A stretch of 64,000 bases of DNA, from positions 1,178,001 through 1,242,000 of the forward strand of contig NZ_JAMQOP010000001.1 in NCBI RefSeq assembly GCF_031624495.1. Reading direction: 5' to 3'. The position numbers and the translations under genes are program-made. This document shows positions 1 through 64,000 of this stretch, piece by piece. The stretch's first letter is position 1, and each line of letters starts with the position of its first letter. The notes beneath the pieces were generated by a model. The model worked only from the letters and a program-made list of their open reading frames with translations, had not been told where the DNA came from and made no database searches. The DNA comes from Halogeometricum sp. S1BR25-6 (GTDB taxonomy: Archaea; Halobacteriota; Halobacteria; Halobacteriales; Haloferacaceae).

Positions 1-2
1 GC

Positions 3-947
3 ATCATCGGCCTGCCGGCGGCGCGGGACGTCGACCCCTTCGCCGGCGGGCGGGTGCAGATGGCGGAGTTCGAGGTGGCCGAGAACAGCCCCGTCTCGAA
101 CGTCACCGTCCGCGATGCCGACCGCTTCGAGGCGCTGACGTTCGCCGCCATCCTGCGCAACGGCACCGTCGAGATACCGCGCGGGGAGACGGTCATCCAA
201 CCGAACGACCGCGTCGTCGTCATCGGCACGCCCAAGAGCGTCCAGGAGTTCGCGCGGACGGTCGCCCCCGACGAGTCGCCGGGAACCGCCGAGGAGGTGG
301 TCGTCGTCGGCGGGTCGGAGATCGGATTCCACGTCGCCCGACTGCTCGAAGAGCGCGGCTTCCGCCCGCGCCTCATCGAACGCGACCCCGAACGGGCGCG
401 GAATCTGGCCGAGAAACTGCCGGACACCGTCGTTATGGAGTCGGACGCGACCGACACGGAGTTCCTCGAACGCGAGCACGTCGGCGACGCCGACCTCGTC
501 GTCGCCGCTCTGGAGTCCGACGAGAAGAACCTCCTCGTCTCGCTTCTGGCCGCCCGCATCGGCGTCGAGCGCACCGTCGCGATCATCGACGCGACGGAGT
601 ACGTCGACCTGTTCGAGGCCGTCGGCGTCGACGTGGGGGTGAACCCGCGCGAGGTGGTCGCCGAGGAGATAACGCGGTTCACCCGCGAGGGCGGCGCGGA
701 GAACGTCGCGCTCATCGAGTCGGACAAGGCCGAGGTGCTCGAAATCGAGGTCGACGACGCGAGCATCCTCGCCGGCCGCGAGATACGCGAATCCATCCAG
801 CAACTTCCCGAGGGCGTCGTCGTCGGCGCCATCACGCGCGACCGGGAGTTCATCACGCCGCGCGGCGACACCGTCGTCGAGGCGGGCGACCACGTCGTCC
901 TGTTCGTCGACGCCGCCGTCGCCAGCGAGGTGACCCCCAGACTGTGA
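3..947 (+). CDS. trkA: Trk potassium uptake system NAD-binding protein TrkA (5'-truncated by window edge)
   Basis: Regulatory RCK subunit of a Trk/Ktr potassium transporter, acting on the cytoplasmic face of TrkH. The reading frame is open from base 3, so the N-terminal part lies outside the window. What is visible is a TrkA-C (RCK_C) domain, then a Rossmann RCK_N domain beginning at the glycine-rich motif VVVVGGSEIGFHVA with an acidic residue after the second strand, then a second RCK_C domain to the end. A full TrkA has two RCK_N/RCK_C pairs (about 445 residues), so roughly the first RCK_N is missing. trkH follows 88 bases downstream on the same strand, which supports the assignment. Confidence 0.93.
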   Translation: MIGLPAARDVDPFAGGRVQMAEFEVAENSPVSNVTVRDADRFEALTFAAILRNGTVEIPRGETVIQPNDRVVVIGTPKSVQEFARTVAPDESPGTAEEVVVVGGSEIGFHVARLLEERGFRPRLIERDPERARNLAEKLPDTVVMESDATDTEFLEREHVGDADLVVAALESDEKNLLVSLLAARIGVERTVAIIDATEYVDLFEAVGVDVGVNPREVVAEEITRFTREGGAENVALIESDKAEVLEIEVDDASILAGREIRESIQQLPEGVVVGAITRDREFITPRGDTVVEAGDHVVLFVDAAVASEVTPRL

Positions 948-1035
948 GCCGTCCACCGTTCGCCCCAACGACGAACCCGCGGACGGTATCGCAAACTAGT
1001 ACACACCGGCCCGAGAGAATCGAGACGGTTCGCCG

Positions 1036-2640
1036 ATGAAGCTACGCGTCGACTACCGGGCCAGCCTCAGTCTCGTCGGGAGCATCCTCAAGTACCTCGC
1101 GGTCCCGCTCTGTTTTCCGCTCCTCGTGGCGCTGTACTACGGCGAGACGGTGGTTCCGTTCGCGGTCACGATTCCCCTGACCGTCGTCCTCGGCGCGGGA
1201 CTGGAGCGACTGGACCCCGACCCGGACATCCGCGCCCGCGAGGGCTTTCTCATGGTCGGGCTGACGTGGCTCACCGTCGCCGTCGTCGGCGCCGTCCCGT
1301 ACCTCATCGAGGCGCACGGCATCCCGCCGGCCGTCGCCCCGGTCCGCCCCGCCTCGACGCTCGGCAACCCGGCCAACGCCCTCTTCGAGAGCATGAGCGG
1401 CTTCACGACGACGGGCGCGACGGTTCTCGGGGAGATATCGTTCGACGCGCACACCCGCGGGATCATGATGTGGCGACAGCTGACCCAGTGGCTCGGCGGG
1501 ATGGGTATCGTCGTCCTCGCCGTCGCCATCCTGCCGGAACTGTCGGTCGGCGGCGCGCAGTTGATGGACGCCGAGGCGCCCGGCCCCGGTATCGAGAAAC
1601 TCACGCCCCGCATCGCCGAGACGGCCCGCGCGCTGTGGGGTGCGTACCTCGGCTTCACCGTCCTCGAAGCGGCGCTGTTGTACGGACTGTTTCTCCTCGG
1701 TATCGACCCGAACATGACCCTCTACAACGCCGTCGCCCACGCGCTGACGACGATGCCGACGGGCGGGTTCTCCCCCGAGGCGCGCAGTATCGAGGCGTTC
1801 TCGGCGGCGGCTCAGTGGATCATCATCCCGTTCATGATCGCCGCCGGCGTCAACTTCGCGCTGTTCTGGCACGCGCTCACGGGCGACCCGCGCCGCGTCT
1901 TCGAGGACACGGAGTTCCGCTCGTACATCGGCGTGATGGCGGCGCTGACCGCGCTGCTCTCGGCGCTGTTGTTCACCGGCGCGGGCTTCACCGCCTCGGT
2001 GCCGGCCGACGGAACGTTCGACGCGGCCTACCTCGGCGAGGTCAGCGGAATAATCGTCGGGCAGGTCGAACCCGCGCTCCGCCACGCGGCGTTCCAAGTC
2101 GTCGCCATCGTGACGACGACGGGGTACGCCAGCATCGACTTCAACGCGTGGAGCACCCCGGCGAAGTACCTGCTCCTGTTCGCGATGTTCATCGGCGGCT
2201 CAGCCGGGTCGACCGGCGGTTCGATAAAGGTCGTCCGCTGGTACGTCATCATCAAATCCGTCCGCCGGGAACTGTACACGACGGCCCACCCCGAGGCGGT
2301 CCGACCCGTCCGACTGGCCGGCCGCGCCCTCGACGAACGCGCCATCCGCGGCATCTACGCGTTCACGCTGCTGTACCTGGTCATCTTCTTCGTCGCCACC
2401 GGACTCCTGTTCCTCGACGGCGTGCGCCACGGCCAGACGCTCACGCTCTTGGAGACGATGGCCGCCGCGGCGTCCACGCTCGGCAACGTCGGTCCGGGGT
2501 TCGGAGTCGCCGGCCCGATGGGTAGCTATCTCGGCTTCTCGAACGCGGCGAAGCTGTTCATGATCGGGTTGATGTGGATCGGCCGCCTCGAAATCCTGCC
2601 CGTACTCGTGTTCCTGACGCCGGAGTACTGGCGGCGGTGA
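1036..2640 (+). CDS. trkH: Trk-type potassium transporter membrane subunit TrkH
   Basis: Membrane pore subunit for potassium uptake, 534 residues with about ten hydrophobic segments. The four P-loop filter regions expected in TrkH/KtrB are visible: FTTTGAT near residue 122, MPTGGFS near 239, TTTGYAS near 360 and GNVGPGFG near 483. High intracellular K+ is the main osmotic solution in salt-in haloarchaea, so this pair is physiologically central. It follows trkA by 88 bases. The ATG start is preceded by a GC-rich leader, so co-transcription with trkA is likely. Confidence 0.95.
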   Translation: MKLRVDYRASLSLVGSILKYLAVPLCFPLLVALYYGETVVPFAVTIPLTVVLGAGLERLDPDPDIRAREGFLMVGLTWLTVAVVGAVPYLIEAHGIPPAVAPVRPASTLGNPANALFESMSGFTTTGATVLGEISFDAHTRGIMMWRQLTQWLGGMGIVVLAVAILPELSVGGAQLMDAEAPGPGIEKLTPRIAETARALWGAYLGFTVLEAALLYGLFLLGIDPNMTLYNAVAHALTTMPTGGFSPEARSIEAFSAAAQWIIIPFMIAAGVNFALFWHALTGDPRRVFEDTEFRSYIGVMAALTALLSALLFTGAGFTASVPADGTFDAAYLGEVSGIIVGQVEPALRHAAFQVVAIVTTTGYASIDFNAWSTPAKYLLLFAMFIGGSAGSTGGSIKVVRWYVIIKSVRRELYTTAHPEAVRPVRLAGRALDERAIRGIYAFTLLYLVIFFVATGLLFLDGVRHGQTLTLLETMAAAASTLGNVGPGFGVAGPMGSYLGFSNAAKLFMIGLMWIGRLEILPVLVFLTPEYWRR

Positions 2641-2702
2641 CGCGGTCGGCGGGCGGAGAAAAGAACGGGAGCCGAACCGACGTACGGCGTACGACGTACG
2701 AC

Positions 2703-2996
2703 TTACAGGTCGCCGCCGTCGCCGCGTCCGTTCGTGCCCGTCTCCGCCGTCGTCTCCGTCCGGCGCGTCCGCCCCTGTCCCTCGTCGCCGCCTCCACCTC
2801 CGGGCGGCCCCTCGCGGCCGCGTCGCCACTCGTAGAGCGCGTAGCCGGAGACGGCGAGACACGCCGCGGCGAGCGCACCGGTCAGCAGTTCCGTTCCGGG
2901 ACCGCCGAAGAGGAACGAGAGAACCGCGAGCACCGCGCTCCCGGCCGCGAACCGCAGCGCCCACCTCGGGACCGTCTCGGCGAACGAATCGTCCAT
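2703..2996 (-). CDS. small membrane protein of unknown function
   Basis: 97 residues. A short charged N-terminus is followed by two hydrophobic segments (roughly residues 14-29 and 36-54), then a Gly/Arg/Thr-rich hydrophilic tail rich in GGGG and ETTAETGT-type sequence. No family recognised. It is convergent with trkH and divergent from the small gene at 3243. The two-TM plus disordered tail layout and the haloarchaeal acidic bias make a real gene likely, but there is no functional clue. Confidence 0.55.
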   Translation of the reverse strand: MDDSFAETVPRWALRFAAGSAVLAVLSFLFGGPGTELLTGALAAACLAVSGYALYEWRRGREGPPGGGGGDEGQGRTRRTETTAETGTNGRGDGGDL

Positions 2997-3242
2997 ATCG
3001 TCGGGTCGTGGCGTCGCCGTAAAACAGTTTTTCGGGGGCGAGATGACACGTCAGCTCGGGGGTTCGACCCGTAAACGACCGACCCGCGCGCTCGGGGGAA
3101 ACATTCCCGACGAACGGGTCCCCCGCCGGGTCGGCGACGTCCGTCGAAGGACCCACCCGCCGAATCTGTCGTGCTAGCTCACAGTCTCCGGAACGAACCG
3201 GTGGCGAACACGTTTTTCCGTCTGATGTACGTTGGACGGAGC

Positions 3243-3374
3243 ATGAAGCTCTCGACCATCGTGATACTCGTCGGCGTCGTGTTCCTGTTCATCCCCATCC
3301 CGCCCATCGCCACCATCATCGGTGTCGTGACCATCCTCGCGGGCGTGGCGCTGCGAGCGCTGACGAACAAGTAA
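3243..3374 (+). CDS. very small hydrophobic membrane protein (43 aa)
   Basis: The product is almost entirely hydrophobic: MKLSTIVILVGVVFLF, then a Pro-rich turn (IPIPPIATIIG), then a second hydrophobic helix ending in a basic tail. A longer in-frame start exists at 3171, but the ATG at 3243 gives a clean two-helix hairpin. The stretch AACACGTTTTTCCG just upstream could provide the promoter. Function unknown. A T-run follows the stop at 3395-3400. Such small two-TM proteins are common in haloarchaea. Confidence 0.6.
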   Translation: MKLSTIVILVGVVFLFIPIPPIATIIGVVTILAGVALRALTNK

Positions 3375-3394
3375 CCCGGCGACTCGCGGTCCGG

Positions 3395-3400
3395 TTTTTT
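3395..3400 (+). terminator. T-rich terminator after the 43-aa gene
   Basis: Six consecutive T residues about 20 bases after the stop codon at 3374, in an otherwise GC-rich context. Archaeal termination typically uses short T-runs without a required hairpin. Confidence 0.5.
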
Positions 3401-3573
3401 CGTCGCTCCGCACCCGTGAGCCGTCGGTACGGCGTCGGTCGCTCGGGAACACTCGATGTATCGAACGGAAGAAATCCCGCAGCGCTTATCGCGGCGCTCT
3501 CACGCTTTCCGGGGATTCACTCCGTGCTCTCGGAGTGCCCGCACGGAAACCCCGGACGAAATCCCCGAGAACG

Positions 3574-4866
3574 TCACTCCTCTACCGCCGAGGCCGCCCG
3601 AATCATCGTTTCCTCGCCGAACTTCGGCCCGACGAGTTGGAGTCCGACCGGAAGACCGTCGGCCTCGCCCGCCGGCACGGAGATGGCGGGGAGGTTCGCG
3701 AGGTTCACCGGGACGGTGTTGGCGTCCATCAGGTAGAGTTGGAGGGGGTCCGAGAGGCTCTCGCCGAGTTCCGGCGGGAGGACGGGCATCGTCGGGGTGG
3801 CGAGGACGTCCGCCTCCTCGAACGCCGCGTCGAAGTCCTGTTTGATCCACGCGCGGGCGTCCTGAGCCTTCTTGTAGTACTTGTCGTGGTAGCCGGCCGA
3901 GAGGGCGTACGTCCCGAGGAGGATGCGGCGTTTGACCTCTTCTCCCAGACCCTCCTCGCGCGTCTCGGCGTACGTCTCGTTCCAGTTGCCCTCTTTCCCC
4001 GTTGAGAGGCCGTAGCGCACGCCGTCGTAGCGCGCGAGGTTCGAGGAGGCCTCGGACATGGCGATGACGTAGTACGCCTGCACGGCGTGCTCGACCGATT
4101 CGAGGCTCACCTCGACCACCTCGGCGCCCTGCGATTCGAGGTCGGAGACGGACCGCTCGAACGTCTCCACGACGCGGTCGTCCGCGCCGTCGAGGAGGTT
4201 CGTGACGACGCCGACGGTGAGACCGTCCACGTCGCCGTCCGCGGCGGCCGCGTAGTCCGAGTCCGCGGCGGGGTGAGCGTCCATCGACTCGTCGAACCGC
4301 GTCGTCGCGTCGCGGTCGTCGGCGCCCGAGACGACGTTGAGGAGGGCGGCGGCGTCCTCGACGGTCGACCCGATGGGGCCGACCTGCTCCAAGGAGTTCG
4401 CGTAGGCGACGAGACCGTACCGGGAGACCAGCCCGTAGGTGGGTTTGATGCCGACGACGCCGCAGAAGGCGGCCGGGTTGCGGACCGACCCGCCGGTGTC
4501 GGTGCCGAGGGCGACGTCCGCCTCGCCGGCGGCGACGGCGGCGGCCGACCCACCCGAGGACCCGCCGGGGACTCGCTCCTCGTCGACGGGATTTTTCGTC
4601 GGGCCGAACGCGGACGTCTCCGTGGTGCCGCCCATCCCGAACTCGTCCATGTTGGTCTTGCCGACGACCGTCGCGCCGGCCTCCTTCAGGCGTTCGACGA
4701 CGGTGGCGTCGTACGGCGGGACGTAGTCTTCGAGCATCGCGGACCCACACGTCGTGCGGACGCCCTCGGTGCTGATGTTGTCCTTGACGGCGACGGTGGT
4801 TCCCGCGAGGGGGCCGTCGTCGGCGCCGTCGACCGTTTCCTCGGTGATGAAGATGTTCGCGCCCAT
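3574..4866 (-). CDS. gatA: Glu-tRNA(Gln)/Asp-tRNA(Asn) amidotransferase subunit A
   Basis: Amidase subunit that hydrolyses glutamine and feeds ammonia to convert mischarged Asp-tRNA(Asn) and/or Glu-tRNA(Gln) to the correct aminoacyl-tRNA. 430 residues of the amidase-signature family. The Ser-cisSer-Lys triad is visible: Lys28 in TVAVKDN, the cis-Ser in PGGSSGGSAA (about 103-104), and Ser127 in GTDTGGSVRNP. It starts immediately after the gatC stop codon (TAG then ATG), so the two are translationally coupled. No gatB is in this window; in haloarchaea gatB is often unlinked. Confidence 0.96.
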   Translation of the reverse strand: MGANIFITEETVDGADDGPLAGTTVAVKDNISTEGVRTTCGSAMLEDYVPPYDATVVERLKEAGATVVGKTNMDEFGMGGTTETSAFGPTKNPVDEERVPGGSSGGSAAAVAAGEADVALGTDTGGSVRNPAAFCGVVGIKPTYGLVSRYGLVAYANSLEQVGPIGSTVEDAAALLNVVSGADDRDATTRFDESMDAHPAADSDYAAAADGDVDGLTVGVVTNLLDGADDRVVETFERSVSDLESQGAEVVEVSLESVEHAVQAYYVIAMSEASSNLARYDGVRYGLSTGKEGNWNETYAETREEGLGEEVKRRILLGTYALSAGYHDKYYKKAQDARAWIKQDFDAAFEEADVLATPTMPVLPPELGESLSDPLQLYLMDANTVPVNLANLPAISVPAGEADGLPVGLQLVGPKFGEETMIRAASAVEE

Positions 4867-5145
4867 CTACGACACCCGCGGGCCCTTGAAGAAACCGTCC
4901 TCGGACTCGGGAGCGTTCTGCAGGGCCTCCTCTTGGCTCAGACCGTCGCGCACCTCGTCGGTCCGCATGACGTTCACGAGGTCGGGGTCGGCCTCAACCT
5001 CCGGAACCTCGTCGAGGGCGTCGAAGTACTCGAGGATGTCTGCGAACTGGGCGGCGAACGCCTCGACTTCTTCCTCGTCGAGGTTCACCCGCGCCAACTC
5101 CGCGACGTGACGCACCTCATCGGCGTCCACGGGCGTATCGCTCAT
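4867..5145 (-). CDS. gatC: Glu-tRNA(Gln)/Asp-tRNA(Asn) amidotransferase subunit C
   Basis: 92-residue stabilising subunit of GatCAB. It has the usual N-terminal helix pattern VRHVAELARVNLDEEEVEAFAAQF and the C-terminal segment with MRTDEV followed by an NAPESEDGFFKGPRV ending, typical of the family. A longer in-frame start at 5646 was rejected because it runs through the divergent tfb gene. On the minus strand TTACTCTTGA lies about 27 bases upstream of the ATG, consistent with a leaderless transcript carrying gatC-gatA. Confidence 0.95.
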   Translation of the reverse strand: MSDTPVDADEVRHVAELARVNLDEEEVEAFAAQFADILEYFDALDEVPEVEADPDLVNVMRTDEVRDGLSQEEALQNAPESEDGFFKGPRVS

Positions 5146-5326
5146 GTTCGTCACGAACCGGGGGTCAAGAGTAAGGGTTTCGGTGTGGGCGCCGGGCGGG
5201 TGGAAACCCCACTGCGGCGACCCCGCGGTCCGATTTCGTCGTTCGCTAGCCATCAGATATATGCCCAACGCGCGCGTAGTATAGTGTACGGAGAACCCTC
5301 CGACCCATTCTCTGCACCCAATCAAA

Positions 5327-6316
5327 ATGACCGAAACCACCCGAAGTTTTCGTACGCGTAGCGCACGCGCGCGCGAGAACGAAGGAGAGGAAGAAGAGAC
5401 CCAAGAGGAGGACGAGACGCTTCGCTGTCCGGAGTGCGGTTCGACGAACCTCGTGAACGACAGCGAACACGGCGAGACGGTGTGCGAAGAGTGCGGACTG
5501 GTCGTCGAAGAGGACGCCGTCGACCACGGCCCCGAGTGGCGCGCCTTCGACTCCTCCGAACGCGACCAGAAGTCCCGCGTCGGCGCCCCGACGACGAACA
5601 TGATGCACGACAAGGGGCTGTCGACCAACATCGGCTGGCAGGACAAGGACGCCTACGGCAACTCCCTGTCGTCGAACCAACGTCAGAAGATGCAGCGCCT
5701 CCGAACGTGGAACGAGCGCTTCCGAACCCGCGACTCCAAGGAGCGCAACCTCAAACAGGCGCTCGGCGAAATCGACCGCATGGCCTCCGCACTCGGCCTC
5801 CCCGACAACGTCCGCGAGACGGCCTCGGTCATCTACCGACGGGCGCTGGACGACGACCTGCTTCCGGGCCGCTCCATCGAGGGCGTCGCCACCTCGGCGC
5901 TCTACGCGGCCGCGCGGATGGCCGGGACGCCCCGGTCGCTCGACGAGATAACCAGCGTCTCCCGCGTCGGCAAAGACGAGATATCCCGGACGTACCGCTA
6001 CGTCGTCCGCGAACTCTCGCTCGAAATCGAACCCGCCGACCCCGAGCAGTACGTCCCGCGGTTCGCCTCCGACCTCGACCTCTCGGACGAGTCCGAGCGG
6101 CACGCCCGACAGCTTCTGAAGACGGCCAAAGAGCAGGGCATCCACTCGGGCAAATCGCCCGTCGGCCTCGCAGCCGCCGCCATCTACGCCGCCTCGCTGC
6201 TCGCCAACGAGAAGGTGACGCAGAGTCAGGTGAGCGAGGTGGCCAACATCTCGGAAGTGACCATCCGCAACCGCTATCACGAACTGCTCGAAGCCGAAGA
6301 GCATCTGGTCGCTTAA
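5327..6316 (+). CDS. tfb: transcription initiation factor TFB (TFIIB homologue)
   Basis: Bridges TBP at the promoter and RNA polymerase. 329 residues: a charged N-terminus, a zinc ribbon with Cys34, Cys37, Cys53 and Cys56 (CPECGSTN and CEECGLV), the B-finger/linker region, then two cyclin-like repeats (about residues 135-225 and 230-325), with an HTH-type motif near the end (SQVSEVANISEVTIRNRY). Haloarchaea carry several TFB paralogues, so this is one of a family and the exact paralogue number cannot be given. The gene is divergent from gatC; candidate TATA elements are at 5255-5262 and 5277-5286. Confidence 0.96.
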   Translation: MTETTRSFRTRSARARENEGEEEETQEEDETLRCPECGSTNLVNDSEHGETVCEECGLVVEEDAVDHGPEWRAFDSSERDQKSRVGAPTTNMMHDKGLSTNIGWQDKDAYGNSLSSNQRQKMQRLRTWNERFRTRDSKERNLKQALGEIDRMASALGLPDNVRETASVIYRRALDDDLLPGRSIEGVATSALYAAARMAGTPRSLDEITSVSRVGKDEISRTYRYVVRELSLEIEPADPEQYVPRFASDLDLSDESERHARQLLKTAKEQGIHSGKSPVGLAAAAIYAASLLANEKVTQSQVSEVANISEVTIRNRYHELLEAEEHLVA

Positions 6317-6459
6317 CCGGGCGACCCTTCCGCTCCGTTCGGGGTCCTTCTCCTCTCCGCCCCGCTTTCCTTCCTCTCTCCCTTACGCGAGCGACGTCTC
6401 CGTCCAGCGCACTCGACGGAGAGCGTAACACCCAATCCGGTGCCCCCGAACCGGCGTCC

Positions 6460-6936
6460 ATGGAGACGACGCGACACTTCACCGCGACGGTGTACATCGT
6501 CAACGACGGCGCCGTCGCCCTGCACCGCCACGAGCGACTCGGCATCCGCATCCCGCCCGGCGGTCACGTCGACCGGGACGAACTCCCGCACGAGGCGGGA
6601 CTCAGGGAGGTCCGCGAGGAGACGGGTCTCGTCGCCGAGTTGCTCGACGAGACGGACCCGGTGGCCGCGCCCGCCGGGGAAACGCTCCCCGACCCGCGCC
6701 GCCAGATGCTGTACGACATCGACGTCCGCGAGGACGGCCGCGTCGGCCACCAGCACGTCGACCACGTCTACTACGCGACGGTCGACTCGCGCGAGATCGA
6801 CCCCGACGGGCACGACGAGGCGGACCCGGAGGTGTGGGCGTGGTACGACGCTGCGGACTTACAAGAGAGCGACGTCGACCCCGACACCGTGCAGTTCTCT
6901 CTAGAGGCCATCGACGCCGCCGAGCGCGCGGGCTGA
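6460..6936 (+). CDS. NUDIX hydrolase
   Basis: 158-residue hydrolase of nucleoside diphosphates linked to other moieties. The Nudix box is intact: Gly35, Glu41, then REVREETGLV with Arg49-Glu50 and Glu53-Glu54 as metal ligands. A His-rich segment (HQHVDHVYY) sits in the second half. A longer in-frame extension from 5434 runs through tfb and is spurious; the ATG at 6460 gives a family-typical N-terminus (HFTATVYIVNDG). It lies convergent with the asparagine-synthase-like gene, 10 bases apart. Substrate unknown. Confidence 0.9.
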   Translation: METTRHFTATVYIVNDGAVALHRHERLGIRIPPGGHVDRDELPHEAGLREVREETGLVAELLDETDPVAAPAGETLPDPRRQMLYDIDVREDGRVGHQHVDHVYYATVDSREIDPDGHDEADPEVWAWYDAADLQESDVDPDTVQFSLEAIDAAERAG

Positions 6937-6946
6937 CCTACTCTCC

Positions 6947-8056
6947 TCACCTCTCCTCTTCGACCAGCGACCGGACGTACTTCTCGACGTGGTCGTCCAT
7001 CCGTCGCTTGTACCCCGCCTGCCGGGCGAGTCGGTCCAACTCCCTCGACGCGTACGTGCCGTACTGCACGGCCTTCTTTTCCACCGAGGCGACCGACTCG
7101 GGGACGAGTCCGCGCGCCGCCTCCCGGAGCGCCACCTTCCGGCGGCCGTCGGCGACGAGCAGTTCGTCCGGAAGGGGGAGCGCCGCGCGCACGACCCGGT
7201 CGTGGAGCAGGGGCGCGACGGGTTCGACGCCCGCCGCGCGCAGAGCGAGCACGTCTCGCTCCAATTGGTCGGGGAGCGTCCGAACCATCTCCGCGGCCGC
7301 GCCGCGGACGGTGTCGGCCTCGACGCGGGGGTCCTCGGGCGCCTTCGCCACCTTGGCGTACCCGCCGAACAGTTCGTCGGCCCCCTGCCCGACGGCGAGT
7401 CGGTCGAAGCCGTCGGCGGCCGCGCGCTTTCCGACGAGATAGAGCGGCAGCGCTATCTGGAGGTCCATCGGGTTCATCCGGCCCAGTATCGAGACGAGTT
7501 CGGGGACGGCCCCGCGGATGTCGTCGTGAGTTAATTCGACCACGCGCAGGTCTGCCCCCCGGCCCATCGCCGCGGCGGCGTCGCGCGCGGCGGCCACGTC
7601 GTGGCTCCCCTCGAACCCGGCGACATAGCAGGGAGCGTCGGGGACGCCCGCGGCGACGACGGCGGAGTCGACGCCGCCGGAGAACGCGACCGCCAATCCG
7701 TGGTCGTCGACGCCGCGCACCGACTCGGTGACGGCGTCCGAGACGGCCGACAGCGCTGCCGCTCGATTCGTCTCGGCCGGCGGCGTCGGGAGCGTCCACA
7801 GCTCCTCGTCCCCCGCGGCGGTCCGGCGACTCCCGGCCGGGACGCGCATCGGGTCCGAGAGGTCGCGTCGGTCGAACGACCACGCGCTGGGCGCACTCGG
7901 GTCGGCGGCGCCGCGTTCGGAGAACAGCGGCTGTCTGCCGAGGACGTCGCGGACGAGAGCGCCGTCGAGTTCGCCAGCGAACCCAGCGGTGCCGGGGAGC
8001 GGGTCGCCCGAGTCGACGGCGGCGCGAACCGTCTCCGGGTCGGCGCCGCGGAGCAT
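6947..8056 (-). CDS. asparagine-synthase-like ATP-pyrophosphatase, glutaminase half degenerate
   Basis: 369 residues. The C-terminal two thirds is an AsnB-type synthetase domain with PP-loop SGGVDS at 126-131 and GQGADELFGGY at 223-233. The first ~70 residues resemble a shrunken remnant of the N-terminal Ntn glutaminase (VRDVLGRQPLF is similar to the DPLGRRPLY part) but there is no Met-Cys N-terminus, so glutamine hydrolysis in cis looks impossible. It should use ammonia or a partner, or adenylate a different carboxylate. Start ATG shares one base with the stop of the upstream PHP gene (TGATG), so the two are co-translated. A longer frame to 8869 runs through that gene and was rejected. Confidence 0.85.
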   Translation of the reverse strand: MLRGADPETVRAAVDSGDPLPGTAGFAGELDGALVRDVLGRQPLFSERGAADPSAPSAWSFDRRDLSDPMRVPAGSRRTAAGDEELWTLPTPPAETNRAAALSAVSDAVTESVRGVDDHGLAVAFSGGVDSAVVAAGVPDAPCYVAGFEGSHDVAAARDAAAAMGRGADLRVVELTHDDIRGAVPELVSILGRMNPMDLQIALPLYLVGKRAAADGFDRLAVGQGADELFGGYAKVAKAPEDPRVEADTVRGAAAEMVRTLPDQLERDVLALRAAGVEPVAPLLHDRVVRAALPLPDELLVADGRRKVALREAARGLVPESVASVEKKAVQYGTYASRELDRLARQAGYKRRMDDHVEKYVRSLVEEER

Positions 8057-8739
8057 CAGAAGAAGTCGGCGACGCCGCGTCTCACGCGGCGGGTGACGCC
8101 GCCGCCGAACTGCCGGAGCGAGATGCGCCACGGCGTCCGGTTGCCGATGACGTTCGTCTCTCCTCGGACGACGGCGTCGAGGATGCCCTCGACCGAGCGG
8201 TCGTCCGTGCCGACCTGCGTGACGGCCTGCCCGACCATCTCGCTGATGTGGGCGTCGCTGCCAGCGGTCTTCGGCAGGTCGCGCGCGGTGGCGAACTTCT
8301 CGGCCTTGCGGTTCGAGCGGCCGGTGAACAGCCGCGAGTTGTACACCTCGATGGCGTCGGCGCCGGCGAGTTGCGTCCGGGTGATGTGCGGGGCGACCCC
8401 GTGCCGGGAGGACTGGAACGGGTGCGGGACGACGGCGATTCCGCCCTGGTCGCGTATCTCCGTCAGCGTCTCGTCGAAGGAGAGCCCCGCGGGGACGAGT
8501 TCGTCGATGCCGAGTCCGAGGACGTGCCCCGCCGCCGAGGTGACTTCCATGCCCGGGATGCCGACGAGGCCGTACTCCTCGGCGATGTCGGCGGCGCGCA
8601 GGCTCTCCTCTATCTCGTCGTGGTCGGTGACGGCGAGGGCGTCCAGTCCGACCGCCTGCGCCTGTTCGAGGAGCAGCTCTATCGGGTCGCGGCCGTCGTA
8701 GGACAGCGACGAATGCGCGTGCAACTCGACCGATAACAC
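8056..8739 (-). CDS. PHP-domain metal-dependent phosphoesterase
   Basis: 227 residues of the PHP superfamily (TIM-like barrel with a trinuclear metal site). Metal-ligand motifs in order: ELHAHSS, VTDHDE, GMEV, VPHPF and GSDAH. Known relatives include histidinol phosphatase, 3',5'-nucleoside bisphosphate phosphatase and polymerase-associated PHP domains; the short length and single-domain build fit the YciV/TrpH-like group, but substrate cannot be inferred. It is the first gene of a two-gene operon with the asparagine-synthase-like protein. Confidence 0.88.
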   Translation of the reverse strand: MLSVELHAHSSLSYDGRDPIELLLEQAQAVGLDALAVTDHDEIEESLRAADIAEEYGLVGIPGMEVTSAAGHVLGLGIDELVPAGLSFDETLTEIRDQGGIAVVPHPFQSSRHGVAPHITRTQLAGADAIEVYNSRLFTGRSNRKAEKFATARDLPKTAGSDAHISEMVGQAVTQVGTDDRSVEGILDAVVRGETNVIGNRTPWRISLRQFGGGVTRRVRRGVADFF

Positions 8740-8908
8740 GGATAGAACTAACCGCCCCGGTTAGAAAAGCGGCGCGGTCCGACCCGCGAATCGGTCGTCG
8801 GCTCGACGGCGATTCGATTATCGTCCGGCAGCGATTCGACGGCGATTCGATACGCACGTTCGTGGACATAGAAAGGTCTTAGAGCCTGCGTTCTGACCAC
8901 ACCAGTGA

Positions 8909-11113
8909 ATGAGCCTTCCCGACGCGGACCGCGAACTCGTCGTGGCCGAACTCGGACGCGACCCGACGCCTGCGGAGACGGTGCTCTTCGAGAACCTCTG
9001 GAGCGAACACTGCGCGTACCGCTCCTCGCGCCCCCTCCTCTCGGCGTTCTCCTCGGAGGGCGACCAGGTGGTCGTCGGTCCCGGCGACGACGCCGCCGTC
9101 GTCCGCCTGCCGACGTACGACGCCGACGGGAACGAGGTCGACTCGACCGATAGCGCCGGCGAGACGTACGTCACGCTGGGCATCGAGAGCCACAACCACC
9201 CCTCGTACGTCGACCCCTACGACGGCGCGGCGACGGGCGTCGGCGGCATCGTCCGCGACACGCTGTCGATGGGTGCCTACCCCATCGCCCTCGCCGACAG
9301 CCTCTACTTCGGCGGATTCGACCGCGAGCACTCCCGCTACCTTTTGGAGGGCGTCGTGGAGGGCATCGCCGACTACGGCAACGCCATCGGCGTCCCCACC
9401 GTCGCCGGCAGCGTCGAGTTCCACGACGGCTACGAGGGTAATCCGCTCGTCAACGTCGCCTGCGTCGGATTGCTGGACGAGGAACGCCTCGTGACGGCGG
9501 AGGCGCAGTCCGCGGGGAACAAACTCGTCCTCGTCGGCAACGCGACGGGCCGGGACGGCCTCGGCGGCGCCTCCTTCGCGAGCGAGGACCTCGCGGAGGA
9601 CGCCGAGACGGAGGACCGCCCGGCCGTGCAGGTGGGCGACCCCTACTCGGAGAAACTCCTGATAGAAGCGAACGAGGAACTCGTCGACGAGAGCCTCGTG
9701 GAGTCCGCACGCGACCTCGGTGCGGCAGGCCTCGGCGGCGCCTCCTCCGAACTCGTCGCCAAGGGCGGGTTCGGTGCCGACATCGACCTCGACCGCGTCC
9801 ACCAGCGCGAACCGAACATGAGTGCGTTGGAGATTCTCCTCGCGGAATCGCAGGAACGCATGTGCTACGAGGTGCGCGCGGAGAACCTGCCCCGAGTCAC
9901 CGAGATAGCCGAGAAGTACGACCTCGGCTGTTCGGTCATCGGCGAGGTCGCGGAGGGCAACTACGTCTGCACGAAGGACGGCGAGACGGTCGTCGACGTG
10001 CCCCCCGAGTTCCTCGCCGAAGGGGCGCCGATGAACGACCTCGACTCGGTCGAACCGGAGCAACCCGACCGCGACCTACCGGACGCCGAGTTGGAGGAGG
10101 CGTTCGAGGCTGTCGTCGGGTCGCCCTCGACGGCCTCCAAGCGGTGGGTGTACCGCCAGTACGACCACGAGGTCGGCCTCCGGACGGCGGTTCGACCCGG
10201 CGACGACGCGGCCGTGATGGCCATCAGGGAGGCGGGCGCAGCGCGGAGCGCCGCGGAATCGTCGAACGGCGACAGCCGTGAGACCGGCGCCGGACTCGCC
10301 ATCTCCTCGGGCGCCAACCCGAACTGGACGACGTGCGCCCCCTACGACGGCGCGCGCGCCGTCGCCTTGGAGAACGCGACGAACCTCGCGGCGAAGGGCG
10401 CGACGCCCCTCGCCGCCGTGGACTGCCTCAACGGCGGTAACCCCGAGAAGCCGGAGGTGTACGGCGGCTTCCGAGGTATCGTCGACGGCCTCGCCGACAT
10501 GTGCCGGGACCTCTCGGTGCCCGTCGTCGGCGGCAACGTCTCGCTGTACAACGACTCCGTGTCGGGACCCATCCCGCCGACGCCGACGCTGGCCGCCGTC
10601 GGGACGAAAGCCGGCTACGACGCCCCCCCGGCGGCGTTCGCGGGCGAGGGCGAACTCCTCCTCGTCGGCGAGTCCGGCGGCGCGCTCGGCGGGTCGGAGT
10701 TCCTCGCGCGGATGGGCGGGTCGGACGCGTTCCCGGCGCTCCCCGAGAACGCCAGCGAGGTGCTGACGGCGCTGGCCGAGGTGGCGGATAGAGAAGAGAC
10801 GCTCGCCGTCCACGACGTGAGCCACGGCGGCCTCGCCGTCTCGCTGGCCGAGATGGTCACCGCCGAGGCGGGCGCGGACGTGACGCTCGGAAGCCTTCTC
10901 ACGCTGTTCGACGAGACGCCGGGGCGCGCCGTCGTGGAGACGACGGACGCCGAGGCCGTCCGCGAGGCTCTCGACGGCGTCGCTCCCGTGACGACGCTCG
11001 GCGCCGCGACGACGGACGGGACGCTGTCGCTGTCCGTCGCCGGGGAGACGGTGGAGTACGACGCGGCGGCCGTCTCGGAACTCAGAGGCGCCCTCGCGAG
11101 AGAACTCGACTGA
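8909..11113 (+). CDS. purL: phosphoribosylformylglycinamidine synthase subunit PurL
   Basis: Synthetase subunit of the PurLQS complex in purine biosynthesis (FGAR to FGAM). 734 residues with the two-fold AIRS-like repeat: ESHNHPS near residue 91 in the first half, and a glycine-rich [14 protein letters not shown] in the C-terminal ATP-binding domain. An acidic/Ser-rich insertion around residues 435-458 ([19 protein letters not shown]) is an unstructured expansion. Length matches the small archaeal/Gram-positive PurL. A TATA-like sequence (TAGAAAGGTCTTAGAG) lies near the -27 position. Confidence 0.96.
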
Positions 11114-11114
11114 C

Positions 11115-11171
11115 CGGCTCAGTTCGGTTCAGTTCGGTCCAACTTAGTTCAAGCTTAGTTCAGCTCAGTTC
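11115..11171. repeat. degenerate AGTTC short-repeat tract between convergent genes
   Basis: About six copies of AGTTC/AGTTCGGT-type units spaced 5-13 bases apart lie between the purL stop and the end of the convergent gene at 11165; the tract runs into the 3' end of that gene. The composition is lower in GC than the surroundings. It may act as a bidirectional termination region. Confidence 0.5.
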
Positions 11172-11674
11172 CGCTCTCTCCGCCCCTCGACGCGCTCTAT
11201 CGCCTCCTCTTCGACCGATAGCTCCAGCGACTCCTCGCCGTTCTGCGCGCCGAACGGGAGCGAGGAGCCGAGTTCTCCGTCGCCCTCGCCGGGGACGGAC
11301 GAGGTGGTCTCGACGGAGACGAAGTACAGCGAGCGCGCGTCGGCGGAGCCGCTGGCGTGACCGAAGTGGAGGTACGCCTCCGACTCGGACTCCAGGAGGC
11401 GCAGCACGTCGTCAAACTCCGCGAGGTCGAAGTACGCCCAGACGTCGAGACTCTTCTCGGAGTCGACGCCGGTGACGACCCCCGTCTCTCCGGTCTCCGT
11501 CCGGTCGGGCGTGAACAGGAGCGTCGCCTCGTCGCGGGACGCCTCGCTCTCACTTCGAGCGTCGTCACCGTCGTCGCCGCCGGCCGGCGATTGGAGGACG
11601 ATTCGTCGTTTGATGGGGCTCCACGGTTCGACCGCGACGTCGTAATCCGCGACTTCGAACTTGGCGGTAGGCAC
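11165..11674 (-). CDS. conserved haloarchaeal protein of unknown function
   Basis: 169 residues, acidic. The N-terminal half has beta-strand-like alternation (VADYDVAVEPWSP, RRIVLQSP), a variable Asp/Ser/Glu linker, then DVWAYFDLAEFDDVLRLLES and YLHFGHASGS segments, and a disordered Glu-rich tail. No catalytic motif, signal peptide or TM segment. I recognise it only as the kind of small conserved protein found across Halobacteria. It is convergent with purL. Confidence 0.7.
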   Translation of the reverse strand: MPTAKFEVADYDVAVEPWSPIKRRIVLQSPAGGDDGDDARSESEASRDEATLLFTPDRTETGETGVVTGVDSEKSLDVWAYFDLAEFDDVLRLLESESEAYLHFGHASGSADARSLYFVSVETTSSVPGEGDGELGSSLPFGAQNGEESLELSVEEEAIERVEGRRERN

Positions 11675-11747
11675 ACTCCGGTTTCGGACCCGCCGATGAA
11701 AAGTCTGGTAGCCGACGCGCCGTTCCGGGAGTCAGCCCTCCCTCGCG

Positions 11748-12716
11748 CTACGGTTCGAGGACAACTTTCCCGACGCTCTGCCTGCTCTCCAGATACTCCT
11801 GCGCCTCGGCGGCGTCTTCGAGGGAGAACGTCTCGCCGACGACGACGTCGAGTTCCCCCTGCGCGAGCAGTCGCTGGAGGTCGCTGACCGCGCCGAGGAC
11901 GCGCGAGGGGTCCTTCTCGATGGCGTTGCCGAGGTGGAAGCCGAGCACCGACTTGTTCTCGAACAGGAGGTCGGTGGTGTCCGGCGTCGCCACGTCGCCG
12001 GAGGCGGCGCCGTAGACGACGATGCGTCCGAAGGAGGCGAGGGCGTCGAGGCTTCGCTCGAACGTCTCGCCGTTGACGCCGTCCAACACGAGGTCGACCC
12101 CCTCGCCGTCGGTCTCGGCCTCGACCGTCTCGCGGAAGTCCTCCTCCTCGTAGTTGACGCCGTGGTCTAAACCGAGGTCGGCGGCGAGTTCGAGTTTCTC
12201 CGCGGTGCTCGCGGTGCCGAACGACTCCGCGTCGGCGTGGTCGGCCAACTGGACGGCGGCCGTCCCGACGCCGCCCGCCGCTGCGTGGACGAGGACGCGG
12301 TCGTGAGCGGTCAGGTCGCCCCAGTTGTGCAGGCAGTTGTGGGCGGTGAGGAACTGGACGGGGAACCCGGCCGCCTCCGGGAACGACATCGACTCGGGCA
12401 CCTCGAACAGCGACGCCGCGGGCGCGACGACGTACTCAGCGTACGCTTCCGGGGCGAGGGCGACGACCCGGTCGCCGACCTCCCGGTCGACGTCGTCGCC
12501 GACGGCGTCGACGGTGCCCGCCGCCTCCATGCCGGGGACGAACGGGGGTTCCGGACCGCCGCGGTAGTGGCCGCGGCGCTGCATCACGTCCGCGAAGTTG
12601 AGCCCCGCGGCGGCGACTTCGATTCTGACCTCACCCGGACCGGGTTCGGGAACGTCGGTCTCGCGCGTTTCGAGGACGTCGCTGGTACCGAACTCGGTGA
12701 CGACGATAGACTTCAC
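11748..12716 (-). CDS. quinone oxidoreductase-like MDR-family dehydrogenase
   Basis: 322-residue member of the medium-chain dehydrogenase/reductase superfamily, zeta-crystallin/quinone oxidoreductase branch. A GroES-like N-terminal domain carries AGLNFADVMQRRGHY and PGMEAAGTV; the NAD(P)-binding motif is AAAGGVGTAAVQLA. The catalytic and structural zinc cysteines of alcohol dehydrogenases are absent, as expected for quinone reductases. The predicted role is NADPH-dependent reduction of quinones or enones. Monocistronic by spacing. Confidence 0.88.
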   Translation of the reverse strand: MKSIVVTEFGTSDVLETRETDVPEPGPGEVRIEVAAAGLNFADVMQRRGHYRGGPEPPFVPGMEAAGTVDAVGDDVDREVGDRVVALAPEAYAEYVVAPAASLFEVPESMSFPEAAGFPVQFLTAHNCLHNWGDLTAHDRVLVHAAAGGVGTAAVQLADHADAESFGTASTAEKLELAADLGLDHGVNYEEEDFRETVEAETDGEGVDLVLDGVNGETFERSLDALASFGRIVVYGAASGDVATPDTTDLLFENKSVLGFHLGNAIEKDPSRVLGAVSDLQRLLAQGELDVVVGETFSLEDAAEAQEYLESRQSVGKVVLEP

Positions 12717-12767
12717 ACCGGTGTTTCGGTCGCTCGACTCAAAAGCGACCGGAAGGCGGAAGCGGAC

Positions 12768-12986
12768 CTACAGGAGGAACGGCAGTCCGAAGATGACCGC
12801 GAGGCCGACGACGAGGACGACGAATCCGGTCGCCGCCTTTCCGGTCGAGAACTCCTGCATCGGAGCGGTGACGCGGCCGGGGTCAGAAGAGTGGTGCGCC
12901 TCGGGGAACTGGTCGTGGTCGCTCTCGAACTCTTCGCTCGGGTTCCGATAGTCGTCGTCGGGGTTCTCGCGGGTGTCGTCGCTCAT
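12768..12986 (-). CDS. small C-tail membrane protein
   Basis: 72 residues: an acidic, Asp/Glu/Asn-rich cytoplasmic part (DDTRENPDDDY, HHSSDPGRV) then a single C-terminal TM helix (GFVVLVVGLAVIFGLPFLL) that reaches the last residue. This layout recurs in short haloarchaeal proteins. The long minus-strand frame running up to 14954 overlaps the alpha-glucosidase and is spurious; ATG at 12986 is the plausible start. Function unknown. Confidence 0.65.
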   Translation of the reverse strand: MSDDTRENPDDDYRNPSEEFESDHDQFPEAHHSSDPGRVTAPMQEFSTGKAATGFVVLVVGLAVIFGLPFLL

Positions 12987-13045
12987 ACGCGGTCGTTCGG
13001 GTTCCCGCCTAAAAGAACATCCGAATCGCGAGGCGGGCAGGGATG

Positions 13046-13053
13046 CTAAGTAC
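13046..13053 (+). promoter_or_regulatory. TATA-like box of the GH13 gene
   Basis: CTAAGTAC centred about 25 bases upstream of the ATG at 13074, placing transcription start at or next to the start codon (leaderless). Confidence 0.5.
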
Positions 13054-13073
13054 GCTTCCGACGACGACGGCGT

Positions 13074-14852
13074 ATGGACGACGCGAGCGGAGACGGCGCG
13101 GCCGAGCGCCTGCCGAACGGCGAGGAGCGGCGGTGGTGGAAGGAGGCGGTCGTCTACCAGATCTATCCGCGGAGCTTCAACGACTCCGACGGAGACGGAG
13201 TCGGCGACATCCCCGGCATCACCGAACGGGTCGACCACCTCGACGACCTGGGGGTGGACGTGGTGTGGCTCAACCCCGTCTACGAGTCGCCGCAGGCCGA
13301 CAACGGCTACGACATCGCCGACTACCGCGCTATCGACTCCGAGTACGGCACGATGGCCGACTGGGAGGACCTCCGCGACGCCCTCCACGACCGGGACATC
13401 CGTCTCATCATGGACCTCGTGGTGAACCACACCTCCGACGAGCACGAGTGGTTTCGGAACGCGCTCGAATCGACGGACGCCGAGTACCGCGACTACTACA
13501 TCTGGCGCGAGGGGCGCGACGCCGCCGAGGCGGACCGCGAGTACGAACTCGGCCCCGCGGACGAGGCGCCGCCGAACGACTGGGAGTCGTTCTTCGGCGG
13601 TCCGGCGTGGGAGTACCACGAGGGCACCGGCGAGTGGTACCTCCACCTGTTCGACCGCAAGCAACCGGACCTGAACTGGGAGAACCCGGCCGTCCGCGAC
13701 GACGTCTTCGAGATGATGAACTGGTGGATAGAGAAGAGCATCGACGGCTTCCGGATGGACGTCATCAACCTCATTTCCAAGCCCGACGGCCTGCCGGACA
13801 CCGACCCCGAGGCGGGGATTCGGACCATCGACCGCGCGGCGAACGGGCCGCGCGTCCACGAGTACCTCGACGAGATGCGCGACCGCGTCCTCGACCGCGG
13901 GCTTCTCACCGTCGGCGAGATGATCGGCGACCCGCTTCCGCTGGACCACGCGCGCCGCTACGTCTCGCCCGACGAGGACGGCGACGGCCTCTCGATGCTG
14001 TTTCACTTCGAGCACGTGCTCATCGACCGGGGCGACCGCATCTGGGAGACGAGCGATTGGGACCTCACCGACCTGAAGGCCGTCTTCGACCGCTGGCAGG
14101 ACGCCTTCGCCGAGGAGGGATGGAACTCGCTGTACCTGAACAACCACGACCAACCGCGGATGGTCTCTCGCTTCGGCGACGACGGGGAGTATCGTCGGGA
14201 GTCGGCGAAACTGCTCGGTACTCTGCTCCACACGCTCCGCGGGACGCCGTACGTCTACCAGGGCGAGGAGTTGGGGATGACCAACTACCCCTTCGACTCG
14301 CTCGACGACTTCCGCGACGTGGAGACGCTCAACCCCGTCCGAAGCGCCCTCGACAGCGGCGAGGTGGCGTCGTTCGGCGCGGTTCGCGACGCCCTCCGTG
14401 CCAACAGTCGGGACAACGCCCGGACGCCGATGCAGTGGTCCGACGACGAGCACGCCGGATTCTCCGAGTCGGAACCCTGGATCGGCGTCAACCCGAACTA
14501 CCCCGAGGTGAACGCCGCGGCCGAACGCGACGACGAGGGGTCGGTGTACGAGTACTACCGGCGTCTCGTCGAGTTCCGCGGCGAGAACGACGTGGTGGTC
14601 TACGGCGACTACCACCCGTTCGTGCAGGACCACGAACGGGTGTGGGCGTACACGCGAACGCTGGGCGAGAAGCGACTGTTCGTCGCGCTCAACTTCGCGG
14701 GCCGGGAGACCACCGTCGAAATCCCCGTCGAGGCCGACGAGGCGACGCTGGCGCTGTCGAACTACGACGGCGGCGGGCGGGCGGTCTCGGAACTGCTCGC
14801 CGGCGAGTTCCGCCTCCGGCCGTGGGAGGCGCGGGTGTACCGACTCGCGTGA
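13074..14852 (+). CDS. GH13 alpha-glucosidase / oligo-1,6-glucosidase-type
   Basis: 592-residue glycoside hydrolase of family 13 (subfamily with oligo-1,6-glucosidase, trehalulose hydrolase and maltase). The (beta/alpha)8 signatures are present: YQIYPRSF near the N-terminus, DLVVNHTSDEH, GFRMDVINLI (nucleophile Asp), LLTVGEMIG (acid/base Glu) and LNNHDQPR (transition-state Asp), then a beta-sandwich C-terminus. The QIYPRSFNDSDGDGVGDIPGI opening is typical of intracellular alpha-1,4/1,6-glucosidases; no signal peptide. Linkage specificity cannot be decided from motifs alone. Confidence 0.92.
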   Translation: MDDASGDGAAERLPNGEERRWWKEAVVYQIYPRSFNDSDGDGVGDIPGITERVDHLDDLGVDVVWLNPVYESPQADNGYDIADYRAIDSEYGTMADWEDLRDALHDRDIRLIMDLVVNHTSDEHEWFRNALESTDAEYRDYYIWREGRDAAEADREYELGPADEAPPNDWESFFGGPAWEYHEGTGEWYLHLFDRKQPDLNWENPAVRDDVFEMMNWWIEKSIDGFRMDVINLISKPDGLPDTDPEAGIRTIDRAANGPRVHEYLDEMRDRVLDRGLLTVGEMIGDPLPLDHARRYVSPDEDGDGLSMLFHFEHVLIDRGDRIWETSDWDLTDLKAVFDRWQDAFAEEGWNSLYLNNHDQPRMVSRFGDDGEYRRESAKLLGTLLHTLRGTPYVYQGEELGMTNYPFDSLDDFRDVETLNPVRSALDSGEVASFGAVRDALRANSRDNARTPMQWSDDEHAGFSESEPWIGVNPNYPEVNAAAERDDEGSVYEYYRRLVEFRGENDVVVYGDYHPFVQDHERVWAYTRTLGEKRLFVALNFAGRETTVEIPVEADEATLALSNYDGGGRAVSELLAGEFRLRPWEARVYRLA

Positions 14853-14984
14853 GACGGGCGCGACCGACGGCCGCGGGGCGAGCGCTCTCGGTCGTCGCGG
14901 GGGCGAACAGGCGACACGCGGTCCGCTCCGCTCCCGGCGCGGCGTGTCGCGCACCCGCGGACGCGCCGGGTCGTCGGTCAGGAC

Positions 14985-15003
14985 ACGGGACCGCTGGTCC
15001 CGT
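14985..15003. promoter_or_regulatory. perfect 8-3-8 inverted repeat upstream of hisF
   Basis: ACGGGACC, spacer GCT, GGTCCCGT. It sits in a 251-base gap, about 100 bases upstream of hisF and 130 bases downstream of the glucosidase. It could be an operator or the hairpin of a terminator; no T-run follows. The rest of the gap (14853-15103) holds only a possible TATA element (GTATATGA, 15008-15015). Confidence 0.4.
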
Positions 15004-15103
15004 CCCCGTATATGAACGTTCGTGGCGTCGGCGCCGCGTTCGGCGCAAGGACGGCGACAGTCGAAACCGTCAAACGGCCCATACGCGAACTCGGTAGCAA
15101 GGA

Positions 15104-15916
15104 ATGCTCACGAAGCGTATCATCCCCTGTATCGACGTCGACCTAGACGACGACGGGAACCCCGCCGTCTACACCGGCGTCAACTTCGAGGACCTGAAGC
15201 ACACCGGCGACCCGGTGGAGATGGCCAAGCGGTACAACGAGGCGGGCGCCGACGAGTTCGTCTTCCTCGACATCACCGCCTCCGCAGAGGGGCGCGCGAC
15301 GATGCTCGACACCGTCTCGCGCGTCGCGGACGAAGTGTTCATCCCGCTGACCGTCGGCGGCGGCATCCGCACCCGCGAGGACATCAAAGAGACCCTCCGT
15401 GCGGGGGCCGACAAGGTGTCCATCAACACCGCGGCGCTCCGGAACCCCGACCTGGTGAACGAGGGCGCGCGGGCGTTCGGGTCGCAGTGCATCGTCATCT
15501 CGGTGGACGCCCGGCGGCGCTACGACGAGGCCGGCGAGCACTACGTCGAGGTGGACGGCGAGTCCTGCTGGTTCGAGTGCACCGTCAAGGGCGGTCGCGA
15601 GGGGACGGACGTCGACGTGGTCGAGTGGGCCGCGGAGGCAGAGTCCCGCGGCGCGGGCGAACTGTTCGTCAACTCCATCGACGCCGACGGGACGAAGGAC
15701 GGCTACGACATTCCGCTCACCAAAGCCGTCTGCGACGAGGTGTCGACGCCGGTCATCGCCTCCTCGGGGTGCGGGGGGCCGGAGGACATGTACGAGGTGT
15801 TCACCGAGGCGAACGCCGACGCCGGCCTCGCAGCCTCCATCTTCCACTTCGACGAGTACTCTATCCGCGACGTGAAGGAGTATCTCGACGAACGCGACGT
15901 CCCCGTCCGACTCTGA
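15104..15916 (+). CDS. hisF: imidazole glycerol phosphate synthase cyclase subunit HisF
   Basis: 270-residue TIM barrel that closes the imidazole ring in histidine biosynthesis, using ammonia delivered by HisH. The catalytic aspartates lie in IIPCIDVD and in the [13 protein letters not shown] loop, and phosphate-binding VGGGIRT and [11 protein letters not shown] motifs are present. An acidic insertion around residues 140-150 ([12 protein letters not shown]) is typical of halophilic versions. The ATG has an AAGGA element just upstream. No other his gene is in the window, as usual for scattered haloarchaeal his genes. Confidence 0.96.
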
Positions 15917-16034
15917 GTCGGGACGGTCAGGAGTTCGCGGAGCATGCGGGGCGTGCGGGCCCGCCCTCGACCGGTCGTGCGGCGTCGGCGCGGGACGCGA
16001 CGGCGTTCAAGTTCTCCGAGCGCGTACTGGGGCT

Positions 16035-16589
16035 GTGAGCTCCTTCGACACCGACGCGTGGCGCGACGCGCTACTGACGAGCCGCGAGCACAAAGACGAG
16101 TACTTCGCCCGCGACCCGAACTCGCCGATTCCGGCTGACCAGCGCGAGACGTTCGACGGTCTCTCGTACTTCGACCCCGAGGAGTCGTACCGCGTCGTCG
16201 TCGAACTGGACGAGTACGAGGACAAAGAGACCATCACCGTCGAGACGACGACCGAGGGCGAACGCGACTACCTCGTCTGGGGGTCGTTCGCGTTCGAGAT
16301 AGCGGGAACGGACGTGACGCTCGACGCCTACCGTTCGGACCCCGAAGAGAACCGCCTGTGGGTGCCGTTCCGCGACGAAACCAGCGGCGAGGAGACGTAC
16401 GGCGCGGGGCGCTATCTCGACTTGGAGGACCCGGACGACCGGGAGGACGACGCGTGGGTACTCGACTTCAACGCGGCGTACAACCCGTTCTGCGCCTACA
16501 GCGACCGCTACGAGTGTCCGTTGGTTCCGGCGGAGAACTGGCTCGACGTGCCGATTCGCGCCGGCGAAAAGACGTATCGGCCGGACTGA
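16035..16589 (+). CDS. DUF1684 family protein
   Basis: 184 residues. The family hallmark is near the C-terminus, YNPFCAYSDRYECPLVPAEN followed by a LDVPIRAGEKTY ending; the middle carries the VWGSFAFEIAG and PFRDETSGEETYGAGRYLD segments. Starts at GTG 16035, with an N-terminus (SREHKDEYFARDPNSPI) that aligns with family expectations. DUF1684 proteins are widespread in bacteria and haloarchaea, with no firmly assigned biochemical function. The gene is convergent with rpoL, six bases apart. Confidence 0.88.
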   Translation: MSSFDTDAWRDALLTSREHKDEYFARDPNSPIPADQRETFDGLSYFDPEESYRVVVELDEYEDKETITVETTTEGERDYLVWGSFAFEIAGTDVTLDAYRSDPEENRLWVPFRDETSGEETYGAGRYLDLEDPDDREDDAWVLDFNAAYNPFCAYSDRYECPLVPAENWLDVPIRAGEKTYRPD

Positions 16590-16595
16590 CCCGGA

Positions 16596-16880
16596 CTACA
16601 GCGCGGCTTCGAACTCGTTCGTGAAGTCCGCCGAGAGGTCCTGCACGCGCCGGGAGGCGTCCCCGAGGGCGTCCAGCGGGTCCGTACCCGGTTCGGTCCG
16701 CACCGAGAGGATGGGGTCGGTCTGACCGCCCGACTGCTCGGGGTTCATGTCGTACGTCGCCGCGGCGACGCCCGGCGTCTCCAGCAGGGCGCCCTTGATG
16801 ACGTTCATGAAGGTGTGGTCCTCGCCCGCGATTTCGAGGCGGAGTTCCTCGTCCGTCTTGTTGATGACCCGCAGTTCCAT
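16596..16880 (-). CDS. rpoL: DNA-directed RNA polymerase subunit L
   Basis: 94-residue Rpb11/AC19-like assembly subunit that pairs with RpoD (alpha-like). The conserved dimerisation core is visible: EDHTFMNVIKGALLETPGV followed by AAATYDMNPEQSGG, then a helical C-terminus (DALGDASRRVQDLSADF). Length matches archaeal RpoL. The ATG at 16880 aligns with the family N-terminus. Confidence 0.95.
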   Translation of the reverse strand: MELRVINKTDEELRLEIAGEDHTFMNVIKGALLETPGVAAATYDMNPEQSGGQTDPILSVRTEPGTDPLDALGDASRRVQDLSADFTNEFEAAL

Positions 16881-16919
16881 GCACTCCCCTTCCCGGTGAC
16901 GGCGTTTCAGTATTTCGTC

Positions 16920-17759
16920 TTATCCGAGGAGGAACGACCGCAACTCCTCGCGATAGGCGTCCGGGCGGTCCTGCATCACCCAGTGTCTCGCGTCGTCGAG
17001 TCCTCGTACCTCGGCGCTGCGCAGGTCGTCCCGCAACCGTTCGGCGTACGAGACGGGTTGGAACTCGTCGTCCGCGCCCCAGAGCAGGAGCGTCTCGGCG
17101 GTGATGTCATCGTAGTCGAGTTCGGTCGTGTGGTTCGTGTTCGTCGCGACGGCGTTTCGGCTCAGGGAGACCGCCCCCTGCTCGGACCGCCACTGGGATT
17201 TCATCCCCTCCACGAACTCCTCGCTCGGGTCGTCGTCGAAGAGCGTCTTCCGGTACAGACCGTCGAGCATCTCCTGTAGGTCCTCGACGTCGTTCTCCTC
17301 GACCGTCGACGGGAGGCCGATGTCGTTGACGGCCTCGATGGGCCAGGAGTCGTACGCGACGGCGTTCGAGAGAACGAGTTCGTCGACGGCGTCCGGTCGG
17401 TGCGACGCGTACCGGAGACCGACGCCGCCGCCGAGGTCGTGCCCGACGAACGAGACCGTCTCGACCCCGAGTTCGTCGAGCAGGCCGTCGATCATCTCCT
17501 CCTGCGCTCGGATCGACCGGTCGAAGCCGTCGGCCATCGACGAGTTGCCGTAGCCGACCATGTCGGGAACGATCACTCTGCGCTCGTCTTCGAGACCGGG
17601 GACGACGTCGCGCCAGAGGAACGACCACGTCGGAATCCCGTGCAGGAGCACGACGGGGTCGCCCGACCCCTCGTCGTAGAAGGCGACGTCGAGGTCGTGT
17701 CCGTCGACGGCGACGGTCGTCGAGTCCTGTCGCTCCGTCCACTCGCTGTGTCGTGACAT
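16920..17759 (-). CDS. alpha/beta hydrolase with Asp nucleophile (haloalkane dehalogenase / epoxide hydrolase-like)
   Basis: 279 residues. The fold motifs are VVLLHGIPTWSFLWRDV (oxyanion loop HGxPTxS), nucleophile elbow SFVGHDLGGGVGLRY, acid-bearing LLWGADDEF and catalytic His in LDDARHW. The nucleophile is Asp rather than Ser, which in this superfamily marks haloalkane dehalogenases, fluoroacetate dehalogenases and epoxide hydrolases. The halide-binding Trp next to the nucleophile (HDWG) is replaced by Leu, which weakens the dehalogenase reading. No signal peptide. Substrate unknown. Confidence 0.85.
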   Translation of the reverse strand: MSRHSEWTERQDSTTVAVDGHDLDVAFYDEGSGDPVVLLHGIPTWSFLWRDVVPGLEDERRVIVPDMVGYGNSSMADGFDRSIRAQEEMIDGLLDELGVETVSFVGHDLGGGVGLRYASHRPDAVDELVLSNAVAYDSWPIEAVNDIGLPSTVEENDVEDLQEMLDGLYRKTLFDDDPSEEFVEGMKSQWRSEQGAVSLSRNAVATNTNHTTELDYDDITAETLLLWGADDEFQPVSYAERLRDDLRSAEVRGLDDARHWVMQDRPDAYREELRSFLLG

Positions 17760-17825
17760 GGTCGGCTAGCCGGCGGCCGTTTCCATAGTCCTCCCGGCCG
17801 ACCGGACGGCGCCCATAATCAGACG

Positions 17826-18824
17826 TTACTCGGGGAACAGCGCCGAGACGTCGGGGTCGGACTCGACCAGTCGGTACGCGCGGTCGTCCCGTTCGACGAC
17901 GTCCGCGTGGACGAGATGGTCGAGGTGCGCCCACGCCTCGCCGGGACCGTGCAGGATGTGGATGTTCTCCAACTCGCCGAACAGGCGGGCGCTGACCGTC
18001 CACGCGTCGAGCGGTCCGTGTTCGTCCAGGACGTCCACGACGCGCCGAGTCCGGTCGCGGTGGTGGTCGAGGATGGTCCGCGCGCGGGCGGAGGGGTCCT
18101 CGATGGGGTCGCGGTGGCCGGGGAGGGCGCGCGAGAGGTCCCGGTCGACGAGGGTGCGGAGGCTGTCGACGTACGTTTCGAGGGGTCGCTCGACGCGGAG
18201 GTCCGCGCCCCCGACGTTCGGCGTGTACTTCGGGAGGATGGCGTCGCCGACGAACGCCTGTTCGCGCCCTCCGTTCTGCCTTCCATCGCCGTCCGCGTCG
18301 AACGCGAACGCGACCAGACCGGCGGCGTGGCCGGGCAGGTGGACGACTTCGAGTTCGCCGTCGCCGGCGGGGATGCGGTCGCCGTCGGTCATCGTGACTA
18401 CGTCCGCCGGGTCGCCCGCCAAATCCTCGTGCGTGTCGAGGTAGTCCGCCAACTCCGCGCGTTTGGCCTCGGGAAGTCCCCACTCCTCGAACCGCCGTTG
18501 CCGCAGGTCGCGTTCGGCCGAGACCGCGGATTCCTCGCCCGCGACGAGGGGGGCGTCCGCCTCGTGCGCTCGGACGACGGCGCCGCTTTCGGCCTGAAGT
18601 TCGCCCGCGAGGCCCGAGTGGTCGGCGTGCCAGTGGGTGAGCAGTATCTGGTCGACGTCGGTGACGTCCAAATCCGCCTCGGCGAGGCCGGCGTCCAAAT
18701 CGGCCCGAATCTCGTCGAGTGAGGCGCCGACGTCCACGAGCGTCGTTTCCTCGCCGGGCAGGAGGTACGCGTTGTTCCGCCCCTCGAACACCGTGTTCCC
18801 GAGTCGGATGCGACGGAGGTCCAT
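17826..18824 (-). CDS. MBL-fold metallo-hydrolase with C-terminal winged-helix-like domain
   Basis: 332 residues. The dinuclear metal motif is ILLTHWHADHSG, with further ligands in VVHLPGHAAGLVAF, the FVGDAILP aspartate and the LPGHRDPI histidine. The C-terminal ~90 residues (VVDVLDEHGPLDAWTVSARLFGEL, then HLDHLVHADVVERDD) look like the LACTB2/glyoxalase-II-like helical extension. The ATG at 18824 is preferred because relatives begin close to RIRLGNTVFEGRNNAYLL; the in-frame extension to 19046 is not supported. Likely a thioesterase or nuclease-type hydrolase; substrate unclear. Confidence 0.85.
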   Translation of the reverse strand: MDLRRIRLGNTVFEGRNNAYLLPGEETTLVDVGASLDEIRADLDAGLAEADLDVTDVDQILLTHWHADHSGLAGELQAESGAVVRAHEADAPLVAGEESAVSAERDLRQRRFEEWGLPEAKRAELADYLDTHEDLAGDPADVVTMTDGDRIPAGDGELEVVHLPGHAAGLVAFAFDADGDGRQNGGREQAFVGDAILPKYTPNVGGADLRVERPLETYVDSLRTLVDRDLSRALPGHRDPIEDPSARARTILDHHRDRTRRVVDVLDEHGPLDAWTVSARLFGELENIHILHGPGEAWAHLDHLVHADVVERDDRAYRLVESDPDVSALFPE

Positions 18825-18957
18825 ACCACGCGCGACGGCGCGTACGGTGTTGAGAGTTGGCATCCCGGAGGGTGACGGCGAGGCGCCGCATCCTCCGAAA
18901 CCGGCGGAGGACGCCTCGGGCGGTAGGGTTTCACTTGTCGACGACCGATAGTCGGCC

Positions 18958-19353
18958 ATGGTCGAGTACCGGCCCGGCGAGTGCAACATCGGCGAGGCCG
19001 AACAGCGCCGGCGCGCCCTCCTCGGCGCCGCCGCCGCCCTCCTCACCCTCGGCCTCGTAACGTGGGCGTTCGGGTTCGGCGGCCCGTGGTGGGTACCGGC
19101 GCTGGCGGCGCTGCCGCTGTTCGGCGCGGCGGAGGGCTACTTCCAGACCCGCTTCATGTTCTGCACCGGGTTCGCCTCGCTCGGCATCTACGACGTGTCG
19201 GACGGCGGGAACGACAGGCGGCGGGTGACGGACGACGCGGCCCGACGCGCCGACCTGAAGCGCGCGTGGCGGATACACGGCTACGCCGCCGTCGTCGCCG
19301 TCGTCGGCGTCCTCCTTCTGTTCGGCGTCGACGCACTCGTGTCCGCGAGCTGA
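18958..19353 (+). CDS. small integral membrane protein, unknown function
   Basis: 131 residues with three hydrophobic segments: 21-40, 44-60 and 107-127. A conserved-looking loop FQTRFMFCTGFASLGIYDVSD follows the second segment, and there is a hydrophilic Arg/Asp stretch (residues 80-100). ATG at 18958 follows a CGATAGTCGGCC leader, divergent from the MBL gene. No family recognised. Confidence 0.65.
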   Translation: MVEYRPGECNIGEAEQRRRALLGAAAALLTLGLVTWAFGFGGPWWVPALAALPLFGAAEGYFQTRFMFCTGFASLGIYDVSDGGNDRRRVTDDAARRADLKRAWRIHGYAAVVAVVGVLLLFGVDALVSAS

Positions 19354-19408
19354 CTATGTTCTCCCCGATACATTAAAATCGGAGACTTTCGTATCTGTCA
19401 GTAATTGA

Positions 19409-20491
19409 ATGGAGAACTTCTACGACCTGCTGGGGGTCTCCGAGGACGCCGCCCCGGCCGACGTCAAGCGGGCGTGGCGCGGGAAGGCCCGGGAGTACCA
19501 CCCGGACGTGAACGACGACGCCCGGGCGGGCGTGCAGTTCAAGACGCTCCGCGCCGCCTACGAGGTGCTCTCCGACGAGACGAAGCGCGCGGCGTATGAC
19601 CGGATGGGCCACGAGCGGTACGTGGCCGAGCGACTCGACGGCCTCCCGACGGCCGGCATGGACCGCCGGGAGGACGGCGCCGGCGCCAACGGTGACGGGC
19701 GGTGGCGGAAGCGCGCCGACGCGGCCGGCGGTCAGTCCGCCGGCCGGTCCGCGTCGACGGCGTCCGCCTCCTCGGCGGGCCGCACCCGGTCTTCCGGGGC
19801 GAACGCGGGCACCGGAACCGCCGGCCGAACTCGCGGCACCGGCCGGTCGCGAACCGAGTCGACGCGCCGGTCGCGTTCGGCCGGGGCGACCGACGCCTCG
19901 CGGACGGACTCTGCCCGGTCCGCGAACCGTTCGGCTCGCACGGGGTCGGCGTCGACTGCCGGGTCCGGCGGTGAGTCCGCCGGGTCGGCCGCTCACTCGG
20001 CGTCCGCCACCGCCGCACCCCGGTCGCTGTGGTACGCGTGGACCGCCTCGCTCCTCGCGGGCGTCGTCTACCTCGGCGGCCTCGCGGTCTACCTCCGTGC
20101 GAACGTCGCCGCGCTGTCGTCGTTCGCCGCGTCCCTCGAAGCGTCGCCCGCCGCGACGCTCCTCGGCGACGTCGGCCTCGTCGCTCCCGGCGCGTTCGCC
20201 CTCGGCGCCGTCGGGTCCGCGCCGGGTCCGGCGCTCGCCTTTCCCGCCGGCGCGGCGCTCCTCGCGGCCGTCTTCGTCGCCTTCGCCGCCCGGTTCCGTC
20301 ACGGGACGGCCGGCCTCTCGCTGTATCTCTACCCGGTGGGGGCGCTGGCGCCGCTCGCGTCGTTCGCGCTCGGCCCCGTCGTCGCCGCGCCGGCCGCGGG
20401 TCTCACGGTCGCCCTCGTCGTCGCCGTCCCGGTGCTCACGGTGACGGTGTTCCTCGCCGACGTGGGGCGGACGCTGTTCGGGTCGGAGTAG
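19409..20491 (+). CDS. membrane-anchored DnaJ-domain protein
   Basis: 360 residues. An N-terminal J domain (1-65) has the HPD motif (EYHPDVNDD) needed to stimulate DnaK. It is followed by a ~130-residue low-complexity linker rich in Ala, Ser, Arg, Thr and Gly, then four hydrophobic segments in the last 150 residues. There is no G/F region, zinc-finger or C-terminal substrate domain of classical DnaJ, so this is a type III J-protein, probably recruiting DnaK to the membrane. A TATA-like sequence (CATTAAAATCGG) lies about 35 bases before the ATG. Confidence 0.85.
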   Translation: MENFYDLLGVSEDAAPADVKRAWRGKAREYHPDVNDDARAGVQFKTLRAAYEVLSDETKRAAYDRMGHERYVAERLDGLPTAGMDRREDGAGANGDGRWRKRADAAGGQSAGRSASTASASSAGRTRSSGANAGTGTAGRTRGTGRSRTESTRRSRSAGATDASRTDSARSANRSARTGSASTAGSGGESAGSAAHSASATAAPRSLWYAWTASLLAGVVYLGGLAVYLRANVAALSSFAASLEASPAATLLGDVGLVAPGAFALGAVGSAPGPALAFPAGAALLAAVFVAFAARFRHGTAGLSLYLYPVGALAPLASFALGPVVAAPAAGLTVALVVAVPVLTVTVFLADVGRTLFGSE

Positions 20492-20600
20492 CGGCGCCGG
20501 GAACCGCGGGGACCCGTTTCGAGTTCTCCCGGTCGGCCGCATACTCTCGATCGGTCGCGAGGCGAGACCACTTTTGTCGCTCCGGGACCAACGGCGACTC

Positions 20601-21275
20601 ATGACTCTCGAAGCCGGAGCAGTGCGTCGGTTCCGCTGTCGCGGCGTGAACGCCTACCTCGTCGACGACGGCGGGACGCTGACGCTCGTCGACGCGGGGA
20701 CGCCGTGGGACGGGGCGCGGATGCGCGAGATGCTCTCCTCCTCGGGGGTAAGCCCCTCGGCCATCGACCGCGTGCTCCTCACGCACTTCGACCTCGACCA
20801 CGTCGGGACGCTCGCCACACTCGGACTCGACGCCGACGTGCCGATACACGCCTCCGAACCGGACGCCTCCTTCCTCCTCGGCGACGCCGACCCGCCCGCC
20901 GGGAACCACAAAGGGGCGTTCCAGCGTCTGGCCCGCCTGTTCATCGACTCCCCGGAGAACGAGGTGATTCGCGTCAGCGACGGCGACGAGGTGGGAGGGT
21001 TCGACGCCTACCGGACCCCCGGCCACACGCCCGGCCACGTCGCCTACCACCACGCGGGCCACGGCGCGGCGTTCCTCGGCGACGTGGTTCGGGGGTCCGA
21101 CGGCGAACTGGACACGCTTCCCTGGCCGATGTGTTACGACGCGGACCGCAACGAGAAGAGCCTGGCCGACCTCGCCGAGCGCATCGACCCCTTCGAGGTC
21201 GCCTGCGTCGGCCACGGCGACCCGATCCGAACCGGCGGTTACGACGCCCTACGCCGGGCGGCCGACCGGCTCTGA
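20601..21275 (+). CDS. MBL-fold metallo-hydrolase
   Basis: 224 residues, single-domain metallo-beta-lactamase fold. Metal motif VLLTHFDLDHVGTLA (HxDxDH rather than the usual HxHxDH), then GHTPGHVAYHHAG, FLGDVV and VGHGDPI. The first-histidine-to-aspartate pattern (HFDLDH) also occurs in some active glyoxalase-like hydrolases. ATG at 20601 is preferred over 20574 because the leader then contains a TTTTGTCG element about 27 bases upstream. Distinct from the larger MBL gene at 17826. Substrate unknown. Confidence 0.85.
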   Translation: MTLEAGAVRRFRCRGVNAYLVDDGGTLTLVDAGTPWDGARMREMLSSSGVSPSAIDRVLLTHFDLDHVGTLATLGLDADVPIHASEPDASFLLGDADPPAGNHKGAFQRLARLFIDSPENEVIRVSDGDEVGGFDAYRTPGHTPGHVAYHHAGHGAAFLGDVVRGSDGELDTLPWPMCYDADRNEKSLADLAERIDPFEVACVGHGDPIRTGGYDALRRAADRL

Positions 21276-21313
21276 CGTCGGGTTTCATATTCCTTCGCTG
21301 ACGATTCTCGGGC

Positions 21314-22147
21314 ATGGTCGAACCCGACTCCGCCGGAACGCTGAGCCGCCGCCGACTGTTGGCCGCGACGGGCGCGGGTGCCGTCGGCGCCTTCGCCGGT
21401 TGTACCGCTCCTGGACTGTCGACCCGAGTCGAAGAGTCCTTCGAGGTGACGCCGTCGGACGCCACCGCGGTGCGCGTGCTGAACCGCAACGGCGGCGTGA
21501 CCGTCCGCCCCGGCGAGAGCGACGCGGTCCGCGTCGAGGTGGTGAAACGGGGGCTCAACGTCGACGAGGGCGCCCTCGACCGGGTGACGGTGAATCGGTC
21601 GGTCACCGACGGCGTCCTGACGCTCGAAGTCGTCTACCCGCCGGAGGTGACCCGAATCACGACGGACCTCACCGTCGAACTCCCGTCGTCGCTCTCCTTG
21701 GCGCTCGCGGAGACGGGCAACGGCGGCGTCGACGCCGAAGGGGTCGCGGGGGACGCGACGCTCCGCGCGAGCAACGGCGCCGTCAGCGCCGAGGGGATGC
21801 CCGGGTTCCTGACGCTCCGCGCGGGTAACGGCGGCATCAGGGCGGCCGACGTCGGCGGCATCGACGGCGTCACCGCCGGCAACGGCGGCGTCGACGTGGA
21901 GATTCCGGCGATACGCGGCGATACGTCGGTCAGCGCCTCCAACGGGGGTATCGACGCGGCGGTCGCGCCGGATTTGGACGCGGCGTTCGAGGCGCGCGTG
22001 ACCAACGGCGGCGTGGACGTCTCCGGTCTCGAACTCACGAACGCCACCGTCTCACCGACGCGCGTCGCGGGAACGCTCGGCGACGGCGGCCCGTCGCTGA
22101 CGCTCCGAGCGGGCAACGGCGGCGTCGACGTGCGGCGTCTCGACTGA
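21314..22147 (+). CDS. Tat-exported lipoprotein with DUF4097-type beta-helix repeats
   Basis: 277 residues. A twin-arginine signal (LSRRRLLAATGAGAVG) leads to a lipobox FAGC, so the mature protein should be lipid-anchored outside the membrane. The body has repeated short strands, each turning at an Asn-Gly-Gly/Asn-Gly-Ala motif: NRNGGVTV, TGNGGVDA, ASNGAVSA, AGNGGIRA, AGNGGVDV, ASNGGIDA, VTNGGVDV and AGNGGVDV. This is the parallel beta-helix-like architecture of DUF4097 adhesin-like proteins. Function unknown. Starts 38 bases after the MBL gene, so possibly co-transcribed. Confidence 0.85.
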   Translation: MVEPDSAGTLSRRRLLAATGAGAVGAFAGCTAPGLSTRVEESFEVTPSDATAVRVLNRNGGVTVRPGESDAVRVEVVKRGLNVDEGALDRVTVNRSVTDGVLTLEVVYPPEVTRITTDLTVELPSSLSLALAETGNGGVDAEGVAGDATLRASNGAVSAEGMPGFLTLRAGNGGIRAADVGGIDGVTAGNGGVDVEIPAIRGDTSVSASNGGIDAAVAPDLDAAFEARVTNGGVDVSGLELTNATVSPTRVAGTLGDGGPSLTLRAGNGGVDVRRLD

Positions 22148-22509
22148 AGCGTATCGTTCCGAGAAGGAAGCAGGGACCGCGGAGAGCGCGGACCCCGGAC
22201 TGACCAAGCCACTGCGAAGAGCACCAGTCTCGCAGTTCCTTACCTGACGCGCCGGTAGTTCAGTACCACGCGCGTCACTACCCGTTTTGACGGTTGTCGT
22301 GAAAAAGGCTGCGCTGGTGCCAATACCTTCTAACTCCGCTCCGAGTTCCGGTCATATGGTGGGTAGTTGTCCCCTATTTGGACAGAAAACCAAAAACTCG
22401 TTCAATTGTAATGGTCTTTGTTACGTAATCCAACGCCGTTTTGCGCGCTAATCGAGCGAATCCGTAAGTGTGGGAGTCTGTACCGTGAGAATAACGGGCG
22501 TGAGACGCG
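22148..22509. other. low-GC geneless patch (362 bases)
   Basis: By eye about 50% GC, against roughly two-thirds GC around it. I find no convincing ORF, tRNA or rRNA. It contains TGTCC-N7-GGACA (near 22365) and T/A-rich runs (GACAGAAAACCAAAAACTCG, then CAATTGTAATGG). It could be a remnant of transferred DNA or a regulatory/ncRNA region; nothing in it can be assigned. Confidence 0.5.
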
Positions 22510-23136
22510 CTACCGAACGAGATAGGGGTCGCCGCCGGCGGTGAACCGTCCGAGGTCGGTCTCCCGTCGGAAGTCGGTCGACGTAAGGACGTCGATGGCC
22601 TCGACGAGTCGGTCGTGGTGGGTGTCGTCCCAGTCGCTCGGGTCGGCGATGGGGAGGACGAGAAAGCCGCTTCCGCGTATCTCGGTGCCGTGTAGGTCCT
22701 CCATGTCGACGGTCACCTTGCGGGCCTGCGCCGTGTAGTTCTCCAGAACGTACGTCGTCGCGCGGGCGCCCACCGGCAGGAGGACGTGCGCGGCGATGGC
22801 CCGCAGTTCGGCGTCGAAGAACCGCTCCATGTCGTCGTAGTCGCTCTGCGAGGGGACGTCCTCGGAGACGCACATGTTCAGATACGAGAGGAACGTCTTC
22901 GAGACGGTCGGTCGGTCCCCGGTCGCCTCCAAGAGTCCTCCCTCCGCGAGGGCGGCCTGCAGGCGGACGGACGGTTCACCGGTGAACGGCACGCCCGTCG
23001 ACTCCCCGCCGTGTACGCCGGGGTAGTCGCCGATGACGTGAAAGTCCGCGTTGGCGTCGCCGTATCCCGGAACGAACCGTTCGCACGGGGGGTTCATCCC
23101 GAAGGGGTTGCTCGTGCGGTCGGTTACGTTCTCCAC
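22510..23136 (-). CDS. uracil-DNA glycosylase superfamily protein (family-4-like, divergent)
   Basis: 208 residues. Motif A-like GDYPGVHGGESTGVPFTGE resembles the GEAPGxxEDxxGxPFVG active-site loop of thermostable UDGs, and TFLSYLNMCVSE corresponds to the following core strand. Where family 4 has HPS there is ADPSDW. Only two cysteines in likely cluster positions are visible (PPCERF and NMCVSE), so the four-Cys [4Fe-4S] site seems incomplete. It may be a base-excision enzyme of altered specificity or a non-catalytic relative. Confidence 0.75.
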   Translation of the reverse strand: MENVTDRTSNPFGMNPPCERFVPGYGDANADFHVIGDYPGVHGGESTGVPFTGEPSVRLQAALAEGGLLEATGDRPTVSKTFLSYLNMCVSEDVPSQSDYDDMERFFDAELRAIAAHVLLPVGARATTYVLENYTAQARKVTVDMEDLHGTEIRGSGFLVLPIADPSDWDDTHHDRLVEAIDVLTSTDFRRETDLGRFTAGGDPYLVR

Positions 23137-23214
23137 GGCGCTACGTAGCGAGGAGAGGGATATATTCGGTGCGGTTTCGCGTCCGCCGCGCGGGGTCGTG
23201 CGGTTCGGGCCCGG

Positions 23215-23688
23215 TCAGAGTTCGACGCCGGAGGGGATGAGACTGTGTCCGCGGAGCAGATTCCCCTCGGCGTCGTAGACGAGAAACGTCCGCTTCTCGT
23301 AGACGACCGTCTCGCCGTCGTCGCTTCGTATCTCGACCCGGTACTGTCCGTCCTCTCCGTCGGCGGACTTACCGTACTCGCGCGCCGCGCGGATGAATCG
23401 GAGCACGTCGTCCGCGTCCTCGTTCAGTTCGAGGACGAAGTCGCCGGTGATGCGGTTCGTGACGCTCACCACGCCCGACGCGCCGGGGTCGTCGACGTCG
23501 CCCTGCAGACGGAACGCCACGTCCGTCTCGGCGTCGTCGAGGAGTTCCCCGTCGGGGTCGGTGAGTCGGTCCGAGAGCGTTTCCTCGGGACCGTGAAAGT
23601 CGATGCGGACCAACGGCCTCTCGGGGGAGTCGCCGGTCTCGACCCAGTCGATTTGTTTAACGTCCAACTCGAAGTAGTCGCGCCTCAT
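23215..23688 (-). CDS. conserved haloarchaeal protein of unknown function
   Basis: 157 residues, acidic and without TM segments. It opens with RRDYFELDVKQIDWV, continues with an acidic strand-rich middle (GASGVVSVTNRITGDFVLELN, then DVLRFIRAAREYGK) and ends in a beta-rich RVEIRSDDGETVVYEKRTFLVYD segment. I recognise this as a Halobacteria-specific family, probably DUF5793, but am not certain of the number. No catalytic motif. Confidence 0.72.
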   Translation of the reverse strand: MRRDYFELDVKQIDWVETGDSPERPLVRIDFHGPEETLSDRLTDPDGELLDDAETDVAFRLQGDVDDPGASGVVSVTNRITGDFVLELNEDADDVLRFIRAAREYGKSADGEDGQYRVEIRSDDGETVVYEKRTFLVYDAEGNLLRGHSLIPSGVEL

Positions 23689-23838
23689 TCCGTGAATCGA
23701 TTTTGGGCGTCACGGCGTATGAACGTAACGCCCTCACACACTCCGTGCGACTCGGACGCTGTGCCGGGAATCCGCCGACGGCGAGGGGAGAAGGGCGGAG
23801 TCGGTAGCTTTTACCGCGTCGCTCGCACCCATCCGAGC

Positions 23839-24342
23839 ATGGTCTGGGTCCGCTCGGAGTACGCGGGACCGCTCGCCGTCGTCCTGACGTGGCTCTCGGC
23901 GCTCCTCCCGTGGAACGTGACGTACTCTCCGGCCGTCTCCGGGGGGTCGGTGCTGTTCGTCCGCTTTCCCTTCTTTCAGATTCGATACGCGTTCGGCGTC
24001 CCGTTCGCCGACGCGGTTCGGGTGTTCGACCCCTTCTCGGCCGTCGCCTTCCAGGCCGGCAACTCGATTCAGGTGGCCTACGAGGCGTGGACCGTCGGCG
24101 CGGCGGTGCTGGCCGTCGCCCTCGTCGTCTCCGTCGTCTACTACGCTCGCGAGGAGGCGTTCGAGTCCAGTCCCATCGACCCGGTCCGCCTCCTCGGCGG
24201 CCTCCTCGGACTCGGCGGCGTCGTCCTCGCCGTCGCCACCTACCTGCTCGCCACCCGCGGGTTCCCCGGCGTCCCCCTCCCTATCGGCGTCGTCTTCTAC
24301 CTCGCGTTCGCGGGAGTGCTCCTGACCGTTGACCGGACCTGA
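23839..24342 (+). CDS. four-TM membrane protein, unknown function
   Basis: 167 residues with four hydrophobic segments (about 10-25, 78-103, 120-140, 147-163). A conserved-looking periplasmic-side segment precedes TM2: SGGSVLFVRFPFFQIRYAFG. The open frame extends upstream to 23245 antisense to another gene; ATG at 23839 gives a natural N-terminus (MVWVRSEYAGPLAVVL). TTTTACCGCGTC lies about 27 bases upstream. A haloarchaea-type orphan family. Confidence 0.7.
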   Translation: MVWVRSEYAGPLAVVLTWLSALLPWNVTYSPAVSGGSVLFVRFPFFQIRYAFGVPFADAVRVFDPFSAVAFQAGNSIQVAYEAWTVGAAVLAVALVVSVVYYAREEAFESSPIDPVRLLGGLLGLGGVVLAVATYLLATRGFPGVPLPIGVVFYLAFAGVLLTVDRT

Positions 24343-24436
24343 CCTCCTCGAACGCACCGCCGCCGAACGGGAAATTCACCCATTACGTTAAGTCACTTCG
24401 AGAGAAAGTGTCGCCAACGTACCGGAGCGCAGACGA

Positions 24437-26269
24437 ATGTCAGAGAGGGAACTGGACTCGGGGGAGACGGGGGAACAGACGGACGCCGCGTCCGGCGGGG
24501 ACGTCGGTGCGGCCGGCGACGCCGGCGCGACGGCGTTCGAGGAGCCGACGGATTCGACGCCGCCGAGGGAGTCGGACCCCTCGGACCGATGGGGGTTCGC
24601 GGCCGCCTTCGCGGACGCGCGGCGGCGACTTGTGCGCGCCGCCGAGGTGCTCCGCGGGTCGACCATCGACGTGCGGCCGTACCGGCCCGCCGACGGCGAA
24701 CTCACCGCCTTCGCGGTGCCGGAAGGCGAGGACGTCGTCGACCGTTACTGGGTGAACGCGCCGTACGCCCACGTCGTGCTCACGTATGACGATGCGGCGA
24801 GCAAACACCGCTACTACGCGGTCGAACCGGAGCTGGACGATTTCCGGCGGGAACTGCTCGAACGGGTCCGCGAGGACATCCGCGACCCCCTGCTGTACGG
24901 GTCGGAGACGGCCGCCGACGAGGGGACGGTCCGCCGCGAACTGCGGGCACTCCTCGAACAGTACGGCCTCGACGTCGACATGGCGACGTTCCACACCCTG
25001 TCGTACTACCTGCACCGGGACTTCCGCGGCTACGGCCGCATCGACCCGCTGATGGCCGACCCACACATCGAGGACATCTCCTGCGACGGCTACGACCTGC
25101 CGGTGTTCGCTTACCACGACGAGTACACCGACATCGAGACCGACGTCTCCTTCGGGAAACCCGAACTCGACGGGTTCGTCGTCCGCCTCGCCCAGCGGTC
25201 GGGCCGGCACGTCAGCGTCGGCGACCCCGTCGTCGGGACGACGCTGCCCGACGGCTCGCGCGCGGAACTCGCCCTCGGCGAGGAGGTGACGCCGCACGGG
25301 TCGGCGTTCACCATCCGGATGTACGCCGACGACCCGTTCACGCCCGTCGACCTCGTGCGGTTCGGCACGTTCTCCGTCGAGCAGATGGCATACCTGTGGC
25401 TCTGCATCGAACACAACAAGAGCCTCATCTTCGCTGGCGGGACGGCCTCCGGGAAGACGACGGCGATGAACGCGGTGTCGATGTTCATCCCGCCGCGCTC
25501 GAAGGTGCTGACCATCGAGGACACGCGCGAACTCTCCCTCCACCACGACAACTGGCTCTCCTCGGTGACGCGCAGTCGGGCGCACGAGGGGTCCGACATC
25601 GACATGTACGACCTGCTTCGGTCGGCGCTCCGGCACCGCCCCGAGTTCATCATCGTCGGCGAGGTGCGCGGCGAGGAGGCCGTGACGCTGTTTCAGGCGA
25701 TGAACACCGGGCACACGACGTTCTCGACGATGCACGCCGACAGCATCGAGACGGTCATCAACCGACTGGAGAACGAACCCATCAACGTGCCGCGCGCCAT
25801 GGTCCAGTCGCTGGACCTGCTGTGCGTCCAGACGCTCACCCGGTCGAACGGCGAACGGGTCAGACGCTCCCGCGCCATCGGCGAAATCGGCGGCATCGAC
25901 CAACGGACCGGCGAACTCGACTACTCGCGGGCGTTCTCCTGGGACGCGGAGACGGACACCTTCGCCCAGCGCAACTCGGCGCTGCTGACGGAGATACAGA
26001 ACGACCGCGGTTGGACCCGCGCCCGCCTCCGCCGGGAGGTGGCCCGCCGCGAGCGGTTCCTCCGTCTGCTCGTCGAGACGGACACCGACGACTACCGGCG
26101 GTTCACCGCCCTAGTCAACGAGTACTACGCCGACCCCGAGCGCGCGATGTCGCGGCTCGAAGCGGAAGCCGGCGCCCCCGAGAAGACTGACGGCACCGTC
26201 GCAGACGCAGAGGCGAACGCGGGCGCTTCGGCCGTCGCGAGGGACGGACACGGCGACGGAGACGCGTAG
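24437..26269 (+). CDS. type IV pilus / archaellum-like secretion ATPase (PilB/TadA family)
   Basis: 610-residue GspE-superfamily ATPase that powers assembly of type IV pilus-like filaments. A disordered Gly/Ala/Asp N-terminus is followed by the N2-type domain (YFRYGRIDPLMADPHIEDIS-like region near 190-220), Walker A GGTASGKTT near 333-341, Walker B IIVGEVRGEEA near 403, and TMHADS after it. A long acidic C-terminal tail is appended. It is directly followed by its membrane partner (stop TAG then ATG), matching the PilB-PilC pairs of haloarchaea. No pilin gene is adjacent, so the filament or substrate is not identified here. Confidence 0.93.
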   Translation: MSERELDSGETGEQTDAASGGDVGAAGDAGATAFEEPTDSTPPRESDPSDRWGFAAAFADARRRLVRAAEVLRGSTIDVRPYRPADGELTAFAVPEGEDVVDRYWVNAPYAHVVLTYDDAASKHRYYAVEPELDDFRRELLERVREDIRDPLLYGSETAADEGTVRRELRALLEQYGLDVDMATFHTLSYYLHRDFRGYGRIDPLMADPHIEDISCDGYDLPVFAYHDEYTDIETDVSFGKPELDGFVVRLAQRSGRHVSVGDPVVGTTLPDGSRAELALGEEVTPHGSAFTIRMYADDPFTPVDLVRFGTFSVEQMAYLWLCIEHNKSLIFAGGTASGKTTAMNAVSMFIPPRSKVLTIEDTRELSLHHDNWLSSVTRSRAHEGSDIDMYDLLRSALRHRPEFIIVGEVRGEEAVTLFQAMNTGHTTFSTMHADSIETVINRLENEPINVPRAMVQSLDLLCVQTLTRSNGERVRRSRAIGEIGGIDQRTGELDYSRAFSWDAETDTFAQRNSALLTEIQNDRGWTRARLRREVARRERFLRLLVETDTDDYRRFTALVNEYYADPERAMSRLEAEAGAPEKTDGTVADAEANAGASAVARDGHGDGDA

Positions 26270-28456
26270 ATGGTCCTCGGCTACCTCCCTCTCGCCCTCG
26301 CCGTCCTGCTCTGCCTCCCGGTGGCGCTCTCACCGGTGAGTCCCCGCGCCGACCTGCTCCTCGCCCGCGTCTCGCTCCCCCTGTTCGGGCGGTACGTGAC
26401 GCGGGAGAACCCGCGGCGCCGGCGGCAGGAGAAATCGCTCCGCGCGGCGTTCATCGGCGGGAGCCACCGCATCTACGCCTCGAAGACGCTCCTGATGGCC
26501 GGGGTAGCGGGCGTCGCCGGGAGCGTCTTCGGCGTCTACCTCGCCGCCTTCCTCGTCCAGACGTTCGCCGTCTCCGCGGAGACGCTTCGCGCGGCGGTCC
26601 CCGGTCCGCTGTCGTTCGTGGCGTCGCTCGCGTCCGTCCCGGACCTCTCGTGGGCGCACCTGTTCGCCCTGCTGCTCGCCTCCAGCGCCACCGTCGGGGC
26701 GGCGATGGCGCTCGCGACGTACCTCGCGCGCTGGCAGTACCTCTCTCAGCGCGCGCGCGCCCGCCGCATCGAGATAGACGCGACGCTCCCGCAGACCATC
26801 GCGTTCGTCTACGCGCTCTCGCGGTCGGGAATGCCGTTCCAGACGGTGCTGGCGACGCTGACCGAAAACCAGCACGTCTACGGCGAGGCGACCCGGGAGT
26901 TCGGCGTCGCCGTCCGCGACGCGCAGACGTTCGGGACGGACCTGCCGTCGGCGCTCCAGCGGATGGCCGAGCGGACGCCGAGCCAGCGGCTCGAAGACTT
27001 CTCGCAGAACCTCACGAGCGTGCTCGCCAGCGGACAGAGCCTCTCGTCGTTTCTCCACGACCAGTACGACCGGTTCCAGGAGGAGTCGGAGGCCCGACAG
27101 GAGCAGTATCTCGAACTCCTGGCCACGTTCGCCGAGGCGTACGTCACCGTCCTCGTGGCGGGACCGCTGTTTTTCATCACCATCCTCGTCGTCGTCGGCC
27201 TCGTCATGCAGGACACGCTCCCGCTCATCCGCGTCGTCGGCTACCTGGGTATCCCGCTGGCGAGTACCGGCTTCGTCGTCTACGTCGACAGCGTCACCGA
27301 GTCGCTCCGCGGACCGGGCGGCGCGGACGGCGTCGACGTCGAGTCGCCGAAGGGCGAAACGTCCGCTGACCCGGCCGCAGGGCCGAAGGCCGCCCTCGGA
27401 CGCGGCGGGGACGGAACGGCCCCGCCGGCGGCCACCGACGGCGGCGCCGACGTCGCCGGCGACCGATGGCAGGCCAACCGCGAGCGACTGGCGGTGTACG
27501 ACCGCGTCTCGTCGGTGACGCGACTGCTCGCGCGGCCGACGCGGACGATGCTCGACGAACCGCTCACCACGCTGTTCGTGACCGTTCCGCTCGGTCTGCT
27601 CTGGGTCGCCCTCACGCTGGACGCGGGCGCCGCCGTCGACGCCCTCCGCGCGGCCGTCGCGCCGGGCGCCCAGGGGACGTGGTCGGCGTTCGCCGCCGTC
27701 GTCGACGGGCCGGTCGTCGAACTCGCTCTCCTCACGATGGCGGGCGTCACCGTCGCCTACGAGGTTCGAAAACGCCGCTTGACGGCGATAGAGCGGGAGA
27801 TGCCGGACTTCCTCGACCGGATGGCCAGCGTCAACGAGGCCGGAGTCACGGTCGTGAAGAGCCTCGAACGCCTCGCGAACAGCGACCTCGGGCCGCTCAC
27901 GGACGAACTCCGGCGAACGTGGCGCGACGTCCAGTGGGGCGCCTCCGTCCGGGAGGCGCTCCTCGGTTTCGACCGGCGGACGCGCGCGCCGACGGTGTCC
28001 CGCGCGGTGACGCTCATCACGAACGCCGTCGCCGCCAGCGGCGAGGTGGCGCCGGTGCTCCGCATCGCGGCCACCGAGGCGCAGGACGCCCGCCGCCTCC
28101 GTCGCGAACGCCGACAGGAGATGCTGACCTACCTCGTGGTCATCTACATCTCGTTTTTCGTCTTCCTCGGCATCGTCGTCGCCCTGACGCTCGCGTTCAT
28201 CCCGGCCGTCGAGGCGGCGAGTCAGTCGGCGGCAATCAGCAGCGGCGAGGTGCAGGGCGTCTCGACGGGCGTGTTCGCCGGACTCAGCACGGTCAACACC
28301 GGCGCGTACGAACTGCTGTTCTTTCACACGGCGTCGATTCAGGCCGTCTGCTCGGGTCTCATCGCCGGACAACTCGGCGAAGGCCGCGTCTTCGACGGGC
28401 TGAAACACGCCCTCGTCCTCCTCTCGCTGTCGTACGCGCTGTTTCTCTTCCTCTGA
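26270..28456 (+). CDS. type II secretion system F / TadC-type platform protein (PilC family)
   Basis: 728-residue polytopic membrane protein. Two T2SSF domains are recognisable by their soluble four-helix parts: YALSRSGMPFQTVLATL (about 180) and LDRMASVNEAGVTVVKSLERL (about 520), each followed by TM helices. A long central hydrophilic loop (about residues 345-410, rich in Gly, Ala, Asp, Pro) separates the halves. It forms the inner-membrane platform that converts ATPase motion into pilin insertion. Start codon follows directly on the ATPase stop. Confidence 0.92.
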   Translation: MVLGYLPLALAVLLCLPVALSPVSPRADLLLARVSLPLFGRYVTRENPRRRRQEKSLRAAFIGGSHRIYASKTLLMAGVAGVAGSVFGVYLAAFLVQTFAVSAETLRAAVPGPLSFVASLASVPDLSWAHLFALLLASSATVGAAMALATYLARWQYLSQRARARRIEIDATLPQTIAFVYALSRSGMPFQTVLATLTENQHVYGEATREFGVAVRDAQTFGTDLPSALQRMAERTPSQRLEDFSQNLTSVLASGQSLSSFLHDQYDRFQEESEARQEQYLELLATFAEAYVTVLVAGPLFFITILVVVGLVMQDTLPLIRVVGYLGIPLASTGFVVYVDSVTESLRGPGGADGVDVESPKGETSADPAAGPKAALGRGGDGTAPPAATDGGADVAGDRWQANRERLAVYDRVSSVTRLLARPTRTMLDEPLTTLFVTVPLGLLWVALTLDAGAAVDALRAAVAPGAQGTWSAFAAVVDGPVVELALLTMAGVTVAYEVRKRRLTAIEREMPDFLDRMASVNEAGVTVVKSLERLANSDLGPLTDELRRTWRDVQWGASVREALLGFDRRTRAPTVSRAVTLITNAVAASGEVAPVLRIAATEAQDARRLRRERRQEMLTYLVVIYISFFVFLGIVVALTLAFIPAVEAASQSAAISSGEVQGVSTGVFAGLSTVNTGAYELLFFHTASIQAVCSGLIAGQLGEGRVFDGLKHALVLLSLSYALFLFL

Positions 28457-28470
28457 GTCGGCTCTCCTAC

Positions 28471-28500
28471 CCTATCCTATCCTATCCTATCCTATCCTAT
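28471..28500. repeat. pentanucleotide microsatellite (CCTAT)6
   Basis: Six perfect CCTAT units, flanked by partial copies (CCTAC before, CCTG after), in the 96-base gap between the PilC-like gene and the methyltransferase. It is 14 bases after one stop codon and 52 bases before the next ATG, so length change would alter promoter spacing. Confidence 0.9.
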
Positions 28501-28552
28501 CCTGCCCGCGCCGAGTCGGGGACGATTTGTACGCCGCTCGCCTCCCTCGACC

Positions 28553-29275
28553 ATGAGCGGAGACGGAAGCGGCGAGTCGCGCGTCGGGGGCGACGAGGAA
28601 CTCCCCGCGGACGCCGAGGCGCCGCACGAGACGTACGACCGCATCGCGGAGCACTTCTCCTCGACGCGCGAGTACCCGTGGCCGGAGGTGCGGGAGTTCC
28701 TCGACGACCACGCGCCCGAGGCGACGCGCGCGGGCGAGACGTCCGAGCGCGACGGACCGACGCGGGGATTGGATATGGGGTGTGGTAACGGCCGACATTC
28801 GGAAGCGATGGCCGCGTTCGTCGACCGCGTGGTCGCCCTCGACGCGAGTCGCGGCCTCCTCGCCGAGGCCGGAGAGCGGGCCGTCGAGCGGGAGTTCGCG
28901 GCCGATTTGGTCCAGGGGGACGCCGCCTCGCTCCCCCTCCGCGACGACTGCGTCGCCGTGGCCGTCTACGTGGCGACGCTGCATCACCTCCGCCCGCGCG
29001 AGGCGCGCGTGGCCAGCCTCTCGGAACTCGCGCGAGTGCTCGTCCCCGGCGGGCGAGCGCTGGTCAGCGCGTGGTCGGTCGAGCACGACCGGTTCGACCA
29101 CGAGGAGGGGTTCGACACGACGGTGGACTGGACGCTCCCCGGCGGGGAGCGCGTCCCCCGCTACTACCACATCTACGACGCCGTGGAGTTCGCGGCCGAC
29201 GTAGAGGAATCGGCGCTCTCCGTCGTCGACTCGTTCGTCTCCAGCGGCAACTGCTACGCCGTCGTCGCGCCCTGA
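28553..29275 (+). CDS. class I SAM-dependent methyltransferase, Trm9/ALKBH8-like
   Basis: 240 residues. The opening TYDRIAEHFSSTREYPWPEV matches the tRNA wobble-uridine methyltransferase (Trm9/ABH8) signature. SAM motif I is LDMGCGNGRHSEAM, followed by VVALDASRGLL, and motif IV is the AVYVATLHHL region. A 20-residue acidic N-terminal extension is typical haloarchaeal padding. Proposed role: methylation of a modified wobble uridine or a related small-molecule carboxylate; the family assignment is stronger than the substrate. Confidence 0.83.
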   Translation: MSGDGSGESRVGGDEELPADAEAPHETYDRIAEHFSSTREYPWPEVREFLDDHAPEATRAGETSERDGPTRGLDMGCGNGRHSEAMAAFVDRVVALDASRGLLAEAGERAVEREFAADLVQGDAASLPLRDDCVAVAVYVATLHHLRPREARVASLSELARVLVPGGRALVSAWSVEHDRFDHEEGFDTTVDWTLPGGERVPRYYHIYDAVEFAADVEESALSVVDSFVSSGNCYAVVAP

Positions 29276-29397
29276 TCGCCGGGGAGCGACGGGGCGGAGC
29301 GGAGCGGAAAGCGCCCCGTGCTACCGCGGGACGGCTGGTCGCCTCGTCCGCACGCGTGCTTTGCGTTTAAGAAGGTTCGGCAGCAAGCGAGAGACAC

Positions 29398-30507
29398 ATG
29401 ACCGATATCGACGACGCGGAGGAGTACGAAGTCGCGGTGGTCGGCGGCGGTCCGGCGGGCCTGCAGGCGGCGCTGTACACGGCCCGACTGGGCCACGACA
29501 CCGTCGTCGTGAACCGCGGCGGCGGCCGCGCCGCGATGATGCTCGATACGCACAACGTCGTCGGCGTCACCGAGGACGTCTCGGGCAACGAGTTCCTCCA
29601 AACCGGGCGCGAGCAGATCCAGTCCTACGGCGCGGACTACGTGCAGGACCTGATCACCGAGGCGACGCGGCTAGACGACGGCCGGTTCCGCCTCGACGGC
29701 AACGAGGGGGCGTTCGTCGCCGACCGGGTCGTCCTCGGGATGGGATTCAACGACGAGCGGCCGGACCCGCCGCTCCCGCGGACGGGAAAGGGCCTGCACT
29801 ACTGTCTGCACTGCGACGCTTACATGTTCATCGACCGCCCGGTGTTCGTGATGGGCGCGGGCGAGTCGGCGGCCCACGTCGCCATGATCATGCTCAACTT
29901 CACCGACGAGGTGGACCTCCTCCTGCGCGGCGAGGACCCGCAGTGGAGCGAGGAGACCGACGAGCGACTCCGCGCGCACCCCGTCGACGTCGTCCACGAG
30001 GATATCGCGTCGATGACGAAGTCGGAGAACGGCTGGCTGGAGTCGTTCGAGTTCGAGGATGGGGAAGTTAGGAAGTACCGCGGCGGGTTCCCGATGTACG
30101 GGTCGAACTACAACACGGACCTCGCCGAGCAACTCGGCTGCGAGATAAACGACGACGGCACCGTCCCCGTCGACGACGACGGCGAGACGAGCGCCGAGGG
30201 CGTCTACGCCGTCGGCGACCTGACGCCCGGCCACAACCAGATTCCGGTCGCGATGGGCAAGGGCGCGCAGGCCGGCCTCGCCATCCACTACGAACTCCGC
30301 GAGTTCCCGCGGAGCCTCGACGAGATTCGCGAGGGCGGCGACGTCTCGCCCGACGAGGTTCCCGGCCTCGGTGACCGAATCCACGCCGCCGCCGAGGAGT
30401 ACGAGGAGGCGCGCGCGCCGCCCATCGAGTCCGAGTCAGACTCCGACTCCGACTCCGATTCCGAGTCGGCGTCCTCCGAGGCCGAACCCGCGGCCGACGA
30501 CGACTAG
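29398..30507 (+). CDS. thioredoxin reductase-like FAD/NAD(P)-dependent oxidoreductase
   Basis: 369-residue flavoprotein. FAD motif VVGGGPAGLQAALYTARLG at the N-terminus, redox-active-type CLHC in HYCLHCDAYMF (where TrxR has CATC), NAD(P) motif VFVMGAGESAAHVAM, and the C-terminal FAD motif GVYAVGDLTPGHNQIPVAMG. The final ~30 residues are a Ser/Asp/Glu low-complexity tail absent from standard TrxR. CxxC spacing is kept, so disulfide reduction is plausible. A TATA-like GCGTTTAAGAAG (29361-29372) lies 26-37 bases before the start. Confidence 0.88.
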   Translation: MTDIDDAEEYEVAVVGGGPAGLQAALYTARLGHDTVVVNRGGGRAAMMLDTHNVVGVTEDVSGNEFLQTGREQIQSYGADYVQDLITEATRLDDGRFRLDGNEGAFVADRVVLGMGFNDERPDPPLPRTGKGLHYCLHCDAYMFIDRPVFVMGAGESAAHVAMIMLNFTDEVDLLLRGEDPQWSEETDERLRAHPVDVVHEDIASMTKSENGWLESFEFEDGEVRKYRGGFPMYGSNYNTDLAEQLGCEINDDGTVPVDDDGETSAEGVYAVGDLTPGHNQIPVAMGKGAQAGLAIHYELREFPRSLDEIREGGDVSPDEVPGLGDRIHAAAEEYEEARAPPIESESDSDSDSDSESASSEAEPAADDD

Positions 30508-30551
30508 ACGGACCGAACGATTCAAGCGCGCGAGCCGTCGTGTACTCCCCG

Positions 30552-32072
30552 ATGAGCCAGACGGTCCGCGCCCCGTCCGACCGATCCCTCCGCGCGCGAC
30601 TGGCCGACGCGCTCGGCGCCCGGTTCGGCGTCGATACCCGCGCGCTGGCCGCGCTCCGAATATCGTTGGGGCTGCTGTTGCTGGCGGACCTCCTGCTCCG
30701 CGCTCGCCACCTCCGGGCGCTCTACACGGATTCGGGACTGGCCCCCCGAGCGGTGCTGGCCGGGCAGTATCCGGCGGTTCGTTACTCGATACACGCTCTC
30801 TCCGGGGCGGCGTGGTTTCAGGCGCTGCTCTTCGTCCTCGCCGGCCTCCTTGCGGCGTCGCTGCTCGCCGGCTATCGAACGCGAACGTCGACGGTGCTCT
30901 CGCTGATTCTCCTCGTCTCGCTGCACCTCCGCAACCCCGCCGCGCTGACCGGCGGCGACACCCTCCTCCGGCGACTGCTCCTGTGGGGGATGCTCCTCCC
31001 CCTCGGCGAGCGCTGGTCGCTCGACGCCCGCCGTCGCGAGGGCGCCCCCCGACGACGGCTAACGAGTGTAGCCGCCGCCGGACTGCTGTCGCAGGTCGTC
31101 CTCGTCTACGCGGTCAACGCCGCGCTCAAACACCGCGGCGACCTCTGGCTCCGCGGCGACGCGGTCCGCTACGTGTTCAGCCTCCAGCAGTTCTCCCTCC
31201 GCCTCGGGGACGCCCTGACGGCGTTTCCGTCGCTGCTCCGCGCGTTCGATTGGTTCTGGCTCGGTCTGGTGTCGCTCTCTCCACTGTTGGTGCTCTCGCG
31301 GGGACGCCTCCGGACGGCGCTGACGCTGATGTTCGCGGCGGCGCACCTTGGGATGCTCGCGACCCTGCGTCTCGGCCTCTTTCCGCTCGTCTCGCTCGCG
31401 GCGCTCCTCGTCTTCCTTCCCTCGCCGGTGTGGGACCGGGTCGAAACCGGAGTTCCGGCGTCGCTCGAACGTTCGGCGGCCCGAGTCGGCGACCGAGTTC
31501 GGAGCGTCGGTACGAGGGTCGGCGCGGGTGTCCGGCGACCGCCGCCGACCGTCAGCCGGTCGCTCTCGACGGTTCGTCGGGCGGGTCGCCGTCTCGTCCC
31601 CGTCGTCGCCGCGGCGCTCCTGACGTTCGCGCTCGTCTGGAACACCGTCGCCCTCGGCGCGGTGCCGCCGCCGGAGGAAGAGCCCGCGGGACTGGACCTC
31701 ACGCAGAGCCCTTGGAGCATGTTCGCGCCGACGCCGGCCACGGTGGACGGCTGGTACGTCGCCCCCGGCGAACTCGAATCCGGCGAGCGGGTGGACGCGT
31801 TCTACCGGTCGGCGCCGCTCGCGGGCGAACGACCGGAGACGCGGGCGATGTATCCGAGCGTCCGCTGGCGGAAGTACCTCGTCGACCTGCGCTACTCGGG
31901 CGACGAAGCGCGCCAACGGGCGTTCGCGTCGTACCTCTGCGAGCGCTGGAACCGAGCGCACGAAGACGATTTGGCGAGCCTGACGGTGTCGTACGTCGAA
32001 CAGCCGACCCGGCTCGACGGACCGGAGTCGACCCGTCGCGTCGAACTTCTGCAACACCAGTGTCGCGGGTGA
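30552..32072 (+). CDS. HTTM-domain (vitamin K-dependent gamma-carboxylase-like) membrane protein
   Basis: 506 residues from the ATG (a GTG four codons earlier is an alternative). TTCAAGCG at 30521-30528 sits about 27 bases upstream of the ATG, favouring this start. The N-terminal two thirds has about nine TM helices of the HTTM type: DTRALAALRISLGLLLLADLL, the YTDSGLAPR loop and LLLWGMLLPLGERWSLDA. The C-terminal soluble part carries SPWSMFAPTPATVDGWYV and RWRKYLVDLR. Family members are thought to act as membrane oxidases or carboxylases; the catalytic Lys of true gamma-carboxylase is not evident. Confidence 0.82.
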   Translation: MSQTVRAPSDRSLRARLADALGARFGVDTRALAALRISLGLLLLADLLLRARHLRALYTDSGLAPRAVLAGQYPAVRYSIHALSGAAWFQALLFVLAGLLAASLLAGYRTRTSTVLSLILLVSLHLRNPAALTGGDTLLRRLLLWGMLLPLGERWSLDARRREGAPRRRLTSVAAAGLLSQVVLVYAVNAALKHRGDLWLRGDAVRYVFSLQQFSLRLGDALTAFPSLLRAFDWFWLGLVSLSPLLVLSRGRLRTALTLMFAAAHLGMLATLRLGLFPLVSLAALLVFLPSPVWDRVETGVPASLERSAARVGDRVRSVGTRVGAGVRRPPPTVSRSLSTVRRAGRRLVPVVAAALLTFALVWNTVALGAVPPPEEEPAGLDLTQSPWSMFAPTPATVDGWYVAPGELESGERVDAFYRSAPLAGERPETRAMYPSVRWRKYLVDLRYSGDEARQRAFASYLCERWNRAHEDDLASLTVSYVEQPTRLDGPESTRRVELLQHQCRG

Positions 32073-32190
32073 ACCGCCGTCCCGCACGCGGGTTCGGACC
32101 GGCGCCCGTCGACGGACGCGAAGAGTAACATCCTTATCCCGGCGTCGAAAAGAGGGGAGTGAGCCTCGTTCGCCCCGGCCTCCGCGTCGG

Positions 32191-32325
32191 GTGAGCGCCG
32201 GTGTCGTCACCGAACGAAGTGAGGTGGCGGCCCGGCGCGAACGAGCGAAGCGAGTGAGCGAAGCGCGCCGGTGTTGAGACGGACGGAGTCCGTCGATGCA
32301 CGGTGCGAACGAGCAAAGCGAGTGA
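32191..32325. repeat. GCGAGCGAAGCGAGC-type palindromes and a tRNA-like 5' fragment upstream of tRNA-Gly
   Basis: GTGAGCGCCGGTG occurs at 32191-32203 and again at 32323-32335, where it forms the tRNA 5' end. Between them are near-copies of GAACGAGCGAAGCGAGTGAGC (about 32239 and 32307) and a shorter GAACGAAGTGAGG. GCGCCGG (32194-32200) pairs with CCGGCGC (32232-32238), closing a long hairpin with an inner CACC/GGTG stem. Confidence 0.6.
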
Positions 32326-32396
32326 GCGCCGGTGGTCTAGTGGTAGGACCTGAGCCTTCCAAGCTCATGGCCCGGGTTCAAATCCCGGCCGGCGCA
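32326..32396 (+). tRNA. tRNA-Gly (anticodon UCC)
   Basis: 71 bases, no intron. Acceptor stem GCGCCGG/CCGGCGC with discriminator A; D-arm region TGGTCTAGTGGTAGGACC; anticodon stem TGAGC/GCTCA around loop CTTCCAA (anticodon TCC); T-arm CCGGG-TTCAAAT-CCCGG. CCA is not encoded. Directly followed by a partial duplicate of its own 3' end (see 32440-32499). Confidence 0.96.
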
Positions 32397-32439
32397 TTCT
32401 GCGAGGAACGTACGTGACGAGCGAATGCGCCGCGAAGGG

Positions 32440-32499
32440 ATTTGAATCAGGGAGCGAGCGTAGCGAGCGACCGTGGTTCACCATCCCGGCCGGCGCATT
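32440..32499 (+). repeat. tRNA-Gly 3'-end duplicate with an inverted T-arm-like copy
   Basis: ATCCCGGCCGGCGCATT at 32483-32499 repeats the tRNA 3' end at 32382-32398 exactly; both are preceded by GGTTCA. About 45 bases before the second copy, GGGATTTGAATC resembles the same T-arm on the opposite strand, giving an imperfect inverted repeat around AGCGAGCGTAGCGAGCGA. It looks like an integration or recombination scar at the tRNA, or a processed tRNA-like hairpin. Confidence 0.65.
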
Positions 32500-32706
32500 T
32501 TCTGCCGACCGACGGAGCGAACACCGTCGGAGAGACTGGAACCCTGCGAATCGGAGCGCTCGAAACGAGTAGAGAGCCGTGAATCGATAGTTCTGTCCGG
32601 TTACCTCGTTCAACGCGTCGATAGCGAGATATACGCCTCCGCTCTGACCGGTGTCAGCCCCGTCTCGGCCACGAAGACTACGTCCCTCCGCACTCTCTCA
32701 TCGACC

Positions 32707-32877
32707 ATGGCTGGACTCGTACAACGAACCGCCCAGAGTATCGACGACATGTGGCAGTCGGTCTGGGGCGATTCGAGCACGGCGGAGAAAATCATCATCG
32801 CAATCATCCTCATCGTCACCGGACTAGCGATACCGGTCATCCCCATCGTCTGGTTAGCCCGCATCATCGCGCGGTAA
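32707..32877 (+). CDS. small single-TM membrane protein (56 aa)
   Basis: An amphipathic N-terminal half (VQRTAQSIDDMWQSVWGDS) is followed by one long hydrophobic segment with a Pro-containing middle (IIIAIILIVTGLAIPVIPIVWL) and a basic end. The open frame extends upstream to 32473, but the ATG at 32707 gives a compact product. No family recognised; an unknown small membrane protein. Confidence 0.55.
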   Translation: MAGLVQRTAQSIDDMWQSVWGDSSTAEKIIIAIILIVTGLAIPVIPIVWLARIIAR

Positions 32878-33150
32878 CTCGATTCGCCGGTTCCGGACTC
32901 GAATTCTCTCGACCGTACAGGAACGCGGCGACCAAGAACGCCACCCACAGCGGCCGCGCCGAGAATTTCGAGGAGTCGACGTCGACGAGCCGGTTGTTCA
33001 CGCGTCGAGAGTGTATCCGAATCGACAAAATCCGTCTCTCGCTCCGTCTAAAGCCACCGGTATCAGCGGAACCCCCCGACACCGACAGTACCGGTCAGTG
33101 TGGCTCCGAGCGGACCCCTCTTTCGCGTCACGACCCACAGTCGAAACACG

Positions 33151-33912
33151 ATGGAAGCTATCACCGAGAATCTCGACGGGAAGGCGGCACTGGTCACAGG
33201 CGCGTCTTCGGGCATCGGCGAGCAGACGGCGAAGGCGCTGGCCGAGTCGGGCGCGAGCGTCGCGCTGGCGGCACGGCGCGAGGACGAACTCCAGCAACTC
33301 GCCGACGAGATAGAGACCGAAGGCGGCGAGACGCTCGTCGTCCCCACGGACGTCACCGACGAGGACGACGTCGCGGAGATGGTCGACCGGACCCACGAGG
33401 AGTTCGGCAGCGTCGACGTGCTCGTCAACAACGCGGGCGTGATGCTGCTCGAACACGTCGAGGACGCCGACACCGACAACTTCCGACAGATGGTCGAGGT
33501 GAACCTGCTCGGCCTGATGGACGTCACGCACGAGGTGCTGCCCTACATGCAGGACCAGGGCGAGGGCCACATCGTGAACATCTCCTCCGTCGCGGGGCGG
33601 AAGGCGATGGCCGGCGGCGCCGGCTACAACGCGACGAAGTTCGGCGTCAACGGCTTCACCGAGGCGCTGCGACAGGAGGTCACTGGCGAGAACGACATCC
33701 GGACGACGCTCATCGAACCCGGGTTCGTCGAGACGGAACTCGCGGACCACATCCCCGACGACGAACAGCAGGAGCAGACCAAGGAGATGTACGAGGAGAT
33801 GGACGTCCTCCAACCCGAGGACATCGCTCGCTCCATCGCGTTCGCCGTCGGTCAGCCCACCCACGTCGACCTCAACGAACTCCTGATCCGACCGACCGGA
33901 CAGGAACTGTAG
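33151..33912 (+). CDS. short-chain dehydrogenase/reductase
   Basis: 253-residue classical SDR. Cofactor motif VTGASSGIGEQTA, the NNAG motif in VLVNNAGVML, the catalytic Ser in VNISSVAG and the YxxxK pair in GYNATKFGVNGF. An Arg pair after the second strand (AARREDEL) favours NADP(H). ATG at 33151 is chosen over 33100 because it places the motif at the standard distance. Substrate unknown. It closely resembles general bacterial/haloarchaeal YdfG/DltE-type oxidoreductases. Confidence 0.92.
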   Translation: MEAITENLDGKAALVTGASSGIGEQTAKALAESGASVALAARREDELQQLADEIETEGGETLVVPTDVTDEDDVAEMVDRTHEEFGSVDVLVNNAGVMLLEHVEDADTDNFRQMVEVNLLGLMDVTHEVLPYMQDQGEGHIVNISSVAGRKAMAGGAGYNATKFGVNGFTEALRQEVTGENDIRTTLIEPGFVETELADHIPDDEQQEQTKEMYEEMDVLQPEDIARSIAFAVGQPTHVDLNELLIRPTGQEL

Positions 33913-34022
33913 ACGGTCGCTCGCGGCGTCTCGAACGCGCCGGCGTCTTCGACCGAACGCGGAGAGAGTCGGACCAGCGAACGGCCGCGGCGTTCAAGCC
34001 CGCGGCAGCCGTGACGTGATGC

Positions 34023-34850
34023 GTGAGCGGGAAGAACCGGCTCCTCCGGGCGGTTCGTTCGAACCGAATCGCAGTCGCGCTTCGGACCGTCCGGCTGGAG
34101 GTCAAACGACAGAACGTCGCGCTCCTCGCGGGGAGCTTCGCCTACCACGCGCTCGTCTCGCTCCTCCCGCTCCTCTTCTTATTGTTCGTCGTGACCGGCG
34201 CGCTGTTGGACGAACCGATGGCCGTTTTCGTCGTCGAGAGAACCGAGCGCTACCTCACGCCCGGCCAGAGCGTCCTCGTCGCCGACGTCGTCACCGACGA
34301 CCAGAATCGCGTCCGCGCGTCGCTCCTGAGCGTCGGGGTCTTAGCGTGGAGCGCGCTCAAAGTGTTCAGACAGCTCGATGCGGCGTTCTCCGCGGTGTAC
34401 GGAACCACCGTCGACACCTCCGTCACGGACCAGGTTCGCGACGGAGCGGCGGCGCTCGCGGCCGTCGCGTTCGCCGTGCTCGTCTTCTACGGCGCGGAGG
34501 TGGCGTACGACGGGGTCCGCGGCGTGCCACTGGTCGGCTACGCCCGCGCGCTCTCGGTTTCGCTCGGCGCCTCGGTCGCCTTCTTTCCGCTCTACCGGCT
34601 CTTCCCGGACGTGGAGATGGGACCGCTCGAAGCCGTCCCCGGCGCGGTGCTAGCGGGCGTCGGGTGGACGGCCCTCCAGCGCCTGTTCACCGTCTACCTC
34701 TCGCTCACGGGAGAGTACCGAACGTACGGCGTGTTCGGCGGGTTCCTCCTGCTCGCACTGTGGCTCTACCTCGCCGGCCTCCTGCTCCTCGGCGGCGCCG
34801 TCGTCAACGCGGTGCTCGGCGGTCGAATCGGCCCGTCGGCCGAGGGGTAA
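34023..34850 (+). CDS. YihY/BrkB family membrane protein
   Basis: 275 residues with six hydrophobic segments. Family landmarks: NVALLAGSFAYHALVSLLPLLF in TM1, the LSVGVLAWSALKVFRQLDAAFSAVYG segment, and YGVFGGFLLLALWLYLAGLLLLGGAVVNAVL in the last two helices. Starts at GTG 34023, preceded by TTCAAGCC about 27-33 bases upstream (leaderless). Function of the family is unsettled (once misnamed RNase BN). Confidence 0.87.
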   Translation: MSGKNRLLRAVRSNRIAVALRTVRLEVKRQNVALLAGSFAYHALVSLLPLLFLLFVVTGALLDEPMAVFVVERTERYLTPGQSVLVADVVTDDQNRVRASLLSVGVLAWSALKVFRQLDAAFSAVYGTTVDTSVTDQVRDGAAALAAVAFAVLVFYGAEVAYDGVRGVPLVGYARALSVSLGASVAFFPLYRLFPDVEMGPLEAVPGAVLAGVGWTALQRLFTVYLSLTGEYRTYGVFGGFLLLALWLYLAGLLLLGGAVVNAVLGGRIGPSAEG

Positions 34851-34937
34851 CCCGCCCGCCTCGGCCGTCGCTCCGGTGCCGACTCCGTCCCCGACCGCCC
34901 GGTTGTACTCGAACTCTGACCAGTCCTCCGTCATTCA

Positions 34938-34944
34938 TTTATTT
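34938..34944 (+). promoter_or_regulatory. TATA box for the 58-aa membrane protein
   Basis: TTTATTT in a GC-rich background, centred about 25 bases upstream of the GTG at 34966; it fixes the start choice for a leaderless transcript. Confidence 0.6.
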
Positions 34945-34965
34945 CCTGACTGTCTGTCGGAAGCC

Positions 34966-35142
34966 GTGGAGTGGATCAAAGCCGCAGTCGTCGCTCTCCT
35001 CGCAGGATCGTGCATCGGCGCCGTACTGTCGGTCGCGGAACTGCCCAGTCCGGCGCCCGAAGAGTCGCTCGGCGTCGTCGCCGGCGCGTTCACCCTCTGC
35101 GGGATGTACCTGGGCCACGCCGCCGTCAGCACGTACCTCTGA
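34966..35142 (+). CDS. small two-TM membrane protein (58 aa)
   Basis: From GTG: IKAAVVALLAGSCIGAVLSV (TM1), a short Pro/Glu loop, then LGVVAGAFTLCGMYLGHAAV (TM2). An upstream in-frame ATG at 34876 would place the start before the TATA box, so the GTG is preferred. A T-run terminator follows at 35159-35164. No family recognised. Confidence 0.6.
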   Translation: MEWIKAAVVALLAGSCIGAVLSVAELPSPAPEESLGVVAGAFTLCGMYLGHAAVSTYL

Positions 35143-35158
35143 GAGGAGTCGTCCCCGC

Positions 35159-35164
35159 TTTTTT
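35159..35164 (+). terminator. T6 terminator
   Basis: CGCTTTTTTCGCC, 17 bases after the stop codon at 35142, ahead of the regulator gene. Confidence 0.5.
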
Positions 35165-35226
35165 CGCCTCCGTCCCGCGCGGCGAGGGCGGACGTTAATA
35201 TATCTGCGCTCTGCCAGTATACGCCG

Positions 35227-36015
35227 ATGGTGTCCGATTTCTCGCCCGACGCGCTCGCGGACGTGCGGTTCGTCTCGCAGTCGTCGGCGCGCGTCCGTCT
35301 CCTGCTCCGTCTCGTCGAGAGCGGGCCGATGAACCGGTGCGAACTGCGCGACGGCGTCGACGCCTCGCGGACGACCGTCTCCCGCAACCTCGAGGCGCTC
35401 GTCGACCGAGGTTGGGTCGCGGAGTCCGACGCCGGCTACCGCGCCACGCCGGGCGGAGAACTCCTCGCCGCCGGGTTGGAGTCGTTCCTCTCGACGGCCG
35501 AGACGGTCGGTCGCCTCGCCCCGTTCTTCGAGTGGTTCCCGTCCGACGACGTCGACCTCCCCTCGGAGTGGCTGGTCGACGCCGACGTCTACCCGTCGAC
35601 GCCCGCAGACCCGTACGCCCCGATAGACAGACACGTCGAACGCCTCGAAGTCGCGGCGGAGTTGCGCTGTCTCCTCCCGGCGACGGGGGTGCGACCGATG
35701 CGCGCCATCGGTCGGAAACGGGACGGTTTCGACCACGAGATGGTCGTCTCGCCGTCGGTGGGCGAGACGCTGCGGAGCGAACGGAAGTATCTCGACGCGG
35801 TGGACGAACTCGCCGAACGAGGGTCGCTCGACTTCTACGTCAGCGACCGCCCCGTCCCCCTCTACGTCGGTCTGTTCGAGGGCGACGTGCAGTTGGGCGT
35901 CGGCGACAGCGACGGAGTGCCGCGCGCGCTGGTCGAGACGAGCGATGAGCGCGTCCGTCGGTGGGCCGAGGAGACGTACGACGCCTATCGGACGGGCGCC
36001 GAGCCGTTAGGCTGA
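35227..36015 (+). CDS. winged-helix transcriptional regulator with FilR1-type C-terminal domain
   Basis: 262 residues. The N-terminal wHTH (about 15-75) reads LADVRFVSQSSARVRLLLRLVE, then SRTTVSRNLEALVDRGWV as recognition helix and wing entry. The C-terminal half (FDHEMVVSPSVGETL, then FYVSDRPVPLYVGLF and DGVPRALVETSDERVRRWAEETYDAY) matches the FilR1/DUF1724 module common in haloarchaeal regulators. A TATA-like element TTAATATATC lies just upstream (35194-35203). It ends 289 bases from gvpM, convergent with the gas-vesicle cluster; any link is unproven. Confidence 0.87.
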   Translation: MVSDFSPDALADVRFVSQSSARVRLLLRLVESGPMNRCELRDGVDASRTTVSRNLEALVDRGWVAESDAGYRATPGGELLAAGLESFLSTAETVGRLAPFFEWFPSDDVDLPSEWLVDADVYPSTPADPYAPIDRHVERLEVAAELRCLLPATGVRPMRAIGRKRDGFDHEMVVSPSVGETLRSERKYLDAVDELAERGSLDFYVSDRPVPLYVGLFEGDVQLGVGDSDGVPRALVETSDERVRRWAEETYDAYRTGAEPLG

Positions 36016-36303
36016 CCGACCCGAGTGCGTGCGGACCTCGCACGGTGTGCACCCCCTGCACGGCTCCCGTCGGATACACTAACGACGGTACGACGGCCAC
36101 GAATTCCCGGGGTGGGACCGACCGGCAGAACCGGTCGACCGGCCGCGCCGCCGACCGGGAGTTATCCACACGACTCTCGCCGACGGGGTTCGAGGGGTCT
36201 CGAAGTCCGACGGGTGCCGCGGTCCGAGCGCGAACGGTGGGCGACCGAAGCGTCCGAGTGGGGTCCCTGGAACGTCTTCCGGGAGGCGTTCGGTCCCTCC
36301 CCG

Positions 36304-36576
36304 TCAGCGTTCGGGGTCGACGTCGAGGTCGGACTCGGATTCGAACTGCGCCTCGCGCCGACGCTGCTCTTCGCGTATCCGCTCGTCCCACTCCTCGAAC
36401 AGTCCGTACTCCGTCATCGTGGTCATCCCCGCGATGGCCGCCCGGAGTTTGATTCCGATGAGCGGAATCTCCGCGACGGTGACGACCACGTCCGCGTCGA
36501 GGACGGCGCCGTCGCGCAGGAGCACGTCCACGAGGTCGACCACGGCGTCGTCGTCACTCGGCGGGTCCGGTTCCAT
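36304..36576 (-). CDS. gvpM: gas vesicle protein GvpM
   Basis: 90 residues from the ATG at 36576, a GvpA/J-like paralogue. Core: VVDLVDVLLRDGAVLDADVVVTVAEIPLIGIKLRAAIAGMTTM, which parallels the GvpA shell helix-strand pattern, followed by a charged helix. A longer in-frame start at 36606 adds only Arg-rich sequence. It overlaps the end of gvpL by 23 bases and is the last gene of the leftward gvp operon. In Halobacterium GvpM is essential for vesicle nucleation or assembly. Confidence 0.9.
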   Translation of the reverse strand: MEPDPPSDDDAVVDLVDVLLRDGAVLDADVVVTVAEIPLIGIKLRAAIAGMTTMTEYGLFEEWDERIREEQRRREAQFESESDLDVDPER

Positions 36577-37471
36577 TCTCCTCTCTCTCCGTTCCCGTCT
36601 CCGCATCTTTTCTCTCCGTCCCTCCCTCCGAATCCGCGGGTTCGAGCGCGTCCGGCGCGAACGTGTACGGCGGCCACGGGCCGGTGAACCGGACGGACGC
36701 CCCGTCCTCGTCGGCGACGGTGTCGAGGTACTCGCCGACGGCGTCGCACTCCCCCTCGTCGGCGAGGACGGCGAACCGGGCCGTCGGTCCCGTCGGCGCC
36801 TCGGTCAGCGGCGTCTGCGGCGCGTCGCCGAGTTCGCGCACCTCGTCGGTCATCGACTCCAGTTCCGCGACGAGTTCCTCCGAGCGCGCCCGACGCCGCC
36901 GATTCACGAGCGTCGAGAGCCGCTTGTCGTACTGCTTCTGCACGAGAAAAGCCGTCCCCTCGGAGGCGTCCGAGAGCTTCTCCCCCAGTTCGGCGAGTCG
37001 CTCGTCGTCGCTGCCGACCCGTTCGGCGAGGGCCTCGCGGTCCCACTCGACCTCCACGCGGTACTCCCACCGGCCGGCCAGCGAGTCCAGCGCGTCGGCG
37101 AGGGTTTCCTCGTTCGCTGCCAGCCACTCGCGAATCGTCTCGTCGCCGCCGCGGACGATGGTGTCGAAGCGGAACGGCACCGGCGTCCCGAACGCCTCGC
37201 CGACGTCCTCGACGGCGTCTTGGTGGTCGTACAACCACTCGCGCACCTCGTCGGGCGCGTCCGACTCGTAGGGGTCGCTGCGCTCGTGGACGATCGCCGA
37301 GAGTCGCTCGGTCGAGACCACGGAGAGCGATGCGCCGCCGACGCCCGCGGCGTCGAGTCGCGCCGCCGCGTCGTCGTCCCGACGGACGACGCAGTAGAGG
37401 TAGCGCCCGTCCTCGTCGGCGCCATCGGCCGCGTCGTCGTCCGCACCGGGCGCACCGTCAGCGTCGCTCAC
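36554..37471 (-). CDS. gvpL: gas vesicle protein GvpL
   Basis: 305 residues from GTG 37471 (ATG 37501 is possible but gives an Arg-rich start). GvpF/L family: [12 protein letters not shown] opens the N-terminal half; the C-terminal half contains [19 protein letters not shown] and ends with the shared [12 protein letters not shown] motif. GvpL is reported to interact with most other accessory Gvps in Halobacterium. It has an extra acidic/Thr-rich C-terminal tail. Overlaps gvpK by 14 bases and gvpM by 23 bases, so tight translational coupling. Confidence 0.93.
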
Positions 37472-37808
37472 GCGCCCCTCCCGCGTCCGGCGGCGCCGCA
37501 CCGTCGTCGCCCCTCCGACGCTCCTCGGTGCGGACTTGATGGACGGCGTCGGCGACGAGCGAATCCAGGTCGCCGCGGAGTTGGTCGACCTGCCCGTCTA
37601 TCTCTTGGTCCTCCTTCAACCGTTCGAGGTCCTCCTCCAACCGGGCGAGGTGGCTCCCGAGGCGCTCTATCTCCTCGTCGGTGAGGCTCCCCGACTCCAT
37701 GCGCCGAATCGCCTCGCGTTCGAGGGCGTCGACGAGAATCTCCACGACGGCGACGACGACGGCCGTCAGTCCGTTCGCACCGTCCTCGTCGACTTCGACG
37801 GTCGTCAT
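37458..37808 (-). CDS. gvpK: gas vesicle protein GvpK
   Basis: 116 residues. The GvpK core is clear: [40 protein letters not shown] followed by a coiled [12 protein letters not shown] helix and a [14 protein letters not shown] segment. A short Gly/Arg tail is appended. ATGA overlap with the end of gvpJ. Reported essential for vesicle formation in Halobacterium. Confidence 0.94.
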
Positions 37809-38356
37809 TCGTCATCCCCCTCGTCGTCCGCGTCGTCGGCGTCTTCAGCTTCTCCGGTATCCTCGCCCCCGTCACCGCTCTCTGCCTCTCCGCCGCTCGC
37901 GTTCTCGCTCTCGACCTCGTTTTCGGCTTCGGCCTCGGCCTCGGCCTCGGGGTCTCCCCCGCCCGCACCTCCGCTCTCGTCGGCCGACCGCTCGTCGTCC
38001 GACTCGCCTACCGTCGCGTTCATCACGTCGACGGAGCGGTCCTCGCGGTCCTCCTCCGCCTCGTCGCGCCGCTCCTCTTCGAGTCCGGGTCGCCCCGACG
38101 GCGACATTTTGGCCTGCCGTCGGCGCTGGCTGGCCGCCTCGACGGCCTCCATGTCGGTTCCGGAGGGGAACTCCAGACCGAACTCCGAGGCCGTCTCGAA
38201 CGACGCCAGCGCCGCCCGGAGGCGGATGCCGAGCAGTTCCGTCTCGCCGACGGAGACGACGATGTCGGCGTTGAGCACGACGCCCTTGTCGAGGAGGAGT
38301 TCGACCACGTCCGCGAGGCTGTCGGAGTCGCGCCCCGGGCGGACCGGATCAGGCAT
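37805..38356 (-). CDS. gvpJ: gas vesicle protein GvpJ with long acidic tail
   Basis: 183 residues. Residues 12-60 are a GvpA-like core: [43 protein letters not shown]. The family is usually about 100-115 residues; here ~110 residues of hydrophilic, mostly acidic sequence follow ([19 protein letters not shown] and similar), ending in Asp/Glu only. Whether the tail acts as a chaperone-like brush or is halophilic padding is unknown. Overlaps the preceding gene by 8 bases and gvpK by 4. Confidence 0.92.
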
Positions 38357-39230
38357 CGTCTTCCTCCTCGGCGAACTGGTCGAACCGCGACCCGTACACC
38401 CGCTTCCGGTTCGGCGCGTTGGAGTACTTCGACTCGGCCGGCACCGTCGAGTACTTCGTGTCGGCGTCGGCGACGCCGTGCGAGGCGGCGAGCGTCGAGT
38501 ACGCCGTCGGGTTCCGGGAGTCGGGCTGACCGGTCCGCTCGACGCGCTTGCGGTTCTCCTCGCGCAGTCGCTCGATACGGTCGTGCGTGGCGACGAGTCC
38601 CTCGCGGAACTCGTCGACGCTGTCGGAGAGCTTCGACTGTATCGCGGTCTGGTAGGCCTCGTCGGGCAGTTCGATGTCGTCTCTGTCGTCGTCGTCGCCC
38701 ATCCCCACCGCCTCCTTGGCGTCCTCGGCGTCGACGTCGATGAGTTCGTCCTCGTCGTCCTCGTCGTCGGTGAGGTCGTCGACGAACGGGAGGGTGTCCT
38801 CGTCGTCGGTCTCGTCGAGTTCTTCGAGGGCCTCCTCGAACTCACGTTTGTTCCGCCAGACGTCGCGTACGTCGACGGAGTCCCAGAGTTCGCCGATGTC
38901 GATGATGGCGAGCAGTTTCCGGAGGCGAACCGCCTCCTCGGGGTCGGCGTTCGTTATCGCCTCGGAGAGTTTCTCCTCGTGAATCACCTCGTCGGCGTCC
39001 TCGTGGTCGACGGCGTCGGGGAGGTCCGTCAGGTCGACGGCGTCGAGCAGTTCGTCCGCCTCGTCGACGACGACCTGCAGGTCGCGCAGAATCTCCGCGA
39101 CCTCTGAGTCGTCCTCGCCGTCCATCGCGGCCTCGCTCAGTTCCAGCGCTCTGATGACGAGCGAGGAGACGTCCATCTCGTCGTTCCCGCTCTCTTCTTC
39201 CGCCCCGTCCGCTCGCTCCTCGCCGCTCAT
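38349..39230 (-). CDS. unrecognised acidic protein in the gvpH/gvpI position of the gas vesicle operon
   Basis: 293 residues at the place where haloarchaeal clusters carry gvpH and gvpI. It shows neither an Hsp20 beta-sandwich (GvpH) nor the short basic build of GvpI. Layout: a helical N-terminal half with VIRALELSEAAMDGEDD, DLTDLPDAVDHEDADEV and LLAIIDIGELWDSVDVRDVW; an acidic linker (TDDEDDEDELIDVDAED); a coiled-coil LSDSVDEFREGLVATHDRI; and a C-terminal motif with SRNPTAYSTLA, KYSTVP, KYSNAP then RKRVYGSRF. The repeated YST/YSN-P units and basic RVYG ending are similar to C-termini I have seen in unassigned haloarchaeal proteins. ATGA overlap with gvpG and 8-base overlap with gvpJ make it a genuine operon member. 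Confidence 0.82.
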   Translation of the reverse strand: MSGEERADGAEEESGNDEMDVSSLVIRALELSEAAMDGEDDSEVAEILRDLQVVVDEADELLDAVDLTDLPDAVDHEDADEVIHEEKLSEAITNADPEEAVRLRKLLAIIDIGELWDSVDVRDVWRNKREFEEALEELDETDDEDTLPFVDDLTDDEDDEDELIDVDAEDAKEAVGMGDDDDRDDIELPDEAYQTAIQSKLSDSVDEFREGLVATHDRIERLREENRKRVERTGQPDSRNPTAYSTLAASHGVADADTKYSTVPAESKYSNAPNRKRVYGSRFDQFAEEEDDA

Positions 39231-39478
39231 CGCTGCACCACCACCTTGTCGCTGAGTCGCTCGCGGGCGCGTTCGGCCGCGTCGAGTTCGGACTCCAATC
39301 GGGCGCGCTCGCGTTCGTACTCCTCCTCGTCGCGTTCGCCGATTTCGTAGAGCAGTTGGTTCTCCTTGAGGTCGCTCTGGATGGACTCGGTGTCATACAT
39401 CTCCTGGACCGCCAGCGAGTGGAGCACGTCCACCACGTTCGTGATGGGCCACAGGAGGATGTCGTCGAGGAGGAACAC
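39227..39478 (-). CDS. gvpG: gas vesicle protein GvpG
   Basis: 83 residues from GTG 39478: FLLDDILLWPITNVVDVLHSLAVQEMYD followed by an amphipathic/coiled charged helix (REEEYERERARLESELDAAERA-type). The long frame to 39526 would overlap gvpF; the GTG two bases after the gvpF TAA is the better start. ATGA overlap with the next gene. GvpG is an essential accessory protein in Halobacterium. Confidence 0.92.
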   Translation of the reverse strand: MFLLDDILLWPITNVVDVLHSLAVQEMYDTESIQSDLKENQLLYEIGERDEEEYERERARLESELDAAERARERLSDKVVVQR

Positions 39479-39480
39479 GG

Positions 39481-40104
39481 TTACTGCGCCTCGATTTCGA
39501 CGTCGACGAAGTTGTAGGGCGCCCACGGCCCCGTGTACTGTACGGTCGCGTCGGGATAGTCGTCTTCGAGTTCGGAGACGGCCTCGCCGAACGCTTCCTG
39601 GGCGTCGCGGTCGACGAGGTACGACCGGTTGAACAGCAGGCGCTCGGAGTAGAGGTCGTTCTCGGCCTCCTGGTCGCTGACGGCGACGAGTCGCTCCGAG
39701 ACGTCCGCCGTGACGTCCTCGCGCGTCAGGGACTCGTCGTCGGGACCGACGAGTTTGACCCCGAGTTCGACCTTCCCGTCGACGTCCATCAGCGCCTTCC
39801 GGAAGGCGCGTCGCCCCCCGCGCATGACGCTTTTGAGCGTGCGAGCGCTCTTGAACGCCATCCCGTACTGCATCGGCACGACCGTCCGGCCCTCGCCCTC
39901 CATCATCACCTCTCTGAGCACCTCGTCGTGCGCCCGCGTGTTCTCGTCCGTGCGCTCGACGTCGACGTCGTCGATGGGCGTCACCACCGCCGACAGCGTC
40001 CGGAACGTCACGGTCTGGACCGGGCTTTCCCCTTCGACGCCCTCGATGTCCAGTTCGAGGTCCTCGGCCTCGATAACGCCGTACGCGTACAGATGAGAAC
40101 TCAT
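39481..40104 (-). CDS. gvpF: gas vesicle protein GvpF
   Basis: 207 residues. Opens with HLYAYGVIEAEDLEL, continues with VPMQYGMAFKSARTLKSVM and LFNRSYLVDRDAQEAF, and closes with the GvpF/L signature VQYTGPWAPYNFVDVEI. In Halobacterium GvpF binds GvpA and probably helps it enter the growing shell. First gene of the leftward operon; a TATA element lies at 40177-40183, giving a leader of about 50 bases. Confidence 0.94.
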   Translation of the reverse strand: MSSHLYAYGVIEAEDLELDIEGVEGESPVQTVTFRTLSAVVTPIDDVDVERTDENTRAHDEVLREVMMEGEGRTVVPMQYGMAFKSARTLKSVMRGGRRAFRKALMDVDGKVELGVKLVGPDDESLTREDVTADVSERLVAVSDQEAENDLYSERLLFNRSYLVDRDAQEAFGEAVSELEDDYPDATVQYTGPWAPYNFVDVEIEAQ

Positions 40105-40176
40105 AGCAGTGTTGGTGGGAAATTCGCCGGATGAACCCGTATAGCTTGTGGCTCGCTCGCGGTCGGAACGAAACAG

Positions 40177-40183
40177 AAATATA
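40177..40183 (-). promoter_or_regulatory. TATA box for the gvpF-M operon
   Basis: TATATTT on the minus strand within the 155-base gvpF-gvpA divergent region; predicted start about 27 bases further on, around 40150. Confidence 0.55.
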
Positions 40184-40229
40184 CCTGAACGGGACTGTCA
40201 GCCGCTATTTTTCTCGGACGGCCGAATGA

Positions 40230-40237
40230 TTAAATAA
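40230..40237 (+). promoter_or_regulatory. TATA box for gvpA-gvpO
   Basis: TTAAATAA centred about 27 bases upstream of the gvpA ATG (40260). A GGTGA element at 40251-40255 sits directly before the ATG. No recognisable GvpE activating element is seen, in line with the absence of gvpD/E. Confidence 0.6.
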
Positions 40238-40259
40238 CGTGACGCGACGAGGTGAAGTG

Positions 40260-40535
40260 ATGCCAGCAGATAGCCCGGATGCTTCCAGTTTGGCCGACGT
40301 GCTGGACCGAATTCTCGACAAGGGGATCGTTATCGACATATGGGCGCGCGTGTCCGTCGTCGGTATCGAGATCCTGACCGTCGAGGCGCGTATCGTCGCC
40401 GCCTCGGTGGACACCTTCCTGACGTACGCTTCAGAGATGGCGAAAATCGAAAAAGCCAGTCAGGGGGACTTAGAGGAACTCCAAGAGTTGGATATCCGGC
40501 GCGCGAACCCGCAGGCGGCGCCCGACGCCTCCTGA
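40260..40535 (+). CDS. gvpA: gas vesicle major structural protein GvpA
   Basis: 91 residues. The nearly invariant shell core is present: [40 protein letters not shown] and [15 protein letters not shown]. It forms the ribbed helical wall of the gas vesicle. The C-terminal tail ([19 protein letters not shown]) is longer and less Ala/Glu-rich than in Halobacterium GvpA (about 76 residues). The in-frame start at 40239 was rejected because it lies in the promoter. gvpO follows 12 bases downstream. Confidence 0.97.
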
Positions 40536-40547
40536 GGAGGGTGACCC

Positions 40548-41096
40548 GTGCCCGACCAGTGTAGGGCCGTTACCGAGGGTGGCGAACGGTGTTCGCGACC
40601 GGCGAACGAAAACGGTTTCTGTCACCAACACGGCCCGGAGAACGAAACCGTCGACGAGGCCGACTCCGACGACCCCGGCGACCCGTCGGACCCCGACGCG
40701 GACGACGACCGGAAGGATTCCACGATGGCAGACGACACAGACTCCAACGAAACGACCGACGACGCCGAATCGCAGGAGGAGACCGAGTCATCCGACGAGA
40801 CCGAATCGTCGGACGAGACCGGATCGACCGACGAATCGACCATCGTGACCGTCCGGGACAAGGTGAGAGACGAGGTGCCCCAACTCATCGGCCGCGAGTT
40901 GGACGGCGTCACTAGCCTGATGCAGACCGAGGACGGTTGGATGGCGACGGTCGAACTCGTCGAACGTCGTTCGGTGCCGGACACGCAGGACCTCATCGGG
41001 CAGTACGAGGTATCGATCGGAGACGACGCGGTTATCGACGGCTACCGTCGCCTGGAGACGTACCGCCGGGCCGAGGGCCCGGAATACGACGCCTGA
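40548..41096 (+). CDS. gvpO: gas vesicle protein GvpO with N-terminal Cys/His-rich extension
   Basis: 182 residues from GTG 40548. The C-terminal ~85 residues are GvpO: VTVRDKVRDEVPQLIGRELDG, GWMATVELVERRSVPDTQDL and IGQYEVSIGDD. Residues 5-28 form a CCCH cluster (Cys5, Cys15, Cys25, His28) of the CxA-T-GxRC-R-CxxH kind, followed by an acidic linker with DE/SS repeats. A strong Shine-Dalgarno (GAGGAGGG, 40534-40541) precedes the GTG. An internal ATG at 40725 (with GGAAGG 9 bases before) would give a 123-residue protein of normal GvpO length. GvpO is essential in Halobacterium. Confidence 0.9.
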   Translation: MPDQCRAVTEGGERCSRPANENGFCHQHGPENETVDEADSDDPGDPSDPDADDDRKDSTMADDTDSNETTDDAESQEETESSDETESSDETGSTDESTIVTVRDKVRDEVPQLIGRELDGVTSLMQTEDGWMATVELVERRSVPDTQDLIGQYEVSIGDDAVIDGYRRLETYRRAEGPEYDA

Positions 41097-41113
41097 GGCC
41101 GAGCGTCGGCCGA

Positions 41114-41118
41114 TTTTT
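41114..41118 (+). terminator. T-run after gvpO
   Basis: CCGATTTTTCTCTC, about 18 bases after the gvpO stop codon. Confidence 0.45.
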
Positions 41119-41192
41119 CTCTCGAACCGGAGTCGCGGAGCCACGTCCGTTTCGGTGACAAGTTGATAACGCTCGGGTGCGTACTGAGGGTG

Positions 41193-41465
41193 ATGTCACT
41201 CACACTCGTTCCGTTGTTCCCGGGTATCCCCGGCGGTCCCGAACTCCTCATCGTCCTCCTCATCGTCGTCCTCCTGTTCGGCGCGAACAAACTCCCGAAA
41301 CTCGCGCGCTCGTCCGGGCAGGCGATGGGTGAGTTCAAGCGCGGCCGCGAGGAAATCGACCAAGAACTGCGCTCGATGAGCGAGCAGGACGCCGACGCCG
41401 ACGCGGACGACGCCGAGTCGTCCCCCGAGACCGAAGAGGAGTCCGACCGAACCTCGGCCGCCTGA
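41193..41465 (+). CDS. tatA: Sec-independent protein translocase TatA
   Basis: 90-residue single-TM component of the twin-arginine pathway, the main export route in haloarchaea. TM helix LLIVLLIVVLLFGANKLPKLARS has the FGxxKLP hinge, followed by an amphipathic helix (GQAMGEFKRGREEID) and an acidic tail. ATG at 41193 chosen over 41163 for family length. No tatC is adjacent. It lies 96 bases after gvpO. Confidence 0.9.
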   Translation: MSLTLVPLFPGIPGGPELLIVLLIVVLLFGANKLPKLARSSGQAMGEFKRGREEIDQELRSMSEQDADADADDAESSPETEEESDRTSAA

Positions 41466-41587
41466 ACCGGAACCGGAACCGACCACGGTTTCTCGACGAG
41501 ACTTCCCGCCGCGAGCGGTGCCGCCGGTCGAGGGCGACGACGCGGGCACCGAAGCCGTGACGTCGGGTCGACTTCGGGCCGTCCCGC

Positions 41588-42883
41588 TCAGTCGCCCACC
41601 GCGGCGTCCGGGGCCGTCGCCCTTGCGGTGCGGTAGTACGTCCCCAAGAAGACCCCCGTGGCGACGACGATGAACGCCGCCGCGGTGAGGAAGGCGGCCG
41701 TCGTCGACACGAAGTCCTTGATGCTGCCGACGAGCACCGGTCCGGCGACCTGTCCGATTTTCCAGGAGAGGGAGCGCAGCGACATGCTCGACGCGACGGA
41801 GTCGAACCGCTCGCCCTCCTCGACGAACAGCGCCATGCTCGCCGGGAGTCGGATGCTGTCGGCGACGCCGAGGATACCGTAGGCGGCGAACAGCGCGAAG
41901 AACGCGCCGCCGAGCGCCTGCGACCGGCCGAAGGCGTGGAACTCGAACGGGTCGATGGCCCCCTCGAAGAAGAAGGAGAGGGGGATAAGCGCCGTCCCGA
42001 GACCGTACAGTATCGCGCCGGCGGCGACGAACAGGTGTCTCGACCCGAATCGGTCGGTCAGGTCTCCCATGTAGCCCTGCGCGAGCGTCTTCGTCAGTTT
42101 CCCCCCGGCGAGAATCCAGCCGATGGCGAACTCGTGGATACCGAACTCCACTTTCGCCACGATAGGCAGGAAGATGATGACGGCCATCTTGCCGACGCTG
42201 AACGCGAGTCGAAAGACGACCAGCGAGCGGATCATCGGCCGTTCGAGGAGTGCGCGGAGCGTCTCCCTCCCCGTCGCTTCCTCGGGGTCCTTCCGGCCGC
42301 CGGGGTTCTCGCGCAGGTAGCGCCAGACGAGGAGGAACGCGCCGACGGTGACGGCGCTGAGCACCGTGTAGACGACGTGCGTCTGGTAGGCGTAGAGGAG
42401 GTAGCCGCCGACGACGTCGCCCGCCAGACTGGAGAAGGCGGCGACCTGGTTGTACGTGCCCAGCCACCGACCGCTGGCGTCGTCGGGGCTTATCTCGCCG
42501 ACGACGGTCGACCCGGTTATCCAGAGGAGGCTCGCACCCAACCCTTGCCCCATCCGCATGAGGATGACGTGGACGGAGCTCTGAACGAAGGCGAATCCGA
42601 CGAAGACGGCGACGTTGATGGCGAGGCCGGCCAGCAGGTAGCGCTTGGCGTTGCCGGTGTCTATCTTGCGACCGAGCGGCAGGACGATGAGCAGTTGGAC
42701 CGCGGCGAAGGCGGTGCCGAACAACCCCTCGACGAATCCGGTGGTTCCGAACTGCTCGGCGTAGAGGGCGAGGGCGATGAGGATAGTCGAGTACGCTTGA
42801 CTGCGCGCGAACGCCGTTCCGGCCAGCGCCGCGAACTCCCGGTCCCGAAGGAGGCCCAACGAGCCTCCCGCCTCTTCGCCCAT
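41588..42883 (-). CDS. MFS transporter
   Basis: 431 residues with twelve predicted TM helices. The MFS motif-A-like loop is VLPLGRKIDTGNAKRYL between TM2 and TM3; similar GDLTDRFGSRHLFV in the second half. N-terminus MGEEAGGSLGLLRDREFAALAG is cytoplasmic. Substrate unknown; possibly a drug/sugar efflux type. Upstream 42884-43036 carries no other gene. Confidence 0.88.
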   Translation of the reverse strand: MGEEAGGSLGLLRDREFAALAGTAFARSQAYSTILIALALYAEQFGTTGFVEGLFGTAFAAVQLLIVLPLGRKIDTGNAKRYLLAGLAINVAVFVGFAFVQSSVHVILMRMGQGLGASLLWITGSTVVGEISPDDASGRWLGTYNQVAAFSSLAGDVVGGYLLYAYQTHVVYTVLSAVTVGAFLLVWRYLRENPGGRKDPEEATGRETLRALLERPMIRSLVVFRLAFSVGKMAVIIFLPIVAKVEFGIHEFAIGWILAGGKLTKTLAQGYMGDLTDRFGSRHLFVAAGAILYGLGTALIPLSFFFEGAIDPFEFHAFGRSQALGGAFFALFAAYGILGVADSIRLPASMALFVEEGERFDSVASSMSLRSLSWKIGQVAGPVLVGSIKDFVSTTAAFLTAAAFIVVATGVFLGTYYRTARATAPDAAVGD

Positions 42884-43036
42884 GGTGTTCGAATCGAAAC
42901 GGTCGAGCGGAGTTAAATCACATCATCCGAGAAGGCCGTGTGGGGTACTCTCAGGAGCTGAGAACACCGAACGACCGTGAACGATACGCGAGAAAACGGA
43001 CGACGGCGCCGCCGCTGTCGAATCAGATACGGTATG

Positions 43037-43350
43037 AATGGTGGACGACGGGGTTGCCCGGCGTTCCGGTGCGGGGAATCCCGGTTGCCTCCTCCACCCC
43101 GCGATCCGTCGAGCGACACACGTTCGGCGGTCCGCTGCTCGCTTCCGCGCCTGGCGGATTGCCACCGATTAACCGCGTGCGACCGACCCTGCGGCCGGCG
43201 TTCGCGGTCCGCTGTCCCCGACGGACGAGGTTTCTACGTTGGCTCCCGGGGCCCGCACCGGTCTGACCGGACGCGCCCGAGTTCGGTCCCCGCTAAAGGC
43301 CGAAGTTACGGGTGAAGAGCAGGGCCTAGCTGCTCGACCTAGTCCATCTT
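43037..43350 (-). ncRNA. signal recognition particle (7S) RNA
   Basis: Boundaries approximate (within ~15 bases). On the minus strand the helix 8 SRP54-binding core CCAGGCGCGGAAGCGAGCAGCGG (shown by GGAAG and GAGCAG) lies at about 43132-43154. The 5' domain has helix 3 GAGCAG-CTAGGCC-CTGCTC and helix 4 with a GGCC-containing loop, giving the archaeal L3/L4 pairing (TAGGCC with GGCC). GATGGAC near 43348 pairs with GTCCACC near 43042 as helix 1. Length about 310 bases, matching haloarchaeal 7S RNA. No ORF here is convincing. Confidence 0.9.
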
Positions 43351-43459
43351 AATCTGAGGCCGCCGGCACGTAAGGGCCTTTCGACTTCTCCCGACGCGAA
43401 ACCGACCGACTGCGGACGGTCGGCTCGGCCGGTCGGAGGGCTTCACCCGACGCGTTCGG

Positions 43460-43876
43460 CTACGCGAGGACGCCGCGGGCGTAGGCGCCGGCGGAAACGG
43501 GAACCGCGGCGCAGACGGCGACGACGACCCAGCGGTGGTTCTCTATCCAGGCGTACTCGGCGGGGAAACTGAACAGGAGCGTCTGGTCGATGGAGAGCGC
43601 CCACAGGAGGGCGAACGAAAGCATCGCGACGCCGAGGACGAGCGTCAGTCCCGCCACCGTCGCGGGTTCGGTGCGCTCCTGCGCGCCGGCGAGGAAGACG
43701 ACGACGCTCAGGAGGCCGAGAAAGCCGACGACGGAGACGCCGACCGGTCCGGCGGCGTAGTAGTCGGCGACGAGACCGCTCCCGGCGGAGATGACGAGTG
43801 CGGGCGCGAAGACGACGACTGCGAGGAGGAGCGAGGCGACGGCGCCGACGGTCGGTGCGACGGTGTCGTTTGCCAT
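43460..43876 (-). CDS. four-TM membrane protein, unknown function
   Basis: 138 residues, hydrophobic throughout, with four segments: VGAVASLLLAVVVFAPALV, VGVSVVGFLGLLSVVVFLAG, VAGLTLVLGVAMLSFALLW and WVVVAVCAAVPVSAGAYA. A short loop DQTLLFSFPAEYAWIENH precedes TM4. No family function known. Located directly after the SRP RNA region, on the same strand. Confidence 0.7.
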   Translation of the reverse strand: MANDTVAPTVGAVASLLLAVVVFAPALVISAGSGLVADYYAAGPVGVSVVGFLGLLSVVVFLAGAQERTEPATVAGLTLVLGVAMLSFALLWALSIDQTLLFSFPAEYAWIENHRWVVVAVCAAVPVSAGAYARGVLA

Positions 43877-43980
43877 ACCGGGCGTCGGCGCGCCCGCGAG
43901 GTAAAACGTTCACATTCGGAACCGCGGTTCGAACGGAAGGCCATCCGCGTCGAGAGCGGTGCTCCACTCGGACCGGCCGG

Positions 43981-44784
43981 TCAGCCCGCGAAGTCAGCTA
44001 GTTCCTCGTTCAGTCTCTCCGTCTCGTCGGCGGTGAGGCCGTGCCCGCTGTTCTCGAAGCGTACGATTTCGGCGTTCTCGATGCCGTCGGCGAGCACCTC
44101 GCCGGTCACCTCGATGGGAGTAATCTCGTCGTGGATGCCGTGACACACCAGCGTCGGCGCGTCGATGGCCTCCATGTCGGGTCGCAGGTCGGCGTCGCGG
44201 AACGTCTCCGCCGCGGCGGCCGTCGCCCGCCCGGACGCCTCCATCCCGAGACTCCACACCCAGTCCATCATCTCCTCGCTCTGCTCGGTGTGGAACAGCA
44301 TCTCGCCGAACTCGGCGGTCATCGCCGGGCGGTCGGAGCGCGCGCCCTCGACGAGGGGGTCAACCTCGTCGTGCGGGACGCCCTCGGGGAAGTCCGGCTT
44401 CTTCGTGAGACACGGACTCGCGGCCGAGAGGAGCGCCAGTTTCCCGACGTGCGCCCCGTCGTGCTTGGCCATGTACCGGGTGGCGATGCCCCCGCCCATC
44501 GAGAAGCCGACAAGCGTCGCGTCGTCGACGTCCAACTCGTCCAGCACGGCCTTCACGTCGTCCGCGAACCGGTCGTAGCCGTAGTCGTCGTAGGGCTTGT
44601 CCGAATCGCCGAAGCCGCGGTGGTCGATACCGATGCAGCGGAACCCCGCTTCGAGGAGCGGTTCGTACTGGTACTCGAACATCCGATGGTTCAGCGGCCA
44701 CCCGTGCAGGAACACGATGGGGTCGCCCTCACCCATGTCGCGCACGAACACCTCGACGCCGTCCTCGACTTCGACGTGCGGCAT
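43981..44784 (-). CDS. alpha/beta hydrolase (Ser nucleophile, chloroperoxidase/esterase-like)
   Basis: 267 residues. Oxyanion loop FLHGWPLNHRMFEYQ, nucleophile elbow LVGFSMGGGIA, acid in HGIHDEITPI and His in FENSGHGLT. RGFGDSDKPYDDYGYDRFADDV is the typical strand-loop of non-heme chloroperoxidase-like esterases. ATG 44784 is preferred to 44796. Different from the Asp-nucleophile hydrolase at 16920. Substrate unknown. Confidence 0.87.
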   Translation of the reverse strand: MPHVEVEDGVEVFVRDMGEGDPIVFLHGWPLNHRMFEYQYEPLLEAGFRCIGIDHRGFGDSDKPYDDYGYDRFADDVKAVLDELDVDDATLVGFSMGGGIATRYMAKHDGAHVGKLALLSAASPCLTKKPDFPEGVPHDEVDPLVEGARSDRPAMTAEFGEMLFHTEQSEEMMDWVWSLGMEASGRATAAAAETFRDADLRPDMEAIDAPTLVCHGIHDEITPIEVTGEVLADGIENAEIVRFENSGHGLTADETERLNEELADFAG

Positions 44785-44977
44785 ACTTCCTACCACGGAC
44801 GCCGAGTGTATAGAGGCGCAAGCACCCGGAGAGCCGACCCGGCAGCTAAAGAGTTATCTAACGCTGGTTTGACAGTACTTGAGTCGACTGGCCGACCGAG
44901 AGAGGTCGGGGCGGGGCGCCCCGGCGTCGGCCGCGGGGAAGGGAAACGGGTAAACGGACGGCCCCGAGTCCGTAGGC

Positions 44978-46132
44978 ATGGACAGCGTAGCAGTCATCGG
45001 CGCGTCGATGACCCGGTTCGGGCAACGCGACGCGTGGATACGCGAGTTGCTCGCGGAGGCGGGGAAGGCCTGTCTCGACGACGCCGGCGTCGAACCCGAC
45101 GCCGTCGACCACCTGTACGTCTCGAACATGGCCAGCGGCGAGTTCGAGGGACAGACCGGCGTTCCGAACGCGTTGGCGCAGGACCTCTCGGCGGTTCCCG
45201 CCTACACCGCCCGCATCGACCAGACCTCCTCGTCGGGCGGCGCGGGCATCTACGCCGCGTGGCAGTCGGTCGCCTCGGAGGCCTCCGAGATGACGCTCCT
45301 CGTCGGCGGCGAGAAGATGACCCACCGCTCCACCGCGGAGGCAACGGACGTCATCGCCTCGTTGACGCACCCCGTCGAGTACAAACACGGCGTCACGCTC
45401 CCCAGTTTCGCCGGTCTGACGGCGCGGCTCTACCTCGACACGTACGACGCGCCGCGGGAGTCGCTCGGCAAGGTCGCGGTCAAGAACCACAAGAACGGCG
45501 TCGACAACCCGCACGCCCAGTTCCGCAAGGAGGTGGATTTGGAGACCGTTCTCGATTCGCCCGTCGTCGCCGACCCCCTTCGACTCTACGACTTCTGCCC
45601 CATCACCGACGGCTCGGCGGCCCTGCTCTTCTGCCCCGAGTCCGTCGCCCGCGAGTACGCCGACGAGTACGTCGTCATCTCGGGCATCGGCGGTGCGACG
45701 GACACCCACGTCGTCCACGAACGCGCCGACCCGACGACGATGGGCGGCGTCGTCAACTCCTCCGAGCAGGCCTACGAGATGGCCGACATCGACCCCGACG
45801 ACGTCGACGTCGCGGAGTTACACGACATGTTCACCATCCTCGAATTTCTCCAATCCGAAGACCTCGGCTTCTTCGAGAAGGGCGAAGGCTGGAAAGCGGT
45901 CGAGGAGGGCGTCACGGACCGCGACGGCGACCTGCCGATCAACACCTCGGGCGGTCTGAAGTCGAAGGGCCACCCCCTCGGCGCGTCGGGCGTCGCGCAG
46001 GCGTACGAGATTTACGCGCAGTTGACCGGGCAGGCGGGCGACAGACAGGTCGAGGCCGAGACGGGTCTGGCCTGCAACGTCGGTGGATTCGGGAACTGCG
46101 TGACCACGACGATTATGGAGGCGCGACGATGA
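44978..46132 (+). CDS. thiolase-family protein with Ser in the Cys nucleophile position
   Basis: 384 residues, SCP-x/acetyl-CoA acetyltransferase type. C-terminal landmarks are intact: VAELHDMFTILE (His), LPINTSGGLKSKGHPLGASG (NxxGGxxxxGHPxGxxG) and ACNVGGFGNCV. At the N-terminal active site, where thiolases read ACASG, this protein has TSSSGGAGIYAA (Ser84 at the Cys position). It is followed by a DUF35 OB-fold gene (ATGA overlap), as in the archaeal thiolase-HMGCS-DUF35 complexes, though no HMGCS is here. A TATA-like GGTAAACGG lies about 27 bases upstream of the ATG. Confidence 0.85.
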   Translation: MDSVAVIGASMTRFGQRDAWIRELLAEAGKACLDDAGVEPDAVDHLYVSNMASGEFEGQTGVPNALAQDLSAVPAYTARIDQTSSSGGAGIYAAWQSVASEASEMTLLVGGEKMTHRSTAEATDVIASLTHPVEYKHGVTLPSFAGLTARLYLDTYDAPRESLGKVAVKNHKNGVDNPHAQFRKEVDLETVLDSPVVADPLRLYDFCPITDGSAALLFCPESVAREYADEYVVISGIGGATDTHVVHERADPTTMGGVVNSSEQAYEMADIDPDDVDVAELHDMFTILEFLQSEDLGFFEKGEGWKAVEEGVTDRDGDLPINTSGGLKSKGHPLGASGVAQAYEIYAQLTGQAGDRQVEAETGLACNVGGFGNCVTTTIMEARR

Positions 46133-46533
46133 GCGACGAGAGCCACGAGAACGACGAGCACGTGATGGAGGCGTACCGCTACCCCGACGGGAGCATCACC
46201 TATCCCGGCCACCCCATCGGTCCCGGCGGCGAGGAATCGGTCGGAACGGTCGACCTGAGCGAGTACACCGCCGAAATCGTCACGTGGACCACCTCGACGG
46301 CGACGCCGCCGGGCGTCCGCGAACCGAACTCCCTCGCCATCGTGGAGTTCGACGTCGACGGCGAACCGGTGCGCGCCATCGGACAACTCACCGAGGCGGA
46401 CGCGGCCGACTCGGCGGTCGAAATCGGCGACGAGGTCCGACCGGTCTACTGCGAGGAACTCCGCGACCCCGAGGCCGGGATTCGAGAGCCAGAAAGTCAG
46501 GAGTGGGACGGGTTCCGCTTCGACCCGGTCTGA
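46129..46533 (+). CDS. DUF35 OB-fold acyl-CoA-associated protein
   Basis: 134 residues. In the DUF35 build an N-terminal rubredoxin-like zinc ribbon precedes an OB-fold; here the zinc Cys pairs are missing, with GSITYPGHPIGPGGEES in that place. The OB part reads EIVTWTTSTATPPGVREPNSLAIVEFDVDGEPVRAIGQL and VEIGDEVRPVYCEELRD. It overlaps the thiolase gene by four bases and is expected to form a complex with it, channelling acyl-CoA. Confidence 0.82.
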   Translation: MSDESHENDEHVMEAYRYPDGSITYPGHPIGPGGEESVGTVDLSEYTAEIVTWTTSTATPPGVREPNSLAIVEFDVDGEPVRAIGQLTEADAADSAVEIGDEVRPVYCEELRDPEAGIREPESQEWDGFRFDPV

Positions 46534-46585
46534 GTCGGTGACGGCCGAGTCTTCCGGTTCGGAGCGGAGATTCGACCCGGTCTGA
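46519..46585. repeat. 15-base direct repeat around the DUF35 stop codon
   Basis: TTCGACCCGGTCTGA, including the stop codon, at 46519-46533 recurs exactly at 46571-46585 in the noncoding gap before mgtE; each copy is preceded by a GGTTC-type element. The spacing is 52 bases. It looks like a local duplication of the gene end. Confidence 0.7.
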
Positions 46586-46661
46586 ACGGCGTCGGACCCG
46601 ACCGGTCAACCGCGATTTCCGATAGCGTAATCGTTTTTCGGGGAAGGCGAAAGTTCGAGGC

Positions 46662-47909
46662 ATGACCGAGGAGACGGCCGACGTCCAGCAGGCCATTGCC
46701 GCGTCGCCAACGCCGGCCGCGGAGTTCGCGGACCTCTCGCGGCGCAGGCAGGTGGAAGTGTTCTTCTCGCTCCCGCAGACGGTCCAGAAGTCGCTTCTCG
46801 CCGACATGGACGTCGCACAGGTGCGTCGGTTCGTGCGCCGACTCGACCCCGACGAGGGGGCGGACGTCCTCGGACTCGCCGACGAAGAGACGCGGGCGGA
46901 GGTGCTCCGGCGACTCGACCAAGACCGTAGGGAGGCGCTGTCGTACCTCCTGGAGTTCGACCCGGAGACGGCCGCGGGCCTGATGCACCTCGACTACGTC
47001 ACCGTCGACGTCGAACGGAGCCTCGCCGACGCCGCGCGCCGCGTCGAGCGGTTCGAGGCGCGCAACGACGCCGTCCCGACCGTCTTCGTCGTCGACGACG
47101 AGGAGTTCGTGGGCGAACTCCCGGGGCAGGCGCTGGCGCTGGCCGACGACGAGTCCGAGCGTCTCCGAGACCACGTCGAAGAGACGCCCGTGGTGACCTA
47201 CGACACGCCCGACACCGAGGTGGTCGATGTCTTCCGACGCGCCCCCGAACGCTCCGTCGCCGTGTTGGACGACGACGGAACCATCCTCGGCGTCATCTAC
47301 GCCGGCGACCTCCTGCGCGTCGTCGAGGAGGAGGCGAGCGAGACGCTGTACGAGTTCACCGGCGTCCAAGAGGAAGAGAGCATCCTCGACGGTCCGCTCG
47401 CGAAGGTGAAATATCGGTACAAGTGGCTCATCATCAACCTCGGAACGGCGTTTCTCGCCGCCGGGGCCGTCGGCGTGTTCGAGGATACCATCGCCGCGTT
47501 CACCCTTCTGGCGGTGTACATGCCCGTCGTCGCCGGGATGGGTGGCAACGCCGGGACGCAGTCGATGGCCGTGACGGTGCGCGGCATCGCCCTCGGACAG
47601 ATATCGCTGTCGACGGGGAGTCGCGCCGTCAGCAACGAAGTCGTCGCGGGGGCCGCCAACGGCTTCATCACGGGCGTCCTCGTCGCGGTCATCGCGACGG
47701 TGTTCAATCAGAGCCCGCTGTTGGGTCTCGTCCTCGGCGTCTCAATGGTGTTGAACCTCGTCATCGCCGGGTTCTTCGGGACGGCGATTCCGCTGGTCCT
47801 CGACCGAATCGGCAAGGACCCGGCGACGTCGGCGACCATCTTTATCACCACCGCGACGGACGTCCTCGGGTTCTTCATCTTCCTCGGACTGGCCCGGAGC
47901 GTCCTCTGA
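46662..47909 (+). CDS. mgtE: MgtE-family magnesium transporter
   Basis: 415 residues: an N-terminal superhelical domain (LPQTVQKSLLADMD, DEGADVLGLADEETRAEVL, LEFDPETAAGLMHLDYVTV), a CBS pair around 115-225 (ending VAVLDDDGTILGVIYAGDLL), and five TM helices with the pore motif VVAGMGGNAGTQSMAVTVRG. The CBS region senses cytoplasmic Mg2+. Slightly shorter than bacterial MgtE (about 450). TAATCGTTTTT lies about 27 bases upstream of the ATG. Confidence 0.93.
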   Translation: MTEETADVQQAIAASPTPAAEFADLSRRRQVEVFFSLPQTVQKSLLADMDVAQVRRFVRRLDPDEGADVLGLADEETRAEVLRRLDQDRREALSYLLEFDPETAAGLMHLDYVTVDVERSLADAARRVERFEARNDAVPTVFVVDDEEFVGELPGQALALADDESERLRDHVEETPVVTYDTPDTEVVDVFRRAPERSVAVLDDDGTILGVIYAGDLLRVVEEEASETLYEFTGVQEEESILDGPLAKVKYRYKWLIINLGTAFLAAGAVGVFEDTIAAFTLLAVYMPVVAGMGGNAGTQSMAVTVRGIALGQISLSTGSRAVSNEVVAGAANGFITGVLVAVIATVFNQSPLLGLVLGVSMVLNLVIAGFFGTAIPLVLDRIGKDPATSATIFITTATDVLGFFIFLGLARSVL

Positions 47910-47931
47910 ACGCGCCGCCGCGACCCGAACG

Positions 47932-48870
47932 CTACTCGTCGCCGTCCTCGTTCCCCCTCTCTTCTCTCTCCGATTCGTCGTCGCCCGCCCCCGAACCGTC
48001 GTCGCCGCGAATCTCTCTCCGTATCGACGCCAACTCCGCATCGACGTCGACCTGCGGGGATTCCTCGTCCTCGTCCTCGTCCTCGTCGTCCCCGTCGGTT
48101 ACGTCGATGGTCTCGGAGTTCCCTCGGCCGCCGCCTTCGGTCCGCCGCCCGCGGTCGCTTCGGGTTCGGTCTCCGTCCCGTTCGCGGTAGCCGTACTTCG
48201 AGCGCTCCCGTTCGCGTTCGGCCTCGTCGATGCGGGCCTCTATCTCGGCCATCAGGTCGCGGGCGTCCGTGACGATGCCCCGAGACTCCTCCTCCTCGGG
48301 AAGGCCCGACAGCGCGTCCCGGAGGTCCGATATCGCGCGGTCGACGCCGGAGAGCGCCTCGCGTCCCATCGTCGTCGTGGCGAGTCGCTCCGTCGTCGAG
48401 CGCCGCCGGTCGCCGGCGTCGAACGCCGACCGCTGGGGGTCGGCGAGGCGGAGGACGTTCCGGAGGAGTTCCAGGGAGCGGACCGTGGCTTCGAGCATCG
48501 CGATGACCGTCGGGATGGTGTACTCCTCGGTGAACCGGAGCATCTCGCCAAGCGAGGGGGGGTGCGGTATCGGCCGGTCGCCGTCGTAGCGGGGGCCGTC
48601 CTCGCGTCGGTCCCGTTCCCGCTGGCGGTAGCCGTAGCGCTCCGCCTGCCGCGCGGTCGGACCCCCCTGGTGGTCGCGTCGGTCTCGTCCCCCGGCGGGT
48701 CGGTCGTCCCGGTCGTCCCGGCCGTCCCGATCGTCGCCTCGGTCGCCGTCGCGTCCGGCGGTCCCGCCTCGCTCCCTCGCGTCGAGTTCGGCTCGGAGGT
48801 CGTCGAGCGTCCGATCGAGGTCGGCGAGGAGGTCCGCGAGGTCGTCGTCGGGGTCGCGTGGCTCGCTCAT
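47932..48870 (-). CDS. haloarchaeal low-complexity protein with one conserved helical core
   Basis: 312 residues. The N-terminal ~105 residues (RDGDRGDDRDGRDDRDDRPA and similar) and the C-terminal ~75 are Arg/Asp/Gly/Glu-rich and probably disordered. The middle is conserved-looking and helical: SLGEMLRFTEEYTIPTVIAML, RSLELLRNVLRLAD, SGVDRAISDLRDALSGL and LMAEIEARIDEAE. No TM segment or catalytic motif. Start ATG 48870; the longer frame to 49383 overlaps another gene. Function unknown. Confidence 0.75.
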   Translation of the reverse strand: MSEPRDPDDDLADLLADLDRTLDDLRAELDARERGGTAGRDGDRGDDRDGRDDRDDRPAGGRDRRDHQGGPTARQAERYGYRQRERDRREDGPRYDGDRPIPHPPSLGEMLRFTEEYTIPTVIAMLEATVRSLELLRNVLRLADPQRSAFDAGDRRRSTTERLATTTMGREALSGVDRAISDLRDALSGLPEEEESRGIVTDARDLMAEIEARIDEAERERERSKYGYRERDGDRTRSDRGRRTEGGGRGNSETIDVTDGDDEDEDEDEESPQVDVDAELASIRREIRGDDGSGAGDDESEREERGNEDGDE

Positions 48871-48962
48871 ACCCCGTCCTTCGCGACCCGGAGAGAAAAA
48901 CTGTCGCCGCCGCGGGGGTCGGCGCCGCGCGGCGTCGCGTCCCGCGTCTCGTTCCGCCGCGT

Positions 48963-50051
48963 CTACTCGAACGTCCCGCGCCGGTACTGCACCGGCCACT
49001 CGACGTCCTCGTCGAGTTCGTGGGCGGCCTCCAAGGAGAAGTACGGGTTCCGGAGGTGCTCGCGAGCGAGGATGGCGAGGTCGGCCCGGTCGTTCCGGAT
49101 TATCTCGTCGGCCTGCTCGGGTTCGGTTATCCCTCCGACGGCGCCGACGGCGATGTCGGTGTTCTCCTTGACGCGTTCGGCGTAGGGCACCTGGTAACCC
49201 GGACCGGGTTCGGGCACCTGCTGGTCGGGGTGGATGCCGCCCGCGCTCACGTCGATGAGGTCCGCGCCGGCGTCCGCGAGGAGGGGGGCGAGACGGGCCG
49301 ACTGCTCGACGTCCCACGACTCGCGGTCCGGAAGCCAGTCGGTCGCGGAGATGCGGACGAAGACTGGCTTGTCGTCGGGCCACACCTCCCGCACCGCCGC
49401 GGTCACCTCGCGGACGAGGCGCGTCCGGTTCTCGAAGGACCCGCCGTAGTCGTCGTCGCGGCGGTTCGTCACCGGCGAGAGGAACTCGTGGAGGAGGTAG
49501 CCGTGGGCGGCGTGCACCTCGGCTATCTCGAACCCGGCGTCCAGCGCTCGTTCGGCGGCCGCGCGGAAGTCGTCGATGACCGTCTCGATGTCCTCAACCG
49601 TCATCTCCCGCGTCGCGGCCGTCTCCTTGCTCTCGTAGGGGTACGCCTCGGACCCCGGCGCGACCGTCTCCCACCCGCCGTCGTCCGTCGGGATGGGCTG
49701 AGAGTCCTCCCACGGGACGGTCTTGCTGGCTTTCCGACCGGCGTGGGCGAGTTGGATGGCGGGGACGCTCCCCTGCCCGCGGACGAACGCGGCGATGTCG
49801 GAGAGGGCGTCGGCGTGTTCGTCCGACCAGATGCCGAGGTCGCCCGGCGTGATTCGGCCCTCGGGGGAGACGGCCGTCGCCTCGGTCATCACGACGCCGG
49901 CGCCGCCGACGGCGCGACTGCCGAGGTGGACCAGATGCCAGTCGCTCGGCATCCCGTCCTCGGAGGAGTACTGACACATCGGCGAGACCATCACGCGGTT
50001 CGGGAGTTCCGTCCCTCGGAGGGTGAGGGGACTGAACAGCGACTCTGTCAT
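48963..50051 (-). CDS. NADH:flavin oxidoreductase, Old Yellow Enzyme family (YqjM-like)
   Basis: 362-residue FMN-binding TIM barrel. N-terminal MVSPMCQYSSEDGMPSDWHL matches YqjM-like OYEs (MCQYS). The LAHAGRKAS substrate His, EVHAAHGYLLHEFLSP and NRRDDDYGGSFENRTRL motifs are in order, ending with LAREHLRNPYF. Reduces activated C=C bonds in enones or related compounds with NAD(P)H. No neighbour points to a specific substrate. Confidence 0.93.
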   Translation of the reverse strand: MTESLFSPLTLRGTELPNRVMVSPMCQYSSEDGMPSDWHLVHLGSRAVGGAGVVMTEATAVSPEGRITPGDLGIWSDEHADALSDIAAFVRGQGSVPAIQLAHAGRKASKTVPWEDSQPIPTDDGGWETVAPGSEAYPYESKETAATREMTVEDIETVIDDFRAAAERALDAGFEIAEVHAAHGYLLHEFLSPVTNRRDDDYGGSFENRTRLVREVTAAVREVWPDDKPVFVRISATDWLPDRESWDVEQSARLAPLLADAGADLIDVSAGGIHPDQQVPEPGPGYQVPYAERVKENTDIAVGAVGGITEPEQADEIIRNDRADLAILAREHLRNPYFSLEAAHELDEDVEWPVQYRRGTFE

Positions 50052-50168
50052 CGCTTTCCCGTAGCGCCGGGACGGAAAAGCCCCTGCCGACCCCGGAACG
50101 CCACGGGGGGTACCTCGAATTTTAGGGAGACCAAAACTGACTTATCCACCCGCTCGTCACGGGTAGGT

Positions 50169-50330
50169 ATGGACGGTCTCGACGCGGACGAACGAAACGG
50201 TCCCGACACCCCGAAATCGACGGTCGACGCCCACCGGTCCTCGCCCGACCGGACGGTATTCACCGAAGCCGGCAACCGCGACGCCTGGATCGCGGTCGAC
50301 ACCGACTCGACGCTCGACCTCGAACGGTAA
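50169..50330 (+). CDS. small conserved haloarchaeal protein (53 aa)
   Basis: MDGLDADERNGPDTPKST then SSPDRTVFTEAGNRDAWIAV and a DTDSTLDLER end. The C-terminal pattern (TVFTExGNxDAWIAxDT) is one I know from many small haloarchaeal genes. ACTTATCC lies about 27 bases upstream of the ATG, fitting a leaderless transcript. Function unknown. Confidence 0.75.
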   Translation: MDGLDADERNGPDTPKSTVDAHRSSPDRTVFTEAGNRDAWIAVDTDSTLDLER

Positions 50331-50479
50331 GCGTCGACACCTCCCTTCTCCCGCCTTTCGACCTCGACCGCGAACGCTCACCGCTCTCGCGACTCCTTGG
50401 TCTCGCCTCGAAAAAGCGGTCGTCTTCGGCTTCGTTCGACTCCGGCGACTCGACGGACCCGAGCGGCGCGTCCGCGCGC

Positions 50480-51034
50480 TTACTCGTGGTGGATGGCGTC
50501 CTCGGTGACGAGCGTGTCGTCTTCGAGGTAGTGCTCGATGTGGTGGGCGTCGTCCTCGACGTGCTCCATGTTCTCGCGCAGGATGTGCGCCGTGGTGGGG
50601 TCGCCGAGGTTCTCGGCGAGTTCGACGTGCTCGCGGAGCGTCTCGATGATGTCGCCGTACATCTCCATGTCGTTGCGCAGCGAGGTGCGGATGTCGTAGA
50701 CGTCCTGTCCCTCGTGGGAGACGGGCGCGTGCTCTTCGAGCGCCTTGCCGCCCGAGACGGGGACGCCGCCGAGGGCCTGCGCGCGCTCTGCGAGTTCGTC
50801 GGCGAACACTTCCGCGTGCTCGTACGCCTCCTCCAAGAACACGTGGAGGTCGAGGAACTCCGCGCCCTCGACGACCCAGTGGTGCTTCTTCAGCTGGTGG
50901 TACAGGACGTACGTCGCCGCGAGGTCCGTGTTCAGCGCGTCGACGAGCTGCTCGGCGCGGTCGGCGTCCATCCGGAGCGCTTCGCTTCCTTCTACGACGT
51001 CCGCGGGCTGGCGGACGTTCTTCTGAGTACTCAT
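50480..51034 (-). CDS. dpsA: DNA-protecting ferritin-like protein DpsA
   Basis: 184 residues, four-helix Dps family. Ferroxidase-site residues lie in KKHHWVVEGAEFLDLHVFLEEAYEH (His, Asp and Glu ligands across the dimer interface), and the fold continues with VFADELAERAQALGGVP and DVYDIRTSLRNDMEMYGD. It oxidises and stores iron and limits peroxide damage. Start ATG 51034. A TATA-like ACTAAGT on the minus strand (51062-51068) gives a very short leader, and palindromes further upstream suggest metal-responsive control. Confidence 0.95.
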   Translation of the reverse strand: MSTQKNVRQPADVVEGSEALRMDADRAEQLVDALNTDLAATYVLYHQLKKHHWVVEGAEFLDLHVFLEEAYEHAEVFADELAERAQALGGVPVSGGKALEEHAPVSHEGQDVYDIRTSLRNDMEMYGDIIETLREHVELAENLGDPTTAHILRENMEHVEDDAHHIEHYLEDDTLVTEDAIHHE

Positions 51035-51086
51035 GTACACTCGTGTATTGATGCGCCGCCGACTTAGTCGTTTCCACCCACAGAAC

Positions 51087-51109
51087 ATTTTTTGGCTAAT
51101 CGAAAACGA
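51087..51109. promoter_or_regulatory. DtxR/SirR-like operator 1, dpsA upstream
   Basis: TTTTTTGGCTAATCGAAAACG, an imperfect inverted repeat (TTTTxG ... CxAAAA) just upstream of the dpsA TATA region, in an AT-rich pocket. Confidence 0.45.
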
Positions 51110-51120
51110 TAGCGTTGCTT

Positions 51121-51134
51121 TTTGGCAAGCCAAA
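51121..51134. promoter_or_regulatory. DtxR/SirR-like operator 2, dpsA / cobalamin-binding protein
   Basis: TTTGGCAAGCCAAA, a perfect 6-2-6 palindrome lying between the two divergent promoters; same TTTGGC half-site as operator 1. Confidence 0.55.
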
Positions 51135-51174
51135 CTTCCGAAACGAATACATCCCGACGACCACCTCCAGCGCG

Positions 51175-51183
51175 TTTTTACGC
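51175..51183 (+). promoter_or_regulatory. TATA-like box of the cobalamin-binding protein gene
   Basis: TTTTTACGC centred about 27 bases upstream of GTG 51206, supporting that leaderless start. Confidence 0.5.
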
Positions 51184-51205
51184 CTCAATCCCGACGAAAC
51201 GAACT

Positions 51206-52117
51206 GTGCGCGTCGTTTCGCTTCTCCCCTCGGCCACCGAACTCCTGTTTCGCCTCGGTGTCGAACCGGTCGGCGTCTCGCACAGTTGTGACTACCCGCC
51301 CGCGGCGCGCGACCTGCCGACGCTGACGAGTACCGCCGTCGACCACGGCGACGACCGCTCGGCCGCGGATATCGACCGGCAGACGCGGGACGTCGAGGGG
51401 AGCGTCTACGACGTCGACGAGAACCGCCTCGCCGACCTCGACCCCGACGCGGTCGTGACGCAGGCGACCTGCGAGGTGTGCGCCGTCGACGCCTCGGAGG
51501 TCCGCGCCGCCGTCGACCGCCTCGGACTCGACGCGACGGTGGTGACGCTGGACCCCCACTCGCTCGCGGACGTCCTCGACGACGTGACCCGCGTCGGCGG
51601 GGCCGTCGGCGTCCCCGACCGCGCCGCATCGCTCAGGGCCGACCTCGCGGCGCGCGTCGAACGCGTCACCGAACGAGCGTCCGCGGCGGAGACCCACCCC
51701 CGAACCGCCGTCCTCGACTGGACCGACCCCGTCATCGCCGGGGGCCACTGGGTGCCCGAACTGGTCGACCGCGCCGGCGGACGCCCCGGATTGGTGACCG
51801 AGGGGCCGTCGACGCCGCAGCGCTGGGCCGACGTCCGCGCGTTCGACCCAGAGGTCCTGTTCGTCGCGCCGTGCGGGTTCGACGCCGCCCGCGCGGCTTC
51901 GGCCGTCGACGACCTGCGCGCGCGGGAGGGCTGGGCGGACCTCTCGGCGGTCTCGGCGGGGGAGGTGTACGCCGTCGACGGCAACGGCTACGTGAACCGG
52001 CCGGGGCCGCGACTCGCCGACACACTGGAACTGTTCGCCGCGTGCCTCCGCCCCGAGCGGTTCGACCCGCCCGCGCCGGACGCCGTTCGCCGGGTCCGCC
52101 CGACGTCGCGCGCGTAG
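51206..52117 (+). CDS. cobalamin-binding protein, BtuF-like (ABC importer substrate-binding fold)
   Basis: 303 residues, helical-backbone periplasmic-binding fold: RVVSLLPSATELLFRLG (N-lobe), VSHSCDYP, DAVVTQATCEVCAVD and VLFVAPCGFDAAR. It lacks a signal peptide and lipobox, so it is probably a cytoplasmic BtuF-like protein, not a lipoprotein, as seen for haloarchaeal 'cobalamin-binding' paralogues. GTG 51206 is chosen over ATG 51122 because of the TATA box at 51175-51183. The gene is divergent from dpsA and may share metal-dependent control. Confidence 0.85.
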   Translation: MRVVSLLPSATELLFRLGVEPVGVSHSCDYPPAARDLPTLTSTAVDHGDDRSAADIDRQTRDVEGSVYDVDENRLADLDPDAVVTQATCEVCAVDASEVRAAVDRLGLDATVVTLDPHSLADVLDDVTRVGGAVGVPDRAASLRADLAARVERVTERASAAETHPRTAVLDWTDPVIAGGHWVPELVDRAGGRPGLVTEGPSTPQRWADVRAFDPEVLFVAPCGFDAARAASAVDDLRAREGWADLSAVSAGEVYAVDGNGYVNRPGPRLADTLELFAACLRPERFDPPAPDAVRRVRPTSRA

Positions 52118-52159
52118 CCCGGCCCCCGTCGCTCTCGGGACTGCGAACCGACCCGCGCG

Positions 52160-52924
52160 TCAGTCGACCGACCCGACGAACGACCGCTGGTCGGCCACCT
52201 CTTCGGGGTCGAGCGCCCACAGCAGGTCGCGTTCGCCCCGGTTCAGCGCCGCCGCGACGCTGCCGTCCGGTCGAACGACGAGCGACCGCCCCGCGTACTC
52301 GGTCGGCCGCGCTCCCGGCGCGTCGCGCCGGCCGGTTCGACCCGCGCCGACCACCCAGCGGACCCCGTCGAGGGCGCGGGCGCGGCAGAGCAGTCGCCAG
52401 TTCTCCGAGTGGGCCGCGGGCCACGCGCCGACGACGAACAGGGCGTCGACCCGCGCGTCGGTCATCGCGGCGCTTTCGCCGACGAAGTTCAGGTCGTAGC
52501 AGGTCAGAAGGCCCGTCCGTCCGGCGGGAGTGTCGACGACGACGCGCTCCTCTCCCGGTTCCAGCATTTCCCGCTCTCCGCCCCACAGGTGCCGCTTGCG
52601 GTAGACGCGACTCGTTCCGTCGGGACGGACGTACGCGGCGGCGTTGTACAGCGTCCCGCCGTCGCGTTCGGCGTACCCCGCCAGCACGTCCACACCGCTC
52701 TCGGCGGCGACGGCGGCGAGTCGCTCCGTCGCGTCCGCGCGTTCGAGAGCGACGTCGCGGAGTCTGTCGTCGGCGACGAACCCGGTCAGCGCGTACTCGG
52801 GGAAGAGGACGACGTCCGCGTCGGCGGCGACGGCCGCCGTGCGGTCGCGAATCGCTTCGAGATTCCGCTTCGGCCGCAGGTCCGCGACGGACAGTTGCGG
52901 GACGGCGACGGTTGGAGAGGTCAC
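52160..52924 (-). CDS. carbon-nitrogen hydrolase (nitrilase superfamily)
   Basis: 254 residues. The Glu-Lys-Cys triad is complete: VLFPEYALTG (Glu), VYRKRHLWGGE (Lys) and LLTCYDLNFVGE (Cys). GAWPAAHSENWRLL follows as in omega-amidase/beta-alanine-synthase-like members. GTG 52924 is chosen; the longer frame to 53854 runs through the next gene. Likely an amidase for small amides. The gene is divergent from the HEAT-repeat protein. Confidence 0.88.
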   Translation of the reverse strand: MTSPTVAVPQLSVADLRPKRNLEAIRDRTAAVAADADVVLFPEYALTGFVADDRLRDVALERADATERLAAVAAESGVDVLAGYAERDGGTLYNAAAYVRPDGTSRVYRKRHLWGGEREMLEPGEERVVVDTPAGRTGLLTCYDLNFVGESAAMTDARVDALFVVGAWPAAHSENWRLLCRARALDGVRWVVGAGRTGRRDAPGARPTEYAGRSLVVRPDGSVAAALNRGERDLLWALDPEEVADQRSFVGSVD

Positions 52925-53027
52925 GTCCGTCGGCGCGGCGCCGCCGGGCAAAAGTCCTCGGCTCGGTCGAAGCCCTCCGCCGACCGAAGGGAAACGCTCT
53001 TTTCGTGGACGCGCGGACTGTTGGTAT

Positions 53028-54605
53028 ATGAGCGACGGGGACGACGAGACGCCGGCGGAGACGCCGGACGAGACGGAAGAGACGCCGGAGGGCGCGCACG
53101 ATGAGACCTCCGAAGCCGAATCCGACGAGACGGAGTCGGAACCCGACGAAGAGGTCGAAGAGACCGAAGAGACCGAAGAGACCGAAGAGACGGAATCCGA
53201 AGAGGAGACCGAATCGGAGTCCGACGACGGGGCCGAAGAGGGCGAATCGGAATCCGAGGAGGAGACCGAAGAGACCGAGTCAGAGTCCGACGATGGGGCC
53301 GAAGAGGCCGAATCGGAATCCGACGACGAGTCCGAAGAAACGGAACTGGAGCACCCCACGGCCGAGGACCTGAACGAACGCCTCGACGACGCCGAGGGGG
53401 ACCTCGAAGCGGCCGAGACCGAGGACGACCTCGACGCGGTCGAGGCAAAACTCGACGACATCGAATCGGACATCGAGGCCGCCGACCTCCCCGAACCGGA
53501 CGAAGATGCGGACGAGGAGGACGACGAAGAGGTCGAAGACCCCCGCGCGGAACTCGAAGCCCGCCTCTCGGACCTCCGCGAGGACCTCGAATCCCAGCGC
53601 GGCCCGTACGCCGAGGACGTCGTCGACGACGTCGAGTCGGCGAAGACGAAGATTACCGACACCCGCTGGACCGAACGCGGACAGGGCGAAATCGTCGACG
53701 TCGTCGAGTCGTTCGCGGCCGACGTGAACGAAATTCTGGACGTCTCCGTCTCCGTCGACGGCGAGGCCGAGGAGAACCTGACCGTCGCGCTCGACGAGGC
53801 GATCGACGCCGTCGAGTCCGCCGGACTGGACCCCGACGACGACGAGGAGACCATCGCCGAACTCCTCGAAGCGACCGACGAGTTGGAGGCCGGCCTCGAA
53901 GACGCCCAGGAGTGGGACGACCTGCAGACGAACGAGAAACTCCAGGCCGAGGGCTTCTTCGACGTGCTCGGTCACTACAAGGACTTCCCGCCCGAACTTT
54001 CCGCGATTCAGGAGTGGGAACAGCGCGGCCGGGCGGACATGATCATGCTGGCGAAGGACAACCTCCAGTCGGAGTTCATGCAGGCGCACTGCATGGACGC
54101 GTTCGTCCGCATGGGCGACCCGTCGGTGTTCGACGAGATGCACCAACTCGCCGAACGCCGGAACAAGAAGGCCATCCGGGCGCTCGGCACGATGGGGTCG
54201 GGAGCCGACGACGCCGTCGAGACGCTGACGGAGTACGTCGACGCCGACTCCGACCCGGCGCTCCAGAAGGTGACGTTCAAAGCGCTCGGCGAAATCGGCT
54301 CGCCCGCCGCGACGCAGGCCATCGCGGACAAACTCGTGATGGACAACGACAACGTGCGGCCGTACGCCGCCCGGTCGCTCGGTCTCATCGGCGACACCCG
54401 CGCGGTGAAGCCGCTGAAGGACACGCTGGCGAACGACGACAGCGACACCGTCCGCGCCGCCGCGGCGTGGGCGCTCCGTCAGATCGGCACGAAGGAGGCG
54501 CTCGAAGCCACCGCCGAGTACTCCGACGAGCGCTCGTTCCTCGTCCAACACGAGGCCGACCGCGCGAACGACAGCCTCGGCGAGACCGACGCGCCGCGAG
54601 CGTAA
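53028..54605 (+). CDS. acidic coiled-coil protein with C-terminal HEAT repeats
   Basis: 525 residues. Residues ~1-110 are almost all Asp/Glu/Ser/Thr (repeated ESDDGAEE-type blocks), followed by coiled-coil helices (DDAEGDLEAAETEDDLDAVEAKLD), a helical middle, and from ~345 a run of PBS-lyase-like HEAT repeats (RAIRALGTMGSGADDAVETL, KVTFKALGEIGSPAATQAIAD, YAARSLGLIGDTRAVKPLKD, AAAWALRQIGTKEALEA). Probably a scaffold or protein-binding factor. Start follows the GGTATATG-A context; the ATG at 53028 begins the natural acidic N-terminus. Confidence 0.86.
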   Translation: MSDGDDETPAETPDETEETPEGAHDETSEAESDETESEPDEEVEETEETEETEETESEEETESESDDGAEEGESESEEETEETESESDDGAEEAESESDDESEETELEHPTAEDLNERLDDAEGDLEAAETEDDLDAVEAKLDDIESDIEAADLPEPDEDADEEDDEEVEDPRAELEARLSDLREDLESQRGPYAEDVVDDVESAKTKITDTRWTERGQGEIVDVVESFAADVNEILDVSVSVDGEAEENLTVALDEAIDAVESAGLDPDDDEETIAELLEATDELEAGLEDAQEWDDLQTNEKLQAEGFFDVLGHYKDFPPELSAIQEWEQRGRADMIMLAKDNLQSEFMQAHCMDAFVRMGDPSVFDEMHQLAERRNKKAIRALGTMGSGADDAVETLTEYVDADSDPALQKVTFKALGEIGSPAATQAIADKLVMDNDNVRPYAARSLGLIGDTRAVKPLKDTLANDDSDTVRAAAAWALRQIGTKEALEATAEYSDERSFLVQHEADRANDSLGETDAPRA

Positions 54606-54635
54606 CTCCCCGGTCGTAGCCGCTCCGACTCCCCG

Positions 54636-54640
54636 TTTTT
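54636..54640 (+). terminator. T-run after the HEAT-repeat gene
   Basis: CCCCGTTTTTCACC, 30 bases after the stop codon. Confidence 0.4.
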
Positions 54641-54684
54641 CACCCCGCCGAGCGACGGCGTCGGCTACCCGGTCCGACCGCGGG

Positions 54685-54693
54685 TTCAAGTAT
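54685..54693 (+). promoter_or_regulatory. TATA-like box of the PLD-domain gene
   Basis: TTCAAGTAT centred about 26 bases upstream of GTG 54715. Confidence 0.5.
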
Positions 54694-54714
54694 GAAGCCG
54701 CGGCCACTCCCGCC

Positions 54715-56358
54715 GTGCTCACCACCCGTCGTCTCGCCCGCGTTCTCCTCGTCTGCGCGCTCCTCTGGCAGTCCGTCGGCGCCGGCGTCGGCTTCGCGGC
54801 TGCCGCAGGGGGCGACGGCGGGGGCGGTCCGACCGTCGTCGGGGGTGTTCCGAATCCCGTCGTGGCGGACGACGCGGGCGAGTACGTCGCCGTCCGCGTC
54901 GCCGGCGCCGCGAACCTCACGCTCTCGGACGGCGAGGACACCGTCCCGGTTCCGCGCCGGGCGGGCGTCGTCGCTCTCGCCGCGGACCCGGACGCCGCGG
55001 CGGCGGTGACGGCGCTTCCCGTCGTCCGCGCGGACCTCTCGCTCTCGAACGCGGGCGAGCGACTCGTCCTCCGCCGCGACGGCGCCGTCGTCGACGAAGT
55101 CGAGTACGGGAGTGCACCCGAGGGCGAACGCTGGAACGCCTCCGCCGACCGGTGGACGCCCGTCGGACTGGACCTGCGCGACCCCGTCGCCACCGGACCC
55201 GCGGACGCGACGGCGTTCGTCCTCCCCGACGCGCCCGGCGTCGCCGTCGAGACGCTCCGCTCGGCCGACGAGCGACTTCTGCTGGCGGGTTACACGCTCT
55301 CCTCGGACCGCGTCGCCGACGCCCTCCTCGCCGCCTACCGACGCGGCGTCCGGGTGCACGTCCTCGTCGAGGGGTCGCCGGTCGGCGGCGTCTCCCGCGC
55401 GCAGGCGGCGACGCTGGACCGACTGGTCGCGGCCGGGGTTCCCGTCGCCGTCGTCTCCGGCCCGCGGGCGACGTTCTCCTATCAGCACGCTAAATACGCC
55501 GTCGCCGACGACCGCGCCGTGGTGCTCACGGAGAACTGGAAGCCGGCGGGCACCGGCGGCCGCGACAGTCGCGGGTGGGGCGTCCGCGTCGACTCCGGGC
55601 GAACGGCGGACGAACTCGCCGCGGTGTTCGCGGCCGACTCGACGGGCCGGGGCGTCGTCTCGTGGCCGTCGTTCCGGGAGGGCCGCGAGTTCGTCGACGA
55701 CGCGCCCGCGACCACGAGGTATCCCGCGCGTATCCCGTCCGAGTCGGTCCGCGCGACGGAGGTTCGCGTCCTCACCGCGCCCGGCAACGCGGGCGAGGCG
55801 ACCATCGAGCGAGTCGACGGGGCCGAAGAACGAATCGCGGTCGTGAACCCTCGCATCGACCCCGAGGGGCGGTTCTTCGCCGCTCTCGTCCGCGCGGCCC
55901 GCCGGGGCGTCTCGGTGCGACTGCTCCTCTCGAACGCGTGGTACGACGAGGCGGAAAACGAAGCGGTGGTCGCTCGCGCCGACGAACTCCGGGAGTCCGG
56001 CCTCCCCATCGAGGCGCGTATCGCCGACCCGCGGGGTCGGTTCGGCAAGGTGCACGCGAAGGGGGCCGTCGTCGACGGCGAGGTAGCTCTCGTCGGAAGC
56101 CTGAACTGGAACGACCACGCCGCGACGGAGAACCGCGAGGTGGTGCTCGAACTGCGCGGAGAAGAACCGGCGGGCTACTTTCGGCGGGCGTTCGATGCCG
56201 ACTGGGAGGCGGCCGGCGGCGGCGGGTTCGGTCGCGGACTCGGCTTCGGCGCCGACGGCGCCGGCCGGACGACGTGGCTGCTCGTCGCCGGGGCACTCGC
56301 CTCCGCGGTGCTGGCCGGACTGATACTGAAGAAGACGGTTCGGTTCGAACGAGAGTAG
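54715..56358 (+). CDS. membrane-anchored phospholipase D-like protein
   Basis: 547 residues from GTG. An N-terminal signal/anchor (RLARVLLVCALLWQSVGAG) and a C-terminal TM helix (WLLVAGALASAVLAGLILKK) with basic end flank an extracellular body. A small lamin-tail-like beta domain (30-145) is followed by two PLD domains: the first has FSYQHAKYAVADDRAVVLT (HxKxxxxDD), the second KVHAKGAVVDGEVALVGSLN (HxKxxxxD, GSxN). A pair of HKD motifs is needed for catalysis; both look intact apart from the first GxxN, which reads TENW. Nuclease or phosphatidyl-transferase activity at the cell surface. Confidence 0.85.
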   Translation: MLTTRRLARVLLVCALLWQSVGAGVGFAAAAGGDGGGGPTVVGGVPNPVVADDAGEYVAVRVAGAANLTLSDGEDTVPVPRRAGVVALAADPDAAAAVTALPVVRADLSLSNAGERLVLRRDGAVVDEVEYGSAPEGERWNASADRWTPVGLDLRDPVATGPADATAFVLPDAPGVAVETLRSADERLLLAGYTLSSDRVADALLAAYRRGVRVHVLVEGSPVGGVSRAQAATLDRLVAAGVPVAVVSGPRATFSYQHAKYAVADDRAVVLTENWKPAGTGGRDSRGWGVRVDSGRTADELAAVFAADSTGRGVVSWPSFREGREFVDDAPATTRYPARIPSESVRATEVRVLTAPGNAGEATIERVDGAEERIAVVNPRIDPEGRFFAALVRAARRGVSVRLLLSNAWYDEAENEAVVARADELRESGLPIEARIADPRGRFGKVHAKGAVVDGEVALVGSLNWNDHAATENREVVLELRGEEPAGYFRRAFDADWEAAGGGGFGRGLGFGADGAGRTTWLLVAGALASAVLAGLILKKTVRFERE

Positions 56359-56373
56359 AACGGTGCGGGGGCG

Positions 56374-58296
56374 TTACTCGGCGTCGACGGGCGCCTGCGT
56401 GGACAGTTCCGCGTCGAGTTCGGCGTCGGCCATCTTCTCGACGAGGCTGTCGATGACCTCGCTGCGCATCCCCTTCACGAACTTGATAGAGCCGACGACC
56501 AGGTGGCCGCCGCCGGAGACGCCGCCGCCGACGACTTCCTCGTTGAGTTCGGCGACCATCTGCGGAATGTCGAGGCGGACGCCGTCGGAGCGGAGGACGG
56601 CGAAGTCAGGCCCGTAGCCGATGGTGATGACGGGTTCCTGCATCTCCTGGACCTTCCGGTCGTGAATCTTCCCGGTCGTCTTGCCCGGCGCGGGGTAGGT
56701 GAAGCGGTGCGCCCACTCGTCCAAGTCGATGGTGTAGAGGTGCGCGCCCGAACTGAGCGTCTCGTGGTCGACGTGCGACTCCGCGGCGTCGAGTTGGCGG
56801 TCCACGTCGCGTTCGGCGCGTTCGGCGAGGAACTCGATGAGTTCCTCGTGGCGCTCTTCGTCGTCGCAACCGACGTTGAGCACGTCGTTGACGATGGACT
56901 GCCCGTCGCTGTAGCGGAGCCAGTGCGCCGCGTAGTCGAGGGCCTCGCCGATGTCGAGCAGTTCCTCGCGGTCGTAGCCCTGCGCCCCGGCGAGTTCGAC
57001 GAAGTCGTCCATCGCCTCGGCCTTCGAGCGGTCCGAGAGGCCGGCGACCGCGGGGACGTGCTTCAACTCGTCCGTGAGCGAGGGGTCGATCATCCGCGCG
57101 AGTTCGACGCACATCATACCCGTCGTGATGCGGTAGTCCTCGTCGTGCAGGTAGGGGTTGACGTGGGCGTCCAGCAGCGGTTCGACCGCCTCTGGGTCGG
57201 GGTGGTGGTGGTCGACGACGGCGATGGGGACGTCGTAGTGCGCGAGGTTCTCGTAGGCCGGCACGTCCTCCTCGGTGGACCCGTTGTCGAGCATGAGGAG
57301 GAAGGGCAGGCGCTGGCCGTGCCGCGAGCGCCCCTCCAAGGCGAAGTTCAGGTCGCGGGTCACGTCCTCCATCTCGTAGAACGGCGCCTTCGAGGGGAGG
57401 CGCTTGATGAGGTGACGGGGGGCGTCCTCGTCGTCGTGCACCTCGGCGATGAAGTTCTCCAGGGCCAGTTGGACCGGGACGGACGCGCACATCCCGTCGC
57501 CGTCGGCGTGGTGGCGGACGCGGATGGGGCGGCCCTCCAGGACGGTCCGACGCAGGAGACGCGCGACCTCTCTGAGGTCCTCGCGGAGTTTCTCGAACTC
57601 GGGCCACTCGACGAGCGGTTCGACCTCGCTCGGTTCGGCGCGTTCTTCCAGGGCGGCGTCGAGGCGTTCGCGGGTCTCGGCGGCCGCCTCGTCGTCGAGT
57701 CTCGTCATCGACTCGACTTCGAGTTGCAGGGCGTCCTCGTGGCTCTCGGCGGTGCCGCTGACGCGGACCACGTCGTCCAGTTCCACCTCGGGGTGCGCGC
57801 GGACGCCGGCGTCCTCGAAGGCGGCGGCCGAGACGATGCCGGTGTCGTCGGCGACGCGGAAGACGGTGGGGCCGCCGGTCTGCTTGATCTGCGCGACGAC
57901 GCCCTCGACGAACGCATCGTCGCCGGGTTCGAGGTCCTCGATGGGCGTGATGTCGGGTTCGTAGTCGACGGTGACGGTGCGGTAGTCGTCGAGGGTCACC
58001 GCGTCGAACGCCACGTCGCCGTTCTCGCGGACCTCCTCGAGGGAGACGACGAGGCGGTCGCCCACCTCGTAGGTGCGGTCGAGGTTCGACTCGTGGACGA
58101 GGCCGGACACCTCGTCGGAGATGTCAACGAAGACGCCGTACTCGACGACGCCGTTGACGACGGCGTGGTAGTTGGCGCCGACGTCGGTGTCGTCGAGCGT
58201 ACAGTTCGGTGCGAGGTCGTAGACGACAGGTCGCGAGTCCGCGTCCGAATTCGAACCGGACTCGCCGCCGGAATCCCCGGCGTTTTCGACGGTCAT
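56374..58296 (-). CDS. DHH-family phosphoesterase with S1 and OB domains (RecJ-like)
   Basis: 640 residues. An S1 RNA-binding domain (about 35-95: NYHAVVNGVVEYGVFVDISD, then GLVHESNL) and an OB nucleic-acid domain (about 125-185) precede the DHH core with VRHHADGDGMCAS (motif I), LLMLDNGST (motif II) and IAVVDHHHPDPEA (motif III), then a DHHA1 end (GGGVSGGGHLVVGSIK). Likely a single-strand-specific nuclease of the archaeal RecJ/GAN type used in DNA repair, replication or RNA turnover. Confidence 0.9.
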   Translation of the reverse strand: MTVENAGDSGGESGSNSDADSRPVVYDLAPNCTLDDTDVGANYHAVVNGVVEYGVFVDISDEVSGLVHESNLDRTYEVGDRLVVSLEEVRENGDVAFDAVTLDDYRTVTVDYEPDITPIEDLEPGDDAFVEGVVAQIKQTGGPTVFRVADDTGIVSAAAFEDAGVRAHPEVELDDVVRVSGTAESHEDALQLEVESMTRLDDEAAAETRERLDAALEERAEPSEVEPLVEWPEFEKLREDLREVARLLRRTVLEGRPIRVRHHADGDGMCASVPVQLALENFIAEVHDDEDAPRHLIKRLPSKAPFYEMEDVTRDLNFALEGRSRHGQRLPFLLMLDNGSTEEDVPAYENLAHYDVPIAVVDHHHPDPEAVEPLLDAHVNPYLHDEDYRITTGMMCVELARMIDPSLTDELKHVPAVAGLSDRSKAEAMDDFVELAGAQGYDREELLDIGEALDYAAHWLRYSDGQSIVNDVLNVGCDDEERHEELIEFLAERAERDVDRQLDAAESHVDHETLSSGAHLYTIDLDEWAHRFTYPAPGKTTGKIHDRKVQEMQEPVITIGYGPDFAVLRSDGVRLDIPQMVAELNEEVVGGGVSGGGHLVVGSIKFVKGMRSEVIDSLVEKMADAELDAELSTQAPVDAE

Positions 58297-58399
58297 AGTG
58301 AGAGGGAATCGTGGCCGCCGGTTAAGACTTTACATGCGCGTCCGGGGCCGACGCGGCCGCATCCGTCGGCGTCGGCGCCCGTCGCCGGCCGCCGCGCGC

Positions 58400-59266
58400 C
58401 TAATACCCCAGTTCGCGCAGTGACTCGCGGAGACGCGGGAGGTAGGCGTCGCCGAAGTGCCTGACGTGTTCGAGAAGGGGGTGGACGCCGTAGACGGTCG
58501 CGCGCGTCTCGAAGAACCCCTCGTCGATGCCGCGTCGCTCGTCGTAGCGGTCGAAGAAGTCGTCGCCGAGAGAGCCGAACAGGGCGACGTAGGCGAGTTC
58601 GACTTCGGGGTGGCCGTAGTATATCGCCGGGTCGATGAACGCCCGCACCGCGCCGTCGCCGACGAGGAGGTTCCCCCGCCACACGTCGCCGTGGACGAGG
58701 GCGGGCGCGTCGGGTTCGGTCAGGAGCGAGTCGAGGTCGGCGGCGAGGTCCGCCACCCGCTCTCGGTCGTCGACCGGGAGTTTCCCCTCCGCGACGCAGG
58801 CGTCGGCGCAGTCGAGCAGTCGGTACTCGCGGAAGAACGCGACCCACGAGTCGGTCCACGGGTTCGGGAGCGAGAACGCGCCGCTGAGCGTATCGAACGG
58901 GAAGCCGCAGGCCTCGGCGGTCACGCCGTGCAACGCCGCGAGGTGGTCCGCCGCGTCGCGTTCGACCGACGGGGTGACGCGGCCGTCGCCCTCGACGTGC
59001 GCCATGAACAGCAGGTCGTCCGAGGCGTCGTACACCTCGGGGACCGGTAGCGGCGACTCGTCGGATAAGTAGCGGAGCATCTCCGCCTCGACGGTCAAGG
59101 GGGTGTCGCCGACTTTCGCGACGACCGGGTCGCGGTCGGCGAAGTCGAGGCGGTAGACGGTTCCCACCTCGCCGCCGTCCAGTTCGGTGAGCGTCGAGAC
59201 GGCCGATCCGAACCGCGACTCGGCGCGGGCGCGGACGGACTCCGGTGCGGGGGGCGTCTCCGTCAT
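58400..59266 (-). CDS. fructosamine kinase family protein (APH fold)
   Basis: 288 residues. N-lobe VGTVYRLDFADRDPVVAKVG with the ATP-anchoring Lys, then the catalytic loop ALVHGDVWRGNLLVGDG (Asp and Asn) and the metal-binding AFIDPAIYYGHPEVELAY. This matches fructosamine-3-kinase-like enzymes that repair glycated proteins, or sugar-amine kinases. Start ATG 59266; the longer frame to 59467 would overlap the divergent JAMM gene. Confidence 0.9.
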   Translation of the reverse strand: MTETPPAPESVRARAESRFGSAVSTLTELDGGEVGTVYRLDFADRDPVVAKVGDTPLTVEAEMLRYLSDESPLPVPEVYDASDDLLFMAHVEGDGRVTPSVERDAADHLAALHGVTAEACGFPFDTLSGAFSLPNPWTDSWVAFFREYRLLDCADACVAEGKLPVDDRERVADLAADLDSLLTEPDAPALVHGDVWRGNLLVGDGAVRAFIDPAIYYGHPEVELAYVALFGSLGDDFFDRYDERRGIDEGFFETRATVYGVHPLLEHVRHFGDAYLPRLRESLRELGY

Positions 59267-59385
59267 GCGTCCGGGTTCGCGGTCCTCCTCCCTGAGCGTG
59301 ACGCTTCGGCCGTCGTACCGCAGTCGTGCGGTTTGCACGCTCCACGGACCGGAACTCTTAGATGCCGACGCGCCGGACGTTGCGT

Positions 59386-59880
59386 ATGCGCCTCTTCCGG
59401 TCGAAGGAGATTCTCGGAATCGCCGAGGAGGCACTCGACTTCGCGTTGGAAGCGTCGAAGGAGACACACCCCAACGAGTACATGGGCTTTCTCCGCGGGG
59501 AGGACGCCCGCCGCGTCGGCCTCGACGAGTCGGGCACCGTCATCACGGACGTACTCATCGTCCCCGGGACGACCTCGGACCCCGTCAGCGCCACGGTCCG
59601 CACGGACATGATACCGAACGACATGCGCGCGGTCGGGTCGATTCACTCGCACCCCAACGGCGTCCTCCGCCCGAGCGACGCCGACCTCGACACGTTCGGG
59701 CAGGGTCGCGTGCACGTCATCGTCGGCCATCCCTACCGCCGCAGCGACTGGCGCGCGTTCGACCAGGAGGGCAATCCGACGACGCTGGACGTCCTTGACG
59801 TCGACCTTCCCGACCCCGAATCGTTCTTCGACTTCGACGAGGCGGACCTCGGTCTGAACCTCGACGACGAGGCCGAATGA
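59386..59880 (+). CDS. JAB1/MPN (JAMM) metalloprotease-fold protein
   Basis: 164 residues. JAMM metal site: Glu in PNEYMGFL, then [20 protein letters not shown] (HxHPx...SxxD). Such proteins cleave isopeptide or ubiquitin-like (SAMP) conjugates in haloarchaea, or act on small substrates. CTTAGAT about 27 bases before the ATG at 59386 favours this start over 59362. ATGA overlap with ribL. It is distinct from the studied HvJAMM1; specificity cannot be inferred. Confidence 0.88.
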
Positions 59881-60365
59881 CGCGGCGCGTCATCGCCCAG
59901 GGGACGTTCGACATCCTCCACCCCGGTCACGTCCACTACCTGCGCGACGCCGCCGCCCTCGGCGACGAACTGCACGTCATCGTCGCCCGCCGCGAGAACG
60001 TCACCCACAAACGAAAGCCCGTCCTGCCGGACCGCCAGCGCCGCGACATGGTCGACGCCCTCGGAGCGGTGACGGAGGCACACCTCGGCCACCGCGAGGA
60101 CATCTTCGTCCCCATCGAGCGCATCCGCCCGGACGTCATCGTCCTCGGCCACGACCAGCACCACGACGCCGACGGCATCAGCGAGGCCCTCGCCGCCCGC
60201 GGCATCGACTGCGAGGTGACGCGCGCCTCCGCGCGCGAACCCGCCTACGAGGACGAACTGCTCTCGACCGGCCGCATCATCGACCGCGTCCTCGAAGAAC
60301 GGGCGGACGGTTCGGGCCGGAAACGGGACGGGGACCGAGACCGCAGTCGAGACGAGGACGCGTAG
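59877..60365 (+). CDS. ribL: archaeal FAD synthase RibL
   Basis: 162-residue nucleotidyltransferase that adenylates FMN to FAD. Signatures: [16 protein letters not shown] (HxGH), [17 protein letters not shown] and [12 protein letters not shown]. Length and motif spacing match archaeal RibL, not the unrelated bifunctional bacterial RibF. An acidic/basic tail after residue ~140 is disordered. Overlaps the JAMM gene by four bases; birA begins 46 bases downstream. Confidence 0.92.
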
Positions 60366-60411
60366 CGCCCGAACCCGCAGCGTTGAGTTTCCCCCGCCCG
60401 AAGCGACCGCC

Positions 60412-61224
60412 ATGACCGACGACCCGCCGGTGACGTTCCGCGAATCGATGGGGAACACGAGCCTCCGCGTCCGACAGATGGCGGACGACGGCGCGCCGCA
60501 CGGAACGATGGTCGTCGCCAGCGAACTTACCGCCGCGCGCGGCCGGACGGGGAACGAGTGGGCGGCCCCGCCGGGCGGCGTCTGGACGAGCACTCTCCTC
60601 CGGCCCGGCCTCCCCGCAGAGCGGGTCGGCCGCCTCACGTTCGCCGGCGCCGTGGCCGTCGTCGACGCCCTCGAACCCCTCGCCGTCGACGCGCGCCTGA
60701 AGTGGCCGAACGACGTCGTCGTCGCGCGCGGGAGCGAGGACGGTCGGCCGAGGAAACTCGCCGGCGTGCTCACCGAACCCGTCGTCGACGGCGTCCCGGT
60801 GCCCGGCAAACCCGTCGACGAGGTGTTCGGCGACGACGGCGTCGACGTCGAGTACGTCGTCCTCGGCGTCGGCATCAACGCGAATCTCGACCCCGCCGAC
60901 CTCGAACTCGACAGGCCGGCGACGACGCTCCGCGCCGAAGTCGGGTCGGTCGACCGGGAGGCGTTGGCCCGCCGACTCCGCGACTCGCTGTGCGCGCGGT
61001 GTGCGGCCGCCGAGTCGGACGAGGGGTTCGCCGCACTCCTGGACGAGTGGCGCGACCGCGCGGAGACGCTCGGGTCGCGCGTGAGGGTCCGTCGGCGCGG
61101 TGGACCGGACGTCTCCGGCGTCGCGCGCGACGTCTCGGCGCGCGGCGGACTGCTGGTCGAGACCGAGGAGGAAACGGTCGAACTGACCGAGGGAGAGGCG
61201 ACGCGACTGCGCGAGGGGGAGTGA
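60412..61224 (+). CDS. birA: biotin--[acetyl-CoA carboxylase] ligase
   Basis: 270 residues, monofunctional (no N-terminal HTH, so not a biotin repressor). Biotin/ATP motifs: ELTAARGRTGNEWAAPPGGVW (GRGRxGxxW-type), LKWPNDVVV (KWPND) and LGVGINANLD, then a C-terminal SH3-like domain (SGVARDVSARGGLLVET). Attaches biotin to the carrier domain of carboxylases. Follows ribL with 46 bases spacing. Confidence 0.92.
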   Translation: MTDDPPVTFRESMGNTSLRVRQMADDGAPHGTMVVASELTAARGRTGNEWAAPPGGVWTSTLLRPGLPAERVGRLTFAGAVAVVDALEPLAVDARLKWPNDVVVARGSEDGRPRKLAGVLTEPVVDGVPVPGKPVDEVFGDDGVDVEYVVLGVGINANLDPADLELDRPATTLRAEVGSVDREALARRLRDSLCARCAAAESDEGFAALLDEWRDRAETLGSRVRVRRRGGPDVSGVARDVSARGGLLVETEEETVELTEGEATRLREGE

Positions 61225-61289
61225 GTCGGCCGAACGGAGTCGACGAACGGAATCGAACGGGAGGAGAAGAAGTCGGAGCGACGAGGCCG

Positions 61290-62066
61290 CTATCGCGCCA
61301 GCGCGGGTGCCGACGCGGACGCGGGTGCCTCGATGCTACCGCTTCCGCCGCCACCGCTGCTGTTCTGCTGCTCGTCGAGCCAGTTCTGGTACTCCTCCTG
61401 TGAGACGACTTCGACGGTGAAGTACATCTGTGAGTGGGAGACGCCGCAGTACTCAGAGCAGTAACCCTGGTACTCCCCCTCCTCGTAGGGCACCGTCTTG
61501 ATGGTGTTAACCTGGCCCGGGAAGGCGTCCATCTTCAGCGCCAACTCGGGGACGTGGAAGCCGTGTATCACGTCCCTGGAGGTGACTTGGATCACCACCG
61601 GCCTGTCCTTCGGCACCACTATCTGCGTGCCCGTGCTGAAGTTACCGTTCTCGGGGTAGGACATCTCCCAGCCCCACTGATACGCTTCGGCGTGGACGAC
61701 GACCGGTTCCTCGCTCTGATCGGCCAAATCCGACCCCGGGTAGGTGACGTTCTCGTTCGCCAGCACGCCGTAGGAGGCGACGCCGACGAACAGCAGGATG
61801 ATGGCCGTGGCGATGGTCCAGGTGATTTCGAGCCGCCGGTTCTCCTTGGTCGGCAGCGGGTTGTCGTTGTTCCGGAACTTCACCACCGCGTAGAGGAGGA
61901 TGACCTCGACGAGGACGGTGATGGGGATGGCGATGTACAGAAGCTTGCTGTTCAGCTCGTTGATGAGTTCGGCGCTCGCCGACGCCTGCGCCGCGGCGGG
62001 GTCCGCGAACGCCGCCAGGACGAGGACCGAGAACGCGGAAACGAGCGCTAAACGCGTCTTTCGCAT
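61290..62066 (-). CDS. coxB: cytochrome c oxidase subunit II
   Basis: 258 residues. N-terminal hydrophobic signal (MRKTRLALVSAFSVLVLAA), two TM helices (KLLYIAIPITVLVEVILLYA and TIATAIILLFVGVASYGV), then an external cupredoxin with the CuA site GYCSEYCGVSHSQMYF and its His in IHGFHVPE. It accepts electrons for the haem-copper oxidase; subunit I is outside the window. A Gly/Ser/Ala-rich C-terminal tail is present. Divergent from the haem-synthesis gene. Confidence 0.95.
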   Translation of the reverse strand: MRKTRLALVSAFSVLVLAAFADPAAAQASASAELINELNSKLLYIAIPITVLVEVILLYAVVKFRNNDNPLPTKENRRLEITWTIATAIILLFVGVASYGVLANENVTYPGSDLADQSEEPVVVHAEAYQWGWEMSYPENGNFSTGTQIVVPKDRPVVIQVTSRDVIHGFHVPELALKMDAFPGQVNTIKTVPYEEGEYQGYCSEYCGVSHSQMYFTVEVVSQEEYQNWLDEQQNSSGGGGSGSIEAPASASAPALAR

Positions 62067-62189
62067 CTTATTGCTGGCTTAGGAACAAACGCCTAAATAG
62101 TTGCTGTCTTTTCGTCGCGCGGTCCCCTGGAACCGGAAAAGCGCGGGTCCTAAATACGCCGCACCCGAACGGACTGTAGGTGACTACTC

Positions 62190-63596
62190 GTGGAACCGAA
62201 CCGCACGCACGACCGTTTTCACGGCCTCCTGGCGGCGACCGCCATGGGGGTCTATCTCCTGCTGCTCGTCGGCGCGACGACGGCGCTCACCGACGCCGCG
62301 GCGGCTTGCACCGCCTGGCCCGTCTGCGGTGACGGTTTCACCGCGCCGACCACCGCCGACGGGTGGCTCGCGGTCGGCCACCGCCTCGCGGCCGTCCTCG
62401 TCGGCATCTTGGGGGTCGTCACGCTCGCCGCCGGCGTCCGCGCCGACGTGAGCCGTCGCATCCTCGGCGCGATGGTCGTCGCCGGTCTCCTCTATCCCGT
62501 CCAGGCCGCCCTCGGCGCGTTCGTCGCCGTCGACGGCCCGTCGGCGACGCTGTCGACCGCCCACCTCGCGGTAGGGATGGCCATCTTCGGCGGCCTCGTC
62601 GTCGCCCTCGCGTGGACGCTGGAGACGGACACCGGCGACCCGACGGACCGCCCCGAGAGCGCGCCCGAACCGGACCTCGAACCCGAGGGCGCACACGACC
62701 CGACCGTCCCGACCGACCCCGTCGACCGCGCGAAGGCGACCGCCTACGCGTACTTCCGCCTTATGAAGCCGCGGCTAATGTGGCTGCTCTGCCTCGTCGC
62801 CTCGGCGGGCATGGCGCTGGCGGCGACGACCGGCGCGAGCCTCACGCCCGAAATCGTCCTCGCCACCCTCGGCGGCGGCGTCCTCTCCATCGGCGCCTCG
62901 GGCACGTTCAACCACGTCCTCGAACGCGACATCGACCGCCGCATGGAGCGCACCAGCGACAGACCGCTCGCCGTCGACCTCGTGCCGGTGCGCCACGCCG
63001 TCGCGTTCGGCCTCCTCCTGGCCGCCGCCTCGGTGGCGCTGTTCGCGTGGGTGAACGTCCTCGCCGCCGTCCTCGGCGTCGGTGCTATCCTCTTCTACAG
63101 CGTCGTCTACACGCTGATTCTCAAACCGAACACGGTACAGAACACCGTCATCGGCGGCGCGGCGGGCGCGCTGCCCGCCCTCATCGGCTGGGTGGCCGTC
63201 ACCGGCTCAGTCGGCTTCGGCGGTCTGCTGCTCGCGGCGGTCATCTTCCTGTGGACGCCCGCGCACTTCTACAACCTCGCCTTGGCGTACAAGGACGACT
63301 ACGCCCGCGGCGGCTTCCCGATGATGCCCGTCGTCCGCGGCGAGACCGAGACCAGAAAGCACACGCTGTGGTACCTCGGCGCGACGCTCATCGCCGCCGG
63401 CGCGCTGGCGGCGATGGAGGGACTCGGTCTCCTCTACGCGCTGACGAGCATCGTCTTCGGCGGCGTCTTCCTCTACTACGTCGTCCGCCTGCACTACGAA
63501 CAGACCCAGTCGGCGGCGCTCAGGTCGTTCCACGCCTCGAACGCCTACCTCGGCACCCTGCTCTTGGCCGTGGTCGTCGACACGCTGGCGCTCTGA
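62190..63596 (+). CDS. ctaB: protohaem IX farnesyltransferase with CtaA-like N-terminal half (haem O synthase)
   Basis: 468 residues, GTG start. Residues ~1-150 are four TM helices of the haem A synthase (COX15/CtaA) type (LLLVGATTALTDAAAACTAW with a Cys pair, WLAVGHRLAAVLVGI); after a disordered linker (155-178) a UbiA/CtaB prenyltransferase domain follows with NHVLERDIDRRMERTSDRP (NDxxDxxxD) and VIGGAAGALPALIGW. This fusion is known in haloarchaea. The half-size CtaA part may not be active alone. Confidence 0.9.
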   Translation: MEPNRTHDRFHGLLAATAMGVYLLLLVGATTALTDAAAACTAWPVCGDGFTAPTTADGWLAVGHRLAAVLVGILGVVTLAAGVRADVSRRILGAMVVAGLLYPVQAALGAFVAVDGPSATLSTAHLAVGMAIFGGLVVALAWTLETDTGDPTDRPESAPEPDLEPEGAHDPTVPTDPVDRAKATAYAYFRLMKPRLMWLLCLVASAGMALAATTGASLTPEIVLATLGGGVLSIGASGTFNHVLERDIDRRMERTSDRPLAVDLVPVRHAVAFGLLLAAASVALFAWVNVLAAVLGVGAILFYSVVYTLILKPNTVQNTVIGGAAGALPALIGWVAVTGSVGFGGLLLAAVIFLWTPAHFYNLALAYKDDYARGGFPMMPVVRGETETRKHTLWYLGATLIAAGALAAMEGLGLLYALTSIVFGGVFLYYVVRLHYEQTQSAALRSFHASNAYLGTLLLAVVVDTLAL

Positions 63597-63598
63597 CC

Positions 63599-64000
63599 GT
63601 GTCCGTCTCCGAATCGCTCGGTCGGGTCGTCGCCGACCGCGACGTGCTGTACGCCGGCCTCCTGGCGAACACGCTCGGCATCCTCTCGCTCGCGTACGTT
63701 CTCGTCACGGGCATCGACGTCTCGCAACCGCGCTACTCCTTCTACGGGTTGCTCTGGGTTGTCGTCGGCGTCCTCGCCGTCTGGAAGACGGCGCCCGCAC
63801 CGACCGACGCCCGGACCCGCCGCCGGGCCGCCGTCATCGCCGTCGGCTACGCCGTCGTGCTCGCGTTCGCGGGCGGCGTCGTCGTCACCTCGACGATGTC
63901 TGTCGGTCCCGACTGGGCGTTCCGCGTCGCCACGCTCGCGCCCGGGTGGGGACCCGCGCCGACGATATCCACGCCGTTCGCCACCATCGTCCTCATGCCC
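63599..64000 (+). CDS. membrane protein, 3'-truncated by window edge
   Basis: 134 codons visible, open to the edge. From GTG: ESLGRVVADRDVLYAGLLAN then TM segments LGILSLAYVLVTGI, FYGLLWVVVGVLAV and AAVIAVGYAVVLAFAGGVV. Begins two bases after the ctaB stop, so it is in the same operon. Not recognised as a specific family; may assist haem/oxidase assembly or be an unrelated membrane protein. Confidence 0.7.
   Translation, partial: MSVSESLGRVVADRDVLYAGLLANTLGILSLAYVLVTGIDVSQPRYSFYGLLWVVVGVLAVWKTAPAPTDARTRRRAAVIAVGYAVVLAFAGGVVVTSTMSVGPDWAFRVATLAPGWGPAPTISTPFATIVLMP

Follow-up and report, generated by a model that had tools for sequence, protein, structure and literature searches.

The 293-residue open reading frame between gvpG and gvpJ in the gas-vesicle cluster of Halogeometricum sp. 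S1BR25-6 very probably encodes GvpI, in a long form in which this known accessory protein is joined to an acidic N-terminal domain. The gene lies on the minus strand of the 64,000-nucleotide stretch of DNA analysed here (the window), starts with ATG and extends from 39230 to 38349, overlapping gvpG (39526..39227) by 4 bases and gvpJ (38356..37805) by 8 bases. The codon-position GC of 0.74/0.35/0.90, similar to that of the gvp neighbours, supports coding, as does the comparison with the Halogeometricum pallidum orthologue, where third positions hold 47 of the 89 differences; both signals agree with the overlapping reading frame described in an earlier note on this DNA. Pfam and NCBIfam name gvpF, G, J, L and M on the minus strand and the divergent gvpA and gvpO, with gvpK recognized by Pfam only, giving the following cluster:

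36304..36606, minus, gvpM (PF00741; NF046091 above its cut-off)
36554..37501, minus, gvpL (PF06386; NF045778 above its cut-off)
37458..37808, minus, gvpK (PF05121)
37805..38356, minus, gvpJ (PF00741; NF046090 above its cut-off)
38349..39230, minus, gvpI, probable long form of 293 residues (GvpI homology and gvpI slot)
39227..39526, minus, gvpG (PF05120, NF045779)
39481..40104, minus, gvpF (PF06386)
40239..40535, plus, gvpA (PF00741, NF046092; the ATG at about 40260 is the likelier start)
40548..41096, plus, gvpO (PF05800, NF045806)

The cluster does not contain gvpC, D, E, H or N; gvpO follows gvpA directly, leaving no space for gvpC or gvpN, and a genome-wide search for GvpN scored only generic AAA proteins. 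The GvpJ of the window has 183 residues compared with 114 in Halobacterium, the surplus forming an acidic C-terminal tail.

Neither Pfam nor NCBIfam assigns the 293-residue protein to a family, and neither detects an Hsp20 or GvpH domain (PF05455); the earlier note had likewise seen no Hsp20 domain. The note's view that nothing in the protein resembles GvpI was mistaken, as the last ~100 residues are GvpI. Thus residues ~192-287 match both the p-vac and c-vac GvpI of Halobacterium in blastp (E 1.5e-10 and 2.6e-10), phmmer with the window protein gave 3e-10 and 1.5e-8 against the same two proteins, and a profile-profile comparison of 42 long with 13 short GvpI proteins scored 99.2% (E 1e-19) over 93 columns. 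In the part common to the two forms, a helix (coiled coil) precedes the motif series NPxAxST...STVP...kYS...RxRxYGxR. The architecture of the window protein is as previously described, comprising a helical N-terminal part, an acidic linker, a coiled coil and an S-T-x-P/RKRVYGSRF tail:

38805..39119, minus, acidic helical N-domain, residues 38-142 (from an alignment of 42 long GvpI; runs of D-x-x-E-L-P-x-A-V/I-D)
38661..38804, minus, acidic linker, residues 143-190 (family-wide 37% D+E and 1% K+R; pLDDT mostly <50)
38532..38660, minus, long helix or coiled coil as in short GvpI, residues 191-233 (homology and model)
38376..38519, minus, GvpI signature tail SRNPTAYST..KYSTVP..KYSNAPNRKRVYGSRFD, residues 238-285 (columns nearly invariant in 42 long GvpI; common to Halobacterium GvpI)

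The genomic context is consistent with this assignment. Homologues occur in 158 of the 391 genomes of the class, and all 158 also possess gvpG; when 160 gvpG genomes were compared, the homologue search had missed two, both of which hold a short GvpI. In every one of 101 clusters (the window and 100 fetched clusters) gvpI directly precedes gvpJ. Where gvpH exists the order is gvpG-gvpH-long gvpI-gvpJ, and in Haladaptatus and Natrinema records, annotated gvpF-gvpG-gvpH-[hypothetical protein]-gvpJ, the hypothetical protein occupies the gvpI slot. Such ‘hypothetical' labels in databases arise because neither Pfam nor NCBIfam recognizes GvpI in the window protein or in other long forms; NCBIfam does not do so in short forms either. 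The GvpI proteins of Halobacterium salinarum (p-vac, 144 residues; c-vac, 113 residues) share with the window protein the slot before gvpJ, the coiled coil and the tail NPxAxST...STVPxxxkYS...RxRxYGxR, but lack the N-domain, are strongly basic and are encoded in clusters that always have gvpC and gvpH. A 2012 genome paper had noted a long gvpI in Natrialba and Haloterrigena (PMC3403918). The genes concerned are Nmag_0338 of Natrialba magadii and Htur_2370 of Haloterrigena turkmenica, likened to the window gene through the description in that paper; the relevant passage describes a Natrialba cluster without gvpC, D and E, states that the Natrialba and Haloterrigena clusters contain an extra gene absent from Halobacterium, and reports neither a class-wide exclusivity with gvpC nor a satellite operon.

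The clusters fall into two types. Long GvpI, with the acidic N-domain and the GvpI C-terminal domain, is found in 87 of the 101 clusters, the window included, and gvpC in none of the 87. The other 14 clusters encode a short basic GvpI, the Halobacterium/Haloferax subtype (113-144 residues, no N-domain), unlike that of the window, and gvpC is present in 14/14. In these 14 the gap between gvpA and gvpN measures 984-1761 bp; in long-type clusters the distance separating gvpA from the gene that follows it has a median of 117 bp. In a tree of GvpF, G, K and L the long/short split constitutes a single branch (support 99), while a methanogen outgroup unites the long types in a single clade (support 99) and leaves the short types basal, a rooting compatible with either gain or loss of the N-domain. 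As the split in GvpI and gvpC coincides with a single branch, the exclusivity, although perfect, counts as one evolutionary event and not as repeated replacement. In two long-type clusters gvpA and gvpO are widely spaced; a divergent gvpC was considered there and rejected, since the gap is filled by GvpO with an acidic N-terminal extension of roughly 300 residues (L130:10214-11500 and L135:8512-9738, both plus). In another locus the long GvpI is split between two frames (L062:7245-8366 and 8174-8791, plus), reflecting either a gene broken by a frameshift or an assembly error.

It had been proposed that the window gene encodes a novel accessory factor, possibly a fusion of GvpH and GvpI or a replacement for both. 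The proposal was right in so far as the gene occupies the H/I position and its product is an accessory protein of gas vesicles to which an extra domain is joined; the protein, however, is the already-known GvpI. Replacement of GvpH is consistent with the window gene adjoining gvpG with no gvpH between them, but is refuted by several observations. The protein contains no Hsp20 part, and GvpH, the product of the neighbouring slot, which has an Hsp20 domain, displays no sequence relation to long GvpI. Furthermore, gvpH and long gvpI are present together in 67 of the 87 long-type clusters. The lack of gvpH in 20 clusters implies six or more changes across the tree, and an unlinked GvpH-like gene was detected in 8 of these 20 genomes at 73-101 bits, using a profile derived from cluster GvpH proteins only; with that profile the Hsp20 proteins of gvp-less genomes reached at most 62.8 bits. 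All four sampled species of Halogeometricum have such a gene elsewhere in the genome. In the window genome it scores 85.7 bits and is located at L041:1504-1983, minus (contig C1, about 601.4-601.9 kb); this copy was placed without support in the GvpH tree. The scores suggest that the unlinked genes are displaced GvpH rather than another Hsp20 branch, and replacement or fusion of the two proteins is, as an overall explanation, extremely improbable. In genome G337, where the gvp cluster does not contain gvpH, the GvpH gene (L177:3043-3537, plus) adjoins a satellite operon (3788-6912, minus), a type of locus described below.

When the profile of the acidic N-domain was compared with 14 Gvp families, nothing linked it to GvpC, to GvpH or to the remaining Gvp proteins (all probabilities ≤1.3%, that with GvpC being 0.2%), and the possibility that the domain is a relic of GvpH or GvpC was therefore rejected. 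A match to the PDB sequence 9e5c was discounted because it involves an acidic repeat of low complexity, the bias correction was heavy and no single domain reached significance, leaving no relation to PDB sequences. A low-confidence structure model, built from two sequences (pLDDT 57.7), contains N-domain helices at residues 41-64, 85-94, 97-118 and 121-143, a single long helix spanning 191-233 and a tail without order; a fold search with this model against solved folds identified nothing significant (best E 0.72), and no relatives were found on viral contigs. The window protein as a whole has 96 D+E versus 29 K+R. The N-terminal 190 residues are 32-37% D+E and 1-6% K+R, in contrast to 18% K+R and 12% D+E in the last 60. 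This polarity is what would be expected if the N-domain were a charge or solubility device shielding a GvpI tail more basic than is usual in the cytoplasm of haloarchaea, with no GvpC-like role, and short GvpI does manage without the domain. The columns corresponding to D66, P71, D75, W116 and D120, however, each retain one residue in at least 70% of the 42 sequences, and the domain is also retained in the paralogues described below. A conserved pattern that persists in paralogues is more than a pure charge shield requires, and we consider this explanation rather unlikely.

A search of 116 genomes with the N-domain revealed further paralogues outside gvp clusters. Eleven of these (L144-L154) stand alone, with the N-domain and GvpI tail and no gvp genes within 6 kb; in one, L148, the coiled coil is deleted. 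Others stand at the end of a conserved operon of four genes, h1-h2-h3-gvpI2, referred to here as the satellite operon. The h1 protein contains a 62-residue motif, VLxLDLEGLFLDLLGLEVDL...NLLGNLLSAVxGLL, h2 is rich in GxxxG, and h3 combines GxxxG with an end that by eye resembles SAP/Rho_N; the operon genes belong to no Pfam or NCBIfam family. A profile of 26 operon-last genes aligned with long GvpI over its full length (99.6%, E 1.6e-23), while the control profiles yielded no match. In the window genome the operon is located on a contig other than that of the window (C2, about 889.3-892.5 kb; coordinates are those of locus L162 and the genes are open frames whose starts are not fixed):

8428..5230, minus, whole satellite operon
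8428..7463, minus, h1
7643..7104, minus, h2
7110..6343, minus, h3
6339..5230, minus, GvpI paralogue

Of 20 further h1 loci, 18 maintain the order h1-h2-h3, and most also yielded the paralogue. The distribution of h1 follows that of long-type gas-vesicle clusters: 129 of 146 long-type genomes possess the domain, as do none of the 14 short-type genomes, all of which belong to the gvpC type, and 1 of 231 genomes without gvpG (Fisher 6e-72, with kinship uncorrected). In eight genera that have h1 and include species both with and without gvp genes, a hand count found h1 only in the gvp-containing species in seven, the exception being genome G137. Among the 100 fetched genomes, 20 have h1 no more than 7 kb away from the gvp cluster, and 6 of those 20 have it between gvpH and gvpI or close by. 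The four-gene operon has the appearance of a component of the gas-vesicle system not described before.

The function of long GvpI can be considered in the light of published work on the short form. Three reports (PMC4390858, PMC7688916, PMC9501494) describe extremely long vesicles upon deletion of GvpI, binding of GvpI to GvpH, GvpL, GvpF and GvpC, and formation of GvpJ, K and M oligomers driven by GvpI; of these sources, PMC7688916 gives the GvpH-GvpI interaction as mutual, and PMC9501494 documents the binding of GvpC by Halobacterium GvpI. From the conservation of the C-terminal half we infer that this region acts as short-form GvpI does. Long GvpI would then use its coiled coil and S-T-P/RxRxYGxRF tail to enter an assembly complex centred on GvpL/GvpF, in the manner of the Halobacterium protein, and would bridge the gvpA-like proteins J and M, together with GvpK. 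By the same analogy it would limit vesicle length, a role to which we assign roughly even odds. The part played by the N-domain is proposed with lower confidence. It could provide in cis an acidic partner, or a shape or strength function, that falls to GvpC in the other lineage, and it might be a surface that long GvpI has in common with the paralogue encoded in the satellite operon. The domain may be a stand-in for GvpC, a docking surface for satellite proteins or only a charge balance for the basic tail.

The possibility that the N-domain and the satellite operon together replace GvpC in the lineage without gvpC, by shell stiffening or control of width or length, derives from the perfect exclusivity with gvpC, the occurrence of h1 in long-type genomes, the location of the operon beside or inside some gvp clusters and the binding of GvpC by Halobacterium GvpI. 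Because the N-domain resembles no Gvp by profile, the case for substitution is one of distribution. GvpC is a repeat protein that sits on the shell surface and reinforces it, without sequence similarity to long GvpI, h1 is missing from 17 long-type genomes, and accessory Gvp proteins are scarce while GvpC is not. Substitution of GvpC by domain and operon is rather unlikely, and much the same low probability attaches to a GvpC-like role of the N-domain taken by itself. In the sampled haloarchaea, GvpC accompanies short basic GvpI in one lineage and is absent from the other, in which long GvpI is found, usually with a mostly unlinked operon. That long GvpI and this operon shape or strengthen the shell in the second lineage is a tentative proposal that we rate below an even chance. 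PMC4390858 reports several long-type species without visible vesicles. The exclusivity with gvpC, the unlinked GvpH and the satellite operon appear to be new results; in the papers searched, few of them from subscription journals, no mention of gvpC exclusivity, dispersed GvpH or the satellite operon was found.

Most haloarchaeal gvp clusters in the sample are without gvpC, while the mechanistic work we found concerns the gvpC type. Concrete candidates for the shaping of GvpC-less vesicles are long GvpI, which excludes GvpC, and the operon, which follows gvp genes throughout the class from a usually distant location. If the operon were a shell or assembly module, a nanostructure employed for ultrasound imaging and antigen display would gain four components.

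Two further observations concern h1. A tblastn search of plasmids with the h1 domain returned no matches and missed even the copy that a Halocatena plasmid carries, so that this negative has no weight; the low-complexity filter is suspected. The window genome contains a second, orphan h1-like open reading frame (L183:5527-6162, plus; contig C1, about 1,891 kb), and copies of this orphan in several other genomes have a stop codon.

Follow-up and report, generated by a model that had tools for sequence, protein, structure and literature searches.

A conserved Cys/His head on a halophile-type GvpO of Halogeometricum occupies an exchangeable N-terminal slot

GvpO is described as essential for haloarchaeal gas vesicles, and the same sources give its role as unknown (PMC4390858, PMC9501494). 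The Halobacterium protein is reported to bind GvpA both as monomer and multimer, to dimerise and to bind GvpN and GvpL (PMC9372576, PMC4390858, PMC9501494); like GvpN, it is also reported to bind GvpC through the C-terminal part in which GvpC carries its zinc finger (PMC9372576). Loci without gvpC and gvpDE are known from species of Halopiger, Haladaptatus, Natrinema, Natrialba and Natronobacterium, which are described as vesicle-negative (PMC4390858), and gas vacuoles are reported for Halogeometricum borinquense (PMC4187190). In Halobacterium salinarum (pNRC100 and pNRC200), GvpO has no N-terminal Cys/His domain, or head, and its cluster includes gvpC, gvpN, gvpD and gvpE. Such a head is nevertheless already catalogued, as NF045806 (GvpO_arch_Nterm) and as Pfam PF19067 (DUF5763), and is widespread in haloarchaea.

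Here we describe a headed GvpO encoded in the window, a stretch of 64,000 nucleotides from Halogeometricum sp. S1BR25-6. Its GvpO domain and its place in the gvp cluster are those of the H. salinarum protein. The genes gvpA and gvpO lie on one strand; gvpF, gvpG, a long gvpI-like gene, gvpK and more gvp genes lie on the other (Table 1). The cluster is identified by gvpA upstream, by the divergent gvpF and gvpG families and by profile matches to gvpI/X and gvpK. The TGA stop codons of gvpA and gvpO are found at 40533-40535 and 41094-41096, and the gene order places neither gvpC nor gvpN between the two genes. Since the GTG of the long form follows the gvpA stop by 12 nt, and the Shine-Dalgarno (SD)-like site GAGGAGGG, with an exact 6-nt match to the anti-SD complement, overlaps that stop, we read gvpO as the second gene behind gvpA.

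Table 1 Features of gvpO and its immediate surroundings in the window.
Feature	Position	Strand	Remarks
gvpA	40260..40535	+	Immediately 5' of gvpO; NF046092/PF00741 (profile scan began at the second codon)
SD-like site of the long form, GAGGAGGG	40534..40541	+	6 nt before GTG 40548; overlaps the gvpA stop
gvpO, long form	40548..41096	+	GTG start, 182 aa; PF05800 at 77.4 bits, cut-off 25
CCCH head, residues 3-37	40554..40658	+	C5, C15, C25, H28; NF045806, DUF5763, conservation, model
Acidic linker, head to GvpO domain	40659..40808	+	Predicted disordered; pLDDT <50 at residues 38-57 and 63-91
SD-like GGAAGG	40711..40716	+	8 nt before ATG 40725; 4-nt match
Possible short form, 123 aa	40725..41096	+	ATG is codon 60 (Met60); sequence signals only
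GvpO domain, residues 88-176	40809..41075	+	PF05800; modelled as one helix and four strands, cystatin-like

The gvp genes at 36304-41096 form a small cluster, in which profile searches gave no match for gvpC, gvpN, gvpD, gvpE or gvpH; it is possible that they constitute a natural minimal archaeal gas-vesicle set. GvpN stays below the cut-off in all five genomes of the genus and passes it in 3 of the 25 genomes searched. A single-sequence search for GvpC matched none of 15 relatives and recovered 4 of 6 gvpC-bearing genomes used as positive controls, so that the absence of gvpC from the genome of the window is deduced from this weaker test together with the profile search of the locus. Rfam gave no match within 38000-42000, and none of the 41 stretches of viral contigs that fitted a pattern was confirmed.

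Translation from GTG 40548 yields the predicted 182-residue GvpO with Cys5, Cys15, Cys25 and His28. The head is exactly the NF045806 domain ("GvpO, halophile-type"), scored at 70.5 bits against a cut-off of 52, with residues 3-37 covering the entire model. A whole-protein scan with Pfam places DUF5763, a family without assigned function, on the same residues (51.7 bits, gathering cut-off 26.3). With an N-terminal NF045806 domain followed by a PF05800 domain, the protein is a halophile-type GvpO, the name under which public records list headed proteins.

The pattern C-x9-C-x9/10-C-x2-H is intact in all 117 distinct headed GvpOs recovered with a head profile, which points to strong constraint on the head. 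Among the 116 with equal spacing (the remaining one has a one-residue insertion), C5, A7, T9, C15, C25 and H28 are invariant. Because position 26 varies (74 Tyr, 31 His and 11 Phe; His26 in the window), the ligand set would consist of C5, C15, C25 and H28, and judging by the conservation of these residues the head is most likely a metal site. Lack of conservation in close relatives had been set beforehand as the second of two signs against the original prediction; instead, the outcome favours a real head, found in all five genomes of the genus. With the cut-offs of both families passed and the ligands kept throughout, we dismiss a chance cluster of Cys and His. Classical zf-CCCH fingers are spaced C-x8-C-x5-C-x3-H; the C-x9-C-x9-C-x2-H of the head sets it apart from them, and no such family occurs among its Pfam matches up to E 10. 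The HGGxSTG domain (NF041373) has a weakly similar Cys/His stretch, and on the head it reaches 14.9 bits, below its cut-off of 29. The best hit of a PDB sequence search had an E-value of 8.9, and the best PHROGs match to the head region, at E 0.011, is one without function.

Sampling of the class covered 391 genomes; a GvpO domain is encoded in 161 of them, and the head passes its cut-off in 120. A GvpO domain is missing from two of these 120 (G353 and G230), which sets the upper limit for headed genomes at 118 of the 161. The earlier remark that known haloarchaeal GvpOs lack the motif is thus right for Halobacterium and wrong for haloarchaea in general. Head and GvpO domain stand together in 71 frames of the first fetched set of loci plus the window; the extended set holds 240 GvpO frames, 185 of them distinct and 117 headed. 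Two GvpJ tails and two non-vesicle proteins also score above the NF045806 cut-off, so this model is diagnostic of a module rather than of GvpO itself. The latter two are proteins of about 256 aa with an N-terminal head (L201:9362-10129 in G353 and L202:9974-10744 in G230), and no gvp genes were found within their 20-kb loci. A further protein, with a C-terminal CCCH module, is shared by three genomes that belong to one family and has no gvp genes nearby (L205, L206 and L207; G061, G159 and G258). A limited literature search outside subscription papers found no paper naming the DUF5763, HGGxSTG or NF045806 domain.

The long form was modelled with AlphaFold2, with 50 aligned headed GvpOs as input. 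Block-mean pLDDT values are 81-91 for residues 1-30 and 82-97 for residues 101-170 of the GvpO domain. VIA-align groups the GvpO domain with cystatin/NTF2-like folds, with a best Z of 8.7, which is about the range usual for unrelated folds; its rows scarcely touched the head. Foldseek gave no match at E 0.001 with either this model or that of the SAP-like module described below.

We propose, with the balance of confidence standing about even, that the GvpO of the window is a halophile-type assembly factor whose head is a docking module, probably held by zinc and joined to the rest of the protein by a disordered acidic tether. A single zinc ion, bound by Cys5, Cys15, Cys25 and His28, would most likely hold the 35-residue head together, the acidic linker would connect it to the cystatin-like GvpO domain, and the head would bring GvpO to the assembling vesicle. 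In favour of this reading are the passed family cut-offs, the intact ligands, the confident model of the head, the predicted disorder of the linker, and the binding of GvpO to GvpA and to the GvpC tail reported from Halobacterium.

The N-terminus of GvpO is an exchangeable module slot with four states: CCCH, SAP-like, helix-hairpin-helix (HhH) and none, the last being the Halobacterium type. Among 176 distinct GvpOs from loci of at least 9 kb (nine rows from shorter loci were dropped), these number 109, 26, 5 and 36, respectively. The SAP-like stretch is conserved in GvpOs of Halococcus, Haloprofundus and Halocatena, and is modelled as three helices with moderate confidence; no Pfam or NCBIfam family matched it over the cut-off and Foldseek found no significant match, the putative label coming from the look of the sequence and from the model. 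HhH was recognized by PF14520 in all four GvpOs scanned, at 29.6-64.1 bits against a cut-off of 27. N-terminal HhH modules were seen at L109, L130, L141, L167 and L169, in L167 with our own profile only and in the others with Pfam as well. A tree built from 184 distinct GvpO domains (one of the 185 was dropped as a duplicate core or as short) requires no fewer than 13 changes of module. The domain is short, however, and resolves the tree poorly, and the changes forced by well-supported branches are only two for CCCH, two for SAP-like, three for none and one for HhH.

Both alternative modules resemble nucleic-acid-binding folds, so that a role with DNA or RNA would fit the exchange too. The head could then be a nucleic-acid-binding module through which GvpO binds gvp mRNA or DNA and controls gvpA and its neighbours, and a role of GvpO in the expression of gvpA, gvpC and gvpN is indeed cited in PMC11445434. 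We nonetheless consider this unlikely: the Halobacterium GvpO is essential yet module-less, folds of the HhH and SAP-like kinds are also used in contacts between proteins, and the linkers that carry all three types of head are very acidic. It is more improbable still that assembly can do without the head and that some other purpose, such as protein turnover or metal sensing, preserves it. Such a purpose would agree with the module-less fifth of the census and with genome G201, which appears to have lost its head and has about 110 bp of non-coding DNA between gvpA and a Met-started GvpO, but not with the strong constraint on the four ligands.

The docking reading gains from the occurrence of the CCCH module on a second vesicle protein. 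In G071 (L204:9935-10459) and G199 (L155:5050-5784) it forms the C-terminus of GvpJ, two cases in 70 GvpJ-like frames collected by a simple pattern search. In G071, 111 of 124 nt of the gvpJ module are identical to the 5' end of the gvpO of the same genome, of which it looks to be a recent copy. The module thus moves between vesicle proteins, and its arrival on GvpJ, a protein of the GvpA family, favours a role at the vesicle over one in gene regulation. In practice, since both GvpJ tails pass NF045806, this model alone can misname GvpJ as GvpO.

The C-terminal zinc-finger domain of haloarchaeal GvpC resembles the head in being small, terminal, Cys/His-bearing and placed on a vesicle protein. 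Its CxxC...H...H arrangement is unlike that of the head, and it never shares a locus with a headed GvpO. In the census above, limited to loci of 9 kb or more, gvpC accompanies 18 of the 36 module-less GvpOs and none of the 140 module-bearing ones. In clusters without GvpC, the head may do part of the work of the GvpC zinc-finger tail. However, gvpC presence amounts to a single change on the GvpO tree, so the mutual exclusion is one event and may be a coincidence; for the same reason we keep compensation for GvpC as an inference only. Nor is a module required where gvpC is missing, as the other 18 module-less GvpOs have no gvpC either.

As originally predicted, an in-frame ATG at 40725 with its own GGAAGG opens a frame of 123 residues. 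One gene might then give two products, a headed one from GTG 40548 and a headless one from ATG 40725, with their ratio tuning vesicle assembly; on the sequence signals at hand we regard this as doubtful. In the genus, the linker has an ATG in three of five genomes, and G001 and G004 have a GTG aligned to Met60 of the window, with GAGG upstream; codon choice is start-like in one of three cases. In the window, the codons that follow the ATG are GCA GAC GAC ACA. Stronger signals come from Halalkalicoccus-type genes, where the ATG is present in 9 of 12, with an SD in 7 against 1.9 expected from codon shuffling. In these nine genes the second codon ends in A in 9/9 cases at the internal start and 0/9 at the long start, and GC3 over codons 2-5 is 0.33 versus 0.81.

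Across the family the internal ATG is not conserved: there is no linker Met in 54 of the 117 headed GvpOs. In the 100 outside the genus and the Halalkalicoccus type an ATG with SD occurs 9 times against 25.5 expected from codon shuffling; their internal Mets look ordinary, with an A-ending second codon in 10/68 and a GC3 of 0.80. The SD is in any case a weak criterion for a start, as a match of at least 4 nt precedes just 23 of 116 headed long-form starts. The site at GTG 40548 that had been called strong is present but carries less weight than that word suggests. Nor do we take an SD ahead of the internal ATG to prove that translation starts there, as most long starts have none and 25.5 cases are expected by chance in those 100 genes. 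Inspection by eye of the 60 nt upstream of the ATG, in the window and 11 relatives, revealed no A/T-rich box of a leaderless promoter.

Further indications of two products come from gene pairs. Loci with two GvpOs combine a module-bearing and a module-less copy in 14 of 15 cases (some clusters were fetched twice), and both forms thus exist, at least as gene pairs. A linker Met occurs in 0 of 8 distinct paired headed GvpOs versus 63 of 109 unpaired ones. The headless GvpO of G201 has the homologous Met as its first residue; gvpA precedes it, and the intervening DNA encodes no head. These counts are not independent, since the genes of Halalkalicoccus type and the pairs of Haladaptatus type each come from one clade, and an internal ATG that is the fossil of a pre-head start would explain the same facts. 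We observed two-gvpO loci in Haladaptatus and the like (L147, L166, L246, L247, L250, L255, L262 and L210) and in Halocatena and the like (L148, L212, L307 and L310); in the Haladaptatus-type loci, the second gvpO is on the opposite strand.

Altogether, the evidence for an internal start is suggestive in the window and in Halalkalicoccus-type genes, where the codons look start-like, and absent or unsupported elsewhere. The main GvpO product would be the long form, to which the short form from ATG 40725 may possibly be added. A broader scheme, which at present we hold to be quite improbable, would make GvpO a two-form swappable adaptor. Clusters without GvpC would use headed and headless GvpO together in vesicle assembly, with a CCCH, SAP-like or HhH head that is interchangeable and transferable to GvpJ; the two forms would be made from two genes in Haladaptatus and Halocatena, and from one gene, by internal initiation at the former GvpO start, in Halogeometricum and Halalkalicoccus. 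Within the reach of our literature search, which was limited and ran outside subscription papers, module exchange, transfer to GvpJ and the occurrence of headed and headless GvpOs in pairs appear to be undescribed, and no paper linking gvpO with helix-hairpin-helix was found.

Laboratory knowledge of GvpO concerns the headless Halobacterium type, yet most sampled haloarchaeal genomes with a GvpO carry the headed type. A conserved and exchangeable head that is never found in a locus with gvpC and has moved to GvpJ offers a handle on what GvpO docks to, and this handle comes down to four residues, one 35-residue module and one codon.
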